Below, piece by piece: positions 1 to 57,315 of a DNA stretch of 57,315 nt. Each line of letters opens with the position of its first letter. The first letter of the stretch is position 1. The notes under the pieces were generated by a model, which worked only from the letters and a program-made list of their open reading frames with translations, did not search any database and was not told where the DNA came from. A program made the translations under genes and the position numbers. The DNA comes from Ignavibacteriota bacterium. Lineage in GTDB: Bacteria > Bacteroidota > Ignavibacteria > Kapaibacteriales > UBA2268. Where the stretch lies: the NCBI GenBank assembly GCA_024636855.1, contig JAGXGG010000105.1:1-57315 (forward strand). The letters are read 5' to 3'.

Positions 1-19
1 AGATGTGTATAAGAGACAG
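1..19 (+). other. Nextera transposase mosaic-end adapter (artefact)
   Basis: The first 19 bases are exactly AGATGTGTATAAGAGACAG, the Tn5/Nextera mosaic-end adapter used in library preparation. It is not genomic. Read in frame it adds the residues MYKRQ, with a false GTG start at base 5, to the front of the downstream reading frame. This signature is familiar at the start of badly trimmed metagenomic proteins. Genomic sequence starts at base 20. Confidence 0.97.
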
Positions 20-754
20 GTACTAGATTCAGTTTATGACAAAAGAATTAACCAAGTCACTAACCAATTGATTGGAAATAGAATTGGGATGGGTGGGCTT
101 TGGATAGACTATATACGTTGGGGTAAAACAAGAGATTTGGCTAGATTTGGCTTATTTATAGCGGCTGGGGGTAAGTGGGGAGATGACTTCCAACTAGACC
201 CCAAATACTATAATGAGATGATAAATACATCACAAGAAATGAATCTATCCTATGGATATCTTTGGTGGCTCAATGGTAAAGACAAATATAAACTACCTGG
301 TCTCGATATAGTTTTCAATGGTCCATTAGTACGAACAGCACCTATGGATATGTTTGCCGCTCTTGGTAAAAATGACCAAAAAATATATGTTGTACCTTCG
401 ATGAATATGGTCGTAGTTCGAGTAGGGGATGACGCAGGGGATAATAATTTTGCGGCATCATCTTATGATACTAAACTCTGGGAAAAGATTTCTGCACTAT
501 TTACAACTTCAGGCATTGAGTACAAACCCGAAATACCAATAATAGCACCTAATCCAGCAAGTGAACAAATAGTACTCGATACTAGCGAAGAATTTGACAA
601 AGTTAAAGTATATGATTTACAAGGTAATTTGGTGAAAGAATCTGAGTTCACTCACGTACTAAATATCTCAGATTTATCTAGCGGGAAGTATAATCTAGTT
701 TTGGAAAAAGATGGCGATAAAGTCGATGAAGAATCATACGTGATAGTGAAGTAG
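20..754 (+). CDS. Secreted serine hydrolase (beta-lactamase fold), C-terminal part, with T9SS sorting domain
   Basis: This is a 5'-truncated gene: the frame is open from the contig edge and its N-terminus, including the expected SxxK nucleophile motif, is missing. The visible part resembles the C-terminal half of class C beta-lactamase or esterase-like serine hydrolases, with a segment reading GYLWWLNGKD and an arrangement like that of the family's late strands (RVGDD region). The last ~75 residues form a T9SS type A sorting domain (IAPNPASEQI, then KVYDLQGNLVKE, then LSSGKYNLVLEKDG), so the protein is probably secreted across the outer membrane. A strong hairpin terminator follows. The hydrolase assignment is by eye from a partial sequence; the sorting domain is firmer. 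Confidence 0.7.
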   Translation, partial: VLDSVYDKRINQVTNQLIGNRIGMGGLWIDYIRWGKTRDLARFGLFIAAGGKWGDDFQLDPKYYNEMINTSQEMNLSYGYLWWLNGKDKYKLPGLDIVFNGPLVRTAPMDMFAALGKNDQKIYVVPSMNMVVVRVGDDAGDNNFAASSYDTKLWEKISALFTTSGIEYKPEIPIIAPNPASEQIVLDTSEEFDKVKVYDLQGNLVKESEFTHVLNISDLSSGKYNLVLEKDGDKVDEESYVIVK

Positions 755-781
755 CGATTTGTTAAATATGCCTATAAAATA

Positions 782-817
782 AAAAAAGCTTCAATCCTTG
801 TGGAATGAAGCTTTTTT
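782..817. terminator. Bidirectional intrinsic terminator
   Basis: Perfect 12-bp inverted repeat (AAAAAAGCTTCA at 782-793 and TGAAGCTTTTTT at 806-817) whose stem extends inward by three more pairs. It has A and T tracts on both sides. It lies between the plus-strand hydrolase gene and the minus-strand tRNA, so it can serve both. Confidence 0.9.
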
Positions 818-821
818 AATG

Positions 822-894
822 AGCCGCCTATCGGATTCGAACCAATGACCTGCTGATTACAAATCAGCTGCTCTACCAACTGAGCTAAGGCGGC
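822..894 (-). tRNA. tRNA-Thr (anticodon UGU)
   Basis: The reverse complement folds as a full 73-nt cloverleaf. It has a 7-bp acceptor stem (GCCGCCT with AGGCGGC), a D arm GCTC..GAGC, an anticodon stem GCTGA/TCAGC with loop TTTGTAA giving anticodon TGT, and a T arm with TTCGAAT between ATTGG and CCGAT. The discriminator base is U. CCA is not encoded. The anticodon reads ACA, hence threonine. Confidence 0.96.
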
Positions 895-967
895 TTAAAT
901 TTAGAATGCAAAATTAAGACTTTTTACATATACAAACCAAATTATTTTTAACTTTTCTGTGCTTTTT

Positions 968-1549
968 TTATAAATAGTTTATTTCTTCTATTATCCTGCA
1001 CCATATATGGCCTATTAGGATATGACATTCTTGGATTCTTGCTGTTACATTGCTAGGTACTACCACAAAGTCATCGCACTCGGTTTTTAGCTTTCCGCCT
1101 TCGTTGCCAAGTAGCCCAATAGTCATAACACCTTTTTTCTTAGCCATATCTACAGCTCGGATTACATTTTCCGAATTGCCGCTTGTACTTATAGCTATTA
1201 GTGCATCACCTTTCTGACCGAAAGCCTCTACTCCGCGAGCAAATATATTATCGAATCCTAAATCATTGCCACCAGCTGTTAGTATAGAAGTATCAACTGT
1301 GAGTGCCATAGCTGGGATTGCTGGGCGGTTAACTTCACTTCTGAGGCGAACTACCAACTCCGCGGCTATATGCTGGCTATCGGCTGCGCTGCCACCATTA
1401 CCGCAAAGCAATATTTTGTTGCCTGATTTTATAACATCTGCTAGTTTGATAGCAATGTCATAAATATCATCAGAGCAATATTGCATTAGCTTCTGCTTTG
1501 CTTCTATGCTTTGAGTGATTTCTTCTGTTATGCTATTTCTTCTTTGCAT
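968..1549 (-). CDS. gmhA: Phosphoheptose isomerase (sedoheptulose 7-phosphate isomerase)
   Basis: GmhA converts sedoheptulose 7-phosphate to D-glycero-D-manno-heptose 7-phosphate, the first step to the heptose of the LPS core, in the cytoplasm. The 193-residue SIS-domain protein has the family length. It shows GNGGSAADSQH at 50-60 and the phosphate-binding STSGNS near 121-126. The zinc ligands expected from E. coli GmhA are present: His60, Glu64, Gln173 and His181. That set favours GmhA over the related DnaA-binding protein DiaA. The start lies 17 nt inside the 3' end of engB, so the two are translationally linked. It is the last gene of a six-gene minus-strand run. Confidence 0.93.
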   Translation of the reverse strand: MQRRNSITEEITQSIEAKQKLMQYCSDDIYDIAIKLADVIKSGNKILLCGNGGSAADSQHIAAELVVRLRSEVNRPAIPAMALTVDTSILTAGGNDLGFDNIFARGVEAFGQKGDALIAISTSGNSENVIRAVDMAKKKGVMTIGLLGNEGGKLKTECDDFVVVPSNVTARIQECHILIGHIWCRIIEEINYL

Positions 1550-2141
1550 CTTTTAGACCACGGTTTATAATAGCTATTAATTGATCTCTTCCTTCTCTAG
1601 TAACTGATGAGTAGGGTAATACATCTAATACATGATTGCATTGTGATACCACTTCTCTTATTTGTTCTTCTCTTTCAACTATTGCTTTCTTAGAGAGTTT
1701 ATCAGTTTTGGTCAAGACAATGACATAATTTATGCCAGCATTCTCAAGTACTTCGATTATTGCCAAATCCCTTTCCATTGGGTCATGGCGACTATCAATT
1801 AGCATAGCTACGAAAAGTAAATCTTGGCTATTTGATAGATATTCTAGGTTGAAAGCTTCCCACTTATCTCGATACTGTTTACCTTTAGTCGCAAACCCGA
1901 ATCCGGGCATATCTACTAGATACCAATCCTCATCAACTAAGTAGAAGTTTATTTCTTGAGTCTTACCAGGAGTACCAGAAGTACGAGCTAAATTTTTACG
2001 GAAGACAATACTATTGATTAGCGAGGACTTTCCTACATTGGAACGTCCCGCAAATGCTATTTCAGGTAAGCCGTCATTTTGGAATTGCTCCTTAGTGACG
2101 GCACCTATTTTAAATTCGGCTTGGAAATAGTTTTTTTTCAC
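1533..2141 (-). CDS. engB: Ribosome biogenesis GTP-binding protein YihA/YsxC/EngB
   Basis: EngB is a small TRAFAC-class GTPase that helps assemble the large ribosomal subunit. The 202 residues carry G1 GRSNVGKSS (32-40), the switch I threonine in the TPGKTQ segment (about 57-62), G3 DMPG (77-80) with FGFA after it, and G4 TKTD (144-147). All of these are typical of EngB. The start is GTG at 2139-2141. It overlaps the TAG stop of the upstream cyclophilin gene by one base (TAGTG), which suggests reinitiation. The 3' end overlaps gmhA by 17 nt. Confidence 0.94.
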   Translation of the reverse strand: MKKNYFQAEFKIGAVTKEQFQNDGLPEIAFAGRSNVGKSSLINSIVFRKNLARTSGTPGKTQEINFYLVDEDWYLVDMPGFGFATKGKQYRDKWEAFNLEYLSNSQDLLFVAMLIDSRHDPMERDLAIIEVLENAGINYVIVLTKTDKLSKKAIVEREEQIREVVSQCNHVLDVLPYSSVTREGRDQLIAIINRGLKDAKKK

Positions 2142-2734
2142 TATTTAGTTTTTCCAGAAAGGGGAGTAACGAACATTTCAACTTTTTTAAGTGGATTGTC
2201 TCTCTCATCTCTCGGCATATTTACTATAGTATCAACTACGTCCATACCTTCAGTTACAGTCCCGAAAACTGTGTATTGGTTGTTCAAACTAGGAACATCG
2301 GCTACACAAACAAAAAACTGTGAAGTTCCACTATTTACATCGTTTCCTTTTCTTGCCATTGACAAAATACCTCTTGTATGTTTTACATCGCTGAATTCAG
2401 CAGGTACTGTTTTCTGTCCTGGTGCTCCCATTCCCCATGAGCTTTTTGGGCCTTCTTTAGAGTTTGGATCGCCGCCTTGGATTACGAATCCTGGTATACA
2501 TCTGTGAAAAGCAGTGCCATCATAAGCACCCGTTTTTGCCAAATTATCAAAATTGGCTACAGTTTTAGGTGCTAAGTCTGGCCATAGAGAAATTTTAATT
2601 TTCCCAATAGATTTGCCTTCAACTTTAGCTTCTATTACATATTCTTGTGTCTTTTCTAATCTTGCGTCTTTTGCTGTTGTAGTCATAGTAAATGCTAACA
2701 TCATTAGTGATAAAAATAGTGTAAGTTTTTTCAT
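2141..2734 (-). CDS. Exported cyclophilin-type peptidyl-prolyl cis-trans isomerase
   Basis: This protein catalyses proline cis-trans isomerisation, probably on exported proteins in the periplasm. It begins with a signal peptide (MKKLTLFLSLMMLAFT, cleavage expected near TTTAKDA). The cyclophilin core follows with the family signatures FHRCIPGFVIQGGDP, SMARKGNDVNSGTSQFFV and NQYTVFGTVTEGMDVVD, including the catalytic Arg of FHR and the Phe/Gln pocket residues. At 197 residues it is typical for a single-domain bacterial PpiA-like enzyme with a leader. It sits 18 nt after uppP and overlaps engB by one base. Confidence 0.92.
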   Translation of the reverse strand: MKKLTLFLSLMMLAFTMTTTAKDARLEKTQEYVIEAKVEGKSIGKIKISLWPDLAPKTVANFDNLAKTGAYDGTAFHRCIPGFVIQGGDPNSKEGPKSSWGMGAPGQKTVPAEFSDVKHTRGILSMARKGNDVNSGTSQFFVCVADVPSLNNQYTVFGTVTEGMDVVDTIVNMPRDERDNPLKKVEMFVTPLSGKTK

Positions 2735-2752
2735 TGTTTGCTCCTTAATTTG

Positions 2753-3583
2753 TTAAATGAAGAAAAATAATACGATTGCTCCTAAAGCAATCCTGTAAAA
2801 TATAAAAAGTTTTGTTGTGTTCTTTCTTAAAAAGTTCAGTAGAAAGGCAATTGACATATAACCACTAATTCCGGCTACTGCAGTTGCCACAAATATAGTT
2901 ACGTACATATCGCTTGTAAGATACGCTGTAGCTTGGAAAAATTCCAATAATCCACTTCCTAAAATAGCAGGAATACTTAATAAAAACGAGAATCTCGCTG
3001 CCGCTTCTCTGTTAATTCCCATAAATAGGCCAGAGGTAATAGTTGTACCCGAACGCGATGCCCCAGGAATAAGAGCGAAAACTTGTCCAAATCCCATCGT
3101 CAATGTCTCTTTCCAACCGATAGTTTCCATGTTTTTTCTTTCTTTGTACATTATCTCGGCTAGCCATAAGATAAGTGCGAATACGATAAGCGATGTTCCT
3201 ATAACTAATGGCTCTTTGGTAAAACTAGAACGGATAAAATCTTTGAGTGTGAGCCCGATTACTGCGATAGGGATAGACCCTACAGCTATATACCAACCTA
3301 GCTTTGAGTTCTGTGATTGTTCTTTAAATGATTTGCGTTTTGTTATGTTTTCTGTTAAAAAAGCTAGTAATATATCCTTTATGTCCTTACGGAAATACAC
3401 AAAGACTGCCGCCAAAGTACCTAGCTGCACAGTTGCAATAAATGAAGTCCATTTCTCAGGACTTTGATTTCCTATTACATCCATCAACTGACCTGCTATA
3501 GTCATGTGGGCTGTGCTACTTATAGGGATAAACTCTGATAGACCTTGTACTAGTCCTATTATTATTGCTTCTATTATGCTCAT
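2753..3583 (-). CDS. uppP: Undecaprenyl-diphosphatase
   Basis: UppP (BacA family) dephosphorylates undecaprenyl pyrophosphate at the inner membrane, recycling the lipid carrier for peptidoglycan and O-antigen synthesis. The 276-residue polytopic protein has the two catalytic loops of the family: QGLSEFIPISSTAH at 13-26 (catalytic Glu17) and PGASRSGTT at 173-181. About eight hydrophobic segments are visible. Its start is 3 nt after the stop of the DUF2520 gene. A tight operon with gmhA and a cyclophilin gives this run an envelope-biogenesis flavour. Confidence 0.95.
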   Translation of the reverse strand: MSIIEAIIIGLVQGLSEFIPISSTAHMTIAGQLMDVIGNQSPEKWTSFIATVQLGTLAAVFVYFRKDIKDILLAFLTENITKRKSFKEQSQNSKLGWYIAVGSIPIAVIGLTLKDFIRSSFTKEPLVIGTSLIVFALILWLAEIMYKERKNMETIGWKETLTMGFGQVFALIPGASRSGTTITSGLFMGINREAAARFSFLLSIPAILGSGLLEFFQATAYLTSDMYVTIFVATAVAGISGYMSIAFLLNFLRKNTTKLFIFYRIALGAIVLFFFI

Positions 3584-3586
3584 TTT

Positions 3587-4444
3587 CTAGTCCAATATTT
3601 CCATAATCTGTTCAAATTTTTCACCTGATAAAAGCCCTTTATCAAAAGCCGTTAACGCAAGTGATTCACACATATTTTTATATATTACGGCATTGATTGA
3701 TTGCCCTAGTTCTTCTATATGCTTTTTGATGGTCTCAACATCACCTCGAACAACTGGACCAGTTATAGCAGGAGTATCACTACCTAGTTGCTTAATATTA
3801 TTCTGTAATGTAGTTTCTAAGATTTGAGGTAGAAACTCGGAAACGTTTATACCCGCTTCTTCAGCTATTTCCTTTGCCAAATCAATAGACAGTGCCATAA
3901 AGTTAGAGGCGGCAACTGCTGAAATATGATATAGAGCTTTTTTCTTCACTGATTCAGCTGATAGCTTTATAGCTTTTCCATTTATACTATCTATGAATTT
4001 TGATATTTCCTTGAAATCATTTTCTTCCGAATCTACGCCCCATGCGATACCATTCAAGACTCTAGCTTCATTGAAATAAAATGTCTGAAAAGGATGAGCA
4101 GCAGCTATCTTAGCACCATGTTTCACTAATTTGCTCAAGCTTTCTTTGGGTAATGTACCAGAAGTATGAAAAACTAATTTACCGTTTAGTTTTTCTGAGT
4201 ACTGCTCACAAAGTTGATTTACAACATTATCTACATCACTATCTTTCACACAGATGATTATTATTTCGCCTTCGAATACAGCTCTATTCCAATCTGTCAA
4301 ATTAATTGTTGGTAATCCATTTTCTAGAGCATTATTCCTGCTTTTAGCAGAATGGGCAATCAATTCAAAATCAGCGACTATATCCAATTTCTTTGCTAGG
4401 GTTATCCCTACATTACCTGCTCCAATTATAGTAACTGTCATCAT
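3587..4444 (-). CDS. Rossmann-fold protein with DUF2520 domain
   Basis: The 285-residue protein starts with a dinucleotide-binding Rossmann motif, GAGNVGITLAKKL at 8-20. It continues as a 6-phosphogluconate-dehydrogenase-like fold with an HTSGTLP segment, AAAHPFQTF, and an all-helical C-terminal half (VAASNFMALSIDLA, ITGPVVRGD). This matches the Rossmann-like plus DUF2520 family common in the Bacteroidota group, whose substrate is not known to me. The start codon overlaps the cysS stop by 4 nt, so translation is coupled. An NAD(P)-dependent oxidoreductase role is inference from the fold only. Confidence 0.85.
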   Translation of the reverse strand: MMTVTIIGAGNVGITLAKKLDIVADFELIAHSAKSRNNALENGLPTINLTDWNRAVFEGEIIIICVKDSDVDNVVNQLCEQYSEKLNGKLVFHTSGTLPKESLSKLVKHGAKIAAAHPFQTFYFNEARVLNGIAWGVDSEENDFKEISKFIDSINGKAIKLSAESVKKKALYHISAVAASNFMALSIDLAKEIAEEAGINVSEFLPQILETTLQNNIKQLGSDTPAITGPVVRGDVETIKKHIEELGQSINAVIYKNMCESLALTAFDKGLLSGEKFEQIMEILD

Positions 4445-5883
4445 AGTTTTTCTATCTCGAATCCTTCAGCTGTATCTTTTATTACAAAACCACGGTTGTT
4501 TATCTCTATTCTAAGCATATCTGCCAAATCAAAATTCTTAGCTTTCTTAGCTTCTATTCTCTTTTTAGCTAGCATTGTCACTTCTTCAGGTATATCTTCA
4601 TCAGGCATTTCGAATGATAGAATTCCAAAAATTTCATTAAACTCACTGAAAAATTCGAGCATCTCATCACGAGTATTTTTACCCATAACTACTGCCGAAT
4701 TTTGATTTATAAACGTGAATAATTCGCCCAATGCCTTCGGTGTATGTAAGTCATTTTTCAGATGGTCGAAGAACTTCTCACTAAATAGTGTAACATCGAT
4801 ATAGTCATGACCAACGTTGTTGCTAATAAGGTCATAGACATATTTCTGTAAACGCTTTCGAGATTTACTAGCTGCTTCTACATCGTCGAATGTGAAATTA
4901 TACTTCGAGCGATAGTGTGCTGATAGCATAGCAAATCGTATATCTATTGGGTCTAATCCTTTTTCTATTAGATCACGCAGAGTATAGAAATTACCAGATG
5001 ACTTACTCATCTTCTGACCTTCTACTTGCAAAAATTCGTTGTGGAACCAATAATTCGTTGGCTCTATACCATAACCTGCCTTCGATTGGGCTATCTCATC
5101 TTCGTGATGTGGGAATTGCAAATCGATACCACCAGTATGTATATCAAATGGTAAATCTAGTATTTCCTTTTCCATAACTGAACATTCCAAATGCCAGCCC
5201 GGACGGCCAATTAGAGCCTTTCCTTCGAATTCAAATTCCCAACTTGGTTCGCCATCTTTTTTCGCTTTCCATAATACAAAATCGCTTACTTGCTCTCTTT
5301 CATATTCGTCCGAATCTACTCTTTCTCCCGTGCGGAAATTATCAAAATCCAGATTCTTCAATTTGCCATATTTATCAGCGTCTTTCCATTTGCCTACGTT
5401 GAAGTAAACCGAGCCGCCTGACTCATAGGCAAAACCATTATCAGCGATTAAAACAATCAGTTTTTTCATTCCATCTATATAGTCAGTAGCTCGAGGAAAA
5501 TCATGGAAATGATCCATTCTAAATCCTAGTAATCGTATATCATTTTGAAATTCATCTTTGTAATAACTAGTGAATTCCTTCAGATTAGCGATTATATCAT
5601 TGCTTTTCGTTCCCATTTCGGGTTTCCAAGCTGAATCGTCATTTACATTCTTGATAGTTTTGTCATCTATGTCCGTTATATTCATCACCCATATTACTTT
5701 GTACCCATCAACTACTTTCAGAGTCCTTTGGAGCAAATCGGCACATAAAAACGCACGAAGATTGCCTATATGAGCGTAGTTATAGACGGTCGGACCGCAG
5801 CTATATATCTTAGCTTCACCACGTTTTATTGGCTTGAATACTTCTATTTCTTTCGAGAGGGTGTTATAAAGTTTAATCGGCAT
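4441..5883 (-). CDS. cysS: Cysteinyl-tRNA synthetase
   Basis: This class I synthetase charges tRNA-Cys. At 480 residues it is full length. It has the HIGH-like HIGN at 38-41 and KMSKS at 291-295. The zinc-binding set typical of CysRS is present: Cys29 in SCGPTVYNY, Cys234 in WHLECS, and the His-His-Glu at 259-261 in FPHHEDE. The C-terminal helical anticodon-binding region runs from about 320. It is the first gene of the six-gene run going down to gmhA. A 143-bp AT-rich gap without an obvious hairpin separates it from the upstream gene. Confidence 0.97.
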   Translation of the reverse strand: MPIKLYNTLSKEIEVFKPIKRGEAKIYSCGPTVYNYAHIGNLRAFLCADLLQRTLKVVDGYKVIWVMNITDIDDKTIKNVNDDSAWKPEMGTKSNDIIANLKEFTSYYKDEFQNDIRLLGFRMDHFHDFPRATDYIDGMKKLIVLIADNGFAYESGGSVYFNVGKWKDADKYGKLKNLDFDNFRTGERVDSDEYEREQVSDFVLWKAKKDGEPSWEFEFEGKALIGRPGWHLECSVMEKEILDLPFDIHTGGIDLQFPHHEDEIAQSKAGYGIEPTNYWFHNEFLQVEGQKMSKSSGNFYTLRDLIEKGLDPIDIRFAMLSAHYRSKYNFTFDDVEAASKSRKRLQKYVYDLISNNVGHDYIDVTLFSEKFFDHLKNDLHTPKALGELFTFINQNSAVVMGKNTRDEMLEFFSEFNEIFGILSFEMPDEDIPEEVTMLAKKRIEAKKAKNFDLADMLRIEINNRGFVIKDTAEGFEIEKL

Positions 5884-6026
5884 TTATTTTCTTAAATAAG
5901 TGAAATTCCACAATCCCAAATATAATTATTTTTATTGTGAAAGGGATATGAATGAGAAATTAAATAATTAAGACAAAATAAGTGTAATTAAATGAATACA
6001 AAGGGAAAGTAAAAGTTTCATTCCTA

Positions 6027-7352
6027 TTATTCCTTGATAAATTGTTTGGTTAATACTTCATTACCAATCTCTAATCGGATGAAATATATACTAGGGGGGA
6101 GGTTAGAAACATCGTATTCTGTAGAATAATTTGCGGTATTCAACAAACCATCGTCGATTATGGATATCTGGTTTCCAACTAAATCTATTATGCTTAATTT
6201 TATGTATTCAACAGATTGATTACTTAAACTAATAGTTAATTTGTTAGTAGTAGGGTTGGGTGAGATATTTAAAAAGTTATCACTATAACTTTGGTCACTA
6301 ACTGAAGTAGTTACTATATGACTAGGGAATAATAATAAGAAGCTATTAACAGATGAAATAAGAAATTCATCATTATTGGAGAAGCTTACGTTCTCCCAGC
6401 TCCAAGTATTAGAAAAATAAATCATCTCATAAGTATCAATATTATAAATCTTTATATATTTACAGCAAACCTCTACTTCTGTTATTGCCATGAATTTGCC
6501 TGAGCTATTAAATTCGATGTTAGTAGCTGGTACATAATCAGCTTCATCAAATATAATTTTGCTATAAAACTTACGTTCTATTATGTCATAGAAATTAATC
6601 TCCCCACCTCTATGATTCCAAGCAATTTTTGACCTATCATTCATTACTTGTATCTTATTAAAACCACCAAACTGCTCATTTGTGTTAGTGAATGAATAAA
6701 CTGAATCAACTAGTTCTTTTGTTTTTCTACTATAGAAGTGTACGAAAAAGTGCTTTTTTCTTTCTGAAGGGTGTATTTGTTGGTATTTATCATTCTCGTC
6801 ATAAATAATAGCGTATATTAATTCATCGTCATTCCCTACATATCCGTACTCATCGAGAGTTCTTTTCCATTTGTAGACTCCCTTCTCAAATGAATGGGCA
6901 AATTGAATCTGATCAATGATCTGTTTGGAGTCTATATCCCAGAAATAGATAGTATTAGAATCCTGATCAAGCTTCGCCATGAATTCATTTTTAGATTTGG
7001 CTGTTTTTATTCTATCTAGTCTAGTAGGCATTTTTTCAAATCCTTCTATTACCTCTCTCGTCTGCCAATTCAACAATTTGGGTGTACTGTCATGAGCGAA
7101 TACTAAAAATTGTTCATTATAGTTGTAATCTCCAACAGTCTCGATTGGTACAGAAAATTCCTCGACTCCTTGCTGTACTTCCCAGAACTCAATCCCATTC
7201 GTCCAAGCTATTACATATTTATCATCTGGAGTAAAATCAACATCTCTTGCTCCAGCACTCATTATCCGATACCAAAGAGTGTCTATTTCCTTAGCTTTGA
7301 TAGACGTACTAGCTAATACAACTAGGAGTAAGGTTAATAATAAGTTTTTCAT
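6027..7352 (-). CDS. Secreted WD40-like propeller protein with T9SS sorting domain
   Basis: This is a 441-residue exported protein of unknown function. It has a signal peptide (MKNLLLTLLLVVLASTSIKA) and a body of repeated four-strand motifs resembling WD40/YVTN propeller blades, such as ARDVDFTPDDKYVIAWTNG and a late IEFNSSGKFMAITEVE. The C-terminal ~85 residues are a T9SS type A sorting domain (LNISPNPTTNKLTISL, IDLVGNQISIID, LPPSIYFIRLEIG). Such propeller proteins are often secreted or surface-attached in T9SS organisms. It stands alone, with a 143-bp gap to cysS and its own upstream region. Confidence 0.8.
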   Translation of the reverse strand: MKNLLLTLLLVVLASTSIKAKEIDTLWYRIMSAGARDVDFTPDDKYVIAWTNGIEFWEVQQGVEEFSVPIETVGDYNYNEQFLVFAHDSTPKLLNWQTREVIEGFEKMPTRLDRIKTAKSKNEFMAKLDQDSNTIYFWDIDSKQIIDQIQFAHSFEKGVYKWKRTLDEYGYVGNDDELIYAIIYDENDKYQQIHPSERKKHFFVHFYSRKTKELVDSVYSFTNTNEQFGGFNKIQVMNDRSKIAWNHRGGEINFYDIIERKFYSKIIFDEADYVPATNIEFNSSGKFMAITEVEVCCKYIKIYNIDTYEMIYFSNTWSWENVSFSNNDEFLISSVNSFLLLFPSHIVTTSVSDQSYSDNFLNISPNPTTNKLTISLSNQSVEYIKLSIIDLVGNQISIIDDGLLNTANYSTEYDVSNLPPSIYFIRLEIGNEVLTKQFIKE

Positions 7353-7470
7353 GATACTTTTCTAATGACAGTTAATATGGTTTTTGTTTAATGTAATAAA
7401 TATTCTTTAGTAAAGCAATTAACCTTAATCTAATTATTAATTATTGGTTATTTTAATTTCAAAAGCAGTC

Positions 7471-7508
7471 AAAAAAAAGCCACGCTATTAATATAATAGC
7501 GTGGCTTT
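7471..7508 (-). terminator. Intrinsic terminator of the 7534-8844 gene
   Basis: Perfect 15-bp stem (AAAGCCACGCTATTA at 7476-7490 and TAATAGCGTGGCTTT at 7494-7508) with a 3-nt loop. It is followed on the minus strand by a run of eight T. It lies 25 bp below the stop of the minus-strand gene. Confidence 0.95.
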
Positions 7509-7533
7509 GAATATAAAAATATGTCAGTTTACT

Positions 7534-8844
7534 TTACTGGACGATTATACTTATCGTTTGTATATTATCTTCTACTTTGATTATAGCAAAGTAGGTTCCA
7601 CTCGCAACTTTAGTATTTGCTCCGTCTCTACCATCCCAGATAATTCTATTACTACCTATTACAGAGTATCCTTCGAACGATTTTATCTCGACTCCTTTCA
7701 GGTTAACTATACTTACTTGGTAGTTATTAACTTCATCAAAAGTCATTTCCAAAGTTATATTATTTTCACCAGGATTAGGGTATGATTTGGTACTAGTTAT
7801 AGTTGGTATGCCGTCCCAAACCGAAGATTGTATAGCCTTAGCAGTTAGTGGTATTTCCAGTGTATTACTATATTCAGTAGAGATAGTTAGTGGCATTACC
7901 AGTGAATTACTAACATCAGTAGAGATAGTTAGTACTTCGTCATAGTCTTTCTCCTCAGTTGGTAAGAACGTAACCACTATCTCCCTTTTTGTATTCGGCG
8001 TTATGATTGGGTCAGTCAGAACTGTGAAGTTGAAATCACTCGAGCTAACCGCTATCTCTGTTATAGTTATATTCTTAGTAGTTGGGTTTTCTATGTCGAA
8101 TTTTAGTTTTACTTCTTCATTGATTACAACACTCCCGAACGATAATGAACTTACAGTACTAGTTATTGTACGATTTTCAATACCATTTCCACGAAGTTCT
8201 ACAGTCGTATTATTTTCTGAATTGCTTACGATAGTCATCTTAGCTTGATTCAATCCTACTTTGGTAGGTTTGAAATTAACAATAATGTCAATTGAAGATT
8301 CAGGTTCTATAACAACAGGTAAAGCTGGCGAAGTAATCGTAAATGCATTAGCTTCAGCACCACTTATATTGATTGCTGTAATAATAAGATTATCATCTCC
8401 ACTATTAGTCATAGATACTTTGGAAGTTTCCGGGTTCAATTCACCTATTTTAACATCCCCAAAGTCAAGAACACCTATATTATTTGTAATCGCTGGACCA
8501 CTATTGTTTTCTAATACTTTTATCTCTGCTTCAATTGAGTTAGCAGCTAGTTTACAAACATTTTTAGCTTCAACTGTGTATTTACCAGAATCGCTAAGAG
8601 CTACTTTACTAATACTATAAGAATTAGTATTTGCATTACTGATATTGTTGCCATTCTTTATCCATTGAAAAGCAAGATCTTGCGCATCACCAACTGGGTT
8701 CTCAGCAGTTGCCGTGAGTGTTACGCTCTCATCTACAAACGCTTCTTTGTTAGTAGGTTGAAATGCTATATTAACTGGAGCAATCGAATATGCCCATGTA
8801 GTTGTAATAATAAACAACGATATTAATAGAAAAGTTTTTTTCAA
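7534..8844 (-). CDS. Secreted Ig-like / choice-of-anchor D protein with T9SS sorting domain
   Basis: The 436-residue protein has a signal peptide ending ...WAYSIAPV. One immunoglobulin-like domain follows (about 25-115, with FQWIKNGNNI and DSGKYTVEAKN). Next are two ASPM-SPD-2-Hydin/choice-of-anchor D domains (about 118-225 and 230-345, with LDFGDVKIGE and LSFGSVVINEE). The C-terminal module is of FlgD-like/T9SS type (KSYPNPGENNITLEM ... ASGTYFAIIKV). From about residue 25 to its end it is a close copy of the last ~400 residues of the protein at 9053-11836. Its leader instead resembles that of the gene at 12010. An in-frame 42-bp tandem duplication is present near the end of the second anchor-D domain. 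It is likely secreted; a structural or adhesive role is inference. Confidence 0.85.
   Translation of the reverse strand: MKKTFLLISLFIITTTWAYSIAPVNIAFQPTNKEAFVDESVTLTATAENPVGDAQDLAFQWIKNGNNISNANTNSYSISKVALSDSGKYTVEAKNVCKLAANSIEAEIKVLENNSGPAITNNIGVLDFGDVKIGELNPETSKVSMTNSGDDNLIITAINISGAEANAFTITSPALPVVIEPESSIDIIVNFKPTKVGLNQAKMTIVSNSENNTTVELRGNGIENRTITSTVSSLSFGSVVINEEVKLKFDIENPTTKNITITEIAVSSSDFNFTVLTDPIITPNTKREIVVTFLPTEEKDYDEVLTISTDVSNSLVMPLTISTEYSNTLEIPLTAKAIQSSVWDGIPTITSTKSYPNPGENNITLEMTFDEVNNYQVSIVNLKGVEIKSFEGYSVIGSNRIIWDGRDGANTKVASGTYFAIIKVEDNIQTISIIVQ
7847..7930. repeat. 42-bp in-frame tandem duplication
   Basis: Two head-to-tail 42-bp units (7847-7888 and 7889-7930), each ending GTAGAGATAGTT, differ at only a handful of positions. 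They encode two successive 14-residue segments, LTISTDVSNSLVMP and LTISTEYSNTLEIP. The paralogue at 9053-11836 has one copy (LTIKTDDGNSLEIP), so the duplication arose in this gene after the two split. Confidence 0.9.
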
Positions 8845-8993
8845 AGAGTATCCCCAATTGGTTTGTAATAAGTGGGTACTTATCCCATTTCTAAATTACG
8901 AAATTAGCTATCATATATACAATTAACTTCTATTCATAAAGTAAGGTTTCTAATATAGTGTAAACGCAACATTTACACTTAGCTATATAAAAC

Positions 8994-9025
8994 AAAAAAA
9001 ATCCCACCTGAAAACAAATGGGATT
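8994..9025 (-). terminator. Intrinsic terminator of the 9053-11836 gene
   Basis: Stem AATCCCA (9000-9006) with TGGGATT (9019-9025), 12-nt loop, and an A-run on the plus strand that gives a T tract after the hairpin on the minus strand. Its sequence is almost the same as the terminator at 11953-11983, including the CCTGAAA loop. Confidence 0.85.
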
Positions 9026-9052
9026 ATGAATTTAATAATCTTTATGATTTAA

Positions 9053-11836
9053 CTATTGAATAACAAATCTAAGAGTTTGGACATTATTACCAACCTTGAT
9101 AATAGCAAAGTAAGTACCGCTAGCTACTTTAGAGTTAGCCATATCCCTACCGTTCCATACTATCATATTCCTACCAATGGTTGAGTATTCATTATATGCC
9201 ATTTGTTCGATACCCTTCATATCAACTATACTAACTTCATACTTCTGAGCTTCATCGAAATTCAATTCTAATGAGATACTACCTTCAGTGGGATTCGGGA
9301 ATGATTTGACACTGTTTATAGTAGGTATGCCATTCCAAACAGATGATAGTATTGCCTTAGCAGTTAATGGTATTTCTAGTGAGTTACCATCATCAGTTTT
9401 GATTGTTAGCACTTCATTATAATCTTTTTCAGATGTAGGGATGAACTTAACTAGTACATTTACCTTATCAGATGGAGCTAATGTAGTATTGACTAAATCT
9501 GTATAAGTAAAATCACTCGAACTAGCAGTTATCTCTGTTATAGTGATATCTTTAGTCGTCGGATTCTCTATCTCAAAGCTACTCTCAACTTCTTCATTAA
9601 CTACAACGCTACCGAATGATAATGAAGCAGTACTGCTTACTATAGTACCGTTGTCATTAGCTACTCCTCTTAGCTCTAGAGTTACATTATTTAAGGAATT
9701 ACTTTCGAAAGATAGTGTAGCTTGATTAACCCCAATCTTAGTTGGTTTAAAATTGATACCTAAATCAAGATTCGAATTCGGTTCTAAAGTAACAGGCATT
9801 GAAGGGGAACCAATAATAAATGAATTTGACTCGGCACCTGTTATCTTAATTGCAGTGATTATTAGATTTTCATCACCACTATTAGTAACTACTCCAACGA
9901 ATGAATCTGATATAGTTTCACCAACATTTATAGTCCCGAAATCAATAGACTGTACATTAGCTGTGATCGCTGGACCACCATTATTCTCTAATACCTTAAC
10001 TTCTACTTCATTAGATATGGTAGTTAGATCACAATTATTTTTAACTTCAACAGAATATTTGCCTGCATCGTCCAAAGCTACTTTACTAATATTGAACGTA
10101 CTAGTATTAGCATTTGCTATGTTGTTGCCGTTTTTCTTCCATTGGTAAGTTAATTCGTTTTGCTCTCCTCCAGGATTCTCTGCAGTTACTGATAGAGTTA
10201 TACTCTCATCAACAAATACTTCTTTACTAGTTGGTTGAGTTGCTATACTAGGAGCTGAATTGACAGATAATGTCACAACATCTGAGAATAATTTGGTACC
10301 ACATGACCCAATTAGTTCGAGTTTATAGTCACCAATGTCAGAAGGCATTACTTCTGCTATTGTATATTCACGAGAAGTTGCTCCTGTAATCCTTGTATCA
10401 TCTTTGTACCATTGGAAACCAGTTATTGAACCATCAACTTGAGCTGTGAATTTGACTTCACTTCCTTCGCATCCATTAATAGGGTTAGGTTGAGAGACAA
10501 ATTTCGGTTCTTTACTAAGCACTACTTTAGCTATAGATGAAGTAATTTCATTACCACATTTATCGCTTTTAACTAGAAGGGTATAATCACCCTCATCCGA
10601 AGCTATTAAACTATTAATAACAAAATTAGAATTTGTAGCTCCAGTAATCGGCTGACCATTTTTTCTCCATTGTAGTGAAGTGAATTCACCCTCTACAACA
10701 GCACTTAAAGTAACGGAACTACCATCACACCCAGATTTACTTGATGGTTGTGTAGCTATATTTGGAGCCTGGAACACATCAAGTTTTGCTTTAGCCGAAG
10801 TTATAATAACTCCACATGAAGTAGTTATCTGACAATCATAATCACCAGCATCACCTAGTACCGCACTAGAGCGAGTATAAGTAGACTGAGTAGCTCCATT
10901 TACAGGGTTCCCATTCTTTCTCCATTGGTATTGATGACCAGAGCCAGTTACTACTACAGTCATAGCAAATGATTGCCCAGTACATGTTTCGTCGGCTATT
11001 GGCTGAGTAGTTATACTCACTTCACCTACTATGGCAAATGAACTATTGGATAAATCATTTCTAGTTGCTTTCGAAGCGTCACTTACTCGTATTTTATTTG
11101 TAGTTCCGGGAGTTATTCCATTTGGAATAGCCCAGCTAAAACTGCCAGTAGATGCTTGAGTACTAGCTGATATCACATTCCAACTTGAACCACCGTTAGT
11201 AGAGTACTCTAATTTAACATTATCAACTCCATCAGATTTCCAAGTGATATTCTGAGTTGTGCCTACACACCAGTTCTCGCCACCATTAGGTGCCGATACC
11301 GTCACACCAGCAACTGTAACTTTTTGAGTTGTGAATTTATTCCATTGATCACCAGAAGTTCCACCATTGTCATTGACCGCATTGGCTACACCTCGTATCC
11401 AATACTCACCGTGAGTAGCAGGTGCTGTCCAATCGAATGTAAAATCAAATTTACCACTATTCAAAGATTGCTCACCATCATGAGTAACTTCACCACTTTG
11501 TATTTTGGTTCCCGAGCCAGCTGCTAATGTCCCAATATTTGATCCTCCAGTTTCTGATGTTTTGACACCAACGTTCATCCCTGCTTTACTCATCGAAGAA
11601 TTATCTATTGCTACAGTAAATTTAGTTGTTGAACCTGGGTCTACTGTGAATGAGCCACTTCCACTTGTTAATGTTACTTTTGTACTGCTATTTGCAGAGC
11701 CGTGACAAGTGCAGCCATCTTGGGTTTGACCAGTTTTCCCCGCACTCCAAGCTATCGCTGTATAAGTCAAACCTGAGAGCAAAAGAAGAAATATTAGTGA
11801 GTTTAATTTTACTAAATGTTGTCTATAAAAGTTCAT
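9053..11836 (-). CDS. Large secreted multi-domain protein: choice-of-anchor V, Ig-like repeats, choice-of-anchor D, T9SS domain
   Basis: This is a 927-residue exported protein. After a hydrophobic leader it has a choice-of-anchor V/Reeler-like domain (about 32-175) that opens with DGCTCHG. Cys42-Thr-Cys44-His45 is a CxCH, not the classical CxxCH haem motif. Next come a Ser/Thr-rich Ig-like segment (NGGENWCVGTTQNITWKS), four Ig-like repeats each with a Q(W)RKNG or QW(K/Y)K core and paired cysteines in several copies, two choice-of-anchor D domains (IDFGTINVGE, LSFGSVVVNEE) and a T9SS/FlgD-like C-terminus (KSFPNPTEGSISLEL). The last ~400 residues are shared with the neighbour at 7534. It is likely surface-exposed or released; an adhesive role is inferred from the architecture only. 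Confidence 0.87.
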   Translation of the reverse strand: MNFYRQHLVKLNSLIFLLLLSGLTYTAIAWSAGKTGQTQDGCTCHGSANSSTKVTLTSGSGSFTVDPGSTTKFTVAIDNSSMSKAGMNVGVKTSETGGSNIGTLAAGSGTKIQSGEVTHDGEQSLNSGKFDFTFDWTAPATHGEYWIRGVANAVNDNGGTSGDQWNKFTTQKVTVAGVTVSAPNGGENWCVGTTQNITWKSDGVDNVKLEYSTNGGSSWNVISASTQASTGSFSWAIPNGITPGTTNKIRVSDASKATRNDLSNSSFAIVGEVSITTQPIADETCTGQSFAMTVVVTGSGHQYQWRKNGNPVNGATQSTYTRSSAVLGDAGDYDCQITTSCGVIITSAKAKLDVFQAPNIATQPSSKSGCDGSSVTLSAVVEGEFTSLQWRKNGQPITGATNSNFVINSLIASDEGDYTLLVKSDKCGNEITSSIAKVVLSKEPKFVSQPNPINGCEGSEVKFTAQVDGSITGFQWYKDDTRITGATSREYTIAEVMPSDIGDYKLELIGSCGTKLFSDVVTLSVNSAPSIATQPTSKEVFVDESITLSVTAENPGGEQNELTYQWKKNGNNIANANTSTFNISKVALDDAGKYSVEVKNNCDLTTISNEVEVKVLENNGGPAITANVQSIDFGTINVGETISDSFVGVVTNSGDENLIITAIKITGAESNSFIIGSPSMPVTLEPNSNLDLGINFKPTKIGVNQATLSFESNSLNNVTLELRGVANDNGTIVSSTASLSFGSVVVNEEVESSFEIENPTTKDITITEITASSSDFTYTDLVNTTLAPSDKVNVLVKFIPTSEKDYNEVLTIKTDDGNSLEIPLTAKAILSSVWNGIPTINSVKSFPNPTEGSISLELNFDEAQKYEVSIVDMKGIEQMAYNEYSTIGRNMIVWNGRDMANSKVASGTYFAIIKVGNNVQTLRFVIQ

Positions 11837-11952
11837 AAAAGAATCCTATAAATTGATAAATGTATTTGGTTTAATAACAAGAAATTCATATAATAGTTAC
11901 ATAAACAATCAATAAAAATCAGCCACCCGATGTCAGTTATATGTATAATAGC

Positions 11953-11983
11953 AAAAAAAATCCCACCTGAAACAGATGGGATT
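11953..11983 (-). terminator. Intrinsic terminator of the 12010-12831 gene
   Basis: Stem AATCCCA (11959-11965) with TGGGATT (11977-11983), extended by CTG/CAG around an AAA loop with one mismatch. A run of eight A on the plus strand gives the T tract. It is near-identical to the terminator at 8994-9025. Confidence 0.88.
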
Positions 11984-12009
11984 ATGAAAACAAATTTTGC
12001 TATTCTATT

Positions 12010-12831
12010 TTATCCTTGACCAAAACCAGATTGTGCCACTAAATAAAGTGAACCACCTATTCTAATTAAAGTTACTACTTGATTTTCAGAAACATAAATA
12101 TAGCTCCCATTATCTAACTCTATTGTGAAGTAATCAGTACCTTCATTAACAATAGTATAAGTAGCGCCGTTTACTAAGTCGCCACTAAAGTCAGACTCAT
12201 CAATGTTAATAGTAGTATCACCAACGAAAACCATAATATTAGATGTAATACCACCTAATCCAGTAAGATCACTAAACTCGTTTGACGCAAGTTTCAAAAC
12301 TGATGTTACAGTCACTTGACCATCAAAAGTGGCATCTTCCTCGAATGTAGATTCACCTTCAAAAGTTGCATCTCCTTCGAATGTAGTCTCACCTTTGAAA
12401 GTAGCTGTACTATCTACTATTAAATCACCTTCAACTTTCAACTCATCTCCTATTACAACATCAGAAGGTAATTTTTCAGAGCGAGCAGTTACTTCTATTA
12501 ACTCGTCTAATCTGAACTGAGCTACTAAAGTACCATTATCAAAGATATCTAGAATTACATTACTATTTACCCTAGTCGAAGCTATATCACCCCAATCAGG
12601 GTCACCTTCACCGACAACAAATGATGAATAGCCAGAACCATTCGCCGTTACAGTTGGCACAGTAATTGCGTCTATACTATCAACAGCTACAGGAGAGCCT
12701 GATGTATAGTCGTTAAGTTGAGCTGTTAAATTATCACCATCATTATTTAGTACAACAGTAACTGGAGCTAAAGAATAGCCCAGAGTAGTTGCAGCAATAA
12801 GTAGCGATATATAAATAAATAAATTTTTCAT
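12010..12831 (-). CDS. Exported beta-repeat protein of unknown function
   Basis: The 273-residue protein has a signal peptide (MKNLFIYISLLIAATTLGYS, then LAPV) very like that of the gene at 7534. The body has no family I can name. Residues 144-173 are five perfect hexapeptide repeats of the form T-F-x-G/E-x-x, flanked by KVEGDLIVDS, which looks like a small beta-helix or fibre shaft. The C-terminal ~75 residues (INIDESDFSGDLVNGATY ... YVSENQVVTLIRIGGSLYLV) resemble the terminal domain of fibre-like proteins, with a loose parallel to the end of the repeat protein at 55179. No T9SS domain is visible, so its route beyond the periplasm is open. Confidence 0.72.
   Translation of the reverse strand: MKNLFIYISLLIAATTLGYSLAPVTVVLNNDGDNLTAQLNDYTSGSPVAVDSIDAITVPTVTANGSGYSSFVVGEGDPDWGDIASTRVNSNVILDIFDNGTLVAQFRLDELIEVTARSEKLPSDVVIGDELKVEGDLIVDSTATFKGETTFEGDATFEGESTFEEDATFDGQVTVTSVLKLASNEFSDLTGLGGITSNIMVFVGDTTINIDESDFSGDLVNGATYTIVNEGTDYFTIELDNGSYIYVSENQVVTLIRIGGSLYLVAQSGFGQG
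12313..12402. repeat. Five tandem 18-bp units encoding hexapeptide repeats
   Basis: Five consecutive 18-bp units encode TFKGET, TFEGDA, TFEGES, TFEEDA and TFDGQV (residues 144-173 of the minus-strand protein). The DNA units are similar but not identical. They lie within the exported protein at 12010-12831. Confidence 0.88.
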
Positions 12832-13070
12832 TATGACACACTTTATTAAATTATTATTATATATATCTTTCCAAAACTACTTTATTTCCCTCAAAATTAA
12901 AATTAATTAAAATTACTATTTGTGTAATTTTAAAGCAATATTAGGCTTTACTTTGCCTGAGTACACATAAATCATTGTAAATAATATAATAATGTTTATC
13001 TGTAATATTAATTGCTATTAATATTTGTTTTGTGTTTTTAATAAAATAGTATTTATTTCTATAAAATAAA

Positions 13071-13102
13071 AAATCCGAATACTATGATCAGCATTCGGAT
13101 TT
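13071..13102 (-). terminator. Intrinsic terminator of the sigma/anti-sigma operon
   Basis: Perfect 10-bp stem (AAATCCGAAT at 13071-13080 and ATTCGGATTT at 13093-13102) with a 12-nt loop, followed on the minus strand by a T-rich tract. It lies 28 bp below the stop of the anti-sigma gene. The rest of 12832-13130 is very AT-rich and otherwise empty; it should hold the promoter of the 12010 gene, but I cannot assign boxes. Confidence 0.9.
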
Positions 13103-13130
13103 CTTTATTTTTTTATCTTTATTCTTAATA

Positions 13131-14363
13131 TTAGAAACTAATTTCAGTACCTATGAATAATCCATCATTCATCTCTTGACGGATGAATTGGTAATCACGT
13201 ACGTAATTTCTTGTATATCCAATTACAATTGGGAAATTAGTCATACCACCTAATGTAGTAGATAGACCAGCTTCCATTTTGTACGATGGATTACTTCCTA
13301 GGAATAGTTGTCCGTTGATGAAAGTATCGAAGTATCCATTTGCTAGCAAGTTAGTAAATGTTGGTGTATATTCTATACCACCTCCAACGAATACAGGGTT
13401 TCTCAAATCTGGATTAGAGTTTTGGTCATACCAAGAAAGCCCAGCCGAGATGATACCTCTAACGTCAGTAGTAAAGTAATTAGTTAAGAAACTAACGTCA
13501 AACTGTCCTGAATTCAGATTGTTAGATGTAGCTTTAGTTCGAATTATTGTTAAGTAGTCTCTAGTATATGTTAGTCCATTAGTTGTAATTGATTTCCCTT
13601 CAAGGAAAATGCTATTATTAGTTTGAAGACCAGTTTTTCTAGAAGTAATTATATTTGATTCCCAAGCTGAGACTAATTCTCTTTTCGTATTTGGAATCGA
13701 AGTAATATTCTCATCAATATTTGTATTGATGCTTACGTTATCGATTTGTTTTGTAGCAATATCACTATTGTTCGAAGCCAAATCAATGCTATTATTAGTA
13801 TTATTCGAGCTAGTATTCATAATGTTATTAGATCTTGTATCTATATTAGTATTACTAGGTGAAATAGCTGGAGTTGAACTCGCGGTATTAGCTAAATCAG
13901 CTTCAACTTCTAGATCCATCGGCTCTTCTTCAATAATTATATTGTTATTATTTGCTTTTTCATACGAACTAACTATTGGTACATTTGAGTTTGTAGCTAC
14001 GTTGTTACTATCTACATCATTCAGAGAATAGAACATAGTGAACGTAAGTAGAGAAGCTGTGAAAGCAGCACCAATAGAGATTAAATTTGCAATTTCAGAA
14101 GACATACTAGTAAGCGAAGGTGCACTAACAGCCAACGGAATACCAAGAGCTAAGAAGACATTGTCCTTTGCTTTTTTAGGTGGTACGAACTCTTCATCAT
14201 CTTTACGAATAGCATTGCTTATTTCACTTAGACGATCCATCTCTGCCTGCATTTCAGGGTTTGATCCTATCATCTTAGTGACTTCAGCTGCTTGCTCGCT
14301 CGACAATTCCCCATCTAGAAGTTGGGTTATTAGTTCGAAGTCGTTATTAGTTAAATTATTCAT
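13131..14363 (-). CDS. Putative trans-envelope anti-sigma factor with C-terminal outer-membrane-barrel-like domain
   Basis: This 410-residue protein is encoded 8 nt overlapping an ECF sigma gene. Residues 1-60 look like a zinc-free anti-sigma domain: LLDGELSSEQAAEVTKMI, then the NPEMQAEMDRLSEI helix. Residues ~91-113 form one transmembrane helix (IANLISIGAAFTASLLTFTM). Residues ~115-249 are an Asn/Ser/Thr-rich, low-complexity linker with an acidic patch (EEEPMDLEVEAD). Residues ~250-410 contain about eight alternating amphipathic strands with aromatic girdle residues (VRGIISAGLSWYDQ, VFVGGGIEYTP, MEAGLSTTLGG, FPIVIGYTRNYV) and end in ...IGTEISF, an outer-membrane-type terminal Phe. Anti-sigma function is inferred from neighbour and N-terminus. 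The barrel is inferred from strand pattern. A folded periplasmic beta domain is the alternative. Confidence 0.72.
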   Translation of the reverse strand: MNNLTNNDFELITQLLDGELSSEQAAEVTKMIGSNPEMQAEMDRLSEISNAIRKDDEEFVPPKKAKDNVFLALGIPLAVSAPSLTSMSSEIANLISIGAAFTASLLTFTMFYSLNDVDSNNVATNSNVPIVSSYEKANNNNIIIEEEPMDLEVEADLANTASSTPAISPSNTNIDTRSNNIMNTSSNNTNNSIDLASNNSDIATKQIDNVSINTNIDENITSIPNTKRELVSAWESNIITSRKTGLQTNNSIFLEGKSITTNGLTYTRDYLTIIRTKATSNNLNSGQFDVSFLTNYFTTDVRGIISAGLSWYDQNSNPDLRNPVFVGGGIEYTPTFTNLLANGYFDTFINGQLFLGSNPSYKMEAGLSTTLGGMTNFPIVIGYTRNYVRDYQFIRQEMNDGLFIGTEISF

Positions 14364-14928
14364 CTTTTTCGTGTTTATTCAAATCAACCAAATATGGTTC
14401 TAATATGTCCTTAATTTTCTGTTTCGCTCGATATATTCGAACTTTAACGTTAGTAAGAGAAGTATCAGTAATCTCAGCTATATCCTGATAAGATAGTCCT
14501 TCATACTCACGGAGTATAAAAACCTCTTTGTAATCTTCAGGTAGTGTCTCCATAGCCATTTTAATAAGATCTAGTAACTCATTATCGTCATTATTATTCT
14601 CTCTGACGAACATGTAATCTTCGTAGCTGACTAATGGCTTTTTCTTTTTCTGAGAATTCACGCACAAATTACGTGCAATCGTCAGAATAAATGCCGGCAC
14701 GTTAGTCATCTCCCTGTCGCTATTAGAGCTCTTATACAACCGTATGAAAGTTTCCTGCAATACATCCTGTGCTTCTTCTTTATTACCAAGGAACCGACGG
14801 CAATAGGCAAAAACTCGAGGAGAATGTCTATCATACAACTCGGAAAAGGCGTTATCTGCCAACTTGCCCCGAGATTGTACTAACTCAAACAGCTCCGGGT
14901 CACTATATTTGTCAAGTTTTGAACCCAT
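14356..14928 (-). CDS. ECF-type RNA polymerase sigma factor
   Basis: The 190-residue sigma-70 family protein has region 2 (FSELYDRHSPRVFAYCRRFL, then EEAQDVLQETFIRLY, the -10 binding helix) and region 4 (LPEDYKEVFILREYEGLSY, then QDIAEITDTSLTNVKVRIYR, the -35 recognition helix-turn-helix). Region 3 is absent, as expected for extracytoplasmic-function sigma factors. The downstream gene, overlapping by 8 nt, encodes the likely cognate anti-sigma factor. Its targets cannot be read from this window. The convergent-looking reading frame at 14912-15100 is a shadow of dapB. Confidence 0.94.
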   Translation of the reverse strand: MGSKLDKYSDPELFELVQSRGKLADNAFSELYDRHSPRVFAYCRRFLGNKEEAQDVLQETFIRLYKSSNSDREMTNVPAFILTIARNLCVNSQKKKKPLVSYEDYMFVRENNNDDNELLDLIKMAMETLPEDYKEVFILREYEGLSYQDIAEITDTSLTNVKVRIYRAKQKIKDILEPYLVDLNKHEKDE

Positions 14929-14975
14929 TACTAATACAATAACAATTATTATTAAAAAATGTTACAACAGAACCT

Positions 14976-15731
14976 CTATTCAGGTATGTTTTCCCATATA
15001 TCTGTAAGTATTTCACCAAATGAATAGAAACCCTTTTTGTTGTGTACCCAATTAGCAGCCAAAAGCGAGCCAAGTGCAAACCCCGTTCTATTCTTGGCAT
15101 TGTGGGTTAGTTCTATATTATCAGCTAGGGAGTCTATGTACATAGTGTGTTTCCCAGTTATCTCGCCTCCACGAGTAGAAGACACATGTAGCTTGCTATC
15201 ATCCACTGCGCCATTTATAGCGTTGAATTCCGTTCCTGTTTTCCTATCTATATTACTTGTAATTATTTTTGCCATTATCTCTGCCGTGCCGCTTGGGCTA
15301 TCTTTCTTACGCTTATGGTGCATTTCATGTACCATCACATCATAAGAATCTAGGAAATTCACCAACTTAGATGCATATTTCACAATCTTGAAATACATTT
15401 GAACTCCAACTGAGAAATTAGAGCCCCATACTAGTCCAGTATTATTCTTAATTACTAGGTCGTTCATCTCATCTATTCGGGCATACCAACCTGTTGTACC
15501 TACTACCACAGCTTTTCCTTTAGCTGAAAGTATCTTAATATTCTCAATAACTGTATCTGGGTAAGTGAAATCTATAGCTACATCGAAATCATAATCTTCA
15601 TCTGGGTCAATAGGATTTTCGTGATCAAATATATCAGTAATGAAGTATCCTTTGTCCTTAGCCAATTTCTCAATTACTCTGCCCATAGCACCATAGCCGA
15701 CTATGGCTATTTTGGGTAACTCTTTTGTCAT
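14976..15731 (-). CDS. dapB: 4-hydroxy-tetrahydrodipicolinate reductase
   Basis: DapB reduces the DapA product with NAD(P)H in the lysine/meso-diaminopimelate pathway. The 251-residue protein has an N-terminal Rossmann motif (IAIVGYGAMGRVIEKLA), a shortened interdomain region, and the diagnostic catalytic stretch EMHHKRKKDSPSGTA near 155-169, with the His pair, Lys and SGTA substrate-binding residues. VVGTTGW and SNFSVGVQMYF are also typical. It stands in the same orientation as the sigma operon, 47 nt upstream. The 95-bp gap to the next gene shows no strong hairpin. Confidence 0.95.
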   Translation of the reverse strand: MTKELPKIAIVGYGAMGRVIEKLAKDKGYFITDIFDHENPIDPDEDYDFDVAIDFTYPDTVIENIKILSAKGKAVVVGTTGWYARIDEMNDLVIKNNTGLVWGSNFSVGVQMYFKIVKYASKLVNFLDSYDVMVHEMHHKRKKDSPSGTAEIMAKIITSNIDRKTGTEFNAINGAVDDSKLHVSSTRGGEITGKHTMYIDSLADNIELTHNAKNRTGFALGSLLAANWVHNKKGFYSFGEILTDIWENIPE

Positions 15732-15826
15732 ATTTGCCTTTGTTTTGTTCTATCTTAAAAAAATAAAGATAAGCAAAATATCTAACTTCTGCTTATCTTT
15801 AAAGACCGAAATAATCTATATAAATT

Positions 15827-17029
15827 TTAATTATACTTTTTATATTGCTTGTAGAATTCACCTATCAATGTAAATGCCTTGTCAATAGTATCTTCAGTAG
15901 GGCAGATGACTATACGGAAATGAGAGCTACCTGGCTTTTGACCGAATCCACTTCCAGGGACTACAACCACACCTGTTGCTTTGAGCAACTCTTCGCAAAA
16001 ATGCCAATCGTTTTCTACTTCTATTGAAGGGAAAGCATAGAAAGCGCCTTGTGGAGCTACTAAGTCTATACCATCTATTTGACTAACTTTATCCATCATC
16101 AAATTTTTACGTGATACTAGCTTGCTGATAGATTGCTCTACATGCGATTGGTCACCTTCTAGAGCTGGCTTTATACAGTATTGTAGTGGATGATTAGCTG
16201 ATACACGACTACGTAGCATTTTGTTTACAGCTTCTACGTACTCGTTCACTAGACTACTTTTACCAGAAATGATACCCCAACCCAAACGGAACCCAGGAGC
16301 CATATAATTCTTGGACATCCCAGAAAAAGTAACACACGGCAGATTCGGATCTATAGATGCAATTGAGACCATCTCAGCATCGTCAAATATTAATTTGTCG
16401 TATATCTCATCTGAGAATATTATTAATCCGTGTTCTTTAGCAACTTCAACTATTTGCTCTAGTAACTCACGAGGGTAAACTGCACCAGTAGGGTTATTAG
16501 GATTGATAAGAACTATAGCTCTCGTCTTGTCATTTATTTTTGATTTTATATCTTCTACGTCGGGTAACCATCCATTACTTTCATCCAGATAATATGGATT
16601 TGGTTCTAACTCTAGTTTAGCTTCTATTGCATTGTAGAGTGGATATCCAGGAGTTGGCATTAAGAAGTTTTCGCCCTTGTTAAGCAAAGCAGTCAAACAT
16701 ATCTCTATCGCTTCAGCAGCGCCAGTAGTTATGCATATATCCTGTATGTTTTTTATACCTTTTCTCTCTTCGGCATCTTTGTGTACAGCCTCTATTGCTT
16801 CTGGAATACCAGAAGAAGGTGCATAACCATTTTTCCGATTGTTTAAAGCTTCAACTACGCTATCTATTAAGTGGCGGGGAGTATCAAAGTCATATACATT
16901 AGGGTCACCAATATTCAGGTAGTGCATTTCCATACCTGTCTTGGCTACACCTTGAGCAAGTAAAATAATATCACGTATAGCATAGTGTATATTATGCGTT
17001 CTGAAAGCAGGGATAATAGGGTTAATCAT
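15827..17029 (-). CDS. PLP-dependent aminotransferase, class I/II (AlaA-like)
   Basis: The 400-residue fold-type I aminotransferase has the PLP-binding lysine Lys240 in SGMSKNYMAPGFRLGWG, Asp207 in SDEIYDKL, the INPNNPTGAVY loop at 175-185, Tyr in TPGYPLY, and the carboxylate-binding Arg near the C-terminus (SSHFRIV). The overall sequence resembles the AlaA/YfbQ group, which makes alanine from pyruvate and glutamate. The exact substrate cannot be fixed from sequence. The upstream 17030-17313 region between the divergent genes is AT-rich and should contain both promoters. Confidence 0.88.
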   Translation of the reverse strand: MINPIIPAFRTHNIHYAIRDIILLAQGVAKTGMEMHYLNIGDPNVYDFDTPRHLIDSVVEALNNRKNGYAPSSGIPEAIEAVHKDAEERKGIKNIQDICITTGAAEAIEICLTALLNKGENFLMPTPGYPLYNAIEAKLELEPNPYYLDESNGWLPDVEDIKSKINDKTRAIVLINPNNPTGAVYPRELLEQIVEVAKEHGLIIFSDEIYDKLIFDDAEMVSIASIDPNLPCVTFSGMSKNYMAPGFRLGWGIISGKSSLVNEYVEAVNKMLRSRVSANHPLQYCIKPALEGDQSHVEQSISKLVSRKNLMMDKVSQIDGIDLVAPQGAFYAFPSIEVENDWHFCEELLKATGVVVVPGSGFGQKPGSSHFRIVICPTEDTIDKAFTLIGEFYKQYKKYN

Positions 17030-17313
17030 TATTTATTTCCTTAAGGTAATATTGTTATTATTAGTCTCTACGAAAGACTACAAATATAAGAAAATGTTTC
17101 AATTACAATCCTTTATTTCCCAATTCTATTTTTAGAATTATTGAGATTACATACAGTTCCTATTTATAGAATAAAGTTTTTCAGGGGTTCTTATCCCAAT
17201 CTATTCCCTTCAAAGTGTAACTTTACCGATTATTAAATTGTTTATATTTGAAATAGTATCTTCATTTCGTAAATTGTCGAAATACCCATTTTCAATTCCA
17301 AGAGGAACTCTCT

Positions 17314-20202
17314 ATGAAAAACAAATTAATAATCATTGGACTTGTCCTATTCTCGTTTACTTTTTCTTACTCTATGGATAAACATAATAGTGGAAATGAC
17401 CTACAGGAATTAAATATAAGTACTAATGACGCAGTAGTACAAATTGATAGAGTTAGTAATTCAAAAGATTGGACGGAATTTAGAAAAAGCACTACCAAAA
17501 AAGCTTTCCGTGCATTCGGTAAGCCTATCACAGTAAGTGGTTTTACTACAGTCAATGAAAACAACATAGAAGCAATATCTATGAAATTCATCGAGGATAA
17601 TCAAGATTTACTTGGGGTAGATAAATCACAAGTGGTATATCACAATTCGAACTATGTGATGGGTAAATGGTACGTTCACATGAAGCAAGAGATTAACGGA
17701 TTATTAGTTGCATTCTCTGGCATTGAACTGAAAGTAAATAAAAATGCACAGATTTTCTCTTACGGTGTTGAATATTACGAGACGAAGAAAGTTGATTTGA
17801 TTCCTCAAATCGGATTTAAACAAGCATATCAACTAGAAACCAAGCAGAGTCCCAAAGAAAATCTTATTATGGATAATGATAAATCTGGTAAACTCTATGC
17901 CTTTCCAATTTATGAAAATGGAAGTTATAAAATAGTAGCTGCCTATAGAGCAGAATACAAAGTTGACAATAAGGACTACGCCGTGTATATCTCATCTATT
18001 GATGGTCAAACACTTTTCAGAAAGAATATGACACATGAGCTAAAAACTACTGTAGAAGTATATACGAATGTAAAAGAAGAAAGTGCACTTAGCCCAGTTG
18101 TTAGGGTGCCAGCCGTGTACCAGACTATACACATAAAAGATAAAAGCTATACTACTGGACTAGATGGTAAATTTGAGTTAGACCTAAATACTGACGAAGA
18201 GGTTGTAGTTGATTTTGAAGGACCTTGGGTTAAATTCGAAAATCAAATTTTCAAACAAGGTCAGATAAATTCCGAGATAAAAGCCGGTGAGAATAATGTT
18301 ATAGAGTGGAATGAATCGAATAGTGAACTTAGAGAAAGAATGGTGGTTCACCATCTGAATAAGATTAGAGATTATTACAAAGCATTCGACACTACTAAAA
18401 AAGCTATGGACTTTCAAATGGAATTACTATTTGATAGGAGGAACTTTGGAGGCCCAAATGCATATTCAGGTGGTAAAACTATAGGCTTTGTTAATATAAA
18501 TGATAAATCTGCAAGATTAGCCGAAACACCAACTGTACTCTATCATGAATATGGTCATAGCATCAACATGTTACTATATCAAGAACTAGGACAACGCGAA
18601 GGAATGATAAACGGCGCTGCAAATGAAGGAATAGCAGATATTACTGCCGCATTAATGGTGGATGATTCAAGGGTTGGATATGGTGCGTATACAGCTGATC
18701 CAAATATTATTATCCGTAATTGTAAAAATGAATACAAATATCCAGACGATATTATTGGTGAGTCACATCATGATAGTCAAATACTATCTGGTGCTTTGTG
18801 GGATTTACGTGAGCTAACAGATTTGGAAACGGTTAGGAATTTAGCTCATTTCACTCGCTATGGTCTCCCAGATGATGCTGAAAATGACGTATGTTTTCAT
18901 GAATGGCTTATAGAAGTCCTAATAGCAGACGATGATGATGGTGATTTGACTAATGGTACTCCGCATAGTGATGAAATTACAACGGCTTTTGATAATCATA
19001 ATATTGGGTTTGACATACTGCTTAGAAAGGGTTTAAATCATAATCCTAATTTTGATGTAGTAACATCTAATAGTAATGTAACTATTAATAGTAATATAAT
19101 TGCAGAGTCAAACTTCAATAAAGATAGTTTAGAATTATCTATGGTCTACTCATTTGATAATTTTGAGACAGAAACAGAATTACAATTTATAGAAGCTACA
19201 AAAGATAACGGCTTTAAGTTTGAGTTTAATATTCCAAATAGTTTCGCCTTAATTAAATACTATTTCAATGTAAAAAATGTAACTACTGGTAGAATCACTG
19301 AAAAGATAGGTACTCCAAATGGTAAAAATACTTTTACATATGAATATGGATTTATCGAGAAGAAAAAAGAAAATTTGTTAACAAATGAGTGGGAATTCAA
19401 GAGAATAGGTGTTCAGCAAGGAGCGGTACTAGAGATAGCAACTCCGGATGTATTCGATTACTCTATAATAGGAATATCTGTAGTACAAACTACAGACTCT
19501 GACGATGATGACAATATATCTATAGTGACAGGAGCAAGTGCAAACACACAAACATTCTTCAACAGCATTCCATTTACAAGGTTACAAGGGTTTTCACCGC
19601 TGTATGATATATCAGAATACAATTACCCAGTTCTTAAATTCAAGACTTGGCACTCTAAACAATCATTTACTACATTAGCAGATGTAGATTTATTTATTTA
19701 TTTGAGTTCTGATGGTGGAACTACTTGGAAAGAAGTTTTCAAATTAGATGATAATGCAAATGCTAAGAAAGTATGGAATCAACAGTATATCAAAATAAAA
19801 GACCAAGTAGCTCTTACTAGTCAATTCAAATTTGCAATTGGGATTAATCCCAATTCATTTTTTCAAATTTCAAATGGATTCCCTACTTGTTTTTCCGAAT
19901 TCCAAATTGATGATATTAGCATCATAGACCCTGAGACTGTATCATCGGTTGAGTCGGAGCTAGGTAATCAATATAGCATTAGGGTAGATGATAATAATAT
20001 TAACATTATAGTTGATGAAAATGCATCAACAATGAGCGATATTAGTTTGTTCGATATAAATGGAAGAGTATTAGCTACAAAATCCAACAATAATTATAAC
20101 AGAAATATTTCAATTAGTAGAGGTAATCTAATATCTGGTGTCTATTTCCTAGAGATTAACAATGGAAAACAAGTTGTGACTAAGAAAGTATTGGTTGACT
20201 AA
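17314..20202 (+). CDS. Secreted gluzincin metalloprotease (fungalysin/thermolysin-like) with propeptide and T9SS domain
   Basis: The 962-residue protein has a signal peptide (MKNKLIIIGLVLFSFTFSYS), an FTP-type propeptide (about 40-110; AFRAFGKPITV, FIEDNQDLLGVD) and a PepSY-like segment (WYVHMKQEINGLLVAFSGIE). The catalytic domain has His411-Glu412-Tyr-Gly-His415 and a third zinc ligand candidate Glu438 in AANEGIADI. That is the gluzincin layout of M36/M4 peptidases with an inhibitory propeptide. The C-terminal half holds beta-rich modules and a T9SS type A sorting domain (DISLFDINGRVLATK, LISGVYFLEINNGK). It is likely secreted as a zymogen that processes extracellular protein. The SD-like AGAGGA... 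context before the ATG is weak but acceptable. Confidence 0.9.
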   Translation: MKNKLIIIGLVLFSFTFSYSMDKHNSGNDLQELNISTNDAVVQIDRVSNSKDWTEFRKSTTKKAFRAFGKPITVSGFTTVNENNIEAISMKFIEDNQDLLGVDKSQVVYHNSNYVMGKWYVHMKQEINGLLVAFSGIELKVNKNAQIFSYGVEYYETKKVDLIPQIGFKQAYQLETKQSPKENLIMDNDKSGKLYAFPIYENGSYKIVAAYRAEYKVDNKDYAVYISSIDGQTLFRKNMTHELKTTVEVYTNVKEESALSPVVRVPAVYQTIHIKDKSYTTGLDGKFELDLNTDEEVVVDFEGPWVKFENQIFKQGQINSEIKAGENNVIEWNESNSELRERMVVHHLNKIRDYYKAFDTTKKAMDFQMELLFDRRNFGGPNAYSGGKTIGFVNINDKSARLAETPTVLYHEYGHSINMLLYQELGQREGMINGAANEGIADITAALMVDDSRVGYGAYTADPNIIIRNCKNEYKYPDDIIGESHHDSQILSGALWDLRELTDLETVRNLAHFTRYGLPDDAENDVCFHEWLIEVLIADDDDGDLTNGTPHSDEITTAFDNHNIGFDILLRKGLNHNPNFDVVTSNSNVTINSNIIAESNFNKDSLELSMVYSFDNFETETELQFIEATKDNGFKFEFNIPNSFALIKYYFNVKNVTTGRITEKIGTPNGKNTFTYEYGFIEKKKENLLTNEWEFKRIGVQQGAVLEIATPDVFDYSIIGISVVQTTDSDDDDNISIVTGASANTQTFFNSIPFTRLQGFSPLYDISEYNYPVLKFKTWHSKQSFTTLADVDLFIYLSSDGGTTWKEVFKLDDNANAKKVWNQQYIKIKDQVALTSQFKFAIGINPNSFFQISNGFPTCFSEFQIDDISIIDPETVSSVESELGNQYSIRVDDNNINIIVDENASTMSDISLFDINGRVLATKSNNNYNRNISISRGNLISGVYFLEINNGKQVVTKKVLVD

Positions 20203-20204
20203 GA

Positions 20205-20438
20205 CTATTTCTTATCTTTATCGATAGGAATAGTTCTTGGAGTCATTTCTTTCAAGAATTTATCGATATATTTGTCATCAAGGAATATCAAAATAACTGA
20301 AATGATATAAAGTGGGATAGTGAATGTCATATCCACTTGTAAAGACAGAGCTAACGCAGTACTAAATAAAGTAGCAACGAGTAAGAAAAGTCCAATATGT
20401 CTGATTTTTAATTTCATACTATCGACATAAACGTTCAT
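20205..20438 (-). CDS. Small two-helix membrane protein, unknown function
   Basis: The 77-residue frame has two hydrophobic helices (IGLFLLVATLFSTALALSL and FTIPLYIISVILIFL), a short loop between them, and a lysine-rich, charged C-terminal tail ending in DKDKK. No family is recognised. It fills the space between the protease gene and the CopD-like gene and ends 2 bp from the protease stop, in convergent orientation. An internal Met8 is an alternative start. It is plausible as a real gene because it is the only frame here, but the evidence is modest. Confidence 0.55.
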   Translation of the reverse strand: MNVYVDSMKLKIRHIGLFLLVATLFSTALALSLQVDMTFTIPLYIISVILIFLDDKYIDKFLKEMTPRTIPIDKDKK

Positions 20439-20494
20439 AGAGCGTATTTATTTGGCAATAGTAAGTAGTAACAACAAATATAAAGGTAAGTACG

Positions 20495-20944
20495 ATGGGA
20501 ATAGAAAAAAGTATATTAGTAATCTTGCACATATTAGGTGCTTCAATTTGGATAGGTGGTATGCTGATTATGGCTCTTGGAGTATTACCAAAAGCTAAAA
20601 AAGCAAATGATGCATCTCTACTAAAAGATTATGAAGGTTCATTTCATATATTGGGTATGATAGCTTTGACTATGCAGTTCTTGACTGGTTTCCGATTAGC
20701 TATGATCTATGCTGGTGGTATGAAAGGACTATTCGATTTTTCAAATCACTTAGCTGTACTATTTGTTTGGAAGTTAGCTTTATTAATACTTACAATTGTA
20801 CTATTTGTATTCTTCAAGAAGAAGACATTGGCCAAGCTAACTGATGAAAACGTAGCTAGCGCATCAAATATGGTATGGAATATTACGATATTTGCCATCG
20901 CACTAATGGTACTAGGACTCGGATTCAGCCGCGGTATCATCTAA
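20495..20944 (+). CDS. CopD-like integral membrane protein
   Basis: The 149-residue protein has four transmembrane helices. The N-terminal helix carries ILHILGASIWIGGMLIMAL, the conserved His and Trp-x-Gly-Gly context of CopD/DUF2269-like proteins. Later helices show FHILGMIALTMQFLTG and LAVLFVWKLALLILTIVLFVF. CopD relatives are linked to copper handling or act as small haem-binding membrane proteins; which applies here is unclear. The 3' end overlaps the 3' end of uvrC by 33 nt in convergent orientation. Confidence 0.75.
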   Translation: MGIEKSILVILHILGASIWIGGMLIMALGVLPKAKKANDASLLKDYEGSFHILGMIALTMQFLTGFRLAMIYAGGMKGLFDFSNHLAVLFVWKLALLILTIVLFVFFKKKTLAKLTDENVASASNMVWNITIFAIALMVLGLGFSRGII

Positions 20945-22771
20945 ACTATTATTATCTTTATCGGCGAAATATTTGTGAATACTCTTCGCTTGTTTTTCGC
21001 CAATATGGACTTTGATTTGAGCTATTGAGCTATTGCGAATAGCTTCTACCGAACCCATATCTATTAATAATTTCTGTGCTGTTTTAGCCCCAATTCCCGG
21101 TATATCCGTTAACTCCGTCTTGAAAGTACGCTTTGACCTCAACTGACGATGGTAAGTTATAGCAAACCTATGTGCTTCGTCACGTAATTGCTGAATTAAC
21201 CTTAGTGAACTTGAAGTCCTAGGCAAAAGCACTGCTTCCGAATTACCTGGAAAGAAGACTTCCTCCAATCTTTTGGCTAGTCCAATTATTGTCACTTTTT
21301 CAAAAATACCTAACTCTTTTAATACTCCAACTGCCGAGGATAATTGCCCTTTACCACCGTCTATTACTATAAGGTCTGGTAATCTCTGATTTTCATTTAT
21401 CAATCGGCTATAGCGACGTTGTACAGCCTCTCTCATAGCTGCAAAATCGTCATTTTTGTTCACAGTCTGATTCTTGAATTTGCGATAATCTGATTTCTTC
21501 GGTTTGCCGTCCTCAAAGCAAACCATAGAGCTGACTAGCTCAGTACCATGTAGATGCGAGTTGTCGAAGCATTCGATTATACGAGGAAGCTTCTTTAATC
21601 TCAAATCCCTCTGTAGTGATTGCACCGCATGTGGTACAGTTTGTTCACGCTTATTTATAGCTAGTAAGTAGTCTTTGAGAATATACTGAGCATTGTTCTC
21701 TGCCAAATCTATCAGGTGCCTTTTATCACCAATTATTGGAATTTTAATGTGGACAGTAGCTTTGCGTTTCTCAGTTAGTATTGCCGCTAGAGTCTCCAAA
21801 TCTTCTGGTTCTGTGGGTAAGAAGATTTCTTTTGGAACGAACTCTTGTTCTGAGTACCATGAATCTAATGTACGTTGCAGTATTTCTGCATCGCTCAAAT
21901 CATCAGCCTTCTTGATTATAAAATGCTTGCGGCCTATTAGCTTTCCTTCACGAACGGTGAACACTAGTGAGCAAGCAGTATTTTCTTCTCTGTAAATACC
22001 AAAAACATCTCTATCAACTAAATCAGCTGTGACTACTTTCTGACGGGAAACGAATTGCCTCACAGCTCCTAGTTGGTCTCTTGCCTCGGCTGCTTCTTCG
22101 AATTTCATTTCCTCTGATAGTTGCTCCATTCTATCACGAAGGAATAGCTCCAAATCACGAGTTTTACCACTCAATATACTTTTAGCATAATCAACATTCT
22201 TGTTATATTCTTCGAAAGATATCAAACCCTCGCACGGGCCATCGCATTTCTTTATATGAAACTCCAAACATATCTTATGCTTTTTCTCTTGGATAGTACT
22301 TGCTGTTATATTTAGTTTACAAGTCCGCAATCTGAAAATCTTATGAATTAGGTCTAGAACTCGGTGCATATCACCAACTTTGGTGAATGGTCCATAATAT
22401 TTGGAGCCATCACGAACAACTGTCCTTGTTTGGAATATACGCGGGTATGGCTCGCTTGTAACCTTCACATAGGGATAAGACTTGTCATCTTTCAAATTGA
22501 CGTTGTAGCGTGGCTTATGCTTCTTTATTAGGGTGTCTTCTAGTATTAGGGCTTCTGCTTCAGAGTCTGTAACTATAAACTCCAAATCATCTATTTTGGC
22601 AACCAAAGCACGAGTTTTAGCATCATGTTGTTTTAGCTTATTGAAATAGGAACGCACTCTATTACGAAGTTTTATCGCTTTGCCTACATAGATTATTTTT
22701 CCCGAAGCGTCTTTGTATTGGTAAATACCTGGCTTCTGGGGGAGGTTCGCTATTTTATCTGAAAGTTCCAT
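20912..22771 (-). CDS. uvrC: Excinuclease ABC subunit C
   Basis: UvrC makes the dual incisions of nucleotide excision repair with UvrA and UvrB. The 619-residue protein is full length. It has an N-terminal GIY-YIG nuclease (PGIYQYKDASGKIIYVGKA), a UVR motif (LSEEMKFEEAAEARDQL near 215-235), the RNase H-like C-terminal nuclease (IIECFDNSHLHGTELVSSM, DLIVIDGGKGQL) and a helix-hairpin-helix tail (LTDIPGIGAKTAQKLL). The start follows the SDR stop immediately (TAAATG), which suggests coupled expression. Confidence 0.97.
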   Translation of the reverse strand: MELSDKIANLPQKPGIYQYKDASGKIIYVGKAIKLRNRVRSYFNKLKQHDAKTRALVAKIDDLEFIVTDSEAEALILEDTLIKKHKPRYNVNLKDDKSYPYVKVTSEPYPRIFQTRTVVRDGSKYYGPFTKVGDMHRVLDLIHKIFRLRTCKLNITASTIQEKKHKICLEFHIKKCDGPCEGLISFEEYNKNVDYAKSILSGKTRDLELFLRDRMEQLSEEMKFEEAAEARDQLGAVRQFVSRQKVVTADLVDRDVFGIYREENTACSLVFTVREGKLIGRKHFIIKKADDLSDAEILQRTLDSWYSEQEFVPKEIFLPTEPEDLETLAAILTEKRKATVHIKIPIIGDKRHLIDLAENNAQYILKDYLLAINKREQTVPHAVQSLQRDLRLKKLPRIIECFDNSHLHGTELVSSMVCFEDGKPKKSDYRKFKNQTVNKNDDFAAMREAVQRRYSRLINENQRLPDLIVIDGGKGQLSSAVGVLKELGIFEKVTIIGLAKRLEEVFFPGNSEAVLLPRTSSSLRLIQQLRDEAHRFAITYHRQLRSKRTFKTELTDIPGIGAKTAQKLLIDMGSVEAIRNSSIAQIKVHIGEKQAKSIHKYFADKDNNSLDDTAAESES

Positions 22772-23467
22772 TTATATATTGCCTTGCTTTGGCCTAAGTA
22801 CTATTTCTTCGATTGTTGTTCTTTTATTAGTTATTGCCTCAATAGCTGGTAGTATTGCATTTGCTATATCTTCTGGCTTCATCATTTTGTGTTCATGTTC
22901 TTTTCTCAAATCATTTGGCCATAGGTCAGTGCTAGTAGCACCAGGATAAACATTGACTACATCCACTTCATATTCTCTCAGCTCCTCTCTTAACACTTTC
23001 ATCAGAGTCGAAACGGCCGATTTACTAGCAGCGTACAGACTATTCCCAGTGAAAATATCTGTAACTGCAATAGAAAGTATATTAACTATCCCGCCTTTGT
23101 TTACAACCAAGTCGTCCAAAAACAGTTTAGTAGTAGCGAAGACCGAGCGATAGTTGAGGTCATTCACTGTATCAAAATCTTCGATTGACATTTCCTTATA
23201 GTCTTTGACGATTGTATTTCCAGCATTATTGACTAGTATGTCTATGCCAATATTTTTGCTCTTCAGCTGATTCCTAAATTGGACTACATCATCGTAGTTA
23301 GCAAAATCAACTTGGTAATACGACATATTCGGTAATAGTTTACTGGGAGCTTTTTCCCATCGTCCTGTTACTATTACGTTTGCCCCTTCGTCTGCTAACT
23401 TAGTTGCTATAGCCCAGCCGATACCACGAGTGGAGCCAGATATAAGTACGGTCTTTCCTTTCAGCAT
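22772..23467 (-). CDS. Short-chain dehydrogenase/reductase
   Basis: The 231-residue classical SDR oxidoreductase has the cofactor motif GSTRGIGWAIA (11-21), an Arg after TG that favours NADPH, the structural NNAG, a catalytic Ser in LSIA and the YAASK Tyr-Lys pair. C-terminal PGATSTDLW is typical. The substrate is not predictable. It is directly joined to uvrC with no intergenic base, which may be convenience rather than function. Confidence 0.88.
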   Translation of the reverse strand: MLKGKTVLISGSTRGIGWAIATKLADEGANVIVTGRWEKAPSKLLPNMSYYQVDFANYDDVVQFRNQLKSKNIGIDILVNNAGNTIVKDYKEMSIEDFDTVNDLNYRSVFATTKLFLDDLVVNKGGIVNILSIAVTDIFTGNSLYAASKSAVSTLMKVLREELREYEVDVVNVYPGATSTDLWPNDLRKEHEHKMMKPEDIANAILPAIEAITNKRTTIEEIVLRPKQGNI

Positions 23468-23591
23468 ATTCTTCTACTATTTTCAATATTATTATACGCA
23501 AGATACGGAAAAGTCGAAGCTTTCTTTTAATTGTAGGGAAAACAGGAAATCCGTATATTGAGAATTAGTCTATAAAACAATTAATAGAACA

Positions 23592-24701
23592 ATGAAATTT
23601 GTATTATCACTTTTATTATTGACTTTTGCACCAATTTATATATTTGCAAACGAATTAGAATTTCGACATTACGAAGAGGGTAAATTGCAATGGGATGACT
23701 TTACGTCAGTTCAAGATAGTACTATGGATTCAACATCACTATTCAAACCCTATATCAGTTTCAAAAAAGAAGACATAGAAAGAAATGATTCCAATTTTAC
23801 TGTAATCAAATCCTATAATTTTATCTTTAAAAATAAAGTTTATGCCCCTACCGAAAAGAGGACTAATGAGCAACTAAGGTACTACCAAATAATATTTGAT
23901 ATAAAAGAATATTACCGCAGGGAAATTCAAGATAGTATCAATATAAGAACCTTATTCGAGGGAATGCAAAGCCAATATTTACGAATAAATGCAATTTCTG
24001 ATTCGGTTATTACCACTTTTGAACTGGAATATCAGAACAATAAAAACACCTCTGTTTTGGAGAAGTGGGAAAACATATATAATACCAAATTAGTAAAAAC
24101 TGAGTTACTTCTTTTACCTCATGTAACAATTCCCAATTTTGGGGTCAGTCTTGATATTGGTGGTAGATATGGCATTTATACTGGAGAAATTAAAGAGATT
24201 ATAAAACCAAATTATGGATATTATTTTGGCTTTACTGTTTTCACAAAAGATTTATTCTTCTATTTAAGATTAGGTACAGTTGGTGGTAAAGTAAAAAAAG
24301 TCTTTATTTATGAAGATGATTGGCCCGAAGGAATGGGTTTGAATTTAACTGAATTTGACTTGAGTGTTGGTTATCCTCTTTTTAATAATAGTACTCACAA
24401 GTTAACTCCGTTTATTGGTTGGGGGGTTCACGAGATAACTGATAAAGGTGATAATGAGTTTTATGAAAATCTGAGTACTACTAGCCATAGCTTTGTCGCA
24501 GGTCTAAATTATGATTTGATACTTCACGAAAGTACTAATTTGGCTCCATCTTTTTTATTCTCAGGAAACAAATCTAATAAGCAAGATATACTTAATATTC
24601 GCTTATCTCTAACAAATGTGAACCACAGTTTCTTCAAAGGTAATTCGATTATGCTATCAGTTGGTTACTCAATATTCGGAAGACTTGTGTCAATTGAGTA
24701 G
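23592..24701 (+). CDS. Exported two-domain protein: degenerate DUF922-like N-domain plus C-terminal barrel-like domain
   Basis: The 369-residue protein has a signal peptide (MKFVLSLLLLTFAPIYIFA). Residues ~21-170 resemble the Bacteroidota proteins with a WxDF opening (LQWDDFTS) and an HEQxHFDIaE zinc-protease-like helix. Here that helix reads NEQLRYYQIIFDIKEYYRRE (92-111), so both expected histidines are missing. Residues ~180-369 look like an outer-membrane barrel (FGVSLDIGGRYGIYTGEI, FYLRLGTVGG, SIMLSVGYSIFGRLVSIE). A degraded copy of the last ~80 residues lies 70 bp downstream. The similarity to that protease-like group is my reading by eye; the safe statement is an exported beta-rich protein. 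Confidence 0.62.
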   Translation: MKFVLSLLLLTFAPIYIFANELEFRHYEEGKLQWDDFTSVQDSTMDSTSLFKPYISFKKEDIERNDSNFTVIKSYNFIFKNKVYAPTEKRTNEQLRYYQIIFDIKEYYRREIQDSINIRTLFEGMQSQYLRINAISDSVITTFELEYQNNKNTSVLEKWENIYNTKLVKTELLLLPHVTIPNFGVSLDIGGRYGIYTGEIKEIIKPNYGYYFGFTVFTKDLFFYLRLGTVGGKVKKVFIYEDDWPEGMGLNLTEFDLSVGYPLFNNSTHKLTPFIGWGVHEITDKGDNEFYENLSTTSHSFVAGLNYDLILHESTNLAPSFLFSGNKSNKQDILNIRLSLTNVNHSFFKGNSIMLSVGYSIFGRLVSIE

Positions 24702-25129
24702 TTATCAATTAGTAGCAGTAAGCTGTAAACCATGTCACTCAGAGGGAGCGTAGCTATCGAGCAAATTAGAAGAATTCGATGGGATAACACTAACAAACTA
24801 TAATTTTATTTATGGTCTCTGTTATGATTTCAATCTGACAACGAGTGTTTACATATCATCAAATTCAACCTATGAAGTTGGCCCATACACTAATCAACAA
24901 AACCTAAGATTACGACTTTTCGCTACAGATGTGAGCCATGATGTATTCAAAGGTAATTCTATAAATCTATCTCTTGCATATTCATTCTATGTGAAAATGA
25001 TAGACCTAATAGAGTAGGGGATTATACTCAGTTCAAGTTATAATTATTAAACTGCTTCGCAGTTCTATTAGATTCTTTGCTTCTGCTCTGCATAGCACAG
25101 GCACTTCGCTTGTTCAGAAAGACTAGGCT
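24702..25129. other. 428-bp interval without an intact gene
   Basis: Apart from the pseudogene fragment, this interval holds a GC-richer stretch (24733-24762, GTCACTCAGAGGGAGCGTAG). Near 25050 there is a short hairpin AACTGC-TTC-GCAGTT. A region at 25060-25125 reads on the minus strand as TTCTGAACAAGCGAAG ... GCAAAGAATC. Both ends loosely resemble the dispersed intergenic repeat in many Bacteroidota genomes (TCATTCTGAGCGAAGCGAAGAATC type). The match is approximate and unproven. Confidence 0.4.
24772..25017 (+). pseudogene. Decayed duplicate of the 3' end of the 23592-24701 gene
   Basis: Reading from GAA at 24772 to TAG at 25015-25017 gives 81 residues without a start codon. They align end to end with the last ~80 residues of the upstream gene. 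The shared core is FKGNSI-x-LS-x-x-YS near the C-terminus, and both end in IE-stop; the earlier parts keep the pattern F-x-x-G-L-x-Y-D. The frame upstream meets a stop at 24751-24753. This is a tandem duplication remnant, not a functional gene. Confidence 0.8.
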
Positions 25130-26539
25130 CTATTCCACTATCGCTAATTCTAAATCTTGTTCATCTAACAATAATTCACCTTTTGCTTTTATTTGACCGT
25201 ATCTGTGCTTTAGTGTGAAATAACCAATAATAGCTGTAGCTACTGCGCCAACTACTAATGACCAGAAGATACCAGGTAGTCCGAAGTACTTAGAACCGAA
25301 ATATGCTAATGGAACAAAGAATAAGAACATATATCCAATTGTCAGAGCTGCTGATTCTAGCGGTCTTTTCAGTACATTCAATGAGGTAGTGCATATCATT
25401 AGCATTCCTCTAAATGCCATAGCAAATGGTGTTATACTCAAGTAGAGTACCATCACTTCTACTACTGCAGGGTCTGATTTTACAAACCATGATATTGGCT
25501 CTTTGAATAGCTCGAAAAAGCCAATCATCGCAGCTCCCCAAACGAAACAGAAGGTAAAAACTATTTTAAAGGCTTTGTCAATTCTGTCAAATTTCAATGC
25601 TCCCCAGTTCTGTCCAATAAATGGACTGAGTACAGCTGCCGTAGCCATAAATACAGTTAGTACTAGTGATTCTATTCGTGATGCAGCACCAAGTGCAGCC
25701 ACAGCTGCCTCTCCATAGTCTGATGTGAAGTCGATGATAATACCGAAACCAGCAGGAAGTATTACGTTGCTAGCTGCAGTTGGCAAACCTACGTGGAGTA
25801 TCTCTTTCCAAGAATCCATCATTTCTTTAAATGTTGGTATCTCGAATGTAATCATGTCGTATTTGTAATACAATAATCTAAATGCTACAACTAAAGTAAC
25901 TACTCGTCCAATCAAAGTAGCTATTGCAGCTCCTTGTATTCCCATTGCAGGAACTGGCCCGAATCCGAATATAAAAATAGGGTCTAGTATTATATTAATA
26001 CCGACGGCGACAAGCATTATATAGCTAGGAGTCTTAATATCTCCCGTTGCCCGAATAGCGTAATTCCCAACCATAGGTACTATTAGGAATATCGTCCCGG
26101 GGAGCCATATATACATATACTCGCGTATATATACCATAGTCGAGTCATCAGCACCCATTGATTTGAATAGTGGATCAATGAATATAATACCCACAATTAT
26201 CGTGATAGCTGTTACTATTAATGCTAAAATAATAGAGTCAGTTGCTAATCTCTTTACTCTATGATCATCGCCCTCTCCAATGGCTTTGGAAATAACAGCA
26301 GTAGCTCCTATACCCAAACCCATTGCTATACCGATTACTACGAATACCATTGGGAATGTATAAGTAATAGCTGCGAGTTGTTTGACACCCAATTTGGCTA
26401 TAAATACTGTATCAACAAAGTTGAATCCTATGGCGGCGCCTATACCTATTGTCATAGGGATAGCCCCAAATAATAACTGTTTGCCTACATCGCCTGATAC
26501 GAATTTGGCTCGACTCTCATTCGATTTTATATCTTTCAA
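25130..26539 (-). CDS. MATE family multidrug/sodium antiporter
   Basis: The 469-residue, 12-helix integral membrane protein has two repeated halves typical of MATE transporters. The N-half shows LLFGAIPMTIGIGAAIGFNF and GLGIGATAVISKAIGEGD; the C-half shows GLPTAASNVILPAGFGIII, AALGAASRIESL and SPFIGQNWGALKFD. The family exports drugs or organic cations by Na+ or H+ exchange. The substrate is unknown. It is monocistronic, with a 108-bp gap to the TPR gene below it in the same direction. Confidence 0.92.
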   Translation of the reverse strand: MKDIKSNESRAKFVSGDVGKQLLFGAIPMTIGIGAAIGFNFVDTVFIAKLGVKQLAAITYTFPMVFVVIGIAMGLGIGATAVISKAIGEGDDHRVKRLATDSIILALIVTAITIIVGIIFIDPLFKSMGADDSTMVYIREYMYIWLPGTIFLIVPMVGNYAIRATGDIKTPSYIMLVAVGINIILDPIFIFGFGPVPAMGIQGAAIATLIGRVVTLVVAFRLLYYKYDMITFEIPTFKEMMDSWKEILHVGLPTAASNVILPAGFGIIIDFTSDYGEAAVAALGAASRIESLVLTVFMATAAVLSPFIGQNWGALKFDRIDKAFKIVFTFCFVWGAAMIGFFELFKEPISWFVKSDPAVVEVMVLYLSITPFAMAFRGMLMICTTSLNVLKRPLESAALTIGYMFLFFVPLAYFGSKYFGLPGIFWSLVVGAVATAIIGYFTLKHRYGQIKAKGELLLDEQDLELAIVE

Positions 26540-26647
26540 TTAGTACTCTATCGCTAGTGATTTTTTGTAACGTGCATAAAACGATTTAAATTAAGAATAA
26601 TTTTAATTGGATTCAAGGTATTAATGGTTGATGTGAGTAATTTGGGA

Positions 26648-27421
26648 TTACTTCTTTTCTTCATCTACAAGGGTTTGTAATTCGAGAATTTTATCTGCGT
26701 ATTTTGATTTATCAGCAGTGATTTCTTGCAGTTGTTTGTAAATTATTAGAGCTTCTTCGAACGCGTCTTGTTGTTCGTATATTCTAGCAAGTGTGAGTGT
26801 CTCTTTTATATCTACTTCTTCTTGTTCTTCTTTCTCACTTTTAGTAAGACCGGAGACTACTTCGGGGTTTAACTCATCATTTCTGATAGCTTGATGTATT
26901 TCTTTTTCTAGGTCTGGATTGATTTCTTCTACATCATCTAGTTCTGCTATTTCTTTTTCACTTATTTCTTCTACCTCTAACTCTATTTCCTCACTCTCTT
27001 TTTCAGTTATTCCATCTTTATCAGATTCGACTAGTTCTATGACTTTTGTCTCCTTCATATTCTCATTTGATTCATTATCTACTGTTTCTTGTTCAGGTTC
27101 TATCTCTTTACTTTCTTCCTTTTCTAATTCAGTAGTAGTCTCTTCTACCTCTAGTTTTTTAGTTAGATGCTCTTTTGGTGTATTTTTTAATCGATCATTT
27201 TTGACATTGAACTTAATTACATTGGGGGCACTGTCGTAAATTTCTTGCATTTGTTCATAGTCACCCATTTCATCCAAGGCACGGATAAGCACCGCATAAG
27301 CAGTGTAATACTCAGGGTATTTGGCTAACCCCCGAGTACATAATACAGCTGCTTCGCGTGATTTTCCTTCTTGCAATAGTTTTTCCGCTTCTACAAGAAA
27401 AGCAGGGTCAATCTCGTACAT
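26648..27421 (-). CDS. Tetratricopeptide-repeat protein with long acidic middle region
   Basis: The 257-residue cytoplasmic-looking protein has no signal peptide. The N-terminal ~60 residues form a TPR pair (EKLLQEGKSREAAVLCTRGL, YYTAYAVLIRALDEMGDYEQ). Residues ~85-200 are a strongly acidic Glu/Ser/Lys low-complexity stretch, probably disordered or a charged helix. The C-terminal ~45 residues return to TPR (LARIYEQQDAFEEALIIYKQL). The start overlaps the stop of the Bax-inhibitor-like gene by one base (TAATG), so they are co-translated. It is probably a protein-protein scaffold; the partner is not known. Confidence 0.75.
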   Translation of the reverse strand: MYEIDPAFLVEAEKLLQEGKSREAAVLCTRGLAKYPEYYTAYAVLIRALDEMGDYEQMQEIYDSAPNVIKFNVKNDRLKNTPKEHLTKKLEVEETTTELEKEESKEIEPEQETVDNESNENMKETKVIELVESDKDGITEKESEEIELEVEEISEKEIAELDDVEEINPDLEKEIHQAIRNDELNPEVVSGLTKSEKEEQEEVDIKETLTLARIYEQQDAFEEALIIYKQLQEITADKSKYADKILELQTLVDEEKK

Positions 27422-28131
27422 TAGTCTCTACCACCTAGTAATCTAAGCATAAATAAGAACATATTGATAAAATCTAAATAAAGAGCAAGCGCTCCCATTA
27501 CTGCACCTTTCTGAGCAAGCTCATTGTTTTGCATATAGTAGTGGTGCATATTTTTTAATCTTTGTGTGTCGTAAGCTGTTAGTCCAGCAAATATAAGTAC
27601 TCCAAGCACAGAGACTCCCATTTCAATCAAAGAGCTTTGTACAAAAAATGAGTTAATCAGAGTAACTAGAATAATACCTACAACTCCCATAAAAAGGAAT
27701 TTGCCAAATGCCGATAAGTCTTTCTTTGTTGTGTATCCATAAACGCTAAGTGCCGCAAACGCTCCAGCGCTAACAAAGAATGCGTTGTAAATTGCACCCA
27801 TTGTATAAAAAGCGAAAATAGATGAGAAAAACAAACCATTGAGTGCCGCATAAGCTATGAATATACCTGCTGCTGTATTAGCTGATATTTTATCAATTCT
27901 GAATGAAAGGAAGAATACAAGCCCTAAAGTAGCTAGTCCAATGAATAGATTGTAAGGAGCTAATGACATCCATATACCGCTATCGAAGATATAATATGCC
28001 AATAAGCCAGTAAGACCTAATCCACCTACCATCCAACCATAAACTTTCTGCATGAAAGCGGCTTGTGATGCTTGTACTTGACTTTGGCTAAGCCCTTGTA
28101 TCGGTCTTAGCTCTTCTGAATAATCTATCAT
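27421..28131 (-). CDS. Bax inhibitor-1/YccA family membrane protein
   Basis: The 236-residue protein has seven transmembrane helices and the BI-1 family hallmarks: a short N-terminal tail ending AAFMQKVYGWMVGGLGLTGL, a middle helix pair, LIFAGLTAYDTQRLKNM near 180-196, and the C-terminal GALALYLDFINMFLFMLRLLG. In bacteria the family includes YbhL/YccA (an FtsH modulator in E. coli) and pH-sensitive calcium leak channels such as BsYetJ. Which role applies here is unknown. It is followed with one-base overlap by an acidic TPR protein. Confidence 0.92.
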   Translation of the reverse strand: MIDYSEELRPIQGLSQSQVQASQAAFMQKVYGWMVGGLGLTGLLAYYIFDSGIWMSLAPYNLFIGLATLGLVFFLSFRIDKISANTAAGIFIAYAALNGLFFSSIFAFYTMGAIYNAFFVSAGAFAALSVYGYTTKKDLSAFGKFLFMGVVGIILVTLINSFFVQSSLIEMGVSVLGVLIFAGLTAYDTQRLKNMHHYYMQNNELAQKGAVMGALALYLDFINMFLFMLRLLGGRD

Positions 28132-28151
28132 TTATTTCCTCAAATAATAAT

Positions 28152-28197
28152 AAAAAAAGTATTTACTATTCTCAAAGACGAAATTAGTAAATACTTT
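28152..28197 (-). terminator. Intrinsic terminator of the binding-protein operon
   Basis: Perfect 13-bp inverted repeat (AAAGTATTTACTA at 28156-28168 and TAGTAAATACTTT at 28185-28197) followed on the minus strand by a T run. It lies 50 bp below the stop of the 28247-29290 gene and isolates that operon from the Bax-inhibitor gene. Confidence 0.9.
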
Positions 28198-28246
28198 ATT
28201 GAAAAGTAAATAAAAAATGAAATTATTTTCAGATAACTTTAACGAA

Positions 28247-29290
28247 TTACTTCCAACCTACTTTATTGAAAAGTTTTACGGCCTCTTTATTATATTCGCC
28301 AAGTTTAGATAAATTGATTTCATCTTCTTTGAATTCACCCCATGATTTAAGTAGCTTTGAAGCTTCCACTTCTGGGTTAATTGGATATTCGTAATTAGAT
28401 TCAGAGAATAAGCCTTGTGCTTCTTTAGAAGTTAAAAATTCAATGAATTTAATAGCATTCTCTTTGTTTTTGCTATACTTAGCAACCCCAGCACCAGATA
28501 CATTAATATGTGTACCTCTGCCTTGTTGATTTGGGTATAGTATTGATATAGTAGCAGCAGCATCTCTATCCGATTGGTCATCTGACTCTATCATATTTCC
28601 TATATAGTAAGAATTTACGATAGCAATATCACCCAAGCCAGCAGCTATTGCTTTTACTTGATCTCTATCACCCCCCGCAGGTGTACGAGCCATATTTCTA
28701 ACTATACCTTCTGCCCATTGTTCAGCATAATTACTATCTGGGAAATGAGCTATAAATGAAGCTAATAGAGATTGATTGTATATATTGCTACTTGCTCGTA
28801 CTAGTACTTTTCCTTTGTATTTCGAGTTAGTCAAATCCCAATAGTTCTTTATCTCTCCATCTTTTACTCTTTCATTGGAGTAAACGATTAGTCTTGCTCT
28901 TTTCGTTAGCCCATACCAGTAATTGTCATCATCTTTCAAGTGATTAGGAACGTTCTTTTTCAGTAATTCAGACTCAACTGCTTGTAGTAATCCTTTTTCT
29001 TTAGCATTATGTAATCTACCTGCATCGACTGTTATTAGTACATCGGCTGGTGAATCTTTACCTTCATTCTCCATTCTAGTAATTAGTTCATCTGCATTTG
29101 CGTTTATAACGTTCACTTTTATTCCAGTCTCATCTTCGAACTGCTTGAATAGCAGCTTGTCTGTGTCGTAATGCCTATGTGTATATACGTTGACTTCTTG
29201 TTTCTTTTCTTCGGGTTTATCTTCAGGTTTGGTACATGCCAATAGCGATATTGCTGCTAATAGCAGTATAATACGGTTGTAAATGTTCAT
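28247..29290 (-). CDS. Iron(III) ABC-transporter substrate-binding lipoprotein
   Basis: The 347-residue lipoprotein has a lipobox (LLAAISLLAC with Cys19). It has the fold of the FbpA/FutA ferric-binding family: VNVYTHRHYDTDKLLFKQF at the N-terminus, then ADVLITVDAGRLHNAKEKGLL, TPAGGDRDQVKAIAAGLGDI and the di-tyrosine VNSYYIGNM expected to coordinate iron. No permease or ATPase gene (fbpB/fbpC) is adjacent, so the transporter must be encoded elsewhere. It sits 11 nt after a secreted lectin gene in the same operon. Iron specificity is a family inference. Confidence 0.88.
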   Translation of the reverse strand: MNIYNRIILLLAAISLLACTKPEDKPEEKKQEVNVYTHRHYDTDKLLFKQFEDETGIKVNVINANADELITRMENEGKDSPADVLITVDAGRLHNAKEKGLLQAVESELLKKNVPNHLKDDDNYWYGLTKRARLIVYSNERVKDGEIKNYWDLTNSKYKGKVLVRASSNIYNQSLLASFIAHFPDSNYAEQWAEGIVRNMARTPAGGDRDQVKAIAAGLGDIAIVNSYYIGNMIESDDQSDRDAAATISILYPNQQGRGTHINVSGAGVAKYSKNKENAIKFIEFLTSKEAQGLFSESNYEYPINPEVEASKLLKSWGEFKEDEINLSKLGEYNKEAVKLFNKVGWK

Positions 29291-29301
29291 TTGGTTAGGT
29301 C

Positions 29302-31395
29302 TTATTTGTTAATTATAAACTTACCGGTTTTAACACCAGTTCCTAGTTCTAACTTAATAATATAGACACCATTTGTAAGGCTACCAACATCTAATTTTAG
29401 ATTCTGTAACCTTGTGTAATCGAGAGATTCTTGTTTTACTATTCCACCTTTTAGGTTGTAGATCTTATATCCTTGGACATCGTATTGATTTTCTAGATTA
29501 ATATTTATGTTATCAATAGCTGGGTTAGGACTTATCAGCATATTATAATCAGTGATATTATCAATAGCAGTAGAGCTTGTATTGTCTTCTCTTATTGGTT
29601 GTGTGCAATATCTGAAATACTTCAATGTAGTCTCTTGGAATATATTTGTCGTGGCTGCCGTTATACCCATATATGCCCTACCCTTATCCAAATCAATATA
29701 ATTTTCGATATCGAAATCATCAATAACTAGTTGTGGCAATAAGTAATAACTTTCAGGTGAAACATAGACTTTTAATTGTCTATTAAAATAAGTAATTAAG
29801 CATTTGTATAAGTTATTATCTGGTTCGATTTCAGGAATATTATTAGTAGATTCGATGCCGTTAACACTATAGTCAGTAGTTATATTTCCTCTAGATGCGA
29901 GTACAGCTAAGTGGTTACCGTTATTATCGTGTATATCCTTATTCTGGTCGAATTCTATTACAAAAGAATTTTCCAATCCTTCATAAGCAAGACCATCTGT
30001 CCCAGTTCCCAATTCATAACCACTTTTAGTTTGAATTACGAAAGCGAAACCGGTTCCACCTCTGTTTGTGAAATCTTCGTCTTTTCCACCCTTTGATAAT
30101 TGTACTTGGAATTCTGCGGTAAAACCACCCGAAATAGGTATCATTTCCTCAGACCATAATGCTCCCTTCATCCATTTAACAGCATAACCAATGTCTATAC
30201 CATCTGGTGGGAATTCTTGTACTAAATTTACTTTCGAAGTATCTTCGTTCCTTTCATCATACAGATAATCATCACAAAGCAATGGATCATAGAAGTAATT
30301 TGTAAGGAAATTTGGAAGGCCTCTAGTCGTGTAAGTGCCTGTTAGAGTGTGTAGGGCTCTTTTCTGATAATCCGCAGCTTCTCCGACTAACCAAGGGTAA
30401 TTGATTACACCTAAAGTACTATCTGCATCATTAGTTATATATAACTTCTTATCAGGTCCTAGCTGTAATGCTCCGAGTATAAACTCATCTGACCACCCGC
30501 CTAATTCGTAGAATTCTGTATCATCTACATCTATCAAAGCAGGGTGTAATATCTGATACACTTTTGATTCTGGGAATATAGAACCAACATATATAATTCT
30601 ACTATCAGGTGAAAACTCTAACCCATAAGTTAGAGATCCTTCGCCTAATTCTATTTCTTCAATTAGCTTTATTTTTCCACTATTATAATCAAAGCTTGAA
30701 AGCTCTAGTTTATGATTATTCTGATGCGCATTGATTATATATTTACTATTCGGTGATGCTTTTATATATCCGTAACTATTTACGACTAGTGAATCTTTCG
30801 GAGATCCAATTGGGGAGACCACTGGTATAGTGTTTATTCCAGCTGAGTCTATTTTGTAAGCTAAGTAATTATTGCTGCCATATTCTGAAGTTATTAGCCA
30901 ATAGGTCTTATAGTCAGGAGTTGCACAAACTGTTATCTTTTCGTGTATTCTATCATGAAGGTTTATATTCTTTTTTACTACTGCACCACGCCCATTATCC
31001 AAACTCATATCAACGAGGGAGTAGTTTAGACCTTGCTTTCGGCCAACGTTTAAGGCAGTCACGACATAGTATAGATTCTTATTGCTCGGGATTTCGACCA
31101 CAACAGCGGACTGAGTAGAAGATGGATGCCCCATTAGTCCAGTACCATTTTGCATTATTTCATTATCACGATTCCATATAGTCTGTCCATCAGTGAAGAA
31201 CATAGGCTTACCAAATCTATCGCAGAATATACTACAACCCTCATTTGTTTTTAGAGGACCTGATATCATTTCTGGTTTACCTGAGGTAAAGTCAATACCA
31301 GCACCTATCCCAAAGTACCAAGTCTCAGCTTCAGGTTGCGCTGTTACTATCGTTGCAGATAGTAGTAATAGTATTATTTTTGTTTTGATTCCCAT
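29302..31395 (-). CDS. Secreted protein with N-terminal propeller-like region, L-type lectin domain and T9SS domain
   Basis: This is a 697-residue exported protein (MGIKTKIILLLLSATIVTAQ leader). Residues ~20-370 contain repeated sheet motifs found in T9SS-linked surface proteins (EAETWYFGIGAGIDF, FFTDGQTIWNRDNEIM, SPDSRIIYVGS, GPDKKLYITND). Residues ~395-600 match bacterial legume-type lectins (GGFTAEFQVQLSKGG, RGGTGFAFVIQT, LENSFVIEFDQNKD, HLAVLASRG). The last ~85 residues are the sorting domain (ISPNPAIDNININL, GVYIIKLELGTG). Likely surface carbohydrate binding. The 5' end overlaps the stop region of the BtuF-like gene by 22 nt, and the Fe-binding lipoprotein follows 11 nt downstream. Confidence 0.85.
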   Translation of the reverse strand: MGIKTKIILLLLSATIVTAQPEAETWYFGIGAGIDFTSGKPEMISGPLKTNEGCSIFCDRFGKPMFFTDGQTIWNRDNEIMQNGTGLMGHPSSTQSAVVVEIPSNKNLYYVVTALNVGRKQGLNYSLVDMSLDNGRGAVVKKNINLHDRIHEKITVCATPDYKTYWLITSEYGSNNYLAYKIDSAGINTIPVVSPIGSPKDSLVVNSYGYIKASPNSKYIINAHQNNHKLELSSFDYNSGKIKLIEEIELGEGSLTYGLEFSPDSRIIYVGSIFPESKVYQILHPALIDVDDTEFYELGGWSDEFILGALQLGPDKKLYITNDADSTLGVINYPWLVGEAADYQKRALHTLTGTYTTRGLPNFLTNYFYDPLLCDDYLYDERNEDTSKVNLVQEFPPDGIDIGYAVKWMKGALWSEEMIPISGGFTAEFQVQLSKGGKDEDFTNRGGTGFAFVIQTKSGYELGTGTDGLAYEGLENSFVIEFDQNKDIHDNNGNHLAVLASRGNITTDYSVNGIESTNNIPEIEPDNNLYKCLITYFNRQLKVYVSPESYYLLPQLVIDDFDIENYIDLDKGRAYMGITAATTNIFQETTLKYFRYCTQPIREDNTSSTAIDNITDYNMLISPNPAIDNININLENQYDVQGYKIYNLKGGIVKQESLDYTRLQNLKLDVGSLTNGVYIIKLELGTGVKTGKFIINK

Positions 31396-32177
31396 TTGTC
31401 GAATATTTCCATTAGTAAATCTACTCCATCGGTTAATGCAGCCGGTCCTGGTTGCAGTATTATCTCCGAAGGCAATTCGTATATTTCATCATTTATAACA
31501 AAAGTTAGTTTTTCCCAACCTTTGCGATTGAGTACAGTTTCTTTCTTAAATTTTTTCCCGCACCAAGAAGCAAGCATAATGTCAGAATCACGCTCCAGAA
31601 CTCTATCTGGTGAATCTAATATTCTATCTTTTGCATGGAATTTGAAGCTCAAATCGGAGTAAACATCTGTCCCACCACATAGCTCTATTAGCTCGCTAAC
31701 CCAAGTTATCCCAGTTATTATGGGTTCATCCCATTCTTCGAAATATACTCTAGGTTTGTGCTTTCTTTTAGCGCCCTTTTTCTTAGCTCTATCTAATTTG
31801 TCTTTAATACTATTTGCAAACTCTAGAGCATCTTCGTATCGACCTACAATTGCTCCTAATTGTACGATAAACTTCAAAGTATCGGCTATAGTTCTATGAT
31901 TGAAGCACATTACATTCTGACCTGACTTTATCAACTCAGCGCATATATCAGCTTGCAAATCGGACCAAGCCAATACCAAATCTGGCTCTAGCTCAAGTAT
32001 TTTATCAATTTTAGCATCTATATATCTCGATACAATAGGTTTTTCTTTTTTTGCTCTCTTCGGTCTTTTGACGAACTGAGTTATGCCAACTATTAGCTCC
32101 TCAGCTCCTATACTATAAAGGGTTTCTGTTGTTTCTTCAGTTAGGCAGACTATTCTTTTCGGTAAATATTCGTACAT
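31374..32177 (-). CDS. BtuF-like (helical-backbone metal receptor) protein lacking a signal peptide
   Basis: The 267-residue protein matches cobalamin/iron-siderophore type substrate-binding folds: RIVCLTEETTETLYSIGAEELIVGIT, KIDKILELEPDLVLAWSD, VYFEEWDEPIITGITWVSEL, and a C-terminal ILQPGPAALTDGVDLL. Such proteins are normally periplasmic, but this one starts MYEYLPKRIV with no leader. The upstream frame contains no alternative ATG or GTG before a stop, so the product seems cytoplasmic. Cytoplasmic members of the fold exist. Its gene overlaps the lectin gene by 22 nt. The ligand is unknown. Confidence 0.75.
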   Translation of the reverse strand: MYEYLPKRIVCLTEETTETLYSIGAEELIVGITQFVKRPKRAKKEKPIVSRYIDAKIDKILELEPDLVLAWSDLQADICAELIKSGQNVMCFNHRTIADTLKFIVQLGAIVGRYEDALEFANSIKDKLDRAKKKGAKRKHKPRVYFEEWDEPIITGITWVSELIELCGGTDVYSDLSFKFHAKDRILDSPDRVLERDSDIMLASWCGKKFKKETVLNRKGWEKLTFVINDEIYELPSEIILQPGPAALTDGVDLLMEIFDKWESKQK

Positions 32178-32393
32178 TTTAAAAGTATTTTGATGAATAA
32201 TTCTGCTTATAAAGACAAAATAGTAAATATTAGATTTTAAATCATAGGTAATAATACTTAAAATGCTAAATTCTTATGCCTTAGCTCAATTATTCTACTT
32301 TTTTATTCATAATTGTTAATTATACTATAACCAATTCACATTCTTATCGTTTAATAGGTAATATTTTTAAACTAACATTGAACGAGGTATATT

Positions 32394-32936
32394 ATGAAAT
32401 ATCTACTAATATCAATAGCATTTTTATTTGGGTTGTCTGCTTGTAGCTACCATGACGATGATCATAATCATCCAACAGCCTACAAATCGGACTATACGAC
32501 TTTTGTATATACTATAAATCCTACAAATTGGATTCAAGACGGGTCATATTTTTATTCAGAAGTTAGAGCGAATGAAATAACTTCAGACATTCTTAGTTAT
32601 GGTTATTTCATAACTTATATGAATATAGGTACTGAAAGCAATCCTATCTATAGTGAATTGCCACAAACGCAAGTATATACTGATGAAAATGGTGTAACTT
32701 ATTCAAATGAGTTTTACCCTACATATAGCTTAGGCAATGTTAGGATTGAATATTTTGATACTCATCCAGAAGGAACTTTACCAATTGAAAGAACTTTTAC
32801 TTTCAGAACTGTTGTTATCAGCGATCCTTATGTAATAAACGGATTGAAAAACAACGAAATTTCACGAGAGTATGAGTCTGTAGTACAGGCAATGAACGAA
32901 CAAGCAATAGACAACAAACAAGTAATACTTGACTAA
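32394..32936 (+). CDS. Lipoprotein of unknown function
   Basis: The 180-residue protein has a clear lipobox (FLFGLSAC with Cys17) followed by a His/Asp-rich stretch (SYHDDDHNHP) that could bind metal. The rest is a beta-rich, acidic domain with no family I recognise. The stop overlaps the start of murQ (TAATG at 32934-32938), so translation is coupled to a peptidoglycan-recycling enzyme. A region of ~215 AT-rich bases upstream, shared with the divergent BtuF-like gene, should hold its promoter. Confidence 0.7.
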   Translation: MKYLLISIAFLFGLSACSYHDDDHNHPTAYKSDYTTFVYTINPTNWIQDGSYFYSEVRANEITSDILSYGYFITYMNIGTESNPIYSELPQTQVYTDENGVTYSNEFYPTYSLGNVRIEYFDTHPEGTLPIERTFTFRTVVISDPYVINGLKNNEISREYESVVQAMNEQAIDNKQVILD

Positions 32937-33859
32937 TGGGCGAATCAGAACTGTTCAAACATATAACTTCTTTATCGACGGAGCAAAACAATCCTGCTTC
33001 GTCTAATATAGATATAGCTACTACTCGTGAAATAGTTGAAATAATAAACTCTCAAGATAAACTAGTCGCCGATGCAGTAGAGCAAGAACTAGATAATATT
33101 ACAACTGCCGTTGATGGAATAGTCGACCGATTCAAAAAGGGTGGCAGATTATTTTATTTCGGAGCTGGGACTAGCGGACGATTAGGAGTATTAGACGCTT
33201 CCGAGTGCCCTCCCACTTTCGGTTCTGAACCTAGTTTAGTGCAGGGGAGAATAGCTGGTGGCGAGAAGGCCATGTTCGTAGCACAAGAAGGAGCCGAAGA
33301 CGACCCACATAATGGTGCTGATGAAGTAATAATGTCTGGACTGAAAGAACAGGATATATGTTGCGGAATAGCAGCTTCAGGTCGTACTCCCTATGTATTA
33401 GGTGCTATTAAGAAAGCTAGAGAAATAGGCTGTTTCACTATATTAGTAACAACAGCAGGACATACAGCAATACAGGAAATGGGAATAAGAGCAGATGTGA
33501 TAATCTCTCCGAATGTAGGCCCCGAAGTAGTATCTGGCTCTACTAGGATGAAGTCCGGTACCGCTCAGAAAATGGTGCTGAATATGCTCACTACTGCTGC
33601 TATGATAAGAATGGGCAAGACATACGGCAACGTAATGGTAGACCTAAAACAAACCAACGCAAAACTAAAAGAACGCTCCAAGAAAATAATAATGACTATA
33701 TGTGAAATAGATTATGATGCTGCCGCTCAACTTCTAGAGGACAGCGGACACCACGTAAAAACAGCTATAGTTATGTCCCTACTCAACTGCTCCAAAGAAG
33801 AAGCAACTGACAAGTTATCTCAAAGTGATGGCTTTATAAAGAAAGCGACAGAATTTTAA
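32936..33859 (+). CDS. murQ: N-acetylmuramic acid 6-phosphate etherase
   Basis: MurQ cleaves the lactyl ether of MurNAc 6-phosphate to give GlcNAc 6-phosphate and D-lactate in peptidoglycan recycling. The 307-residue SIS-domain protein carries the family signatures FYFGAGTSGRLGVLDASECPPTF, with the conserved catalytic Glu, and ISPNVGPEVVSGSTRMKSGTAQK, plus GIAASGRTPYVLGA. The length is standard. Translation is coupled to the upstream lipoprotein gene by a one-base overlap. No MurNAc transporter (MurP) is next to it, so anhydro-MurNAc recycling is the likely source, but this is inference. Confidence 0.95.
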   Translation: MGESELFKHITSLSTEQNNPASSNIDIATTREIVEIINSQDKLVADAVEQELDNITTAVDGIVDRFKKGGRLFYFGAGTSGRLGVLDASECPPTFGSEPSLVQGRIAGGEKAMFVAQEGAEDDPHNGADEVIMSGLKEQDICCGIAASGRTPYVLGAIKKAREIGCFTILVTTAGHTAIQEMGIRADVIISPNVGPEVVSGSTRMKSGTAQKMVLNMLTTAAMIRMGKTYGNVMVDLKQTNAKLKERSKKIIMTICEIDYDAAAQLLEDSGHHVKTAIVMSLLNCSKEEATDKLSQSDGFIKKATEF

Positions 33860-33939
33860 AAAGTCAAGTCAAAACACAAATTTTTTAGTATATTAAGCGT
33901 ATTTTAATAACGAAATTCACTTATTTACTAGGAATTAAT

Positions 33940-35181
33940 ATGCCTTTATTTCCCCAAGATCAGATAGTCTTTGGTATTCTAGCTCTCACATTAGGGTTTG
34001 TATTCTACTCATCCAATTCTGAAAATAAATATTATAAAAAATTCTACAAGGTTATTCCTGCCTTGCTTATGTGCTACTTAATACCTTCTCTTTTCAATAC
34101 CTTTGGGGTGATTTCCGATGGTTCTTCCAGTCTATATTCTATGGCGAAAGATTATCTATTGCCAACGAGTTTGGTATTATTGACTCTAAGTATAGATTTC
34201 AAAGGCATAATCAAACTCGGGAATAAGGCGTTAATTATGTTCTTTACAGCAACAGCTGGTATAGTAATTGGGGGGCCCATTGCCGTATTGATATTGTCTT
34301 ATATCTCGCCCGATGTAGTAGGTGGAGTTGGTAATGATGCTGTATGGAGAGGTTTATCTACTTTAGCTGGTAGTTGGATTGGGGGAGGGGCTAACCAAGC
34401 CGCAATGCTTGAAATGTATGAGTACAATCAATCATTCTATGCGGGAATGGTCGCGGTTGATATCATAGTAGCGAATATATGGATGGCTTTTTTACTCTGG
34501 GGTGCAGGCAGAAGCGAAGCAATGGATAAATGGTTAAAAGCAGATTCATCTGCGATAGACAGATTAAAAGAAACAATGGAAAGCTACAGATTATCAGTTC
34601 AGAAAATGCCAACTCTTGCTGATACTATGGTAATACTTGGAGTTGGGTTTGGGGCAACATCGTTCTCGCATTTTGCAGCGAATATTATAACTAACTTCAT
34701 TGATACTAGTGGTTCTCTAGCTTTACAACAATCAGTACTCAATAGCCATTTCTTTTGGTTAGTAGTAATTGCTACTACAATAGGATTATTTCTATCATTT
34801 ACTAAAGCAAGGAATCTAGAGGGTGCTGGTGCATCTAGGATAGGTAGCGTATTTATCTATATACTAGTGGCTACAATCGGGATGAAAATGGATGTAACAC
34901 AGACTTTCGACAATCCCGGATTACTAGCTGTAGGTCTAATATGGATGGGATTCCATGTTACACTTCTGTTCATTGTTGCTAAGATTATTAGAGCACCATT
35001 CTTCTTCTTAGCGGTAGGTAGTAAAGCAAACGTTGGTGGTGCGGCATCTGCTCCTGTAGTAGCTTCTGCATTCCACCCATCACTCGCATCAGTTGGAGTA
35101 CTACTTGCTGTTCTAGGTTATGCCCTTGGTACTTATGGAGCAATACTAGCAGCAGAGATGATGAGGATAGTAGCACCGTAA
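33940..35181 (+). CDS. DUF819 family membrane protein
   Basis: The 413-residue polytopic protein has about ten transmembrane helices and the DUF819/YjcL family pattern: an opening DQIVFGILALTLGFVFYSS, a glycine-rich WIGGGANQAAMLEMYEYN, ATTIGLFLSFTKARNLEGAGASRIG, and late SKANVGGAASAPVVASAFHPSLASVG. The pseudo-symmetric glycine-rich hairpins resemble those of carboxylate or amino-acid transporters. The substrate is unknown. It is 80 nt after murQ in the same direction, so it may belong to the same transcript, where uptake of a cell-wall-derived compound would fit but is not shown. Confidence 0.82.
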   Translation: MPLFPQDQIVFGILALTLGFVFYSSNSENKYYKKFYKVIPALLMCYLIPSLFNTFGVISDGSSSLYSMAKDYLLPTSLVLLTLSIDFKGIIKLGNKALIMFFTATAGIVIGGPIAVLILSYISPDVVGGVGNDAVWRGLSTLAGSWIGGGANQAAMLEMYEYNQSFYAGMVAVDIIVANIWMAFLLWGAGRSEAMDKWLKADSSAIDRLKETMESYRLSVQKMPTLADTMVILGVGFGATSFSHFAANIITNFIDTSGSLALQQSVLNSHFFWLVVIATTIGLFLSFTKARNLEGAGASRIGSVFIYILVATIGMKMDVTQTFDNPGLLAVGLIWMGFHVTLLFIVAKIIRAPFFFLAVGSKANVGGAASAPVVASAFHPSLASVGVLLAVLGYALGTYGAILAAEMMRIVAP

Positions 35182-35395
35182 CAGATTATTTTAATAGATA
35201 GCTTTTTATTCTTTTACTATTGAGTGAGCATGAAACACCCATAAATTTTATAGGGGTTTACGGATCTATTCCACTGAAAATTTAGGTTTTCAAATCTTCT
35301 ACTTCTTATCTTTAGAATAAAATTTCTCTCTTTTTGAGACGTTTTTGCTGTTCATGTGTCTTTATATATATCCTAACCACATTTAGAAAAAAGAA

Positions 35396-37213
35396 ATGAA
35401 ATACATAATATATATTCTTTTCATAACAATGTCAACTACTGCTTTTGCACAGCTGAAAATAGTGCATCCAAACGGTGGTGAAAAGCTACAAACAGGGAGT
35501 GAGGTTAACATTTATTGGGAAGGAATCTTTTGGCAAGAATACATAAACCTTGAATTCAGTTCAAATGCAGGTAGAAGTTGGCAGAAAATAGATTCTAACC
35601 TTCAATACTTATATTACAAATGGAAAGTTCCGTATATAATAAGTGATAGTAACTTAGTAAGAGTAACTCAAATATCAGATATGGATTATAATCCGATTGT
35701 CAACTGGTCAAAAAGTTACGGAGGCAGTAACGAAGATAATCTTAATTCGATGGAAAGCACAACAGATGGGGGATATATTGTTGCAGGGTCAACTTATTCA
35801 GAAGATGGAGATATTATTTCTAAAAATGGTGGGTTAGAGGGACTAATAATTAAATTAAACTCTATGGGCGAAATAGAATGGTCTAGAACTTTTGGTGACA
35901 CACGTGCGGATAGTTTTAATTCTATAAAACAAACACATGATAGAGGATATATAGCAAGTGGTGTATTTAACAACACATCTTCTCCAATGGAGCATCCTCA
36001 ATTATGGACTTTAAAACTCGATTCTAGCGGAATAGTAGAATGGGAATCAGCATTGGATCTGGGTGATTATGGTGGTTCGAGCTCTGTGATGGAGACAAGA
36101 GACAGTAACTATATTATGGTTGGTTATGGATATACTATAGGTCTCTTCGATAGTTTAAAAATGTGGGTTGCAAAGAAAAACTCAAAAGGTAAAACCTTAT
36201 GGTCTAAATTTTATGGAGGTAGTAAGAATGATATTGGTATTACTTCAATAGAAACGAAAGAAGGTGATTATATTATAGTAGGAAAGAGTAGTTCTGTTGA
36301 TGGTGATTTATATGGGAAAAAATTGGGATACACTTGGTTGTTAAAGTTAGATCAGTATGGAAATATTATTTGGTCAAAATATTTTGGTGGAACTAGAACG
36401 GATTATATCAGTTCTATAATAACAACAATAGACGGTGGTTTTTTGGCTGTTGGGAGTAGTAACAGCAGAGAGTCAGTAAACAGTAATAGAGATATGGACT
36501 TATGGATTTTGAAGTTTAATAGTGAATTTAGTATAGAATGGGAAAAGAAAATAGGAAATAGTAAAGAAGAAGAAGCAATATCTGTTTTGCAAACAAGTAA
36601 CGGAGACTATCTCATTGCAAGTAAAAGTAACGGTAAATTCAAAGACAATTCCAAAGTGATTGGAAGTAGTGATTTTTGGGTTATTAAAATTACAAGTACC
36701 GGATTGATTCTTTGGAGTGCATATTATGGTGGGGAGAATAGTGATATTCCCAAAAAAATAATTCAAACAAGAAATGGTGGGATTCTTGTAGGTGGAACAA
36801 TAACAACTGATAGTGTAAATATTCCTTCCAGTAAAGGCGAAAAGGATTTTTGGATTATAAAATTATTAAATGATTCAAATTTGTATAATATAACCACCTC
36901 CGACTCTGTATTCTCTATAGTAGAGCCACAAACAAGTATATTGGATAGCGATTCAAACACCGAATTTACTATCCACCCCAACATAGCATCTAGTCGAGCA
37001 AGAATAACACTTGAACTCACAGAAAACGGAGTAACTATACTCGAGCTTTTCGATAGTCAAGGTAGAATGTTGGAGACTTTGCTAACTGGATATCAGACAA
37101 TAGGGCTGAAAGAATTGCAGATTGATGTTAGCCAATACCCATCTGGAAGATACTTCCTAAAGCTTACAACTCCAACAATAAGTAAAACAGAGTTATTGGA
37201 AGTGCTTAGGTAG
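35396..37213 (+). CDS. Secreted seven-bladed propeller protein with T9SS domain
   Basis: The 605-residue protein has a signal peptide (MKYIIYILFITMSTTAFAQ) and an Ig-like N-domain (KIVHPNGGEKLQTGSEVNIYW, NLEFSSNAGRSWQKI). Seven repeats of ~50 residues follow, with the pattern W-x-K-x-(Y/F)-G-G-x-x-x-(D/E), then TxDGGYIxxGxS. Examples are WSKSYGGSNEDN, EWSRTFGDTRAD, LWSKFYGGSKND, IWSKYFGGTRTD and LWSAYYGGENSD. Seven repeats suggest a complete beta-propeller. The C-terminus is a T9SS type A domain (IHPNIASSRARITLEL, PSGRYFLKLTTP). Probably surface or extracellular; function unknown. Confidence 0.85.
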   Translation: MKYIIYILFITMSTTAFAQLKIVHPNGGEKLQTGSEVNIYWEGIFWQEYINLEFSSNAGRSWQKIDSNLQYLYYKWKVPYIISDSNLVRVTQISDMDYNPIVNWSKSYGGSNEDNLNSMESTTDGGYIVAGSTYSEDGDIISKNGGLEGLIIKLNSMGEIEWSRTFGDTRADSFNSIKQTHDRGYIASGVFNNTSSPMEHPQLWTLKLDSSGIVEWESALDLGDYGGSSSVMETRDSNYIMVGYGYTIGLFDSLKMWVAKKNSKGKTLWSKFYGGSKNDIGITSIETKEGDYIIVGKSSSVDGDLYGKKLGYTWLLKLDQYGNIIWSKYFGGTRTDYISSIITTIDGGFLAVGSSNSRESVNSNRDMDLWILKFNSEFSIEWEKKIGNSKEEEAISVLQTSNGDYLIASKSNGKFKDNSKVIGSSDFWVIKITSTGLILWSAYYGGENSDIPKKIIQTRNGGILVGGTITTDSVNIPSSKGEKDFWIIKLLNDSNLYNITTSDSVFSIVEPQTSILDSDSNTEFTIHPNIASSRARITLELTENGVTILELFDSQGRMLETLLTGYQTIGLKELQIDVSQYPSGRYFLKLTTPTISKTELLEVLR

Positions 37214-37261
37214 ATATTTATATTTTCCAGACTTCACTGACAACAAATCTCTTTTCCCCCC

Positions 37262-37294
37262 AAAAAAAAAGAGCTACCCAAATTGGATAGCTCT
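37262..37294 (-). terminator. Intrinsic terminator of the HMA-protein gene
   Basis: Stem AGAGCTA (37270-37276) with TAGCTCT (37288-37294), plus an inner CC/GG pair. A run of nine A on the plus strand gives a T tract on the minus strand. It lies 30 bp below the minus-strand gene. Confidence 0.88.
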
Positions 37295-37323
37295 CATCGA
37301 ACAACTTTAGTACAAGTTTATTC

Positions 37324-37761
37324 TTATTTTTTAGCCTTATCTTTGCAGCAGTTCTCTTCTGAGCCACATTCCTTAGAAGCGACTTTCATGTTAGTTGTGC
37401 TACATTCTTTATCGCCAACTTTACCCTTAGTAGAACACTCCTTGTCTGAAGTAGAACATTCCTTAGTTGAAACCTCAGCAACATCATAACCTAATTTTGA
37501 TACTTTAGTTTTCAAATCAGCTACTGTTATAACTTCTGGATTGTAGTCGAAGTTTACAGTTTTAGTTTCTACGTCAACGCTAGTAGTGTTTACACCTTCT
37601 ACATCTTTCATTTTAGATTCTATCTTGTTTTTGCAACCATCACAAGTGATTGATGCAGTGAAAGATGCTTTTTCAGATTTTGCTTCTGTTTGATTTGGAA
37701 GCAAAAAGAATACAGTTAAAGCGATTGCTGTTAGAATAAACGGCACTAATACTTTCTTCAT
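37324..37761 (-). CDS. Exported heavy-metal-associated (HMA) protein with cysteine-rich KEC-repeat tail
   Basis: The 145-residue protein has a signal peptide (about 1-27). It has one HMA ferredoxin-like domain (about 32-97) with the metal site ITCDGCKNK (Cys40, Cys43) and FDYNPEVITVADLKTKVSKLGYDV. The tail at 98-145 has four KEC motifs (Cys102, Cys109, Cys120, Cys132) in a Ser/Thr/Lys-rich context, then Cys138-Cys139. The tail is not part of the HMA fold and looks metallothionein-like. A periplasmic copper or other soft-metal buffer or chaperone is the likely role. A clear terminator lies below it. Confidence 0.85.
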   Translation of the reverse strand: MKKVLVPFILTAIALTVFFLLPNQTEAKSEKASFTASITCDGCKNKIESKMKDVEGVNTTSVDVETKTVNFDYNPEVITVADLKTKVSKLGYDVAEVSTKECSTSDKECSTKGKVGDKECSTTNMKVASKECGSEENCCKDKAKK

Positions 37762-37800
37762 ACTTATCTCCTAATTTAGTTAATTATAATTTTTTACAAC

Positions 37801-40518
37801 TTAATACTTTTCTTTTAATATATCAATAGCTTTTTTGATTTTAGGATCATTTGGATAATTATCCTTGTCCTTTATAGTTATATCGGGTATGATAGGTTTA
37901 TATTTTATCTTGTTGTCATTTCCAAATGACATTGGGTATATATCAAACGAAAAATTATAAAATGCAGGTAGTTTGACCTCTTGCATCATATCATAAGAAC
38001 CTGCTGTCGACTCACCTATTATCTTGCCTATATTGTAGTATTTAACTATTTGTAATATAGTTTCCGATTTGCCAACAGTGGTTTCATTCGTCAGAAATAC
38101 AATATTTCTAGTCAAATCAGATTTTTTCGCCTTTACGTATCCATTGATACTTCTTGTAGTCGGTTCTTTGCAAGGACTGATATATGATTTCAAATCCCAT
38201 TTGAATGACGGTACATTTTCGTCCATAAAGAACCCAAGGAAGTGTTCTGATAGTAATGCATCCCCTCTCAGATCAATAATGATTCCTTTTGCTTTTGTGA
38301 AATTACCCATCATTTCACTCATCTCGAAATCGTTCAACCTAGTCCCATCTATGTAAATAGTATTACTGTCTATCCATTCTAGAGTATATGGACGAGTAAT
38401 TACTACTTCTCTATTAGTTAGATTTCTAGATATTGGGATTATCAGCTCTTCGCTATTTCTAATTATCTTGATATACTCTTCAGATTTGAAATCACCTACT
38501 GCTAGTTTGTAGAATGCCTTTTTTTGCTTCCAAACTGTTGAATTGCCTGGGTATTGTTTTGACTCCTTTGCCACAAAATCTTTAACTTGCTTGTTGCTAA
38601 TGGCTACTATTTTATCGCCTTTCTCTATTTGCTTGTCAAATGAACTAACTACTATAGCTTCACCATCTTCAAAATCAACTATAAATGGCAGTGTGTAGTC
38701 TTTTGATTGCTTTGTTAACCATGCCTCTGAGCGAATGTTATTAGTTACTTTTAGTATATTGTTTAGTTCTGTTTCAAATTCTTCAGTGTTTGTTGTTTCA
38801 GTTATACTAGAGAAATCATCTAAGAATAGCTTCTCCCACTCCTTATCAGTATAGCTTACATTAGAATAAAAACGTAAATAGTTCCACATTTCTATGAATA
38901 CAGCAATTTTTGATATTCTATCATTTGGATTCATTGTAATTTTGGGCTCTGGTTTACTATCTGATTTTGGTAATGTGAAATTACCATCATCATACAAAGA
39001 TAATGGTAATGCAAGCCACATTCCATCATCTACTTTACTAATACATATTTCTTCTGGTTTAGTTAATGGACTGTATAATGACTCATCGGTAGATATTAGA
39101 AGAGAGCTACCATCTAGGGATGCTGTGCTATTATCTATTGAAAAAGAATAGCCAGATTTAATTATAGATTCTGGGATTCTCCAATATTCTATATCATTAA
39201 GACGCCATTTTTTATCAAATGAATTATTTCTAGGGCTAAATTCCAAATCTTCACCCTTGCCTTTGGCAGTCATTTTTACATTATCGAACCAACCTCTACC
39301 TTCTCCAAAAAATACTAGTCCTGTTCTTATTTGTTGTGCATCTTTTGGTATTTCAACTTCTATGCTATATTCTTTCCATTTATCGGAGAATATAACTTCT
39401 GGTATCTTTATATTCATTGGCTCTTTGGACGGATCATCGAAATCAACTTTAAACCATAACTCGGCATGTGCATCATTTCCGTATGGTATGACCTTAGCCA
39501 TTGCTGAGTATCTTATCTTTTTACCTGCTAATTTTTTAGCTCCGATTATCTGGTATGTAGCAGCTTCACGCGGCATTCTAGAATCATAAACATTCAATCT
39601 TTTTGTACCAATATTCAGATCACCATTTTTATGATATATATTATTAGTGATCTTTGCTACTGCTACTCTATCAAGGGCGTCTTGAGGCTTTTTTAACATT
39701 AATTTCTTTGCACTTGCTTCATCTTTGTATAATTCTGCCGTTGGTGCTATTCTCTTTATTCGATTTTGTATAGTAGTAAATGCATCTGTACTTTTCGAAA
39801 GTTCTTTTATGCTATGATAAAGATAAGTCTCCAAATCGAGCTTTTCTATCTCATCTGAAGGATGATAGAACTTAGTTATACCATAAGCTTTGGCAAAATC
39901 TAGATATATTTTTGCAGTTTCTGTATTTGTAATGCCAGCACTAACTATATCTTGAACCTCATCAATAACTTCTATGGAAATAGCATCTATCCAAGCCTGA
40001 CCACTACCTTGGAGAAAGAGACCAATATTAATAGAGTAGGCATTATTAGAAATAGTATGTTCAACACTGTAACTTTCCCATGTATTAAAAACAATAGGAT
40101 TATCTTCATTTGTGTTTAAGAATGGATATTGATTATCGAAAGTACGTTCTGAGATATAGAATCCAGCATGACCAACTCCCTCTATTTCAGCACGAATATG
40201 TGCAGTGAATCTCACTTTCTTACCTAAGTATTGACTAGCATCAAAACTCTGAACTGCAGTCCCACTAACATTCTCTGTACCTGACGAATCCAATGGCCTT
40301 GCTAAACTCATACAGTACTTACCATCGAAAGGTTTGGTAACAGTAGCTTCTGCATAGTAACCTTTTTCTTTATCTTGCTCTGGCAATGACCATCTAGATG
40401 GCATAGCGCCAACAACTGCATTTTCGAAACTAAGATTATAAGGTTGATAAGCAGGGGCTGCCTCGAATTGGGCAAAAGCAACAGTACAAAACGATAGAAA
40501 GAGTATTATATATTTCAT
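37801..40518 (-). CDS. Secreted S41-peptidase-like protein with two jelly-roll modules, possible pseudoenzyme
   Basis: The 905-residue exported protein (MKYIILFLSFCTVAFAQ leader) has two carbohydrate-binding-like beta-sandwich modules, each ending G(S/R)G-x-(A/G)WIDA or GRGWFDNVK (about 25-190 and 285-430). A helical and PDZ-like region follows (FIVDFEDGEAIVVSSFDK), then an S41 core with IIIDLRGDAL and IGKIIGESTAGS. Where S41 enzymes have the nucleophile (T-x-S-A-x-E), this protein reads T-V-Gly816-Lys-Ser818-Glu, so the usual Ser is Gly. The later Lys position of Ctp-type enzymes is Ser841, which is normal for the IRBP/tricorn-like subgroup. No T9SS domain is seen. Activity is doubtful. Confidence 0.78.
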   Translation of the reverse strand: MKYIILFLSFCTVAFAQFEAAPAYQPYNLSFENAVVGAMPSRWSLPEQDKEKGYYAEATVTKPFDGKYCMSLARPLDSSGTENVSGTAVQSFDASQYLGKKVRFTAHIRAEIEGVGHAGFYISERTFDNQYPFLNTNEDNPIVFNTWESYSVEHTISNNAYSINIGLFLQGSGQAWIDAISIEVIDEVQDIVSAGITNTETAKIYLDFAKAYGITKFYHPSDEIEKLDLETYLYHSIKELSKSTDAFTTIQNRIKRIAPTAELYKDEASAKKLMLKKPQDALDRVAVAKITNNIYHKNGDLNIGTKRLNVYDSRMPREAATYQIIGAKKLAGKKIRYSAMAKVIPYGNDAHAELWFKVDFDDPSKEPMNIKIPEVIFSDKWKEYSIEVEIPKDAQQIRTGLVFFGEGRGWFDNVKMTAKGKGEDLEFSPRNNSFDKKWRLNDIEYWRIPESIIKSGYSFSIDNSTASLDGSSLLISTDESLYSPLTKPEEICISKVDDGMWLALPLSLYDDGNFTLPKSDSKPEPKITMNPNDRISKIAVFIEMWNYLRFYSNVSYTDKEWEKLFLDDFSSITETTNTEEFETELNNILKVTNNIRSEAWLTKQSKDYTLPFIVDFEDGEAIVVSSFDKQIEKGDKIVAISNKQVKDFVAKESKQYPGNSTVWKQKKAFYKLAVGDFKSEEYIKIIRNSEELIIPISRNLTNREVVITRPYTLEWIDSNTIYIDGTRLNDFEMSEMMGNFTKAKGIIIDLRGDALLSEHFLGFFMDENVPSFKWDLKSYISPCKEPTTRSINGYVKAKKSDLTRNIVFLTNETTVGKSETILQIVKYYNIGKIIGESTAGSYDMMQEVKLPAFYNFSFDIYPMSFGNDNKIKYKPIIPDITIKDKDNYPNDPKIKKAIDILKEKY

Positions 40519-40653
40519 GTTTTTCAGAATTTGTATTTTATATATCTATATTGACACCTGAACACGTAAAACGTCTCAAATGATTGAAAGTTTTTGCAAA
40601 TTAATCGTTATTTGGGAATTGGTCTTAGCTACAGTATTCTTATTGAAACCTAG

Positions 40654-41061
40654 TTACTTACTTATTAGTTTGTCAACTGAATACTTACCTGGACCAACTA
40701 AGAATATAACTAGATACATAGCTAAATAAATGAATGACATCTCTCTATCTCCAAATGCATCACCACCGTGGATAATGAAAAACGCAGTAGCCATAGTGAT
40801 AATAAGTGGTATAACTGTAAATCTAGTAGCAAACCCGACTGCGACAAGTACCCCGCAGAATAACTCACCGAATATAGCTAGAATAAGAGATAACTGACTT
40901 CCAATACCAAAAGGATCAGGAAAAGAATCCACCGCTTTGCTATAGTTCTCCATCTTGCCTAATCCGTGATTAAATGCCATAGTTAATCCCGATACTAATC
41001 TTAGTATAAGCAAACCTAAGCTTGCTTTATTGTCTGCTGTTCCAATTGCGAATAATTTCAT
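40654..41061 (-). CDS. DoxX family membrane protein
   Basis: The 135-residue, four-helix membrane protein shows DoxX/YphA features: LGLLILRLVSGLTMAFNHGLGK at the N-terminus, SLILAIFGELFCGVLVAVGFATRFTVIPLIITM in the middle and AMYLVIFLVGPGKYSVDKLI at the end. The roles of bacterial DoxX proteins are poorly defined (redox or quinone-related in some cases). It is monocistronic, with the divergent symporter gene starting 103 bp away. Confidence 0.85.
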   Translation of the reverse strand: MKLFAIGTADNKASLGLLILRLVSGLTMAFNHGLGKMENYSKAVDSFPDPFGIGSQLSLILAIFGELFCGVLVAVGFATRFTVIPLIITMATAFFIIHGGDAFGDREMSFIYLAMYLVIFLVGPGKYSVDKLISK

Positions 41062-41164
41062 GTTTTATGCTTAATTTTTTAATAATTTTTTCAAATATAA
41101 ACAATTTTTTAAGTTAGAGTATATATTATTGACAGACCAAGAAGAAACTTCTTCGATTTAAATA

Positions 41165-42613
41165 ATGAGTTTAATAGATATAAGCATATTCATTGTTTAT
41201 TTTTTAGCAATGTTGGCAGTCGGTTTTTACTTCTATCGAAAGAATGAATCCTCAGAGGATTATTTTCTTGGAGGAAGATCTATGGGTAGTTGGCATACTG
41301 GATTATCAGTAGTCGCTACTGATGTTGGGGGTGGTTTTTCTATTGGGTTAGGAGGTCTTGGCTTCGGTATTGGACTATCAGGTTCTTGGATGTTATTTAC
41401 TGGACTTATTGGTGCTTGGCTATCAGCTGTGTTTCTAATCCCTAAAATAAGACGATTACCTGAGCTAGAAACTCTTTTTACATTCCCTCAGATATTTAAT
41501 ATCTACTTTTCAAAAAAAGTAGCCCTTACTGCAGGAATCATAACTGCAATTGGATATATAGGATTCTCATCTTCTGCTATACTTGCAGGTGCCAAACTTT
41601 CATCTGCTACATTCGAAAGTCTTGATATGGATGTTGCAATTATTGTAATGGGTATAGTAGCAACTGTCTATACTACATTTGGTGGATTAAAAGCAGTTAT
41701 TTATACAGATACTATTCAGTGGTTAATACTGATTGTTGGTCTTTCTCTTATTGGAGTACCTCTGGCATACAATTATTTAGGTGGTTATGAAGTAATCATT
41801 ACACATTTACCAACTGAATTTTTCCGTTTTGACAATATAGAATGGATAACATTAGTTAACTGGGGTGTAACAATAATTCCGATTTGGTTTATTGGGATGA
41901 CACTTTATCAAAGAATTTATGCTTGTCGATCGGAGAAAGATGCTAAAAAAGCATGGTTTATAGCTGGTCTATTCGAATGGCCAATAATGGCTTTTATGGG
42001 AGTAGTTTTGGGGTTACTAGCTCGTGTTGCCTATGAACAAAATATGTTTGTAGATTATGGGTTTGGTACTGGTGAAATAATAGATGCTGAAATGGGTTTA
42101 CCCCTATTACTAAGACACATATTTCCAATCGGATTAATGGGACTTATGATGTCTGCGTACTTTTCGGCTATTATGTCCACAGCTGACAGCTGTATGATGG
42201 CTGCTTCTGGGAATATTGTTACAGATATAATAGAAAATTTCAAAAAGTTAGACAAGAAATCATATCTTAAAATATCTCAACTAACTACTTTTGCTGTAGG
42301 AGGAGCTTCAGTTATTATAGCATATTTTTCTACTGAAGTACTTGGTCTAATGCTGTATTCATATTCATTTATGGTATCTGGTTTACTTATACCATTGCTT
42401 GGAGCATTATTCTGGAAAAATTCAACGACAAACGGTGCTTTTACGTCTATGTTATCAGGTGGTTTTACTACTTTGAGTCTAAAAGTTTTGCAACTTAATG
42501 GTATAATTGATTTGCCTTTAGGACTTGACCCTATTATATTTGGCTTAGCAATAAGCTTGATAACGTTTGTGGTTGTTAGCAAATATGGAAATAGAAAGTT
42601 AATTGTTCAGTAA
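41165..42613 (+). CDS. Sodium:solute symporter (SSF family)
   Basis: The 482-residue integral membrane protein has about thirteen helices and the SSF pattern: an N-terminal IFIVYFLAMLAVGFYFYRKN, then SSEDYFLGGRSMGSWHTGLSVVATDVGGG with helix-1 sodium/substrate residues, TVYTTFGGLKAVIYTDTIQW (the family signature around the conserved Gly-Gly and Asp) and LMMSAYFSAIMSTADS, which holds the helix-8 Ser pair that coordinates Na+. It starts an operon with a GNAT acetyltransferase (12 nt gap) and an amino-acid racemase, so an amino-acid substrate is plausible but unproven. Confidence 0.93.
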   Translation: MSLIDISIFIVYFLAMLAVGFYFYRKNESSEDYFLGGRSMGSWHTGLSVVATDVGGGFSIGLGGLGFGIGLSGSWMLFTGLIGAWLSAVFLIPKIRRLPELETLFTFPQIFNIYFSKKVALTAGIITAIGYIGFSSSAILAGAKLSSATFESLDMDVAIIVMGIVATVYTTFGGLKAVIYTDTIQWLILIVGLSLIGVPLAYNYLGGYEVIITHLPTEFFRFDNIEWITLVNWGVTIIPIWFIGMTLYQRIYACRSEKDAKKAWFIAGLFEWPIMAFMGVVLGLLARVAYEQNMFVDYGFGTGEIIDAEMGLPLLLRHIFPIGLMGLMMSAYFSAIMSTADSCMMAASGNIVTDIIENFKKLDKKSYLKISQLTTFAVGGASVIIAYFSTEVLGLMLYSYSFMVSGLLIPLLGALFWKNSTTNGAFTSMLSGGFTTLSLKVLQLNGIIDLPLGLDPIIFGLAISLITFVVVSKYGNRKLIVQ

Positions 42614-42625
42614 ATACTAGATAAA

Positions 42626-43066
42626 ATGGAAATAAAAAGAATAGACGTCAAGAGTGATAACAATAAAGTAGAGACATTAGATGAAATAAGTAAGTTTCTA
42701 TTCAAACATCTTGAACAATATGGCGATAAGCTAGAATCAATTCAAGCAGCTATGGAATATTCGTTATCTACTGATAATAGCAAAGGTGGGTTCATACTAG
42801 CTGCATACGAAGATAGTGAAATTGTTGGTGCTGTAGTCATCAACAGAACTGGTATGAATGGGTATATCCCAGAGAATATACTAGTATATATAGCCGTTCA
42901 CTCTAATTCAAGAGGCAAAGGATACGGGAAAAAACTAATGGAAAAAACAATAGCAGAGACAGAAGGTGATATAGCTCTCCACGTAGAAGCAAATAATCCA
43001 GCTAAGAAACTATATGAAAAGCTTGGCTTTACTAATCCGTATTTGGAAATGAGGTTGAAGAAATAA
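42626..43066 (+). CDS. GNAT family N-acetyltransferase
   Basis: The 146-residue acetyltransferase has the GNAT fold: a beta-bulge segment ILVYIAVHSNSRGKGYGKKLM, where RGKGYG is the acetyl-CoA pyrophosphate-binding motif A (Q/R-x-x-G-x-G/A), then LHVEANNPAKKLYEKLGFTNP, the family's C-terminal signature. The acceptor is not predictable. It lies between the symporter and an ornithine-racemase-like enzyme, with the racemase ATG just after its stop. An N-acetyl amino acid could be the product of the operon. Confidence 0.88.
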   Translation: MEIKRIDVKSDNNKVETLDEISKFLFKHLEQYGDKLESIQAAMEYSLSTDNSKGGFILAAYEDSEIVGAVVINRTGMNGYIPENILVYIAVHSNSRGKGYGKKLMEKTIAETEGDIALHVEANNPAKKLYEKLGFTNPYLEMRLKK

Positions 43067-43067
43067 A

Positions 43068-44141
43068 ATGGCTTATGTAACACTAAACAAGAAAAATCTG
43101 AACAGTAATTTTGACTATCTAAAGGGATTATTCAAAGAGAATAATAAAGAATGGGCGATAGTAAGCAAAATACTATGTGGAAATGAAGAGTATTTGAAAG
43201 TATTGTGCGATTTGGATATAAATGAAATATGTGACTCACGAATTAGTAATCTAAGGCTAATAAAAGAGATAAATCCAAATATCAATACAGTCTATATCAA
43301 ACCACCTGCTAAAGATAATATAAGTGAAATGGTTCGCTATGCAGATGTAAGTTTCAATACAGAATTCTCAACTATAAAATGGATAAGTGAAGAAGCGGTA
43401 AGACAAGGCAAAACACATAAGATAATAATAATGATTGAACTTGGTGATCTGAGAGAGGGAGTACTCGGTGATGATCTGACAGAATTTTATAAGACAGTAT
43501 TCGAGTTACCTAATATAAAGATAACAGGCATAGGCTCAAACCTCAATTGTCTTTACGGTGTACTACCTTCCACTGATAAGCTATTACAATTGTCACTTTA
43601 CAAAAAGCTGATAGAAGCTCAATTCAATCAAGAGATACCATGGGTGACTGGTGGAACTTCAGTAGTTATTCCACTACTTTTCAAAAAACAGATACCTATG
43701 GATATGAATCATTTCCGAGTGGGGGAGACGCTTTTTTTCGGTAAAAATCTGATTGACGATAAAGTAATAGAAGGTATGAATGATGATGTATTCAGACTAC
43801 ATTCACAAATAATAGAGATTACTGAAAAGCCAAAAATACCTACTGGAGTAATGGAAGTAAACCCATCGGGTGAGCAATTCGAGATTAACGAAGATGATTA
43901 TGGTAAAAGCTCATATCGTGCATTAATAGATTTTGGAGTACTAGATATATCGAGTTCGGATTTTCTTATACCACAAGATGATGATATAGATATAGTTGGT
44001 GCTAGTTCTGATATGATAGTTATTGATCTTGGAGAAAATAAAAAGAGTCGCAAAGTAGGTGATATTATTGAATTCAAAATGAAATACATGGGTGCACTTA
44101 GAGTATTCAATTCAGATTATATTGATAAAATTGTAATCTAG
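43068..44141 (+). CDS. PLP-dependent amino-acid racemase, alanine/ornithine racemase family
   Basis: The 357-residue fold-type III enzyme has the PLP lysine Lys34 in WAIVSKILCGN. The IIIMIELGDLREGVL and WVTGGTSVVIP segments, and the FRVGETLFFGKN region near 222-234, match the ornithine-racemase-like branch of the alanine racemase N-terminal family, not Alr itself. Substrate specificity cannot be fixed; ornithine or a related basic amino acid is one option. The 3' end overlaps the 3' end of the yitT-like gene by 4 nt on the opposite strand. Confidence 0.84.
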   Translation: MAYVTLNKKNLNSNFDYLKGLFKENNKEWAIVSKILCGNEEYLKVLCDLDINEICDSRISNLRLIKEINPNINTVYIKPPAKDNISEMVRYADVSFNTEFSTIKWISEEAVRQGKTHKIIIMIELGDLREGVLGDDLTEFYKTVFELPNIKITGIGSNLNCLYGVLPSTDKLLQLSLYKKLIEAQFNQEIPWVTGGTSVVIPLLFKKQIPMDMNHFRVGETLFFGKNLIDDKVIEGMNDDVFRLHSQIIEITEKPKIPTGVMEVNPSGEQFEINEDDYGKSSYRALIDFGVLDISSSDFLIPQDDDIDIVGASSDMIVIDLGENKKSRKVGDIIEFKMKYMGALRVFNSDYIDKIVI

Positions 44142-44992
44142 TGCTGCTCTAAATGTTTTTTGAGGAAGCCTCCATGTGCTTCATCTATTCTGTTTTGGAT
44201 GATAAATGCAGAATTATCAACAGCTAGTATCTCCGTTTTCAATTTTGAAACTTCAAGTTTAGTAGTGACTGTATATATAATATCAATTTCTTTTTCAGAA
44301 CCGTCTGGTTCTAATCTGCCGCGTTTACCTTTCAATATAGTTACACCTTTACCCAAATCATCTATTATCATATGTCTTATATCCTCATGTTTATCAGAAA
44401 TGATAGTCAAATCCAAGTACTCATTGAATCCATGAATGAAGAAATCAACTGTTTTAGAAGCAGACATATATGTTAGCATAGCGTATAGTGCAACTTCAAT
44501 TTCTAATAGGAGTGCTGCAAAACTGAAGATGACAATATTTAGAATAGCGATGATGTCGCCAATACTAAATGCTGATGTTCGAGTAAAATAAAGAGCTAAA
44601 ACCTCTGTACCATCAATTACACTACCACCTCTGATAGATAAGCCAATGCCTGCACCAAGGAAAAACCCACCAAAAACGGCAATAAGTAGCTTGTCGTCAG
44701 TTACTTGTGTGTATGGCATAAAGGTAACAGCAAGTGAGAGTCCAGCAATTGCGAATATTGTCTTAATGATAAAAGCTTTAGATAGTATTTTTGCTCCAAG
44801 TAACACAAATGGAAGATTAACTAATACAATTAACAAACCGATATTCAATCCAGTAACTTCTTTGATAAGCAATGCTATACCCATAGCACCACCATCTAAG
44901 AAACCTTGAGGTAGCAAAAAACCTTTTAGCCCAAAAGATGCTGATAGAATACCAATCAGTATATATAATAAATTTTTAAGTTGTGTTTTCAT
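44138..44992 (-). CDS. YitT family membrane protein (DUF161/DUF2179)
   Basis: The 284-residue protein has five or six transmembrane helices (LLYILIGILSASFGLKGFLLPQG, MGIALLIKEVTGLNIGLLI, then GFFLGAGIGLSIRGGSVIDG) and a C-terminal cytoplasmic DUF2179 domain (LTIISDKHEDIRHMIIDDL, GVTILKGKRG, IDIIYTVTTKLEVSKLKTEI). This is the full YitT architecture. The biochemical role of the family is unsettled. The minus-strand neighbour ssb lies upstream behind a terminator. Confidence 0.9.
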   Translation of the reverse strand: MKTQLKNLLYILIGILSASFGLKGFLLPQGFLDGGAMGIALLIKEVTGLNIGLLIVLVNLPFVLLGAKILSKAFIIKTIFAIAGLSLAVTFMPYTQVTDDKLLIAVFGGFFLGAGIGLSIRGGSVIDGTEVLALYFTRTSAFSIGDIIAILNIVIFSFAALLLEIEVALYAMLTYMSASKTVDFFIHGFNEYLDLTIISDKHEDIRHMIIDDLGKGVTILKGKRGRLEPDGSEKEIDIIYTVTTKLEVSKLKTEILAVDNSAFIIQNRIDEAHGGFLKKHLEQH

Positions 44993-45004
44993 CTTCCAAT
45001 CTAA

Positions 45005-45030
45005 TAAAAAAAGCTCCGTAAATCAGAGCT
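45005..45030 (-). terminator. Intrinsic terminator of ssb
   Basis: A short stem (AGCTC at 45012-45016 with GAGCT at 45026-45030) is followed on the minus strand by a run of seven T. It lies 27 bp below the ssb stop. The stem is only five pairs, so it is weaker than the others. Confidence 0.7.
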
Positions 45031-45057
45031 CAAGTTTTATAAATGTTATTTTTCTAA

Positions 45058-45501
45058 TTAATCATCAAAACGGCTATCAAAGTCGTCGTCTATTTCTTTA
45101 CTCTTCGAGGAATAGTCGTCATTGAATTCGAAATCGTCTTCCTCGTCTTCACGAGACTTACCATTTTTCCTGTCATCTAGTATTAGCATATTGTCAGCTA
45201 GTATCTCTACAACTTGCCTCCTGTTACCTTCAGAATCTTCGTAGTTTCTCGTTTGCAATCGTCCTTCTACGTATATCCGTGTACCTTTGGTCACTAATTT
45301 ATCTATAACTTTTGCTAACCCTCGCCAAGCAACTACAGTGTGCCAATCAGTGTGTTCCTTTAGGTAACCATCTTTATCTTTCCAACTCTCCGAAGTAGCC
45401 ATACGAAATGAAGTGACGGGCACACCCCCTGGAGTTTCTTTCAACTCAGGTTCTTTTCCTACATTACCAATCAACATTACTTTGTTTAAAGTTCTGGACA
45501 T
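45058..45501 (-). CDS. ssb: Single-stranded DNA-binding protein
   Basis: The 147-residue protein has an N-terminal OB-fold of SSB (MSRTLNKVMLIGNVGKEPEL, VTSFRMATSESWKD, TDWHTVVAWRGLAK, IYVEGRLQTRNYED, VEILADNMLILD; about 1-112). An acidic disordered C-terminal tail follows. The tail ends EIDDDFDSRFDD. The usual partner-docking tip (D-D-D-I-P-F) is not present, although acidic and aromatic residues are. The product binds ssDNA in replication and repair. It may be monocistronic. Confidence 0.94.
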   Translation of the reverse strand: MSRTLNKVMLIGNVGKEPELKETPGGVPVTSFRMATSESWKDKDGYLKEHTDWHTVVAWRGLAKVIDKLVTKGTRIYVEGRLQTRNYEDSEGNRRQVVEILADNMLILDDRKNGKSREDEEDDFEFNDDYSSKSKEIDDDFDSRFDD

Positions 45502-45584
45502 TATTATACTCCAAGCTATTCGTTAAAATTCCGTTTCTAAATTGATACGCCTTTGACTTATATCTAGGGTATAATTTATAATAA

Positions 45585-45611
45585 AAAATTCCATCTTGCA
45601 AATGGAATTTT
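45585..45611 (-). terminator. Intrinsic terminator of the flagellar filament operon
   Basis: Perfect 10-bp stem (AAAATTCCAT at 45585-45594 and ATGGAATTTT at 45602-45611) with a 7-nt loop, followed by a TTTTATTAT tract on the minus strand. It lies 15 bp below the flgM-like stop. Confidence 0.88.
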
Positions 45612-45625
45612 AAATTATTTTTCTT

Positions 45626-45862
45626 TTATAACTTTAGCTCTTTGAGGAGTTTCTCGGATATCTCGTTGAGCACATTGTCATTCTCATAGAATCCTTGTTT
45701 TATCTTGGATTTGATAGGCCCATATTTGAGCACTTCAGTAGATAATTCTAAAGAGTCTTTTTTAACTTCTTTGCTTTCTACTTCAGACTTAGCTTCAGCT
45801 TTTTGTTTACGCTCTTTGTCTTCGTAGATTTTATTATGTGAGTTAGCGGCATTTATCTTCAC
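45626..45862 (-). CDS. FlgM-like anti-sigma-28 factor
   Basis: This small 78-residue protein sits at the end of the flagellar run. Its C-terminal half reads KDSLELSTEV, then IKSKIKQGFYENDNVLNEISEKLLKELKL. This follows the FlgM pattern: a D-x-V/L-E-L-S motif, then I-x-x-x-I-x-x-G-x-Y and a terminal amphipathic helix (iAekLl). The N-terminal half is Lys/Glu-rich and likely disordered, as in FlgM. It would hold sigma-28 (FliA) until export through the completed hook. It overlaps the upstream gene by 4 nt. No fliA is in the window. The family call is by pattern. Confidence 0.72.
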   Translation of the reverse strand: MKINAANSHNKIYEDKERKQKAEAKSEVESKEVKKDSLELSTEVLKYGPIKSKIKQGFYENDNVLNEISEKLLKELKL

Positions 45863-46209
45863 TTTCCACTCTCCTTATACAAAAGGACATTCTTTTGCTT
45901 TTCACGTTGTTTTAACTCTTCTTCCATGCTATTTACTTTACTTTTGAGTAATCTAAGAGCATTTTCATCCTTGACTCTTAGAGGTTCCATCATACTCTTC
46001 CACTCGGATTCATGATCCCGTATAGTTTGCTTGTTCTTATCATCACTGATAAAAGCATCTATTTGTTTTATAAATGATGTTCTTTTTTGATATAAACTAT
46101 CTAGATTATCTAACCCCTCATTAGTGTCGGATAGATTATCTATTATACTATTAGTTAATGAGTTCAACTCATTTACTAATGGCTTTATATTGTTATCAAA
46201 TACGGACAT
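45859..46209 (-). CDS. Candidate flagellar chaperone (FlgN/FliT-like), helical
   Basis: The 116-residue protein is almost all predicted helix (NNIKPLVNELNSLTNSIIDNL, LYQKRTSFIKQIDAFIS, LRLLKSKVNSMEEELKQREK). It ends with a short KESGK tail. It has no strong family signature. It is placed between flaG and a flgM-like gene and overlaps both (14 nt and 4 nt). Size, helicity and location match export chaperones for hook-associated proteins or the FliD cap, which are poorly conserved. That role is inference from context. Confidence 0.6.
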   Translation of the reverse strand: MSVFDNNIKPLVNELNSLTNSIIDNLSDTNEGLDNLDSLYQKRTSFIKQIDAFISDDKNKQTIRDHESEWKSMMEPLRVKDENALRLLKSKVNSMEEELKQREKQKNVLLYKESGK

Positions 46210-46567
46210 CAGCTATATTATTACTTTCTATCATATCATTTACCATTCTAGCTATTTTCAAAGATACTTCAGGAGGATATTGTCTTACGACTTCTTTCGT
46301 ATCCGGATTTATTATTTTTAAAATTAGCTTATCTGTTTCTTCATCTGTGCTAAATTGAGCAATTAATGAATCATCTTCTAATAATTTAGATATTTCACTT
46401 TCTATTTTCTTAGGATTAAAAGTTGATTGAAATTCATCATTAGATTGTTTATCCACCTTTCGCGAAGTTTGATTCACTTCGGTAGGGACGTTTTTATTAG
46501 CTAGATTTGACATTAAATGGTCAAAGTTTGAGCTAATTGATTCTGAGTTTCCAATTGATTTTATCAT
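46196..46567 (-). CDS. flaG: FlaG family flagellar protein
   Basis: The 123-residue protein has a variable, low-complexity N-terminus (1-60). The FlaG core follows at ~65-123: LIAQFSTDEETDKLILKIINPDTKEVVRQYPPEVSLKI and a terminal ..NNIADVRI. This matches the family's F-x-x-h-E-x-t ... V-x-V-x-D-x-x-T-x-E-V-x-R-x-I-P-P-E pattern. FlaG influences filament length and flagellin export in several bacteria. A GAGGTG ribosome site precedes the start, 42 nt after fliD. Confidence 0.85.
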   Translation of the reverse strand: MIKSIGNSESISSNFDHLMSNLANKNVPTEVNQTSRKVDKQSNDEFQSTFNPKKIESEISKLLEDDSLIAQFSTDEETDKLILKIINPDTKEVVRQYPPEVSLKIARMVNDMIESNNIADVRI

Positions 46568-46609
46568 AATTACACCTCAGTGCGATTAAAAAATATTATT
46601 ATTTAGGTA

Positions 46610-48031
46610 TTAAAACCCTGTAGAAAATTGTGAGAATGAACTATATTGAGTCTGTGCCGTTAGGTAAGTACTTAATATATTCTCGTATTGTTTTCTTAAA
46701 TTGTTTGCTTGTGAATCTATTCTTAGTTTCAATTGATCGTAGCGTTTGTCGTAACTCTCTATCTGTTGAACTAATGATTGCTTCTTACTTTTTATAATTC
46801 CATCATCACCTTTTAGAGATGAAACTATATTCTCTAATTTTGATATAAATCCATCTGGAGATGTAAATATATCTGCTATTTTCTGGGGGTCATCTTCCAA
46901 AAATTCTTTTAGTGCATCTTTGTTTGATAACTTGAGATTACCTGAAGAGTCGGGTTTAATACCAATCACTGTTAGATAATCCGGTGCTCCAGAATCTAAA
47001 CCATTAACTTTTGTAGAAGGTAGTGAACGAAGTGAACTGTATAAGCTATTTGCACTTGCATCTCCTCTTCTTATTGATTTATTGTTATTCACTAGAGCTA
47101 ATGCACTATTGTAAGCATCTAACAACGGTTGTATTATACTTGCTACTCCATCTACGTCTATCTCAGTACTAAGAGTCTCAGCTTCATCAGCAGAATCATG
47201 GACCTTGTTCAAAATAAATTTGAAACCATCTATTACATCTTCTAAGTTATTAGATGATCTAGTAACAGTTATACCGTTTATTTCCGCTTCAGAATTCAAA
47301 TCAGCAGTGTTTGCTTTTCTATATCCAGCATTATTAGTATCAAATGCAACCCTAGTGGTGCTATTCGGATTTAAAACACCTTCGTCTAATCCAATATTGG
47401 CTAATAAATTGCCAGCCCCATTAGAAAAAATAATTTTATTATCTTCGCCTAATTCAGAAGTATTAAAAGATAATCTAGCTGTTGTACTAGTATCTTTTAC
47501 AACTGAAGCAGAGAGTTTGAAATCATCTTCCGCATTGACAGCGTCAGCAATTTTCTGCATAGCCTGTTGATATGTCTCAGAGTCATCTAATTCAACACTT
47601 AAAGTACGGCTATCACCATTAACTTCAACAGTAAATTCGAATGTACCACTAAAACTACCGAAATCATCTGCAGAATTCACTCTACTCGAAACTAAAGAAT
47701 CAGAACTTGCCAATCTATTAACTTTGACAGTATTGGTACCAACACTAGCATCTCCGTCCGCAGTAGCTGTTACGTATTCAGCTCCGGTTGAGGCTACTTT
47801 CTTAACACCAAATTTCTTATCAAAATCATTTGCTTGGAATGTATCTATCTGAGTTACTATGGAATTAATACGAGTATTCAGTGCGGTAAAAAATGAATTT
47901 TTAGCTTCTAATTCACTTTTCTTGTTCTGAATTCTATTTAATTTTGGCTGTTGAGTTTGCAAATAAGACTGCACAAGCAAGTCAGTTTGCGTCTGGTTAC
48001 CACCACCTAATAGACTATTTATATCACTCAT
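46610..48031 (-). CDS. fliD: Flagellar filament cap protein (hook-associated protein 2)
   Basis: FliD caps the filament tip and promotes flagellin assembly. The 473-residue protein has the N-terminal coiled region (VQSYLQTQQPKLNRIQNKKSELEAK), central D2/D3 variable domains with TNTVKVNRLASSDSLVSSRV and ANTADLNSEAEINGITVTRS, and a C-terminal helical half (SLYSSLRSLPSTKVNG, LSNKDALKEFLEDDPQKIADIF, QVESYDKRYDQLKLRI-like coil). The order matches FliD. It is 8 nt downstream of fliS, so it is probably co-transcribed. Confidence 0.93.
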   Translation of the reverse strand: MSDINSLLGGGNQTQTDLLVQSYLQTQQPKLNRIQNKKSELEAKNSFFTALNTRINSIVTQIDTFQANDFDKKFGVKKVASTGAEYVTATADGDASVGTNTVKVNRLASSDSLVSSRVNSADDFGSFSGTFEFTVEVNGDSRTLSVELDDSETYQQAMQKIADAVNAEDDFKLSASVVKDTSTTARLSFNTSELGEDNKIIFSNGAGNLLANIGLDEGVLNPNSTTRVAFDTNNAGYRKANTADLNSEAEINGITVTRSSNNLEDVIDGFKFILNKVHDSADEAETLSTEIDVDGVASIIQPLLDAYNSALALVNNNKSIRRGDASANSLYSSLRSLPSTKVNGLDSGAPDYLTVIGIKPDSSGNLKLSNKDALKEFLEDDPQKIADIFTSPDGFISKLENIVSSLKGDDGIIKSKKQSLVQQIESYDKRYDQLKLRIDSQANNLRKQYENILSTYLTAQTQYSSFSQFSTGF

Positions 48032-48039
48032 AATAAAAC

Positions 48040-48396
48040 CTAGTTTTCAAGCTTAAAGGCCAAAGCCCATGTATCACGTAATTCTTTTATTATTTTGTAA
48101 GCTTCGTCATATTTCTTTTGGTATATACATCTTTGACAATATTCGTACAATCTGTATAATCTTGTCGATGTTTCGCCATAATCGAAGTTAAGAGCTCCCA
48201 TTAGTTCTATTAGAACTTTGCTCATTTTTTCGATGTCATTTCTTTTATTACTTACTAAGAAAAGATCATACATTTTGAGTATTAACTTTTCTTTACTCCA
48301 AGAGAGAACCTCTTGCTCTACGTAAGAAGGGGCTTTTTTCCCTTTACCAGTACCATAGGCTTTGCTAGCCGCAATTTTCTGAACTTGAGTATTCAT
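48040..48396 (-). CDS. fliS: Flagellin export chaperone
   Basis: The 118-residue FliS-like helical protein has AASKAYGTGKGKKAPSYVEQEVLSWSKEKLILKMYDLFL at its N-terminus, near the family's Y-x-x-x-x-v-x-t-a-s-p-x-x-L-i-x-m-l-y pattern. It continues DIEKMSKVLIELMGALNFDYGETSTRLYRLYEYCQRC, typical of FliS, which cradles unfolded flagellin. The gene follows fliC after a hairpin and may have its own sigma-28-type promoter. It is 8 nt upstream of fliD. Confidence 0.85.
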   Translation of the reverse strand: MNTQVQKIAASKAYGTGKGKKAPSYVEQEVLSWSKEKLILKMYDLFLVSNKRNDIEKMSKVLIELMGALNFDYGETSTRLYRLYEYCQRCIYQKKYDEAYKIIKELRDTWALAFKLEN

Positions 48397-48403
48397 TACT
48401 ATA

Positions 48404-48430
48404 TTATCTTCCTTGACTTTTTAGTTTTTA
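48404..48430 (-). promoter_or_regulatory. Candidate sigma-28 promoter of fliS-fliD operon
   Basis: On the minus strand TAAA (48427-48430), 15 nt spacer (48412-48426) and GAAGATAA (48404-48411) match the sigma-28 layout TAAA-N15-GCCGATAA, with six of eight bases right in the -10 element. The spacing is exactly as at the fliC promoter. It lies between the fliC terminator and fliS and ends 8 bp before the fliS start, so a leader would be very short. Confidence 0.45.
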
Positions 48431-48434
48431 ACTA

Positions 48435-48468
48435 TGAAAGACGGCTGCAAAAATCGAGCCGTCTTTCA
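48435..48468 (-). terminator. Hairpin between fliC and fliS (terminator or attenuator)
   Basis: Perfect 12-bp stem (TGAAAGACGGCT at 48435-48446 and AGCCGTCTTTCA at 48457-48468) with a 10-nt loop. No long T tract follows on the minus strand, so it may act as a partial terminator or an RNA-stabilising hairpin that makes fliC mRNA more abundant than the downstream genes. Confidence 0.8.
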
Positions 48469-48510
48469 AGTTTGAAATTATAATTATTGCTTTTAGCTTA
48501 GCTAAAAATC

Positions 48511-49443
48511 TTATCCAAATAACTGTAAATAAGTTTGAGGATTTTGATTTGCTTGAGATAAAGTAATAATTGAAGTTTGTTGCAAGAATTGGTTTTTAAC
48601 CAAGTCTAATTGCTCTTCAGCAACATCAACATCTTCTATTCTTGAAATCGCAGATTTGTAGTTTGTTATCTGTGAAGTTAACAAATCTTCTTGCGAATTC
48701 AATCTAGCTTCTAGTCCACCGACAAATGCTGCAACTTTACTTACGTTATCTAATGCGTCAGATAAACTAGTAAGAGTTGTAGAGATATTGTCTTTACTAA
48801 ATATACCTAGATTAGTATCAGAAACAGCATCTAAATCAGCTAAATCAAGATCAGTAATACCAGCAAAATCTTCTGTATTATCAGTATTTAACTGAAAAGC
48901 ATTAGTTGTATTAAAGTCAGAATTGTTAACTGAAGTTAGATCTACTGAGATTGTGATTAGAGAGTTGCTTTCGCCAAAGCCTATTACGAAATCACCTGAG
49001 AACGAACCGTTCAACAATTCTTGACCACCGAATACAGTAGAGTCAACAACAGTTTGGATTTGCTCAGATAATCTGTAAGCAGCTTTTGCAAGAGCTACTT
49101 TTTCATCTGTACCCAAAGCGCCAGAAGAAGCTTGAGAAGCTGCATCCTTGATTTGAGTAAGTAGGTTAGTGATGTTATCTAACGCATCTTGAGAGATGGA
49201 AGTAACATTTTTTGCTTCGCCAACTGCATTAAGTGCAGCTTTCAATGAAACGTTTCTAGAATTTAATGAACGAGACGTGATATAACCAGCTACGTCGTCC
49301 GATGCTGCGTTGATTCTTTTACCAGTCGATAAACGTAATTGCGATTTTGCAATTGCTCTATTAGATGACAAAAGTGAATTGTACGCGTTTAGTGCGGGAA
49401 TATTAGTTCTTATTCTACCGCCTGATGATATTGATGATGGCAT
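48511..49443 (-). CDS. fliC: Flagellin
   Basis: The 310-residue flagellin has conserved D0/D1 ends (SGGRIRTNIPALNAYNSLLSS, QLRLSTGKRINAASDDVAGY at the N-terminus; DVDVAEEQLDLVKNQFLQQ and ITLSQANQNPQTYLQLFG at the C-terminus) and a short variable middle (~145-215). It forms the filament. The start is preceded by a strong GGAGGT (49448-49453), unusual for a low-GC T9SS-bearing lineage where strong SD sites are often absent. It is transcribed from a near-perfect sigma-28 promoter and ends before a strong hairpin, as expected for an abundant product. Confidence 0.97.
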   Translation of the reverse strand: MPSSISSGGRIRTNIPALNAYNSLLSSNRAIAKSQLRLSTGKRINAASDDVAGYITSRSLNSRNVSLKAALNAVGEAKNVTSISQDALDNITNLLTQIKDAASQASSGALGTDEKVALAKAAYRLSEQIQTVVDSTVFGGQELLNGSFSGDFVIGFGESNSLITISVDLTSVNNSDFNTTNAFQLNTDNTEDFAGITDLDLADLDAVSDTNLGIFSKDNISTTLTSLSDALDNVSKVAAFVGGLEARLNSQEDLLTSQITNYKSAISRIEDVDVAEEQLDLVKNQFLQQTSIITLSQANQNPQTYLQLFG

Positions 49444-49521
49444 TACTACCTCCGTGTGTAATTAATTAATAATGTGAGGGCATCCTGCCATTTTATAATA
49501 AAATTTTCCTATCAAAATCAA

Positions 49522-49548
49522 TTATCGGAGCTAGTTTAGAATACTTTA
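49522..49548 (-). promoter_or_regulatory. Sigma-28 (FliA) promoter of flagellin
   Basis: On the minus strand TAAA (49545-49548), a 15-nt spacer (49530-49544) and TCCGATAA (49522-49529) match the sigma-28 consensus TAAA-N15-GCCGATAA with seven of eight -10 bases. It lies 78 bp upstream of the fliC ATG. This shows that the strain uses a FliA-type sigma for late flagellar genes, consistent with the flgM-like gene nearby. Confidence 0.85.
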
Positions 49549-49565
49549 GCTTTTTTTCCACATTT

Positions 49566-50150
49566 TTACCAAAAAAGTGAAGTTTCGTTCAGTTCTTCAA
49601 CTTCGAAGCTATATATTTCTACTTCTGTACCTGCCCCTGTTTGGAACAAAGTGTACTCTGATGCGGGGATTGAAGTCTTGTGGTGGGTTAATGTATCACA
49701 ATCGACAATGAATGTAGTATAATCGCCATCTTGTGTTATTCTAATGATATGTTTTTCATTATTTCGTAATAATATATTAGGATTGAAGCCAATTAACCTA
49801 CTATTCTCATATATATTAGCCCCACTTTCAGTAAAGATAAACTTCAACCCAATTGTAGTGTCTTTTTCTAGAGGTGAAGTTCTTTCTGTTAGTTTTAGAT
49901 AGTCACCCTTGACTTTTTTTAGAATAAATGATTTGTCATATTGTGTTACATCATACTCTCGTATTGCTGTAGATGAGTTTTCTTCAATTAGAAGTGCATC
50001 ATCTGCTATCAAGCTAACAGTCAATGGATTATCTCCTCTATAGCCAACCACAGTAGGCAAGGCTATATTACGAAATTTATTCAGTGCATAGTAATCCGAA
50101 GCACATGAAGTGAGTAGGGATACTATTAATATGAGGATTATTTTTTTCAT
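49566..50150 (-). CDS. Lipoprotein of unknown function
   Basis: The 194-residue protein has an N-terminal lipobox (LLTSCASDY with Cys16 after a KKIILILIVSL core), so it is a lipoprotein. The rest is a beta-rich domain with Asp/Glu loops and no family I recognise (TVVGYRGDNPLTVSLIADDAL, SLEKDTTIGLKFIFTES-like stretch, HIIRITQDGDYTTFIVDCD). The last part has the look of a lectin-like or LamG-like sandwich, but this is weak. It lies just upstream of the fliC promoter in the same direction. Confidence 0.65.
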   Translation of the reverse strand: MKKIILILIVSLLTSCASDYYALNKFRNIALPTVVGYRGDNPLTVSLIADDALLIEENSSTAIREYDVTQYDKSFILKKVKGDYLKLTERTSPLEKDTTIGLKFIFTESGANIYENSRLIGFNPNILLRNNEKHIIRITQDGDYTTFIVDCDTLTHHKTSIPASEYTLFQTGAGTEVEIYSFEVEELNETSLFW

Positions 50151-50309
50151 TGATTTCTATATTTGAATCAAATTACGAATAATTTCATCTTTTGGCAAAT
50201 AGGGGTTGAGTTATAAATATTATCCAATTCATATTGCGAGAGAACACTTATTGCAGTTCACAGTAATTAGATGAATCTAATATTTATATAAGTATAACCA
50301 ATTATTACC

Positions 50310-51686
50310 CTACGCCCCAGCGATATAGTTAACCAAATCAGAATAAGTAATAATTGATACTACATTGTGTTCTTTGTCAGACACAAAAATTGTTTTGCCT
50401 TGTGCTAATTTTTCTTGAATACTTTGTAAAGGTGTATCATGTTGAACTATCTCGTAATCATTCGACATAACGAGATTTATATTATCGTTAAGGTCAATCG
50501 AACCATCAAAAAGGGGCGTTGCTAACTTGCTTTCGCTAACGTATCCAACTAATGAGTCACCTTTGAAAACTGGTAATTGCGATATATCACTTGCTTTCAT
50601 TATTTCAACCGCATGACCTATGCTCTTATCATCTTGCATTTTTATTAGCTTTGTTGCTTTTCCAGTGTGGTGGAGCATCTCTCCAACGGTTGTATTGTAC
50701 GGACTATCAGTGTAACCACCATCTTTCATCCATTGGTCGTTGAATATTTTACCAGTATATCTGTTCCCAGAGTCTGGTAATATCACCAATATTTTCTTAG
50801 GTGAGTCTAAGCTCTCAGCATATCTAATAGCTCCTACTACGGCTGCTCCGCTACTACCACCAGCATATATACCCTCTTCTGTTAGTAAGCGGCGAGTCAT
50901 TACGAAAGATTCCTTATCGTCTATCATAACAAAATCATCTATTACGCTGAAATCAAGATTATCGGGGAATATATCTTCACCTATTCCCTCTAATACATAG
51001 CCATGTGCTTCTATTACTTCGCCAGTTTTCCAAAATGGAGCTAATATAGATCCTTGGATATCGATACCTACTATCTTAACATCCGGCATTACTGATTTCA
51101 GATATTTCCCTGTTCCAGAGATAGTACCTCCAGTACCAACTCCACACATAAATACATCGAAATCGCCACCGGTTTGGTCAAAAATCTCAGGACCTGTAGA
51201 ACGAACGTGCGCTTCTTGATTGTCCAGATTGTAGTACTGATTGGCGTAAAATGAATTAGGAGTAGTCTCCGCTATTCTTTTTGCAACGCTATAATAAGAG
51301 CGTGGATCATCCGGAGCTACATTAGTAGGGGTTACAACTACTTTTGCTCCATAGGCACGTAGATTATTGATTTTCTCAATAGATTGTTTATCAGGCAAAA
51401 CGAATATACATTTGAACCCATATACAGCCGCATACATAGCTAATCCAACTCCTGTATTACCAGAAGTACCTTCTACTATAGTACCACCCGGCTTTAGATC
51501 GCCACGTTCAATTGCTTGCTCTATTATGTGTTTTGCTATACGCTCTTTGATTGATCCACCTGGATTCATATATTCTAACTTAACATATATGTCGGAATCT
51601 ACATTCGTAGCTAATTTGTTCAAACGAACGATTGGGGTATTACCGATTACATCTATTACATTTTGATTGAATTTTTTCATTGACAT
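50310..51686 (-). CDS. Cystathionine beta-synthase with C-terminal CBS domain pair
   Basis: The 458-residue fold-type II PLP enzyme condenses homocysteine and serine to cystathionine, or acts as a cysteine synthase-like enzyme. Lys47 in NPGGSIKERIA binds PLP. TSGNTG (74-79) and the GGTISGTGKYLK motif are present. The C-terminal ~115 residues (from about 340) form two CBS repeats (MQDDKSIGHAVEIMKASDISQLPVF, then the NLVMSNDYEIVQHDTPLQSI repeat), the regulatory Bateman module. Start MSMKKF is plausible; Met3 is an alternative. A 204-bp AT-rich gap separates it from the divergent PhnA-like gene and shows no clear feature. Confidence 0.9.
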   Translation of the reverse strand: MSMKKFNQNVIDVIGNTPIVRLNKLATNVDSDIYVKLEYMNPGGSIKERIAKHIIEQAIERGDLKPGGTIVEGTSGNTGVGLAMYAAVYGFKCIFVLPDKQSIEKINNLRAYGAKVVVTPTNVAPDDPRSYYSVAKRIAETTPNSFYANQYYNLDNQEAHVRSTGPEIFDQTGGDFDVFMCGVGTGGTISGTGKYLKSVMPDVKIVGIDIQGSILAPFWKTGEVIEAHGYVLEGIGEDIFPDNLDFSVIDDFVMIDDKESFVMTRRLLTEEGIYAGGSSGAAVVGAIRYAESLDSPKKILVILPDSGNRYTGKIFNDQWMKDGGYTDSPYNTTVGEMLHHTGKATKLIKMQDDKSIGHAVEIMKASDISQLPVFKGDSLVGYVSESKLATPLFDGSIDLNDNINLVMSNDYEIVQHDTPLQSIQEKLAQGKTIFVSDKEHNVVSIITYSDLVNYIAGA

Positions 51687-51890
51687 GGTCTTATTCTACT
51701 TTGATTTAATATTTAGCCACAAAATTAAATAATAATATAGTTTTTACCTATTAGGACTAATTCTTTCAAATTAATACAAACTAAATTAATAAATTAATCA
51801 ATTGCTGCCAAGTTACATTAAATAGACGATAGGAGAAATATCAAAAAAGCCTTATATTATAAAATAATTTCAACCAAAAAATGATATAAA

Positions 51891-52229
51891 ATGTCTGATA
51901 GTATACCTTGCCCAAAATGCGATTATGAATACACCTATGAATTGAACGCAATATGGAATTGCTCTAATTGTGGGCACGAATGGAATCCCGAAATAGAAGT
52001 AGTGACGCCAGATGGCTTAATAGTGAAAGACTCAAACGGTGCATTGCTTGCTGATGGCGATACTGTAGTAGTCATCAAGGATTTACCAGTAAAAGGATCA
52101 ACAAAGCCAATCAAAGGTGGTACAAAGGTCAAAAACATACGTCTACGTGATGGTGACCACAATATTGATTGCAAAATTGATGGCTTTGGCGCTATGGCTC
52201 TGAAATCAGAGTTTGTTAAGAAGGGGTAG
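51891..52229 (+). CDS. YjdM/PhnA-type zinc-ribbon protein
   Basis: The 112-residue protein has an N-terminal zinc ribbon ([27 protein letters not shown]) with two CxxC pairs, and the YjdM/PhnA C-terminal domain ([49 protein letters not shown]). The family is named for alkylphosphonate use but is not shown to be required for it. It is monocistronic. No SD-like site precedes the start. Confidence 0.93.
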
Positions 52230-52281
52230 TTCTATATTAATATTACAAATGATTATTTTAATCACTATTATTAATTCAAAT

Positions 52282-54282
52282 TTACTTCTTAGTACCTTTC
52301 AGGGTTACAATAACTGATCTCGAATAGAATCTACCTTCGGGTAATTTGTTGTCATAGATTTCATTTTTAACTTTACCACGACCAATTGCTTTATCACTAC
52401 TCACTTCTAGTGCATTTGCTACTGCTATTGCTCTATCGTAAGATAATTTAACATTGTATTCTTCATCACCTATCATGTCAGAATATCCTTCTATAGATAC
52501 GATTTGTGATTTATCAGTGATTCTTTCTTTCACTAGATTCAGAGTTACCTCTGCTACTGGTGGCAGTTGAGTTATATTGTACCCAAATAGGATTAGATTA
52601 TACTTTTCAATTTTAGCATCGTTGACGAATTTTTGTACAAAACTCATTTCAGATGAATTTTTCTCATTTGTGAGTATCTCACCAGTAAAGCTTTTTTCGG
52701 TGCCAATACTATCTCTTACATTCAATTTGAAGCTTAGTGGGTTTTCCTCTGTTGGTAATTTCCCCAAGTCCTCTATAGGATTCCATTCCAACGATTCTGG
52801 TGGATTACCGATACCTGAGAATGTCTTTTTTACACCTTCATTATTGAATATCTGTATTTCCCAATTAGTTAATGGAAGTTTGGAATCAACTTTTGGTAGC
52901 ATTGTCACTTCTAGATTCTTATCCGTAGAGCTAGTAGTGTCTGACATTAGTTGAGGTTTGAATATAGTCCAATCTTGAGGTACTATTTCAACTCTTCTAT
53001 TCTCAGCTCGCCCATATTCATTGTCAGTTTTTGATGGTGTTTCTGGTAGATTCCTAGCTGAAATGGTGAATCTATCGGGGTTCAATTTCCAAACATTCAC
53101 GAAATAATCTCGAACAGTTTCTGCTCTTTTCTGGGATAATTCCTTATTACCTTGCTCTAAATCAAAGTCAGAGTTACAGCCAACTAAATCTATTTTTACA
53201 TTTGGGAATTTTTGGAATCGTTGCCCTAATATATTCAGAATATTGTGATAACCTGAAAGTGAATTATCAAAATTCAACTTGTCGGTCTTGAATACTTCTG
53301 CTTCTTTTTCAGAGATCAAATCATATCTATCTGGGATTTTCGAATCATATTCTTCGAAGAAAACATATCCTAAAATAGCTTCGAATTTCAAATCTTTATC
53401 GTATTTCACAAAAATAGTATCGCTAGAATACTCTTCGTTTAGCTTAACTTGGAAATCAGCCACTATAGCTGAAGTAGCGATAGGTATTATAATCTCTGGT
53501 TCTATTGGTACGACTGGTTCTGGTTCTTTCACAATTGGTTTTTCTTTGATTGAGTATTTGAGCTGTACACCCAAATTCAAAGAACTAACAGTCCATTCGA
53601 CATCAGAAACTACATTTCCAAATCTATGTGTGTAGCTTACAGTAGGAGAGAGGAACATATCATTGTTATTATCTAAAGGTAAATCATAGCTGACACCTAA
53701 TGAGACTAATGGTAATATGCTTGATATATTCTCAAGAGAACCACTTACTTCATTTCTTACTGTTTTTCCATTTTCAAAAGTAATGTCTTGGGGCTGCTTT
53801 AGTGTTTCTTTTTGTTTGATATCCGCTGAAAGTAGATAATTGAACCCAACTCCTACAAATCCATTCAAGTTTTCAATTATGTTAGCAGTTATAGTTGGTT
53901 CAAATAGAATTGAAGGAAGTGCAACATCTATTTCATGAAGGAAAACACCGTTTCTTGGCTCGTTATCTGGGCCTGGGACTATTTTATTTTCAGTCTGCGA
54001 AATCAAGGCTGAAAGATCACTATACCCTAATTTGACACCTATTTGCAAATCCGAATTGATGTTATAATTAGCCAAAAACCCAAAATTCATACCTAATCCG
54101 TCGCCAGATTCATAGTTTGTACCACAACAAGGAAAATTAGGTAGTGATTGGAACGAAGTCGAATATTGATTTATTCCCATTCCACCATAAATTCCTATAT
54201 CACCTATCTGATCAATCTTGCCTTGAGACATCAGAAAGATAGGTAATAGGAAGGCTATTAATACTATTATAATTTTTTTCAT
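52282..54282 (-). CDS. OmpA family outer-membrane protein with two OmpA-like C-domains
   Basis: The 666-residue protein has a signal peptide (MKKIIIVLIAFLLPIFLMSQ) and an N-terminal outer-membrane barrel (about 25-260; GIYGGMGINQYSTSF, GVKLGYSDLSALI, VGVGFNYLLSADI, LGVSYDLPLDNNNDMFL). A Pro/Glu hinge (PEPVVPIEPEIIIP) follows. It then has an OmpA-like peptidoglycan-binding domain (KIDLVGCNSDFDLEQGNKEL, SQKRAETVRDYFVNVWKL, NRRVEIVP) and a second, more divergent copy at the end (QIVSIEGYSDMIGDEEYNVKL, SYDRAIAVANALEV, RSVIVTL). The OmpA domain anchors the outer membrane to peptidoglycan. The gene follows the T9SS gene directly (TAG-T-ATG), in a three-gene operon with the repeat protein. Confidence 0.88.
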   Translation of the reverse strand: MKKIIIVLIAFLLPIFLMSQGKIDQIGDIGIYGGMGINQYSTSFQSLPNFPCCGTNYESGDGLGMNFGFLANYNINSDLQIGVKLGYSDLSALISQTENKIVPGPDNEPRNGVFLHEIDVALPSILFEPTITANIIENLNGFVGVGFNYLLSADIKQKETLKQPQDITFENGKTVRNEVSGSLENISSILPLVSLGVSYDLPLDNNNDMFLSPTVSYTHRFGNVVSDVEWTVSSLNLGVQLKYSIKEKPIVKEPEPVVPIEPEIIIPIATSAIVADFQVKLNEEYSSDTIFVKYDKDLKFEAILGYVFFEEYDSKIPDRYDLISEKEAEVFKTDKLNFDNSLSGYHNILNILGQRFQKFPNVKIDLVGCNSDFDLEQGNKELSQKRAETVRDYFVNVWKLNPDRFTISARNLPETPSKTDNEYGRAENRRVEIVPQDWTIFKPQLMSDTTSSTDKNLEVTMLPKVDSKLPLTNWEIQIFNNEGVKKTFSGIGNPPESLEWNPIEDLGKLPTEENPLSFKLNVRDSIGTEKSFTGEILTNEKNSSEMSFVQKFVNDAKIEKYNLILFGYNITQLPPVAEVTLNLVKERITDKSQIVSIEGYSDMIGDEEYNVKLSYDRAIAVANALEVSSDKAIGRGKVKNEIYDNKLPEGRFYSRSVIVTLKGTKK

Positions 54283-54283
54283 A

Positions 54284-55174
54284 CTATTTCTGTATGGCTA
54301 TTTTCTTTGTAAATATTTCATTTGGCGTAGTTAGTACTATATAGTAAACCCCAGAAGGAATGTTTGATACACTTTTAGTAGTGCTATACAGACCAGACTC
54401 ATTTGATAAATCACTATATCTAGCTACTACTTCACCTTTAGTATCAACTATTTCCATCTTATTAGCACCTGACTCACGAAGTTGGTAATCTATATTAATA
54501 GTACTCATAGCAGGATTTGGGAATGTATTCGTTATACCTGCCTCTACTGAGCGGTATATAAGTCTATAAACTCCATTAACCTCACATACACCTTTCAATT
54601 GGAAAAAGCCATTATTGGTAACTGTAACTATATTTTCTGTCCATTGGAATTCTTCTATAACAAGGTCTGTAGAAACTACTGATCCCAACATTGTTTTGAA
54701 TCTTAGATTGTATAGAACTCCAGTGGAGTCAGAGAAATCGCCAGAAATTTTGATACTACAATCCTCGCTTTGTCCACATTCTGGAGTTCCATCAATTGGG
54801 TAAAGTATAGTAGAGTTGAATCGAATAGTAGCAGTCCATGTATGAGTAGACCCAGAAAACTGTCTTGAATTAACTAACATAAGCGGAACATCTATATCAA
54901 TTCCAGTTTCTGATTCCACTTTAGGTAAAGTGACAACCGCAGTTGCTACAGTGTCATTTATACCTTTGTTAATAGAATACCAGAAACCGAGACTTTTAAT
55001 ATTGTTACCGTCACCAGTAATGCCGATGAAACTTTGTCCTATTGTCGAACGGAGTATGTGATTACCGTCTGTGGTCTTATTACCACCTGAACTAAGTACA
55101 CCTTTCTCTAATTTGGTTTGTGCAAACAAACTAGAAAAGCTAAAAAGTAATATAAGTATAAATATATTTTTCAT
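54284..55174 (-). CDS. Secreted beta-rich protein with T9SS sorting domain
   Basis: I take the start at 55174 (MKNIFILILLFSFSSLFAQ), a proper signal peptide 5 bp after the stop of the upstream gene; an in-frame ATG at 55207 would only add residues overlapping that gene. The 296-residue product has a central, cohesin-like or adhesin-like beta domain (FSGSTHTWTATIRFNSTILY, FKTMLGSVVSTDLVIEEFQW). It ends in a T9SS type A domain (TFPNPAMSTINIDYQL, NIPSGVYYIVLTTPNE). It stands between the 44-residue-repeat protein and an OmpA protein, both adjacent, which suggests a joint surface structure. Confidence 0.82.
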   Translation of the reverse strand: MKNIFILILLFSFSSLFAQTKLEKGVLSSGGNKTTDGNHILRSTIGQSFIGITGDGNNIKSLGFWYSINKGINDTVATAVVTLPKVESETGIDIDVPLMLVNSRQFSGSTHTWTATIRFNSTILYPIDGTPECGQSEDCSIKISGDFSDSTGVLYNLRFKTMLGSVVSTDLVIEEFQWTENIVTVTNNGFFQLKGVCEVNGVYRLIYRSVEAGITNTFPNPAMSTINIDYQLRESGANKMEIVDTKGEVVARYSDLSNESGLYSTTKSVSNIPSGVYYIVLTTPNEIFTKKIAIQK

Positions 55175-55178
55175 AATA

Positions 55179-57315
55179 TTAATCCATGTGGAACCATTGT
55201 CCACCATATCTTATGAAGCTAGCCGCTGTTTTTGAAGCTAATGTATAATTAGATGCCCCAGCTACTGTTATAGTTCCACCTGAGTTGTTGATTACCATTA
55301 CTACAGTCCCGTTCTCATTACTAGGTAGAGCAATAGAACCACCTGGATCTGAGCTATAAACAAAAACTGATTTACCTTTTGTAGTACTAGTTGAGCTAGA
55401 AGACTCAATAGAACCAAAGACTAAAACACCATAATCAGATGAACTAGAACTACCAATTTTAATTCCGTTATCACTATCACTGGTAGATGCAATATACAAT
55501 TTTGTATTTGAAACAGCAGTTTTTCCAATTCCAATGTTTCCATCAAAAGTTTTATTACCTGCGAATGTTTGTGCCGAAGTAGTTACTGCTCCTGATTGAG
55601 AATCGCTGGCATCTCTTACTGTAAAAGGACTAGCTGAAGTACCAGCACCCGTTATGGGAGCAGATACTGTTACCGAGCTACCACTATTAAATGAAGACCA
55701 GTCTTCTTTACTTAGATATCCATCAGTTGTAGCTGTTGCTTTTGGTAGAGTTAGTGTCATATTTGCAGCTCCTACTAAACGATCAGTTCCATTTGACACA
55801 GTAATAGGGCCACTAGAAATAACATTACCTGTAGAGATATCTATTGGATTAGTTGCTGAACCATTTCCTTTTAGAGGTGGATCTACAAAGACACTGTCTA
55901 ATTTTTTCTTGAATGATAGATAATCAACAGAGCTTACATATCCATCTTGAGTTCCGCTAGCTTGTCTTACGTCTATTGGATTAGATGTAGAACCATCACC
56001 AAATACTGGGTCACTCGTAGCAATAGCGCCAACTGTTGCATTATAGAAAGTATTCCAATCATCTTTGCTTAAATATCCATCTGTTGTGCTGTTTGCCTTA
56101 GCCATAGCTAAAGGTGAAGATGTTGTCCCGTCACCAGTTAGTGGTGCCGTTCTAGCTACGGTTGAAAGTTTGTTGTTAAATGTGTTCCAATTTGTTTGAG
56201 AAAGATATCCACTAGAAGATGTACTTGCTTGAGCAATTGCAATATTTACATTTGATGCGCTTACTACGCTATTGTTACCATTAGTAACTGTTATTATACC
56301 ATCACCAGACATGTTGGAAGTTCTAACGGTAAGTGGACTTCCAGAAGTCCCGTTACCATTAAGAGAAGCATCTGAAACTACGTTTGTTAACTTGTTACTA
56401 AATGTATTGAAGTCAGAATTATGTAGATAGCCACTCACACTAGCAGTTGCTCTATCCATTTTAACAGGGTCAGAGGTAGAGCCATCACCAGTAATAGGAG
56501 AGGTTGTTGCTACAGATGAACTGTTATTATTGAATTTAACCCAGTCAGTAGCTGATAGATAACCGTCGGTAGTACTATTTGCTTTTGTTATTCCAAGAGG
56601 AGTCCCACTAGTTCCATCACCTGTTAAAGGACCAGTTTTAGAAACAGTAGATAATTTGTTGTTAAAAGTAGTCCAATCTGTCGAAGCTAAATAACCATTT
56701 GTAAAACTATTAGCTTTTGAGATTGACAATGGTTGGGAGCTAGTACCATTACCAGTTAAAGGTGCAGAGGAACTAACAGTCGTTAGTTTATTATTAAATG
56801 TAATCCAATCTGCAGCTGTCAAATACCCTGTTGTAGAACTAGAAGCTTGATCTAGTTTCAGAGGATTAGAAGCAGTTCCATTTCCTGAAATAGGTGAGTT
56901 AGCAGAAACAAAATTAAGTTTGTTATTAAAAGAATTCCAATCTGAACTTAATAAATAACCACTATTGCTAGCATCAGCTCGAGGTAATCTAACTCTGTCA
57001 GATGTTGTACCAGTACCCAAAAGTGGTGATTGAACCCATGTAGTAGATGTGTTATTGAATTTAAGCCAATCAGCAGAAGTTATATATCCATCTCTAGAAG
57101 CATTCGCACTTTGCAAGTTCAGTGGATTACCACTAGTACCATCACCTTGTATAGGAGAGGTAGCAGAGACTGTCGCTAGTTTATTATTGAAAGTAGTCCA
57201 GTCAGAAGAAGCAAGGTAACCATTAGTAGAAGCATTTGCTTGATTCATTGATAATGGATTACCAGAAGTACCATTGCCTGTAATAGGTGCTGTACTAGTT
57301 ACGTTTGATAATTTA
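55179..57315 (-). CDS. Fibre-like repeat protein, 3' part (5' end outside window)
   Basis: The frame is open to the contig edge, so the 5' end and leader are missing; the Met at 57248 is inside a repeat and is not a real start. The visible 711 residues hold about twelve units of ~44 residues with the core L-T-G-(N/D)-G-T-(S/T)-S-x-P-L, then A-x-x-x-x-x-G-Y-L-S-x-x-D-W-x-x-F-N-N-K. Two units carry an extra ~30-residue insert. The last 137 residues are a different terminal domain (AGNKTFDGNIGIGKTAV ... RYGGQWFHMD). The repeat resembles tail-fibre or adhesin shafts in Bacteroidota. No sorting domain is seen. It heads an operon with the T9SS and OmpA genes. Confidence 0.8.
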   Translation of the reverse strand, partial: KLSNVTSTAPITGNGTSGNPLSMNQANASTNGYLASSDWTTFNNKLATVSATSPIQGDGTSGNPLNLQSANASRDGYITSADWLKFNNTSTTWVQSPLLGTGTTSDRVRLPRADASNSGYLLSSDWNSFNNKLNFVSANSPISGNGTASNPLKLDQASSSTTGYLTAADWITFNNKLTTVSSSAPLTGNGTSSQPLSISKANSFTNGYLASTDWTTFNNKLSTVSKTGPLTGDGTSGTPLGITKANSTTDGYLSATDWVKFNNNSSSVATTSPITGDGSTSDPVKMDRATASVSGYLHNSDFNTFSNKLTNVVSDASLNGNGTSGSPLTVRTSNMSGDGIITVTNGNNSVVSASNVNIAIAQASTSSSGYLSQTNWNTFNNKLSTVARTAPLTGDGTTSSPLAMAKANSTTDGYLSKDDWNTFYNATVGAIATSDPVFGDGSTSNPIDVRQASGTQDGYVSSVDYLSFKKKLDSVFVDPPLKGNGSATNPIDISTGNVISSGPITVSNGTDRLVGAANMTLTLPKATATTDGYLSKEDWSSFNSGSSVTVSAPITGAGTSASPFTVRDASDSQSGAVTTSAQTFAGNKTFDGNIGIGKTAVSNTKLYIASTSDSDNGIKIGSSSSSDYGVLVFGSIESSSSTSTTKGKSVFVYSSDPGGSIALPSNENGTVVMVINNSGGTITVAGASNYTLASKTAASFIRYGGQWFHMD
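55593..57314. repeat. About twelve 132-bp tandem units (44-residue protein repeat)
   Basis: The first full unit begins at 57314 and the next at 57182. Most units are 44 residues (132 bp); one is 43 residues. Units 7 and 10 (counting the edge unit as 0) are longer by ~30 residues. At DNA level the units are diverged, but the codons for GYLS..DW..FNN recur at fixed spacing. The array runs past the window edge. Confidence 0.9.

Follow-up and report, generated by a model that had tools for sequence, protein, structure and literature searches.

A Dma-like layout with an RseA-type domain in a predicted envelope-spanning anti-sigma factor of an Ignavibacteriota bacterium

The window, that is, the whole stretch of DNA analysed, comprises 57,315 nucleotides of a contig from an Ignavibacteriota bacterium. 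Two genes on the minus strand occupy positions 13131–14928. The first (14356–14928, minus strand) encodes an ECF sigma factor of 190 aa, in which Pfam recognised sigma regions 2 and 4 over the cut-off (Sigma70_r2, E 6.4e-16; Sigma70_r4_2, E 9.9e-20). The PDB sequence matches of this protein included SigH, SigW, and E. coli sigma-E. The second gene (13131–14363, minus strand; 410 codons) encodes an anti-sigma factor of 410 aa with a predicted tether and C-terminal barrel, and its frame overlaps the sigma frame by 8 nt. An earlier sequence-only reading had proposed an ECF sigma factor and its anti-sigma factor at these positions, and both genes were confirmed there.

The family of the anti-sigma factor was collected by a search of 40 related genomes, which gave 68 matches in 28 genomes. 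A total of 60 loci were retrieved and 59 were analysed; L004, interrupted by a contig end, was left out. All 59 homologues are 375–547 aa long, and each is preceded by an ECF gene in the same orientation, with a gap of −11 to +237 nt; at L028 the sigma frame is split in two pieces. The homologue search was among the checks proposed in the earlier reading. The nearest named relative record was Ignavibacteriae bacterium HGW-Ignavibacteriae-4 (81%), and others are named Candidatus Kapaibacterium.

Residues 8–73 of the window protein (14145–14342, minus strand) were predicted to form a helical anti-sigma domain of the RseA/RsiW type, on the basis of AlphaFold2 helices and family profile matches. 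Helices were placed at residues 8–17, 22–34, 36–54, and 63–73 in the model built from a 13-sequence alignment, and pLDDT was about 78 across residues 11–50. The window protein itself gave no match above the Pfam cut-off (best relevant, zf-HC2 at E 0.28) and a weak match to NCBIfam 'antisigma' (E 0.0018). Among the 59 family members, at E≤1, 'antisigma' matched 24 (best 3.9e-9), Pfam RseA_N matched 14 (best 8.8e-5), and Pfam zf-HC2 matched 13. The conserved N-terminal part of the family is of the LDGEL type. The top three PDB sequences found by the N-part profile (A6, 23 sequences) were RseA (1.9e-4), DdvA (0.019), and RsiW (0.022). This family-level evidence relates the N-terminal helical domain to known anti-sigma factors, as in class I anti-sigma factors.

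A transmembrane (TM) helix was predicted at residues 93–115 (14019–14087, minus strand) from hydropathy, and AlphaFold2 gave a helix at 89–115 with low confidence. The segment is weakly hydrophobic: the 19-residue mean was 1.62 at position 94, and 1.66 at position 69. The best values within residues 61–180 of the other family members were 1.49–2.49. Loss of this helix in homologues had been named as a finding that would speak against the earlier reading; the hydrophobic segment was kept in the 59 analysed homologues. Residues 116–257 (13593–14018, minus strand) form a predicted disordered tether with 44% Asn+Ser+Thr and pLDDT mostly below 40. Little structure was predicted up to residue 257, apart from one short helix at 119–122. 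Tether length in the 59 members was 101–267 residues with a median of 137, counted by taking the last 165 residues as the barrel.

Residues 266–410 (13134–13568, minus strand) were predicted by AlphaFold2 to form an eight-strand barrel, with strands at 269–279, 282–293, 300–309, 324–333, 345–356, 360–371, 379–389, and 396–409. Confidence was low, with a mean pLDDT of 49 overall and 51–70 over the eight strands (13 sequences; L063 and L074, a barrel-less Halieaceae match, were excluded from the folding alignment). When the relative L072 was used as first sequence, eight strands were found at 243–401 with a block pLDDT of 58–91. The eight strands expected in the earlier reading were thus recovered, at low confidence in the window protein, and the confident soluble periplasmic sandwich that would have spoken against it did not appear.

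The fold of the predicted barrel was compared with known structures. By VIA-align, the window model matched porin III (Z 13.2), a designed TM barrel (12.6), OprF and NspA (12.4), and OmpA (12.0), and the top 11 rows were membrane barrels. Soluble avidins, which are also eight-strand barrels, reached Z 11.3, within 2 Z units of the best. The top four Z values for L072 were 15.0, 14.8, 14.8, and 14.2; its top 22 rows were membrane barrels, and the first avidin stood at row 23 with Z 11.5. OprF, NspA, OmpA, PagL, and designed TM barrels were among the fold matches of one or both models. At E≤1e-3, Foldseek returned nothing from the PDB for the window model, whose best match was Ail (7e-3), and five chains for L072, including OprF (1.5e-4), FadL, and one photosystem chain. 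On these models, the membrane-barrel reading is stronger for L072 than for the window protein.

The last ten residues, GLFIGTEISF (401–410; 13134–13163, minus strand), have the pattern of an outer-membrane-type C-terminal strand, as judged across the 59 members. The window protein ends in Phe, as do 42 of the 59 members in all, and 13 end in Leu. Hydrophobic/polar alternation over the last ten positions (difference over 1) was present in 58/59 members vs 71/207 control ORFs. Alternation within the predicted strands was modest, and shuffles scored as high in 125/5000 cases for the window protein and 770/5000 for L072. The conserved C-terminal part of the family is rich in Gly and aromatic residues and ends in G-x-x-Y-G-x-x-x-x-F. 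Pfam recognised no barrel in the window protein at E≤1, nor at E≤10 with the first residue removed; OMP_b-brl (PF13505) matched 7/59 family members at E≤1 (best E 9.4e-5). The barrel profile found no outer-membrane protein among PDB sequences, and its three chance matches were at E 1.4 or worse. A closed eight-strand barrel with an outer-membrane-type C-terminal strand is the predicted structure, and the models suggest that in both the window protein and L072 the C-terminal domain resembles outer-membrane barrels best.

The distribution of the family was investigated in a sample of the phylum. The family profile matched 209/395 genomes, including 34/34 sampled genomes of the window's own order; no listed unmatched genome was closer than 'same class'. 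Among the listed matches, the N-part and barrel lay in one frame in 33/34 genomes of the order, and G366 had the barrel part only. Outside the order, the listed matches were mostly to the N-part. Homologues without the barrel exist in other orders and retain the TM helix. Ten loci of the same class (L141–L150) encode proteins of 153–157 aa with N-domain and TM helix only, and an ECF gene was found upstream in 7/10. Two further families (f16 and f18, seven loci) have proteins of 442–599 aa with an ECF gene upstream in 7/7, and for three of these the profile alignment extends into the barrel part. In the window genome, which is 96% complete, Sigma70_r2 was matched 16 times, and in six of these cases a barrel-type anti-sigma factor is encoded next to the match. 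Other layouts were also observed. L159 is one protein of 365 aa in which an anti-sigma-like N-domain and a TM helix precede a region that, by eye, looks like a trypsin-like protease domain. At L192 (G000:C59:1-4000, minus strand, 1155 to the contig end), an ECF gene is followed by a protein of at least 385 aa of another type, with YEEDDAKKLL near its start and a TM segment at 50; its frame runs off the end of the contig. A full family member also occurs in a record titled Desulfobulbaceae (L068), probably a misassigned contig.

A predicted ECF promoter, TGTAAC-N16-TGTTATT, lies before the sigma gene (14938–14966, minus strand), where it would provide autoregulation, and it is conserved in L061 and L062. 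A second copy (11873–11901, minus strand) stands 37 nt before the gene at 9053–11836 (minus strand). The predicted target encoded there is an exported Ig-domain surface protein of 927 aa with a T9SS sorting tail (Pfam Ig_3 1.6e-27 and Por_Secre_tail 1.8e-5, over the cut-off). The pattern TGTAACN{15,17}TGTYATT had 2 matches in the window vs 0.03 expected. L062 (= L003) and L004 retain the second site ahead of the target gene, and in L061 its −10 element differs by one base. The related motif GTAAC-N14-19-TGTYWT was found upstream of sigma genes in 14 of the same 59 regions in which it had been discovered, with a spacer of 16 in 12/14; it occurred in 0/59 on the opposite strand, and shuffles gave a mean of 0.09 and at most 2. 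A looser pattern occurred 11 times genome-wide vs 3 for the reversed control. One of these sites precedes the sigma gene, six lie 7–55 nt before another gene, three are inside frames, and one has no start within 250 nt. The six other predicted target genes all appear exported (6/6 vs 15/49 window genes, by a crude rule applied post hoc), and a T9SS tail is present in three of the six, one below the cut-off. The sigma factor very likely acts on the TGTAAC-N16-TGTTATT promoter to switch on both its own operon and the gene for a T9SS-type surface protein. The window genome has an unusually rich set of T9SS cargo, with at least 150 Por_Secre_tail matches. Between the gene pair and the T9SS target lies a gene (12010–12831, minus strand) for an exported protein of 273 aa, part of which weakly resembles bactofilin (E 0.0054); the gene has the same place in L061 and is absent between pair and target in L062 and L004.

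The gene after the anti-sigma gene was investigated as a possible third component. By rule, it looks like a lipoprotein gene at 40/59 loci vs 2/23 other ORFs; this count replaced those under narrower rules (19/59 and 37/55). In 10 of the 40, the residues after the chosen Cys are off the common motif, and in some the rule took an earlier Cys. A single group linked by phmmer contains 36/40 of the lipoproteins, and several (L006, L007, L010, L013, L014, L016, and others) share the start after the Cys (for example CTSPMDV and CEDSLGI). The same rule gave 14/34 at Dma-type loci (described below), some of them doubtful. The lipoprotein gene is absent from the window locus and from the loci of two close relatives. 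The phmmer-linked group is likely a third partner of the system. A link between the lipoprotein gene and a GGxxxG barrel motif was dropped (Fisher p 0.078, post hoc, with three lipoprotein calls by eye). At L141–L150, the short anti-sigma genes are followed by a gene for an exported protein, in several cases a lipoprotein. The C-terminus of this exported protein resembles TonB in its motif.

The gene pair was compared with other known systems. RseA with sigma-E of E. coli (PDB 1or7) shares the N-domain type and the sigma factor type, since RseA was the first PDB match of the N-profile and sigma-E was among the sigma matches. RseA has a short periplasmic domain that is bound by RseB and no barrel, whereas the window family has a predicted tether and barrel. 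RseB gave 0 matches in the window genome, and an RseB-type system was rejected for the pair. In FecR/FecA cell-surface signalling, an ECF sigma factor is also coupled to the outer membrane, and a separate TonB-dependent receptor is needed. FecR (PF04773) had 0 matches in the 96%-complete window genome and none on the anti-sigma protein, and a FecR-type system was likewise rejected. The barrel-less anti-sigma factors L141–L150 have a homologous N-domain (hhalign 98.7) and a TM helix; they differ in having neither tether nor barrel.

The closest known counterpart in layout is the Dma family. According to PMC13088901, Dma2 of Bacteroides thetaiotaomicron consists, 'like other Dma family members', of an anti-sigma domain, a TM helix, a long disordered tether, and a C-terminal beta-barrel, and its gene adjoins an ECF21 sigma factor gene. 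The same text pairs Dma1/Dma2 of B. theta with the ECF21 sigma factors Das1/Das2, describes ECF21 factors as adjoining Dma genes and reportedly confined to Bacteroidota, and gives the sigma factor's own operon as the most induced upon loss of the Dma anti-sigma factor. The window family shares the four-part layout, as predicted, and the adjacent ECF sigma gene. Since published Dma proteins have this four-part layout, the layout itself was already known. The earlier reading, a one-chain route to the outer membrane without a FecA/FecR pair, is partly supported: the predicted parts of the chain, with a barrel resembling those of the outer membrane, and the genome without a FecR match agree with it; its suggestion that none with this layout had been described is not borne out, given Dma2. 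No paper describing this layout with an RseA-type domain, or reporting it from Kapabacteria, was found within a partial coverage of the literature.

To relate the two families, a Dma-type set was picked by layout: 20 long-frame PF13568 candidates gave 10 with an upstream ECF gene and a barrel, and 35 after the phylum search. L135, which has no barrel, was dropped. The comparisons that follow are with these layout-chosen proteins. The Dma-type profile matched 122/395 genomes at E≤1e-5 and only 3/34 of the window's order. The N-domains of the window family and the 35 Dma-type proteins had no detectable relation, with an hhalign probability of 0.2–1.1 in every comparison. As positive controls, the family halves found each other at 97.5 and 99.9, and same-class relatives were found at 98.7 and 99.2, the former being the barrel-less anti-sigma factors. 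The Dma-type N-domain profile found no anti-sigma factor in the PDB. Barrel profiles of the two families gave hhalign values of 3.7–61 with alignments out of register, and homology of the barrels was not adopted. In a quick sigma tree, 34 Dma-type sigma factors, selected by one profile, fell on one side of a branch with SH-aLRT 88. Under the AU test, a tree that forced every barrel-partner sigma factor into a single clade was not rejected and was even slightly better (p 0.539); the sigma tree was therefore not used as evidence, and an argument for independent origin from it was dropped. The phylum search groups the window family with Dma-type genomes; in NCBI, Kapaibacterium is placed in Bacteroidota and the nearest named relative in Ignavibacteriota. 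The predicted targets also differ from Dma in looking like T9SS-type exported proteins. The window family appears to combine a Dma-like layout with an RseA-type N-domain, and seems to be a second form of one design. The N-domains suggest that its origin may be separate from that of Dma, on which the sigma phylogeny is neutral.

With a probability of about 0.75, positions 13131–14928 encode an ECF sigma factor and a partner anti-sigma factor that extends across the entire envelope; the anti-sigma factor would have the Dma layout on an unrelated-looking N-domain, and the pair a promoter of its own and a T9SS target. The pairing, layout, and promoter are supported by sequence, and the mechanism may be outlined as follows. 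At the inner membrane, the ECF sigma factor would be held by the RseA-type class I domain. From there the chain would pass through the membrane as one TM helix and through the periplasm as a tether of roughly 140 residues, and would end in the predicted eight-strand barrel in the outer membrane. If the barrel changes, through a ligand or because its insertion into the outer membrane fails or is lost, the tether or TM helix may become exposed to proteolysis, and the sigma factor may be released. Inhibition by the N-domain, the outer-membrane location of the barrel, and proteolytic release are what we infer from this arrangement. In E. coli, unfolded outer-membrane proteins trigger RseA cleavage. 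One site-2-type protease is present in the window genome, which is weak support for the mechanism because such proteases were also present in 14/14 control genomes.

The C-terminal domain could instead be a soluble periplasmic eight-strand barrel, which would make the protein a conventional single-pass anti-sigma factor carrying its sensor domain in the periplasm. The avidin-like matches to both models, the low confidence of the window model, and the non-significant strand alternation in L072 agree with this, but membrane barrels fill the leading rows for both models, nearly every member carries the outer-membrane-type C-terminal strand, PF13505 matches occur in the family, and in no member is the tether shorter than about 100 residues; a soluble domain is quite improbable. 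A second question is whether the protein is a plain Dma family member, sharing an ancestor with Dma, its N-domain diverged beyond detection and the sigma factors forming one ECF group. The same layout, gene order, and GTDB phylum, the AU result for one partner-sigma clade, and the weak similarity of barrel profiles would fit common descent. The N-domains, however, are related to the barrel-less same-class anti-sigma factors and in no comparison to Dma-type proteins, only the window-family profile finds RseA in the PDB, and the barrel alignments are out of register, so that plain membership of Dma seems rather unlikely.

The signal is a separate matter. The barrel may sense an outside ligand such as a glycan rather than outer-membrane assembly, and the sigma factor would then induce a surface protein to match. 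By the crude rule given above, predicted targets look exported more often than window genes do, and PMC13088901 carries the hypothesis for Dma2 that a glycan is sensed at the cell surface. Set against these points, neither a ligand site nor a conserved surface loop was recognised, and the window copy lacks the lipoprotein gene that accompanies most relatives. Sensing of a ligand is a real possibility, although short of probable.

Within the envelope-spanning reading, what is new is the predicted TGTAAC-N16-TGTTATT promoter, which in the window stands upstream of two genes, that of the sigma factor and that of the T9SS-type surface protein. A wider proposal, more speculative and at present doubtful, is that the Bacteroidota group evolved anti-sigma factors of the envelope-spanning kind on two or more occasions, once as Dma, on an N-domain of its own, and once by joining an RseA-type domain to an outer-membrane barrel. 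The latter would be a one-chain sigma-E pathway in which the C-terminal strand of the barrel would be buried only upon successful assembly, would report on outer-membrane assembly, and would set the expression of type IX-exported surface proteins. If the envelope-spanning reading is true, one-chain outer-membrane tethering of an anti-sigma factor would not be peculiar to Bacteroides and would have been reached with a different anti-sigma domain, and the design would be used six times in a single genome without a FecR match. It would offer a testable route from the state of the outer membrane to surface-protein expression, with a defined promoter sequence.
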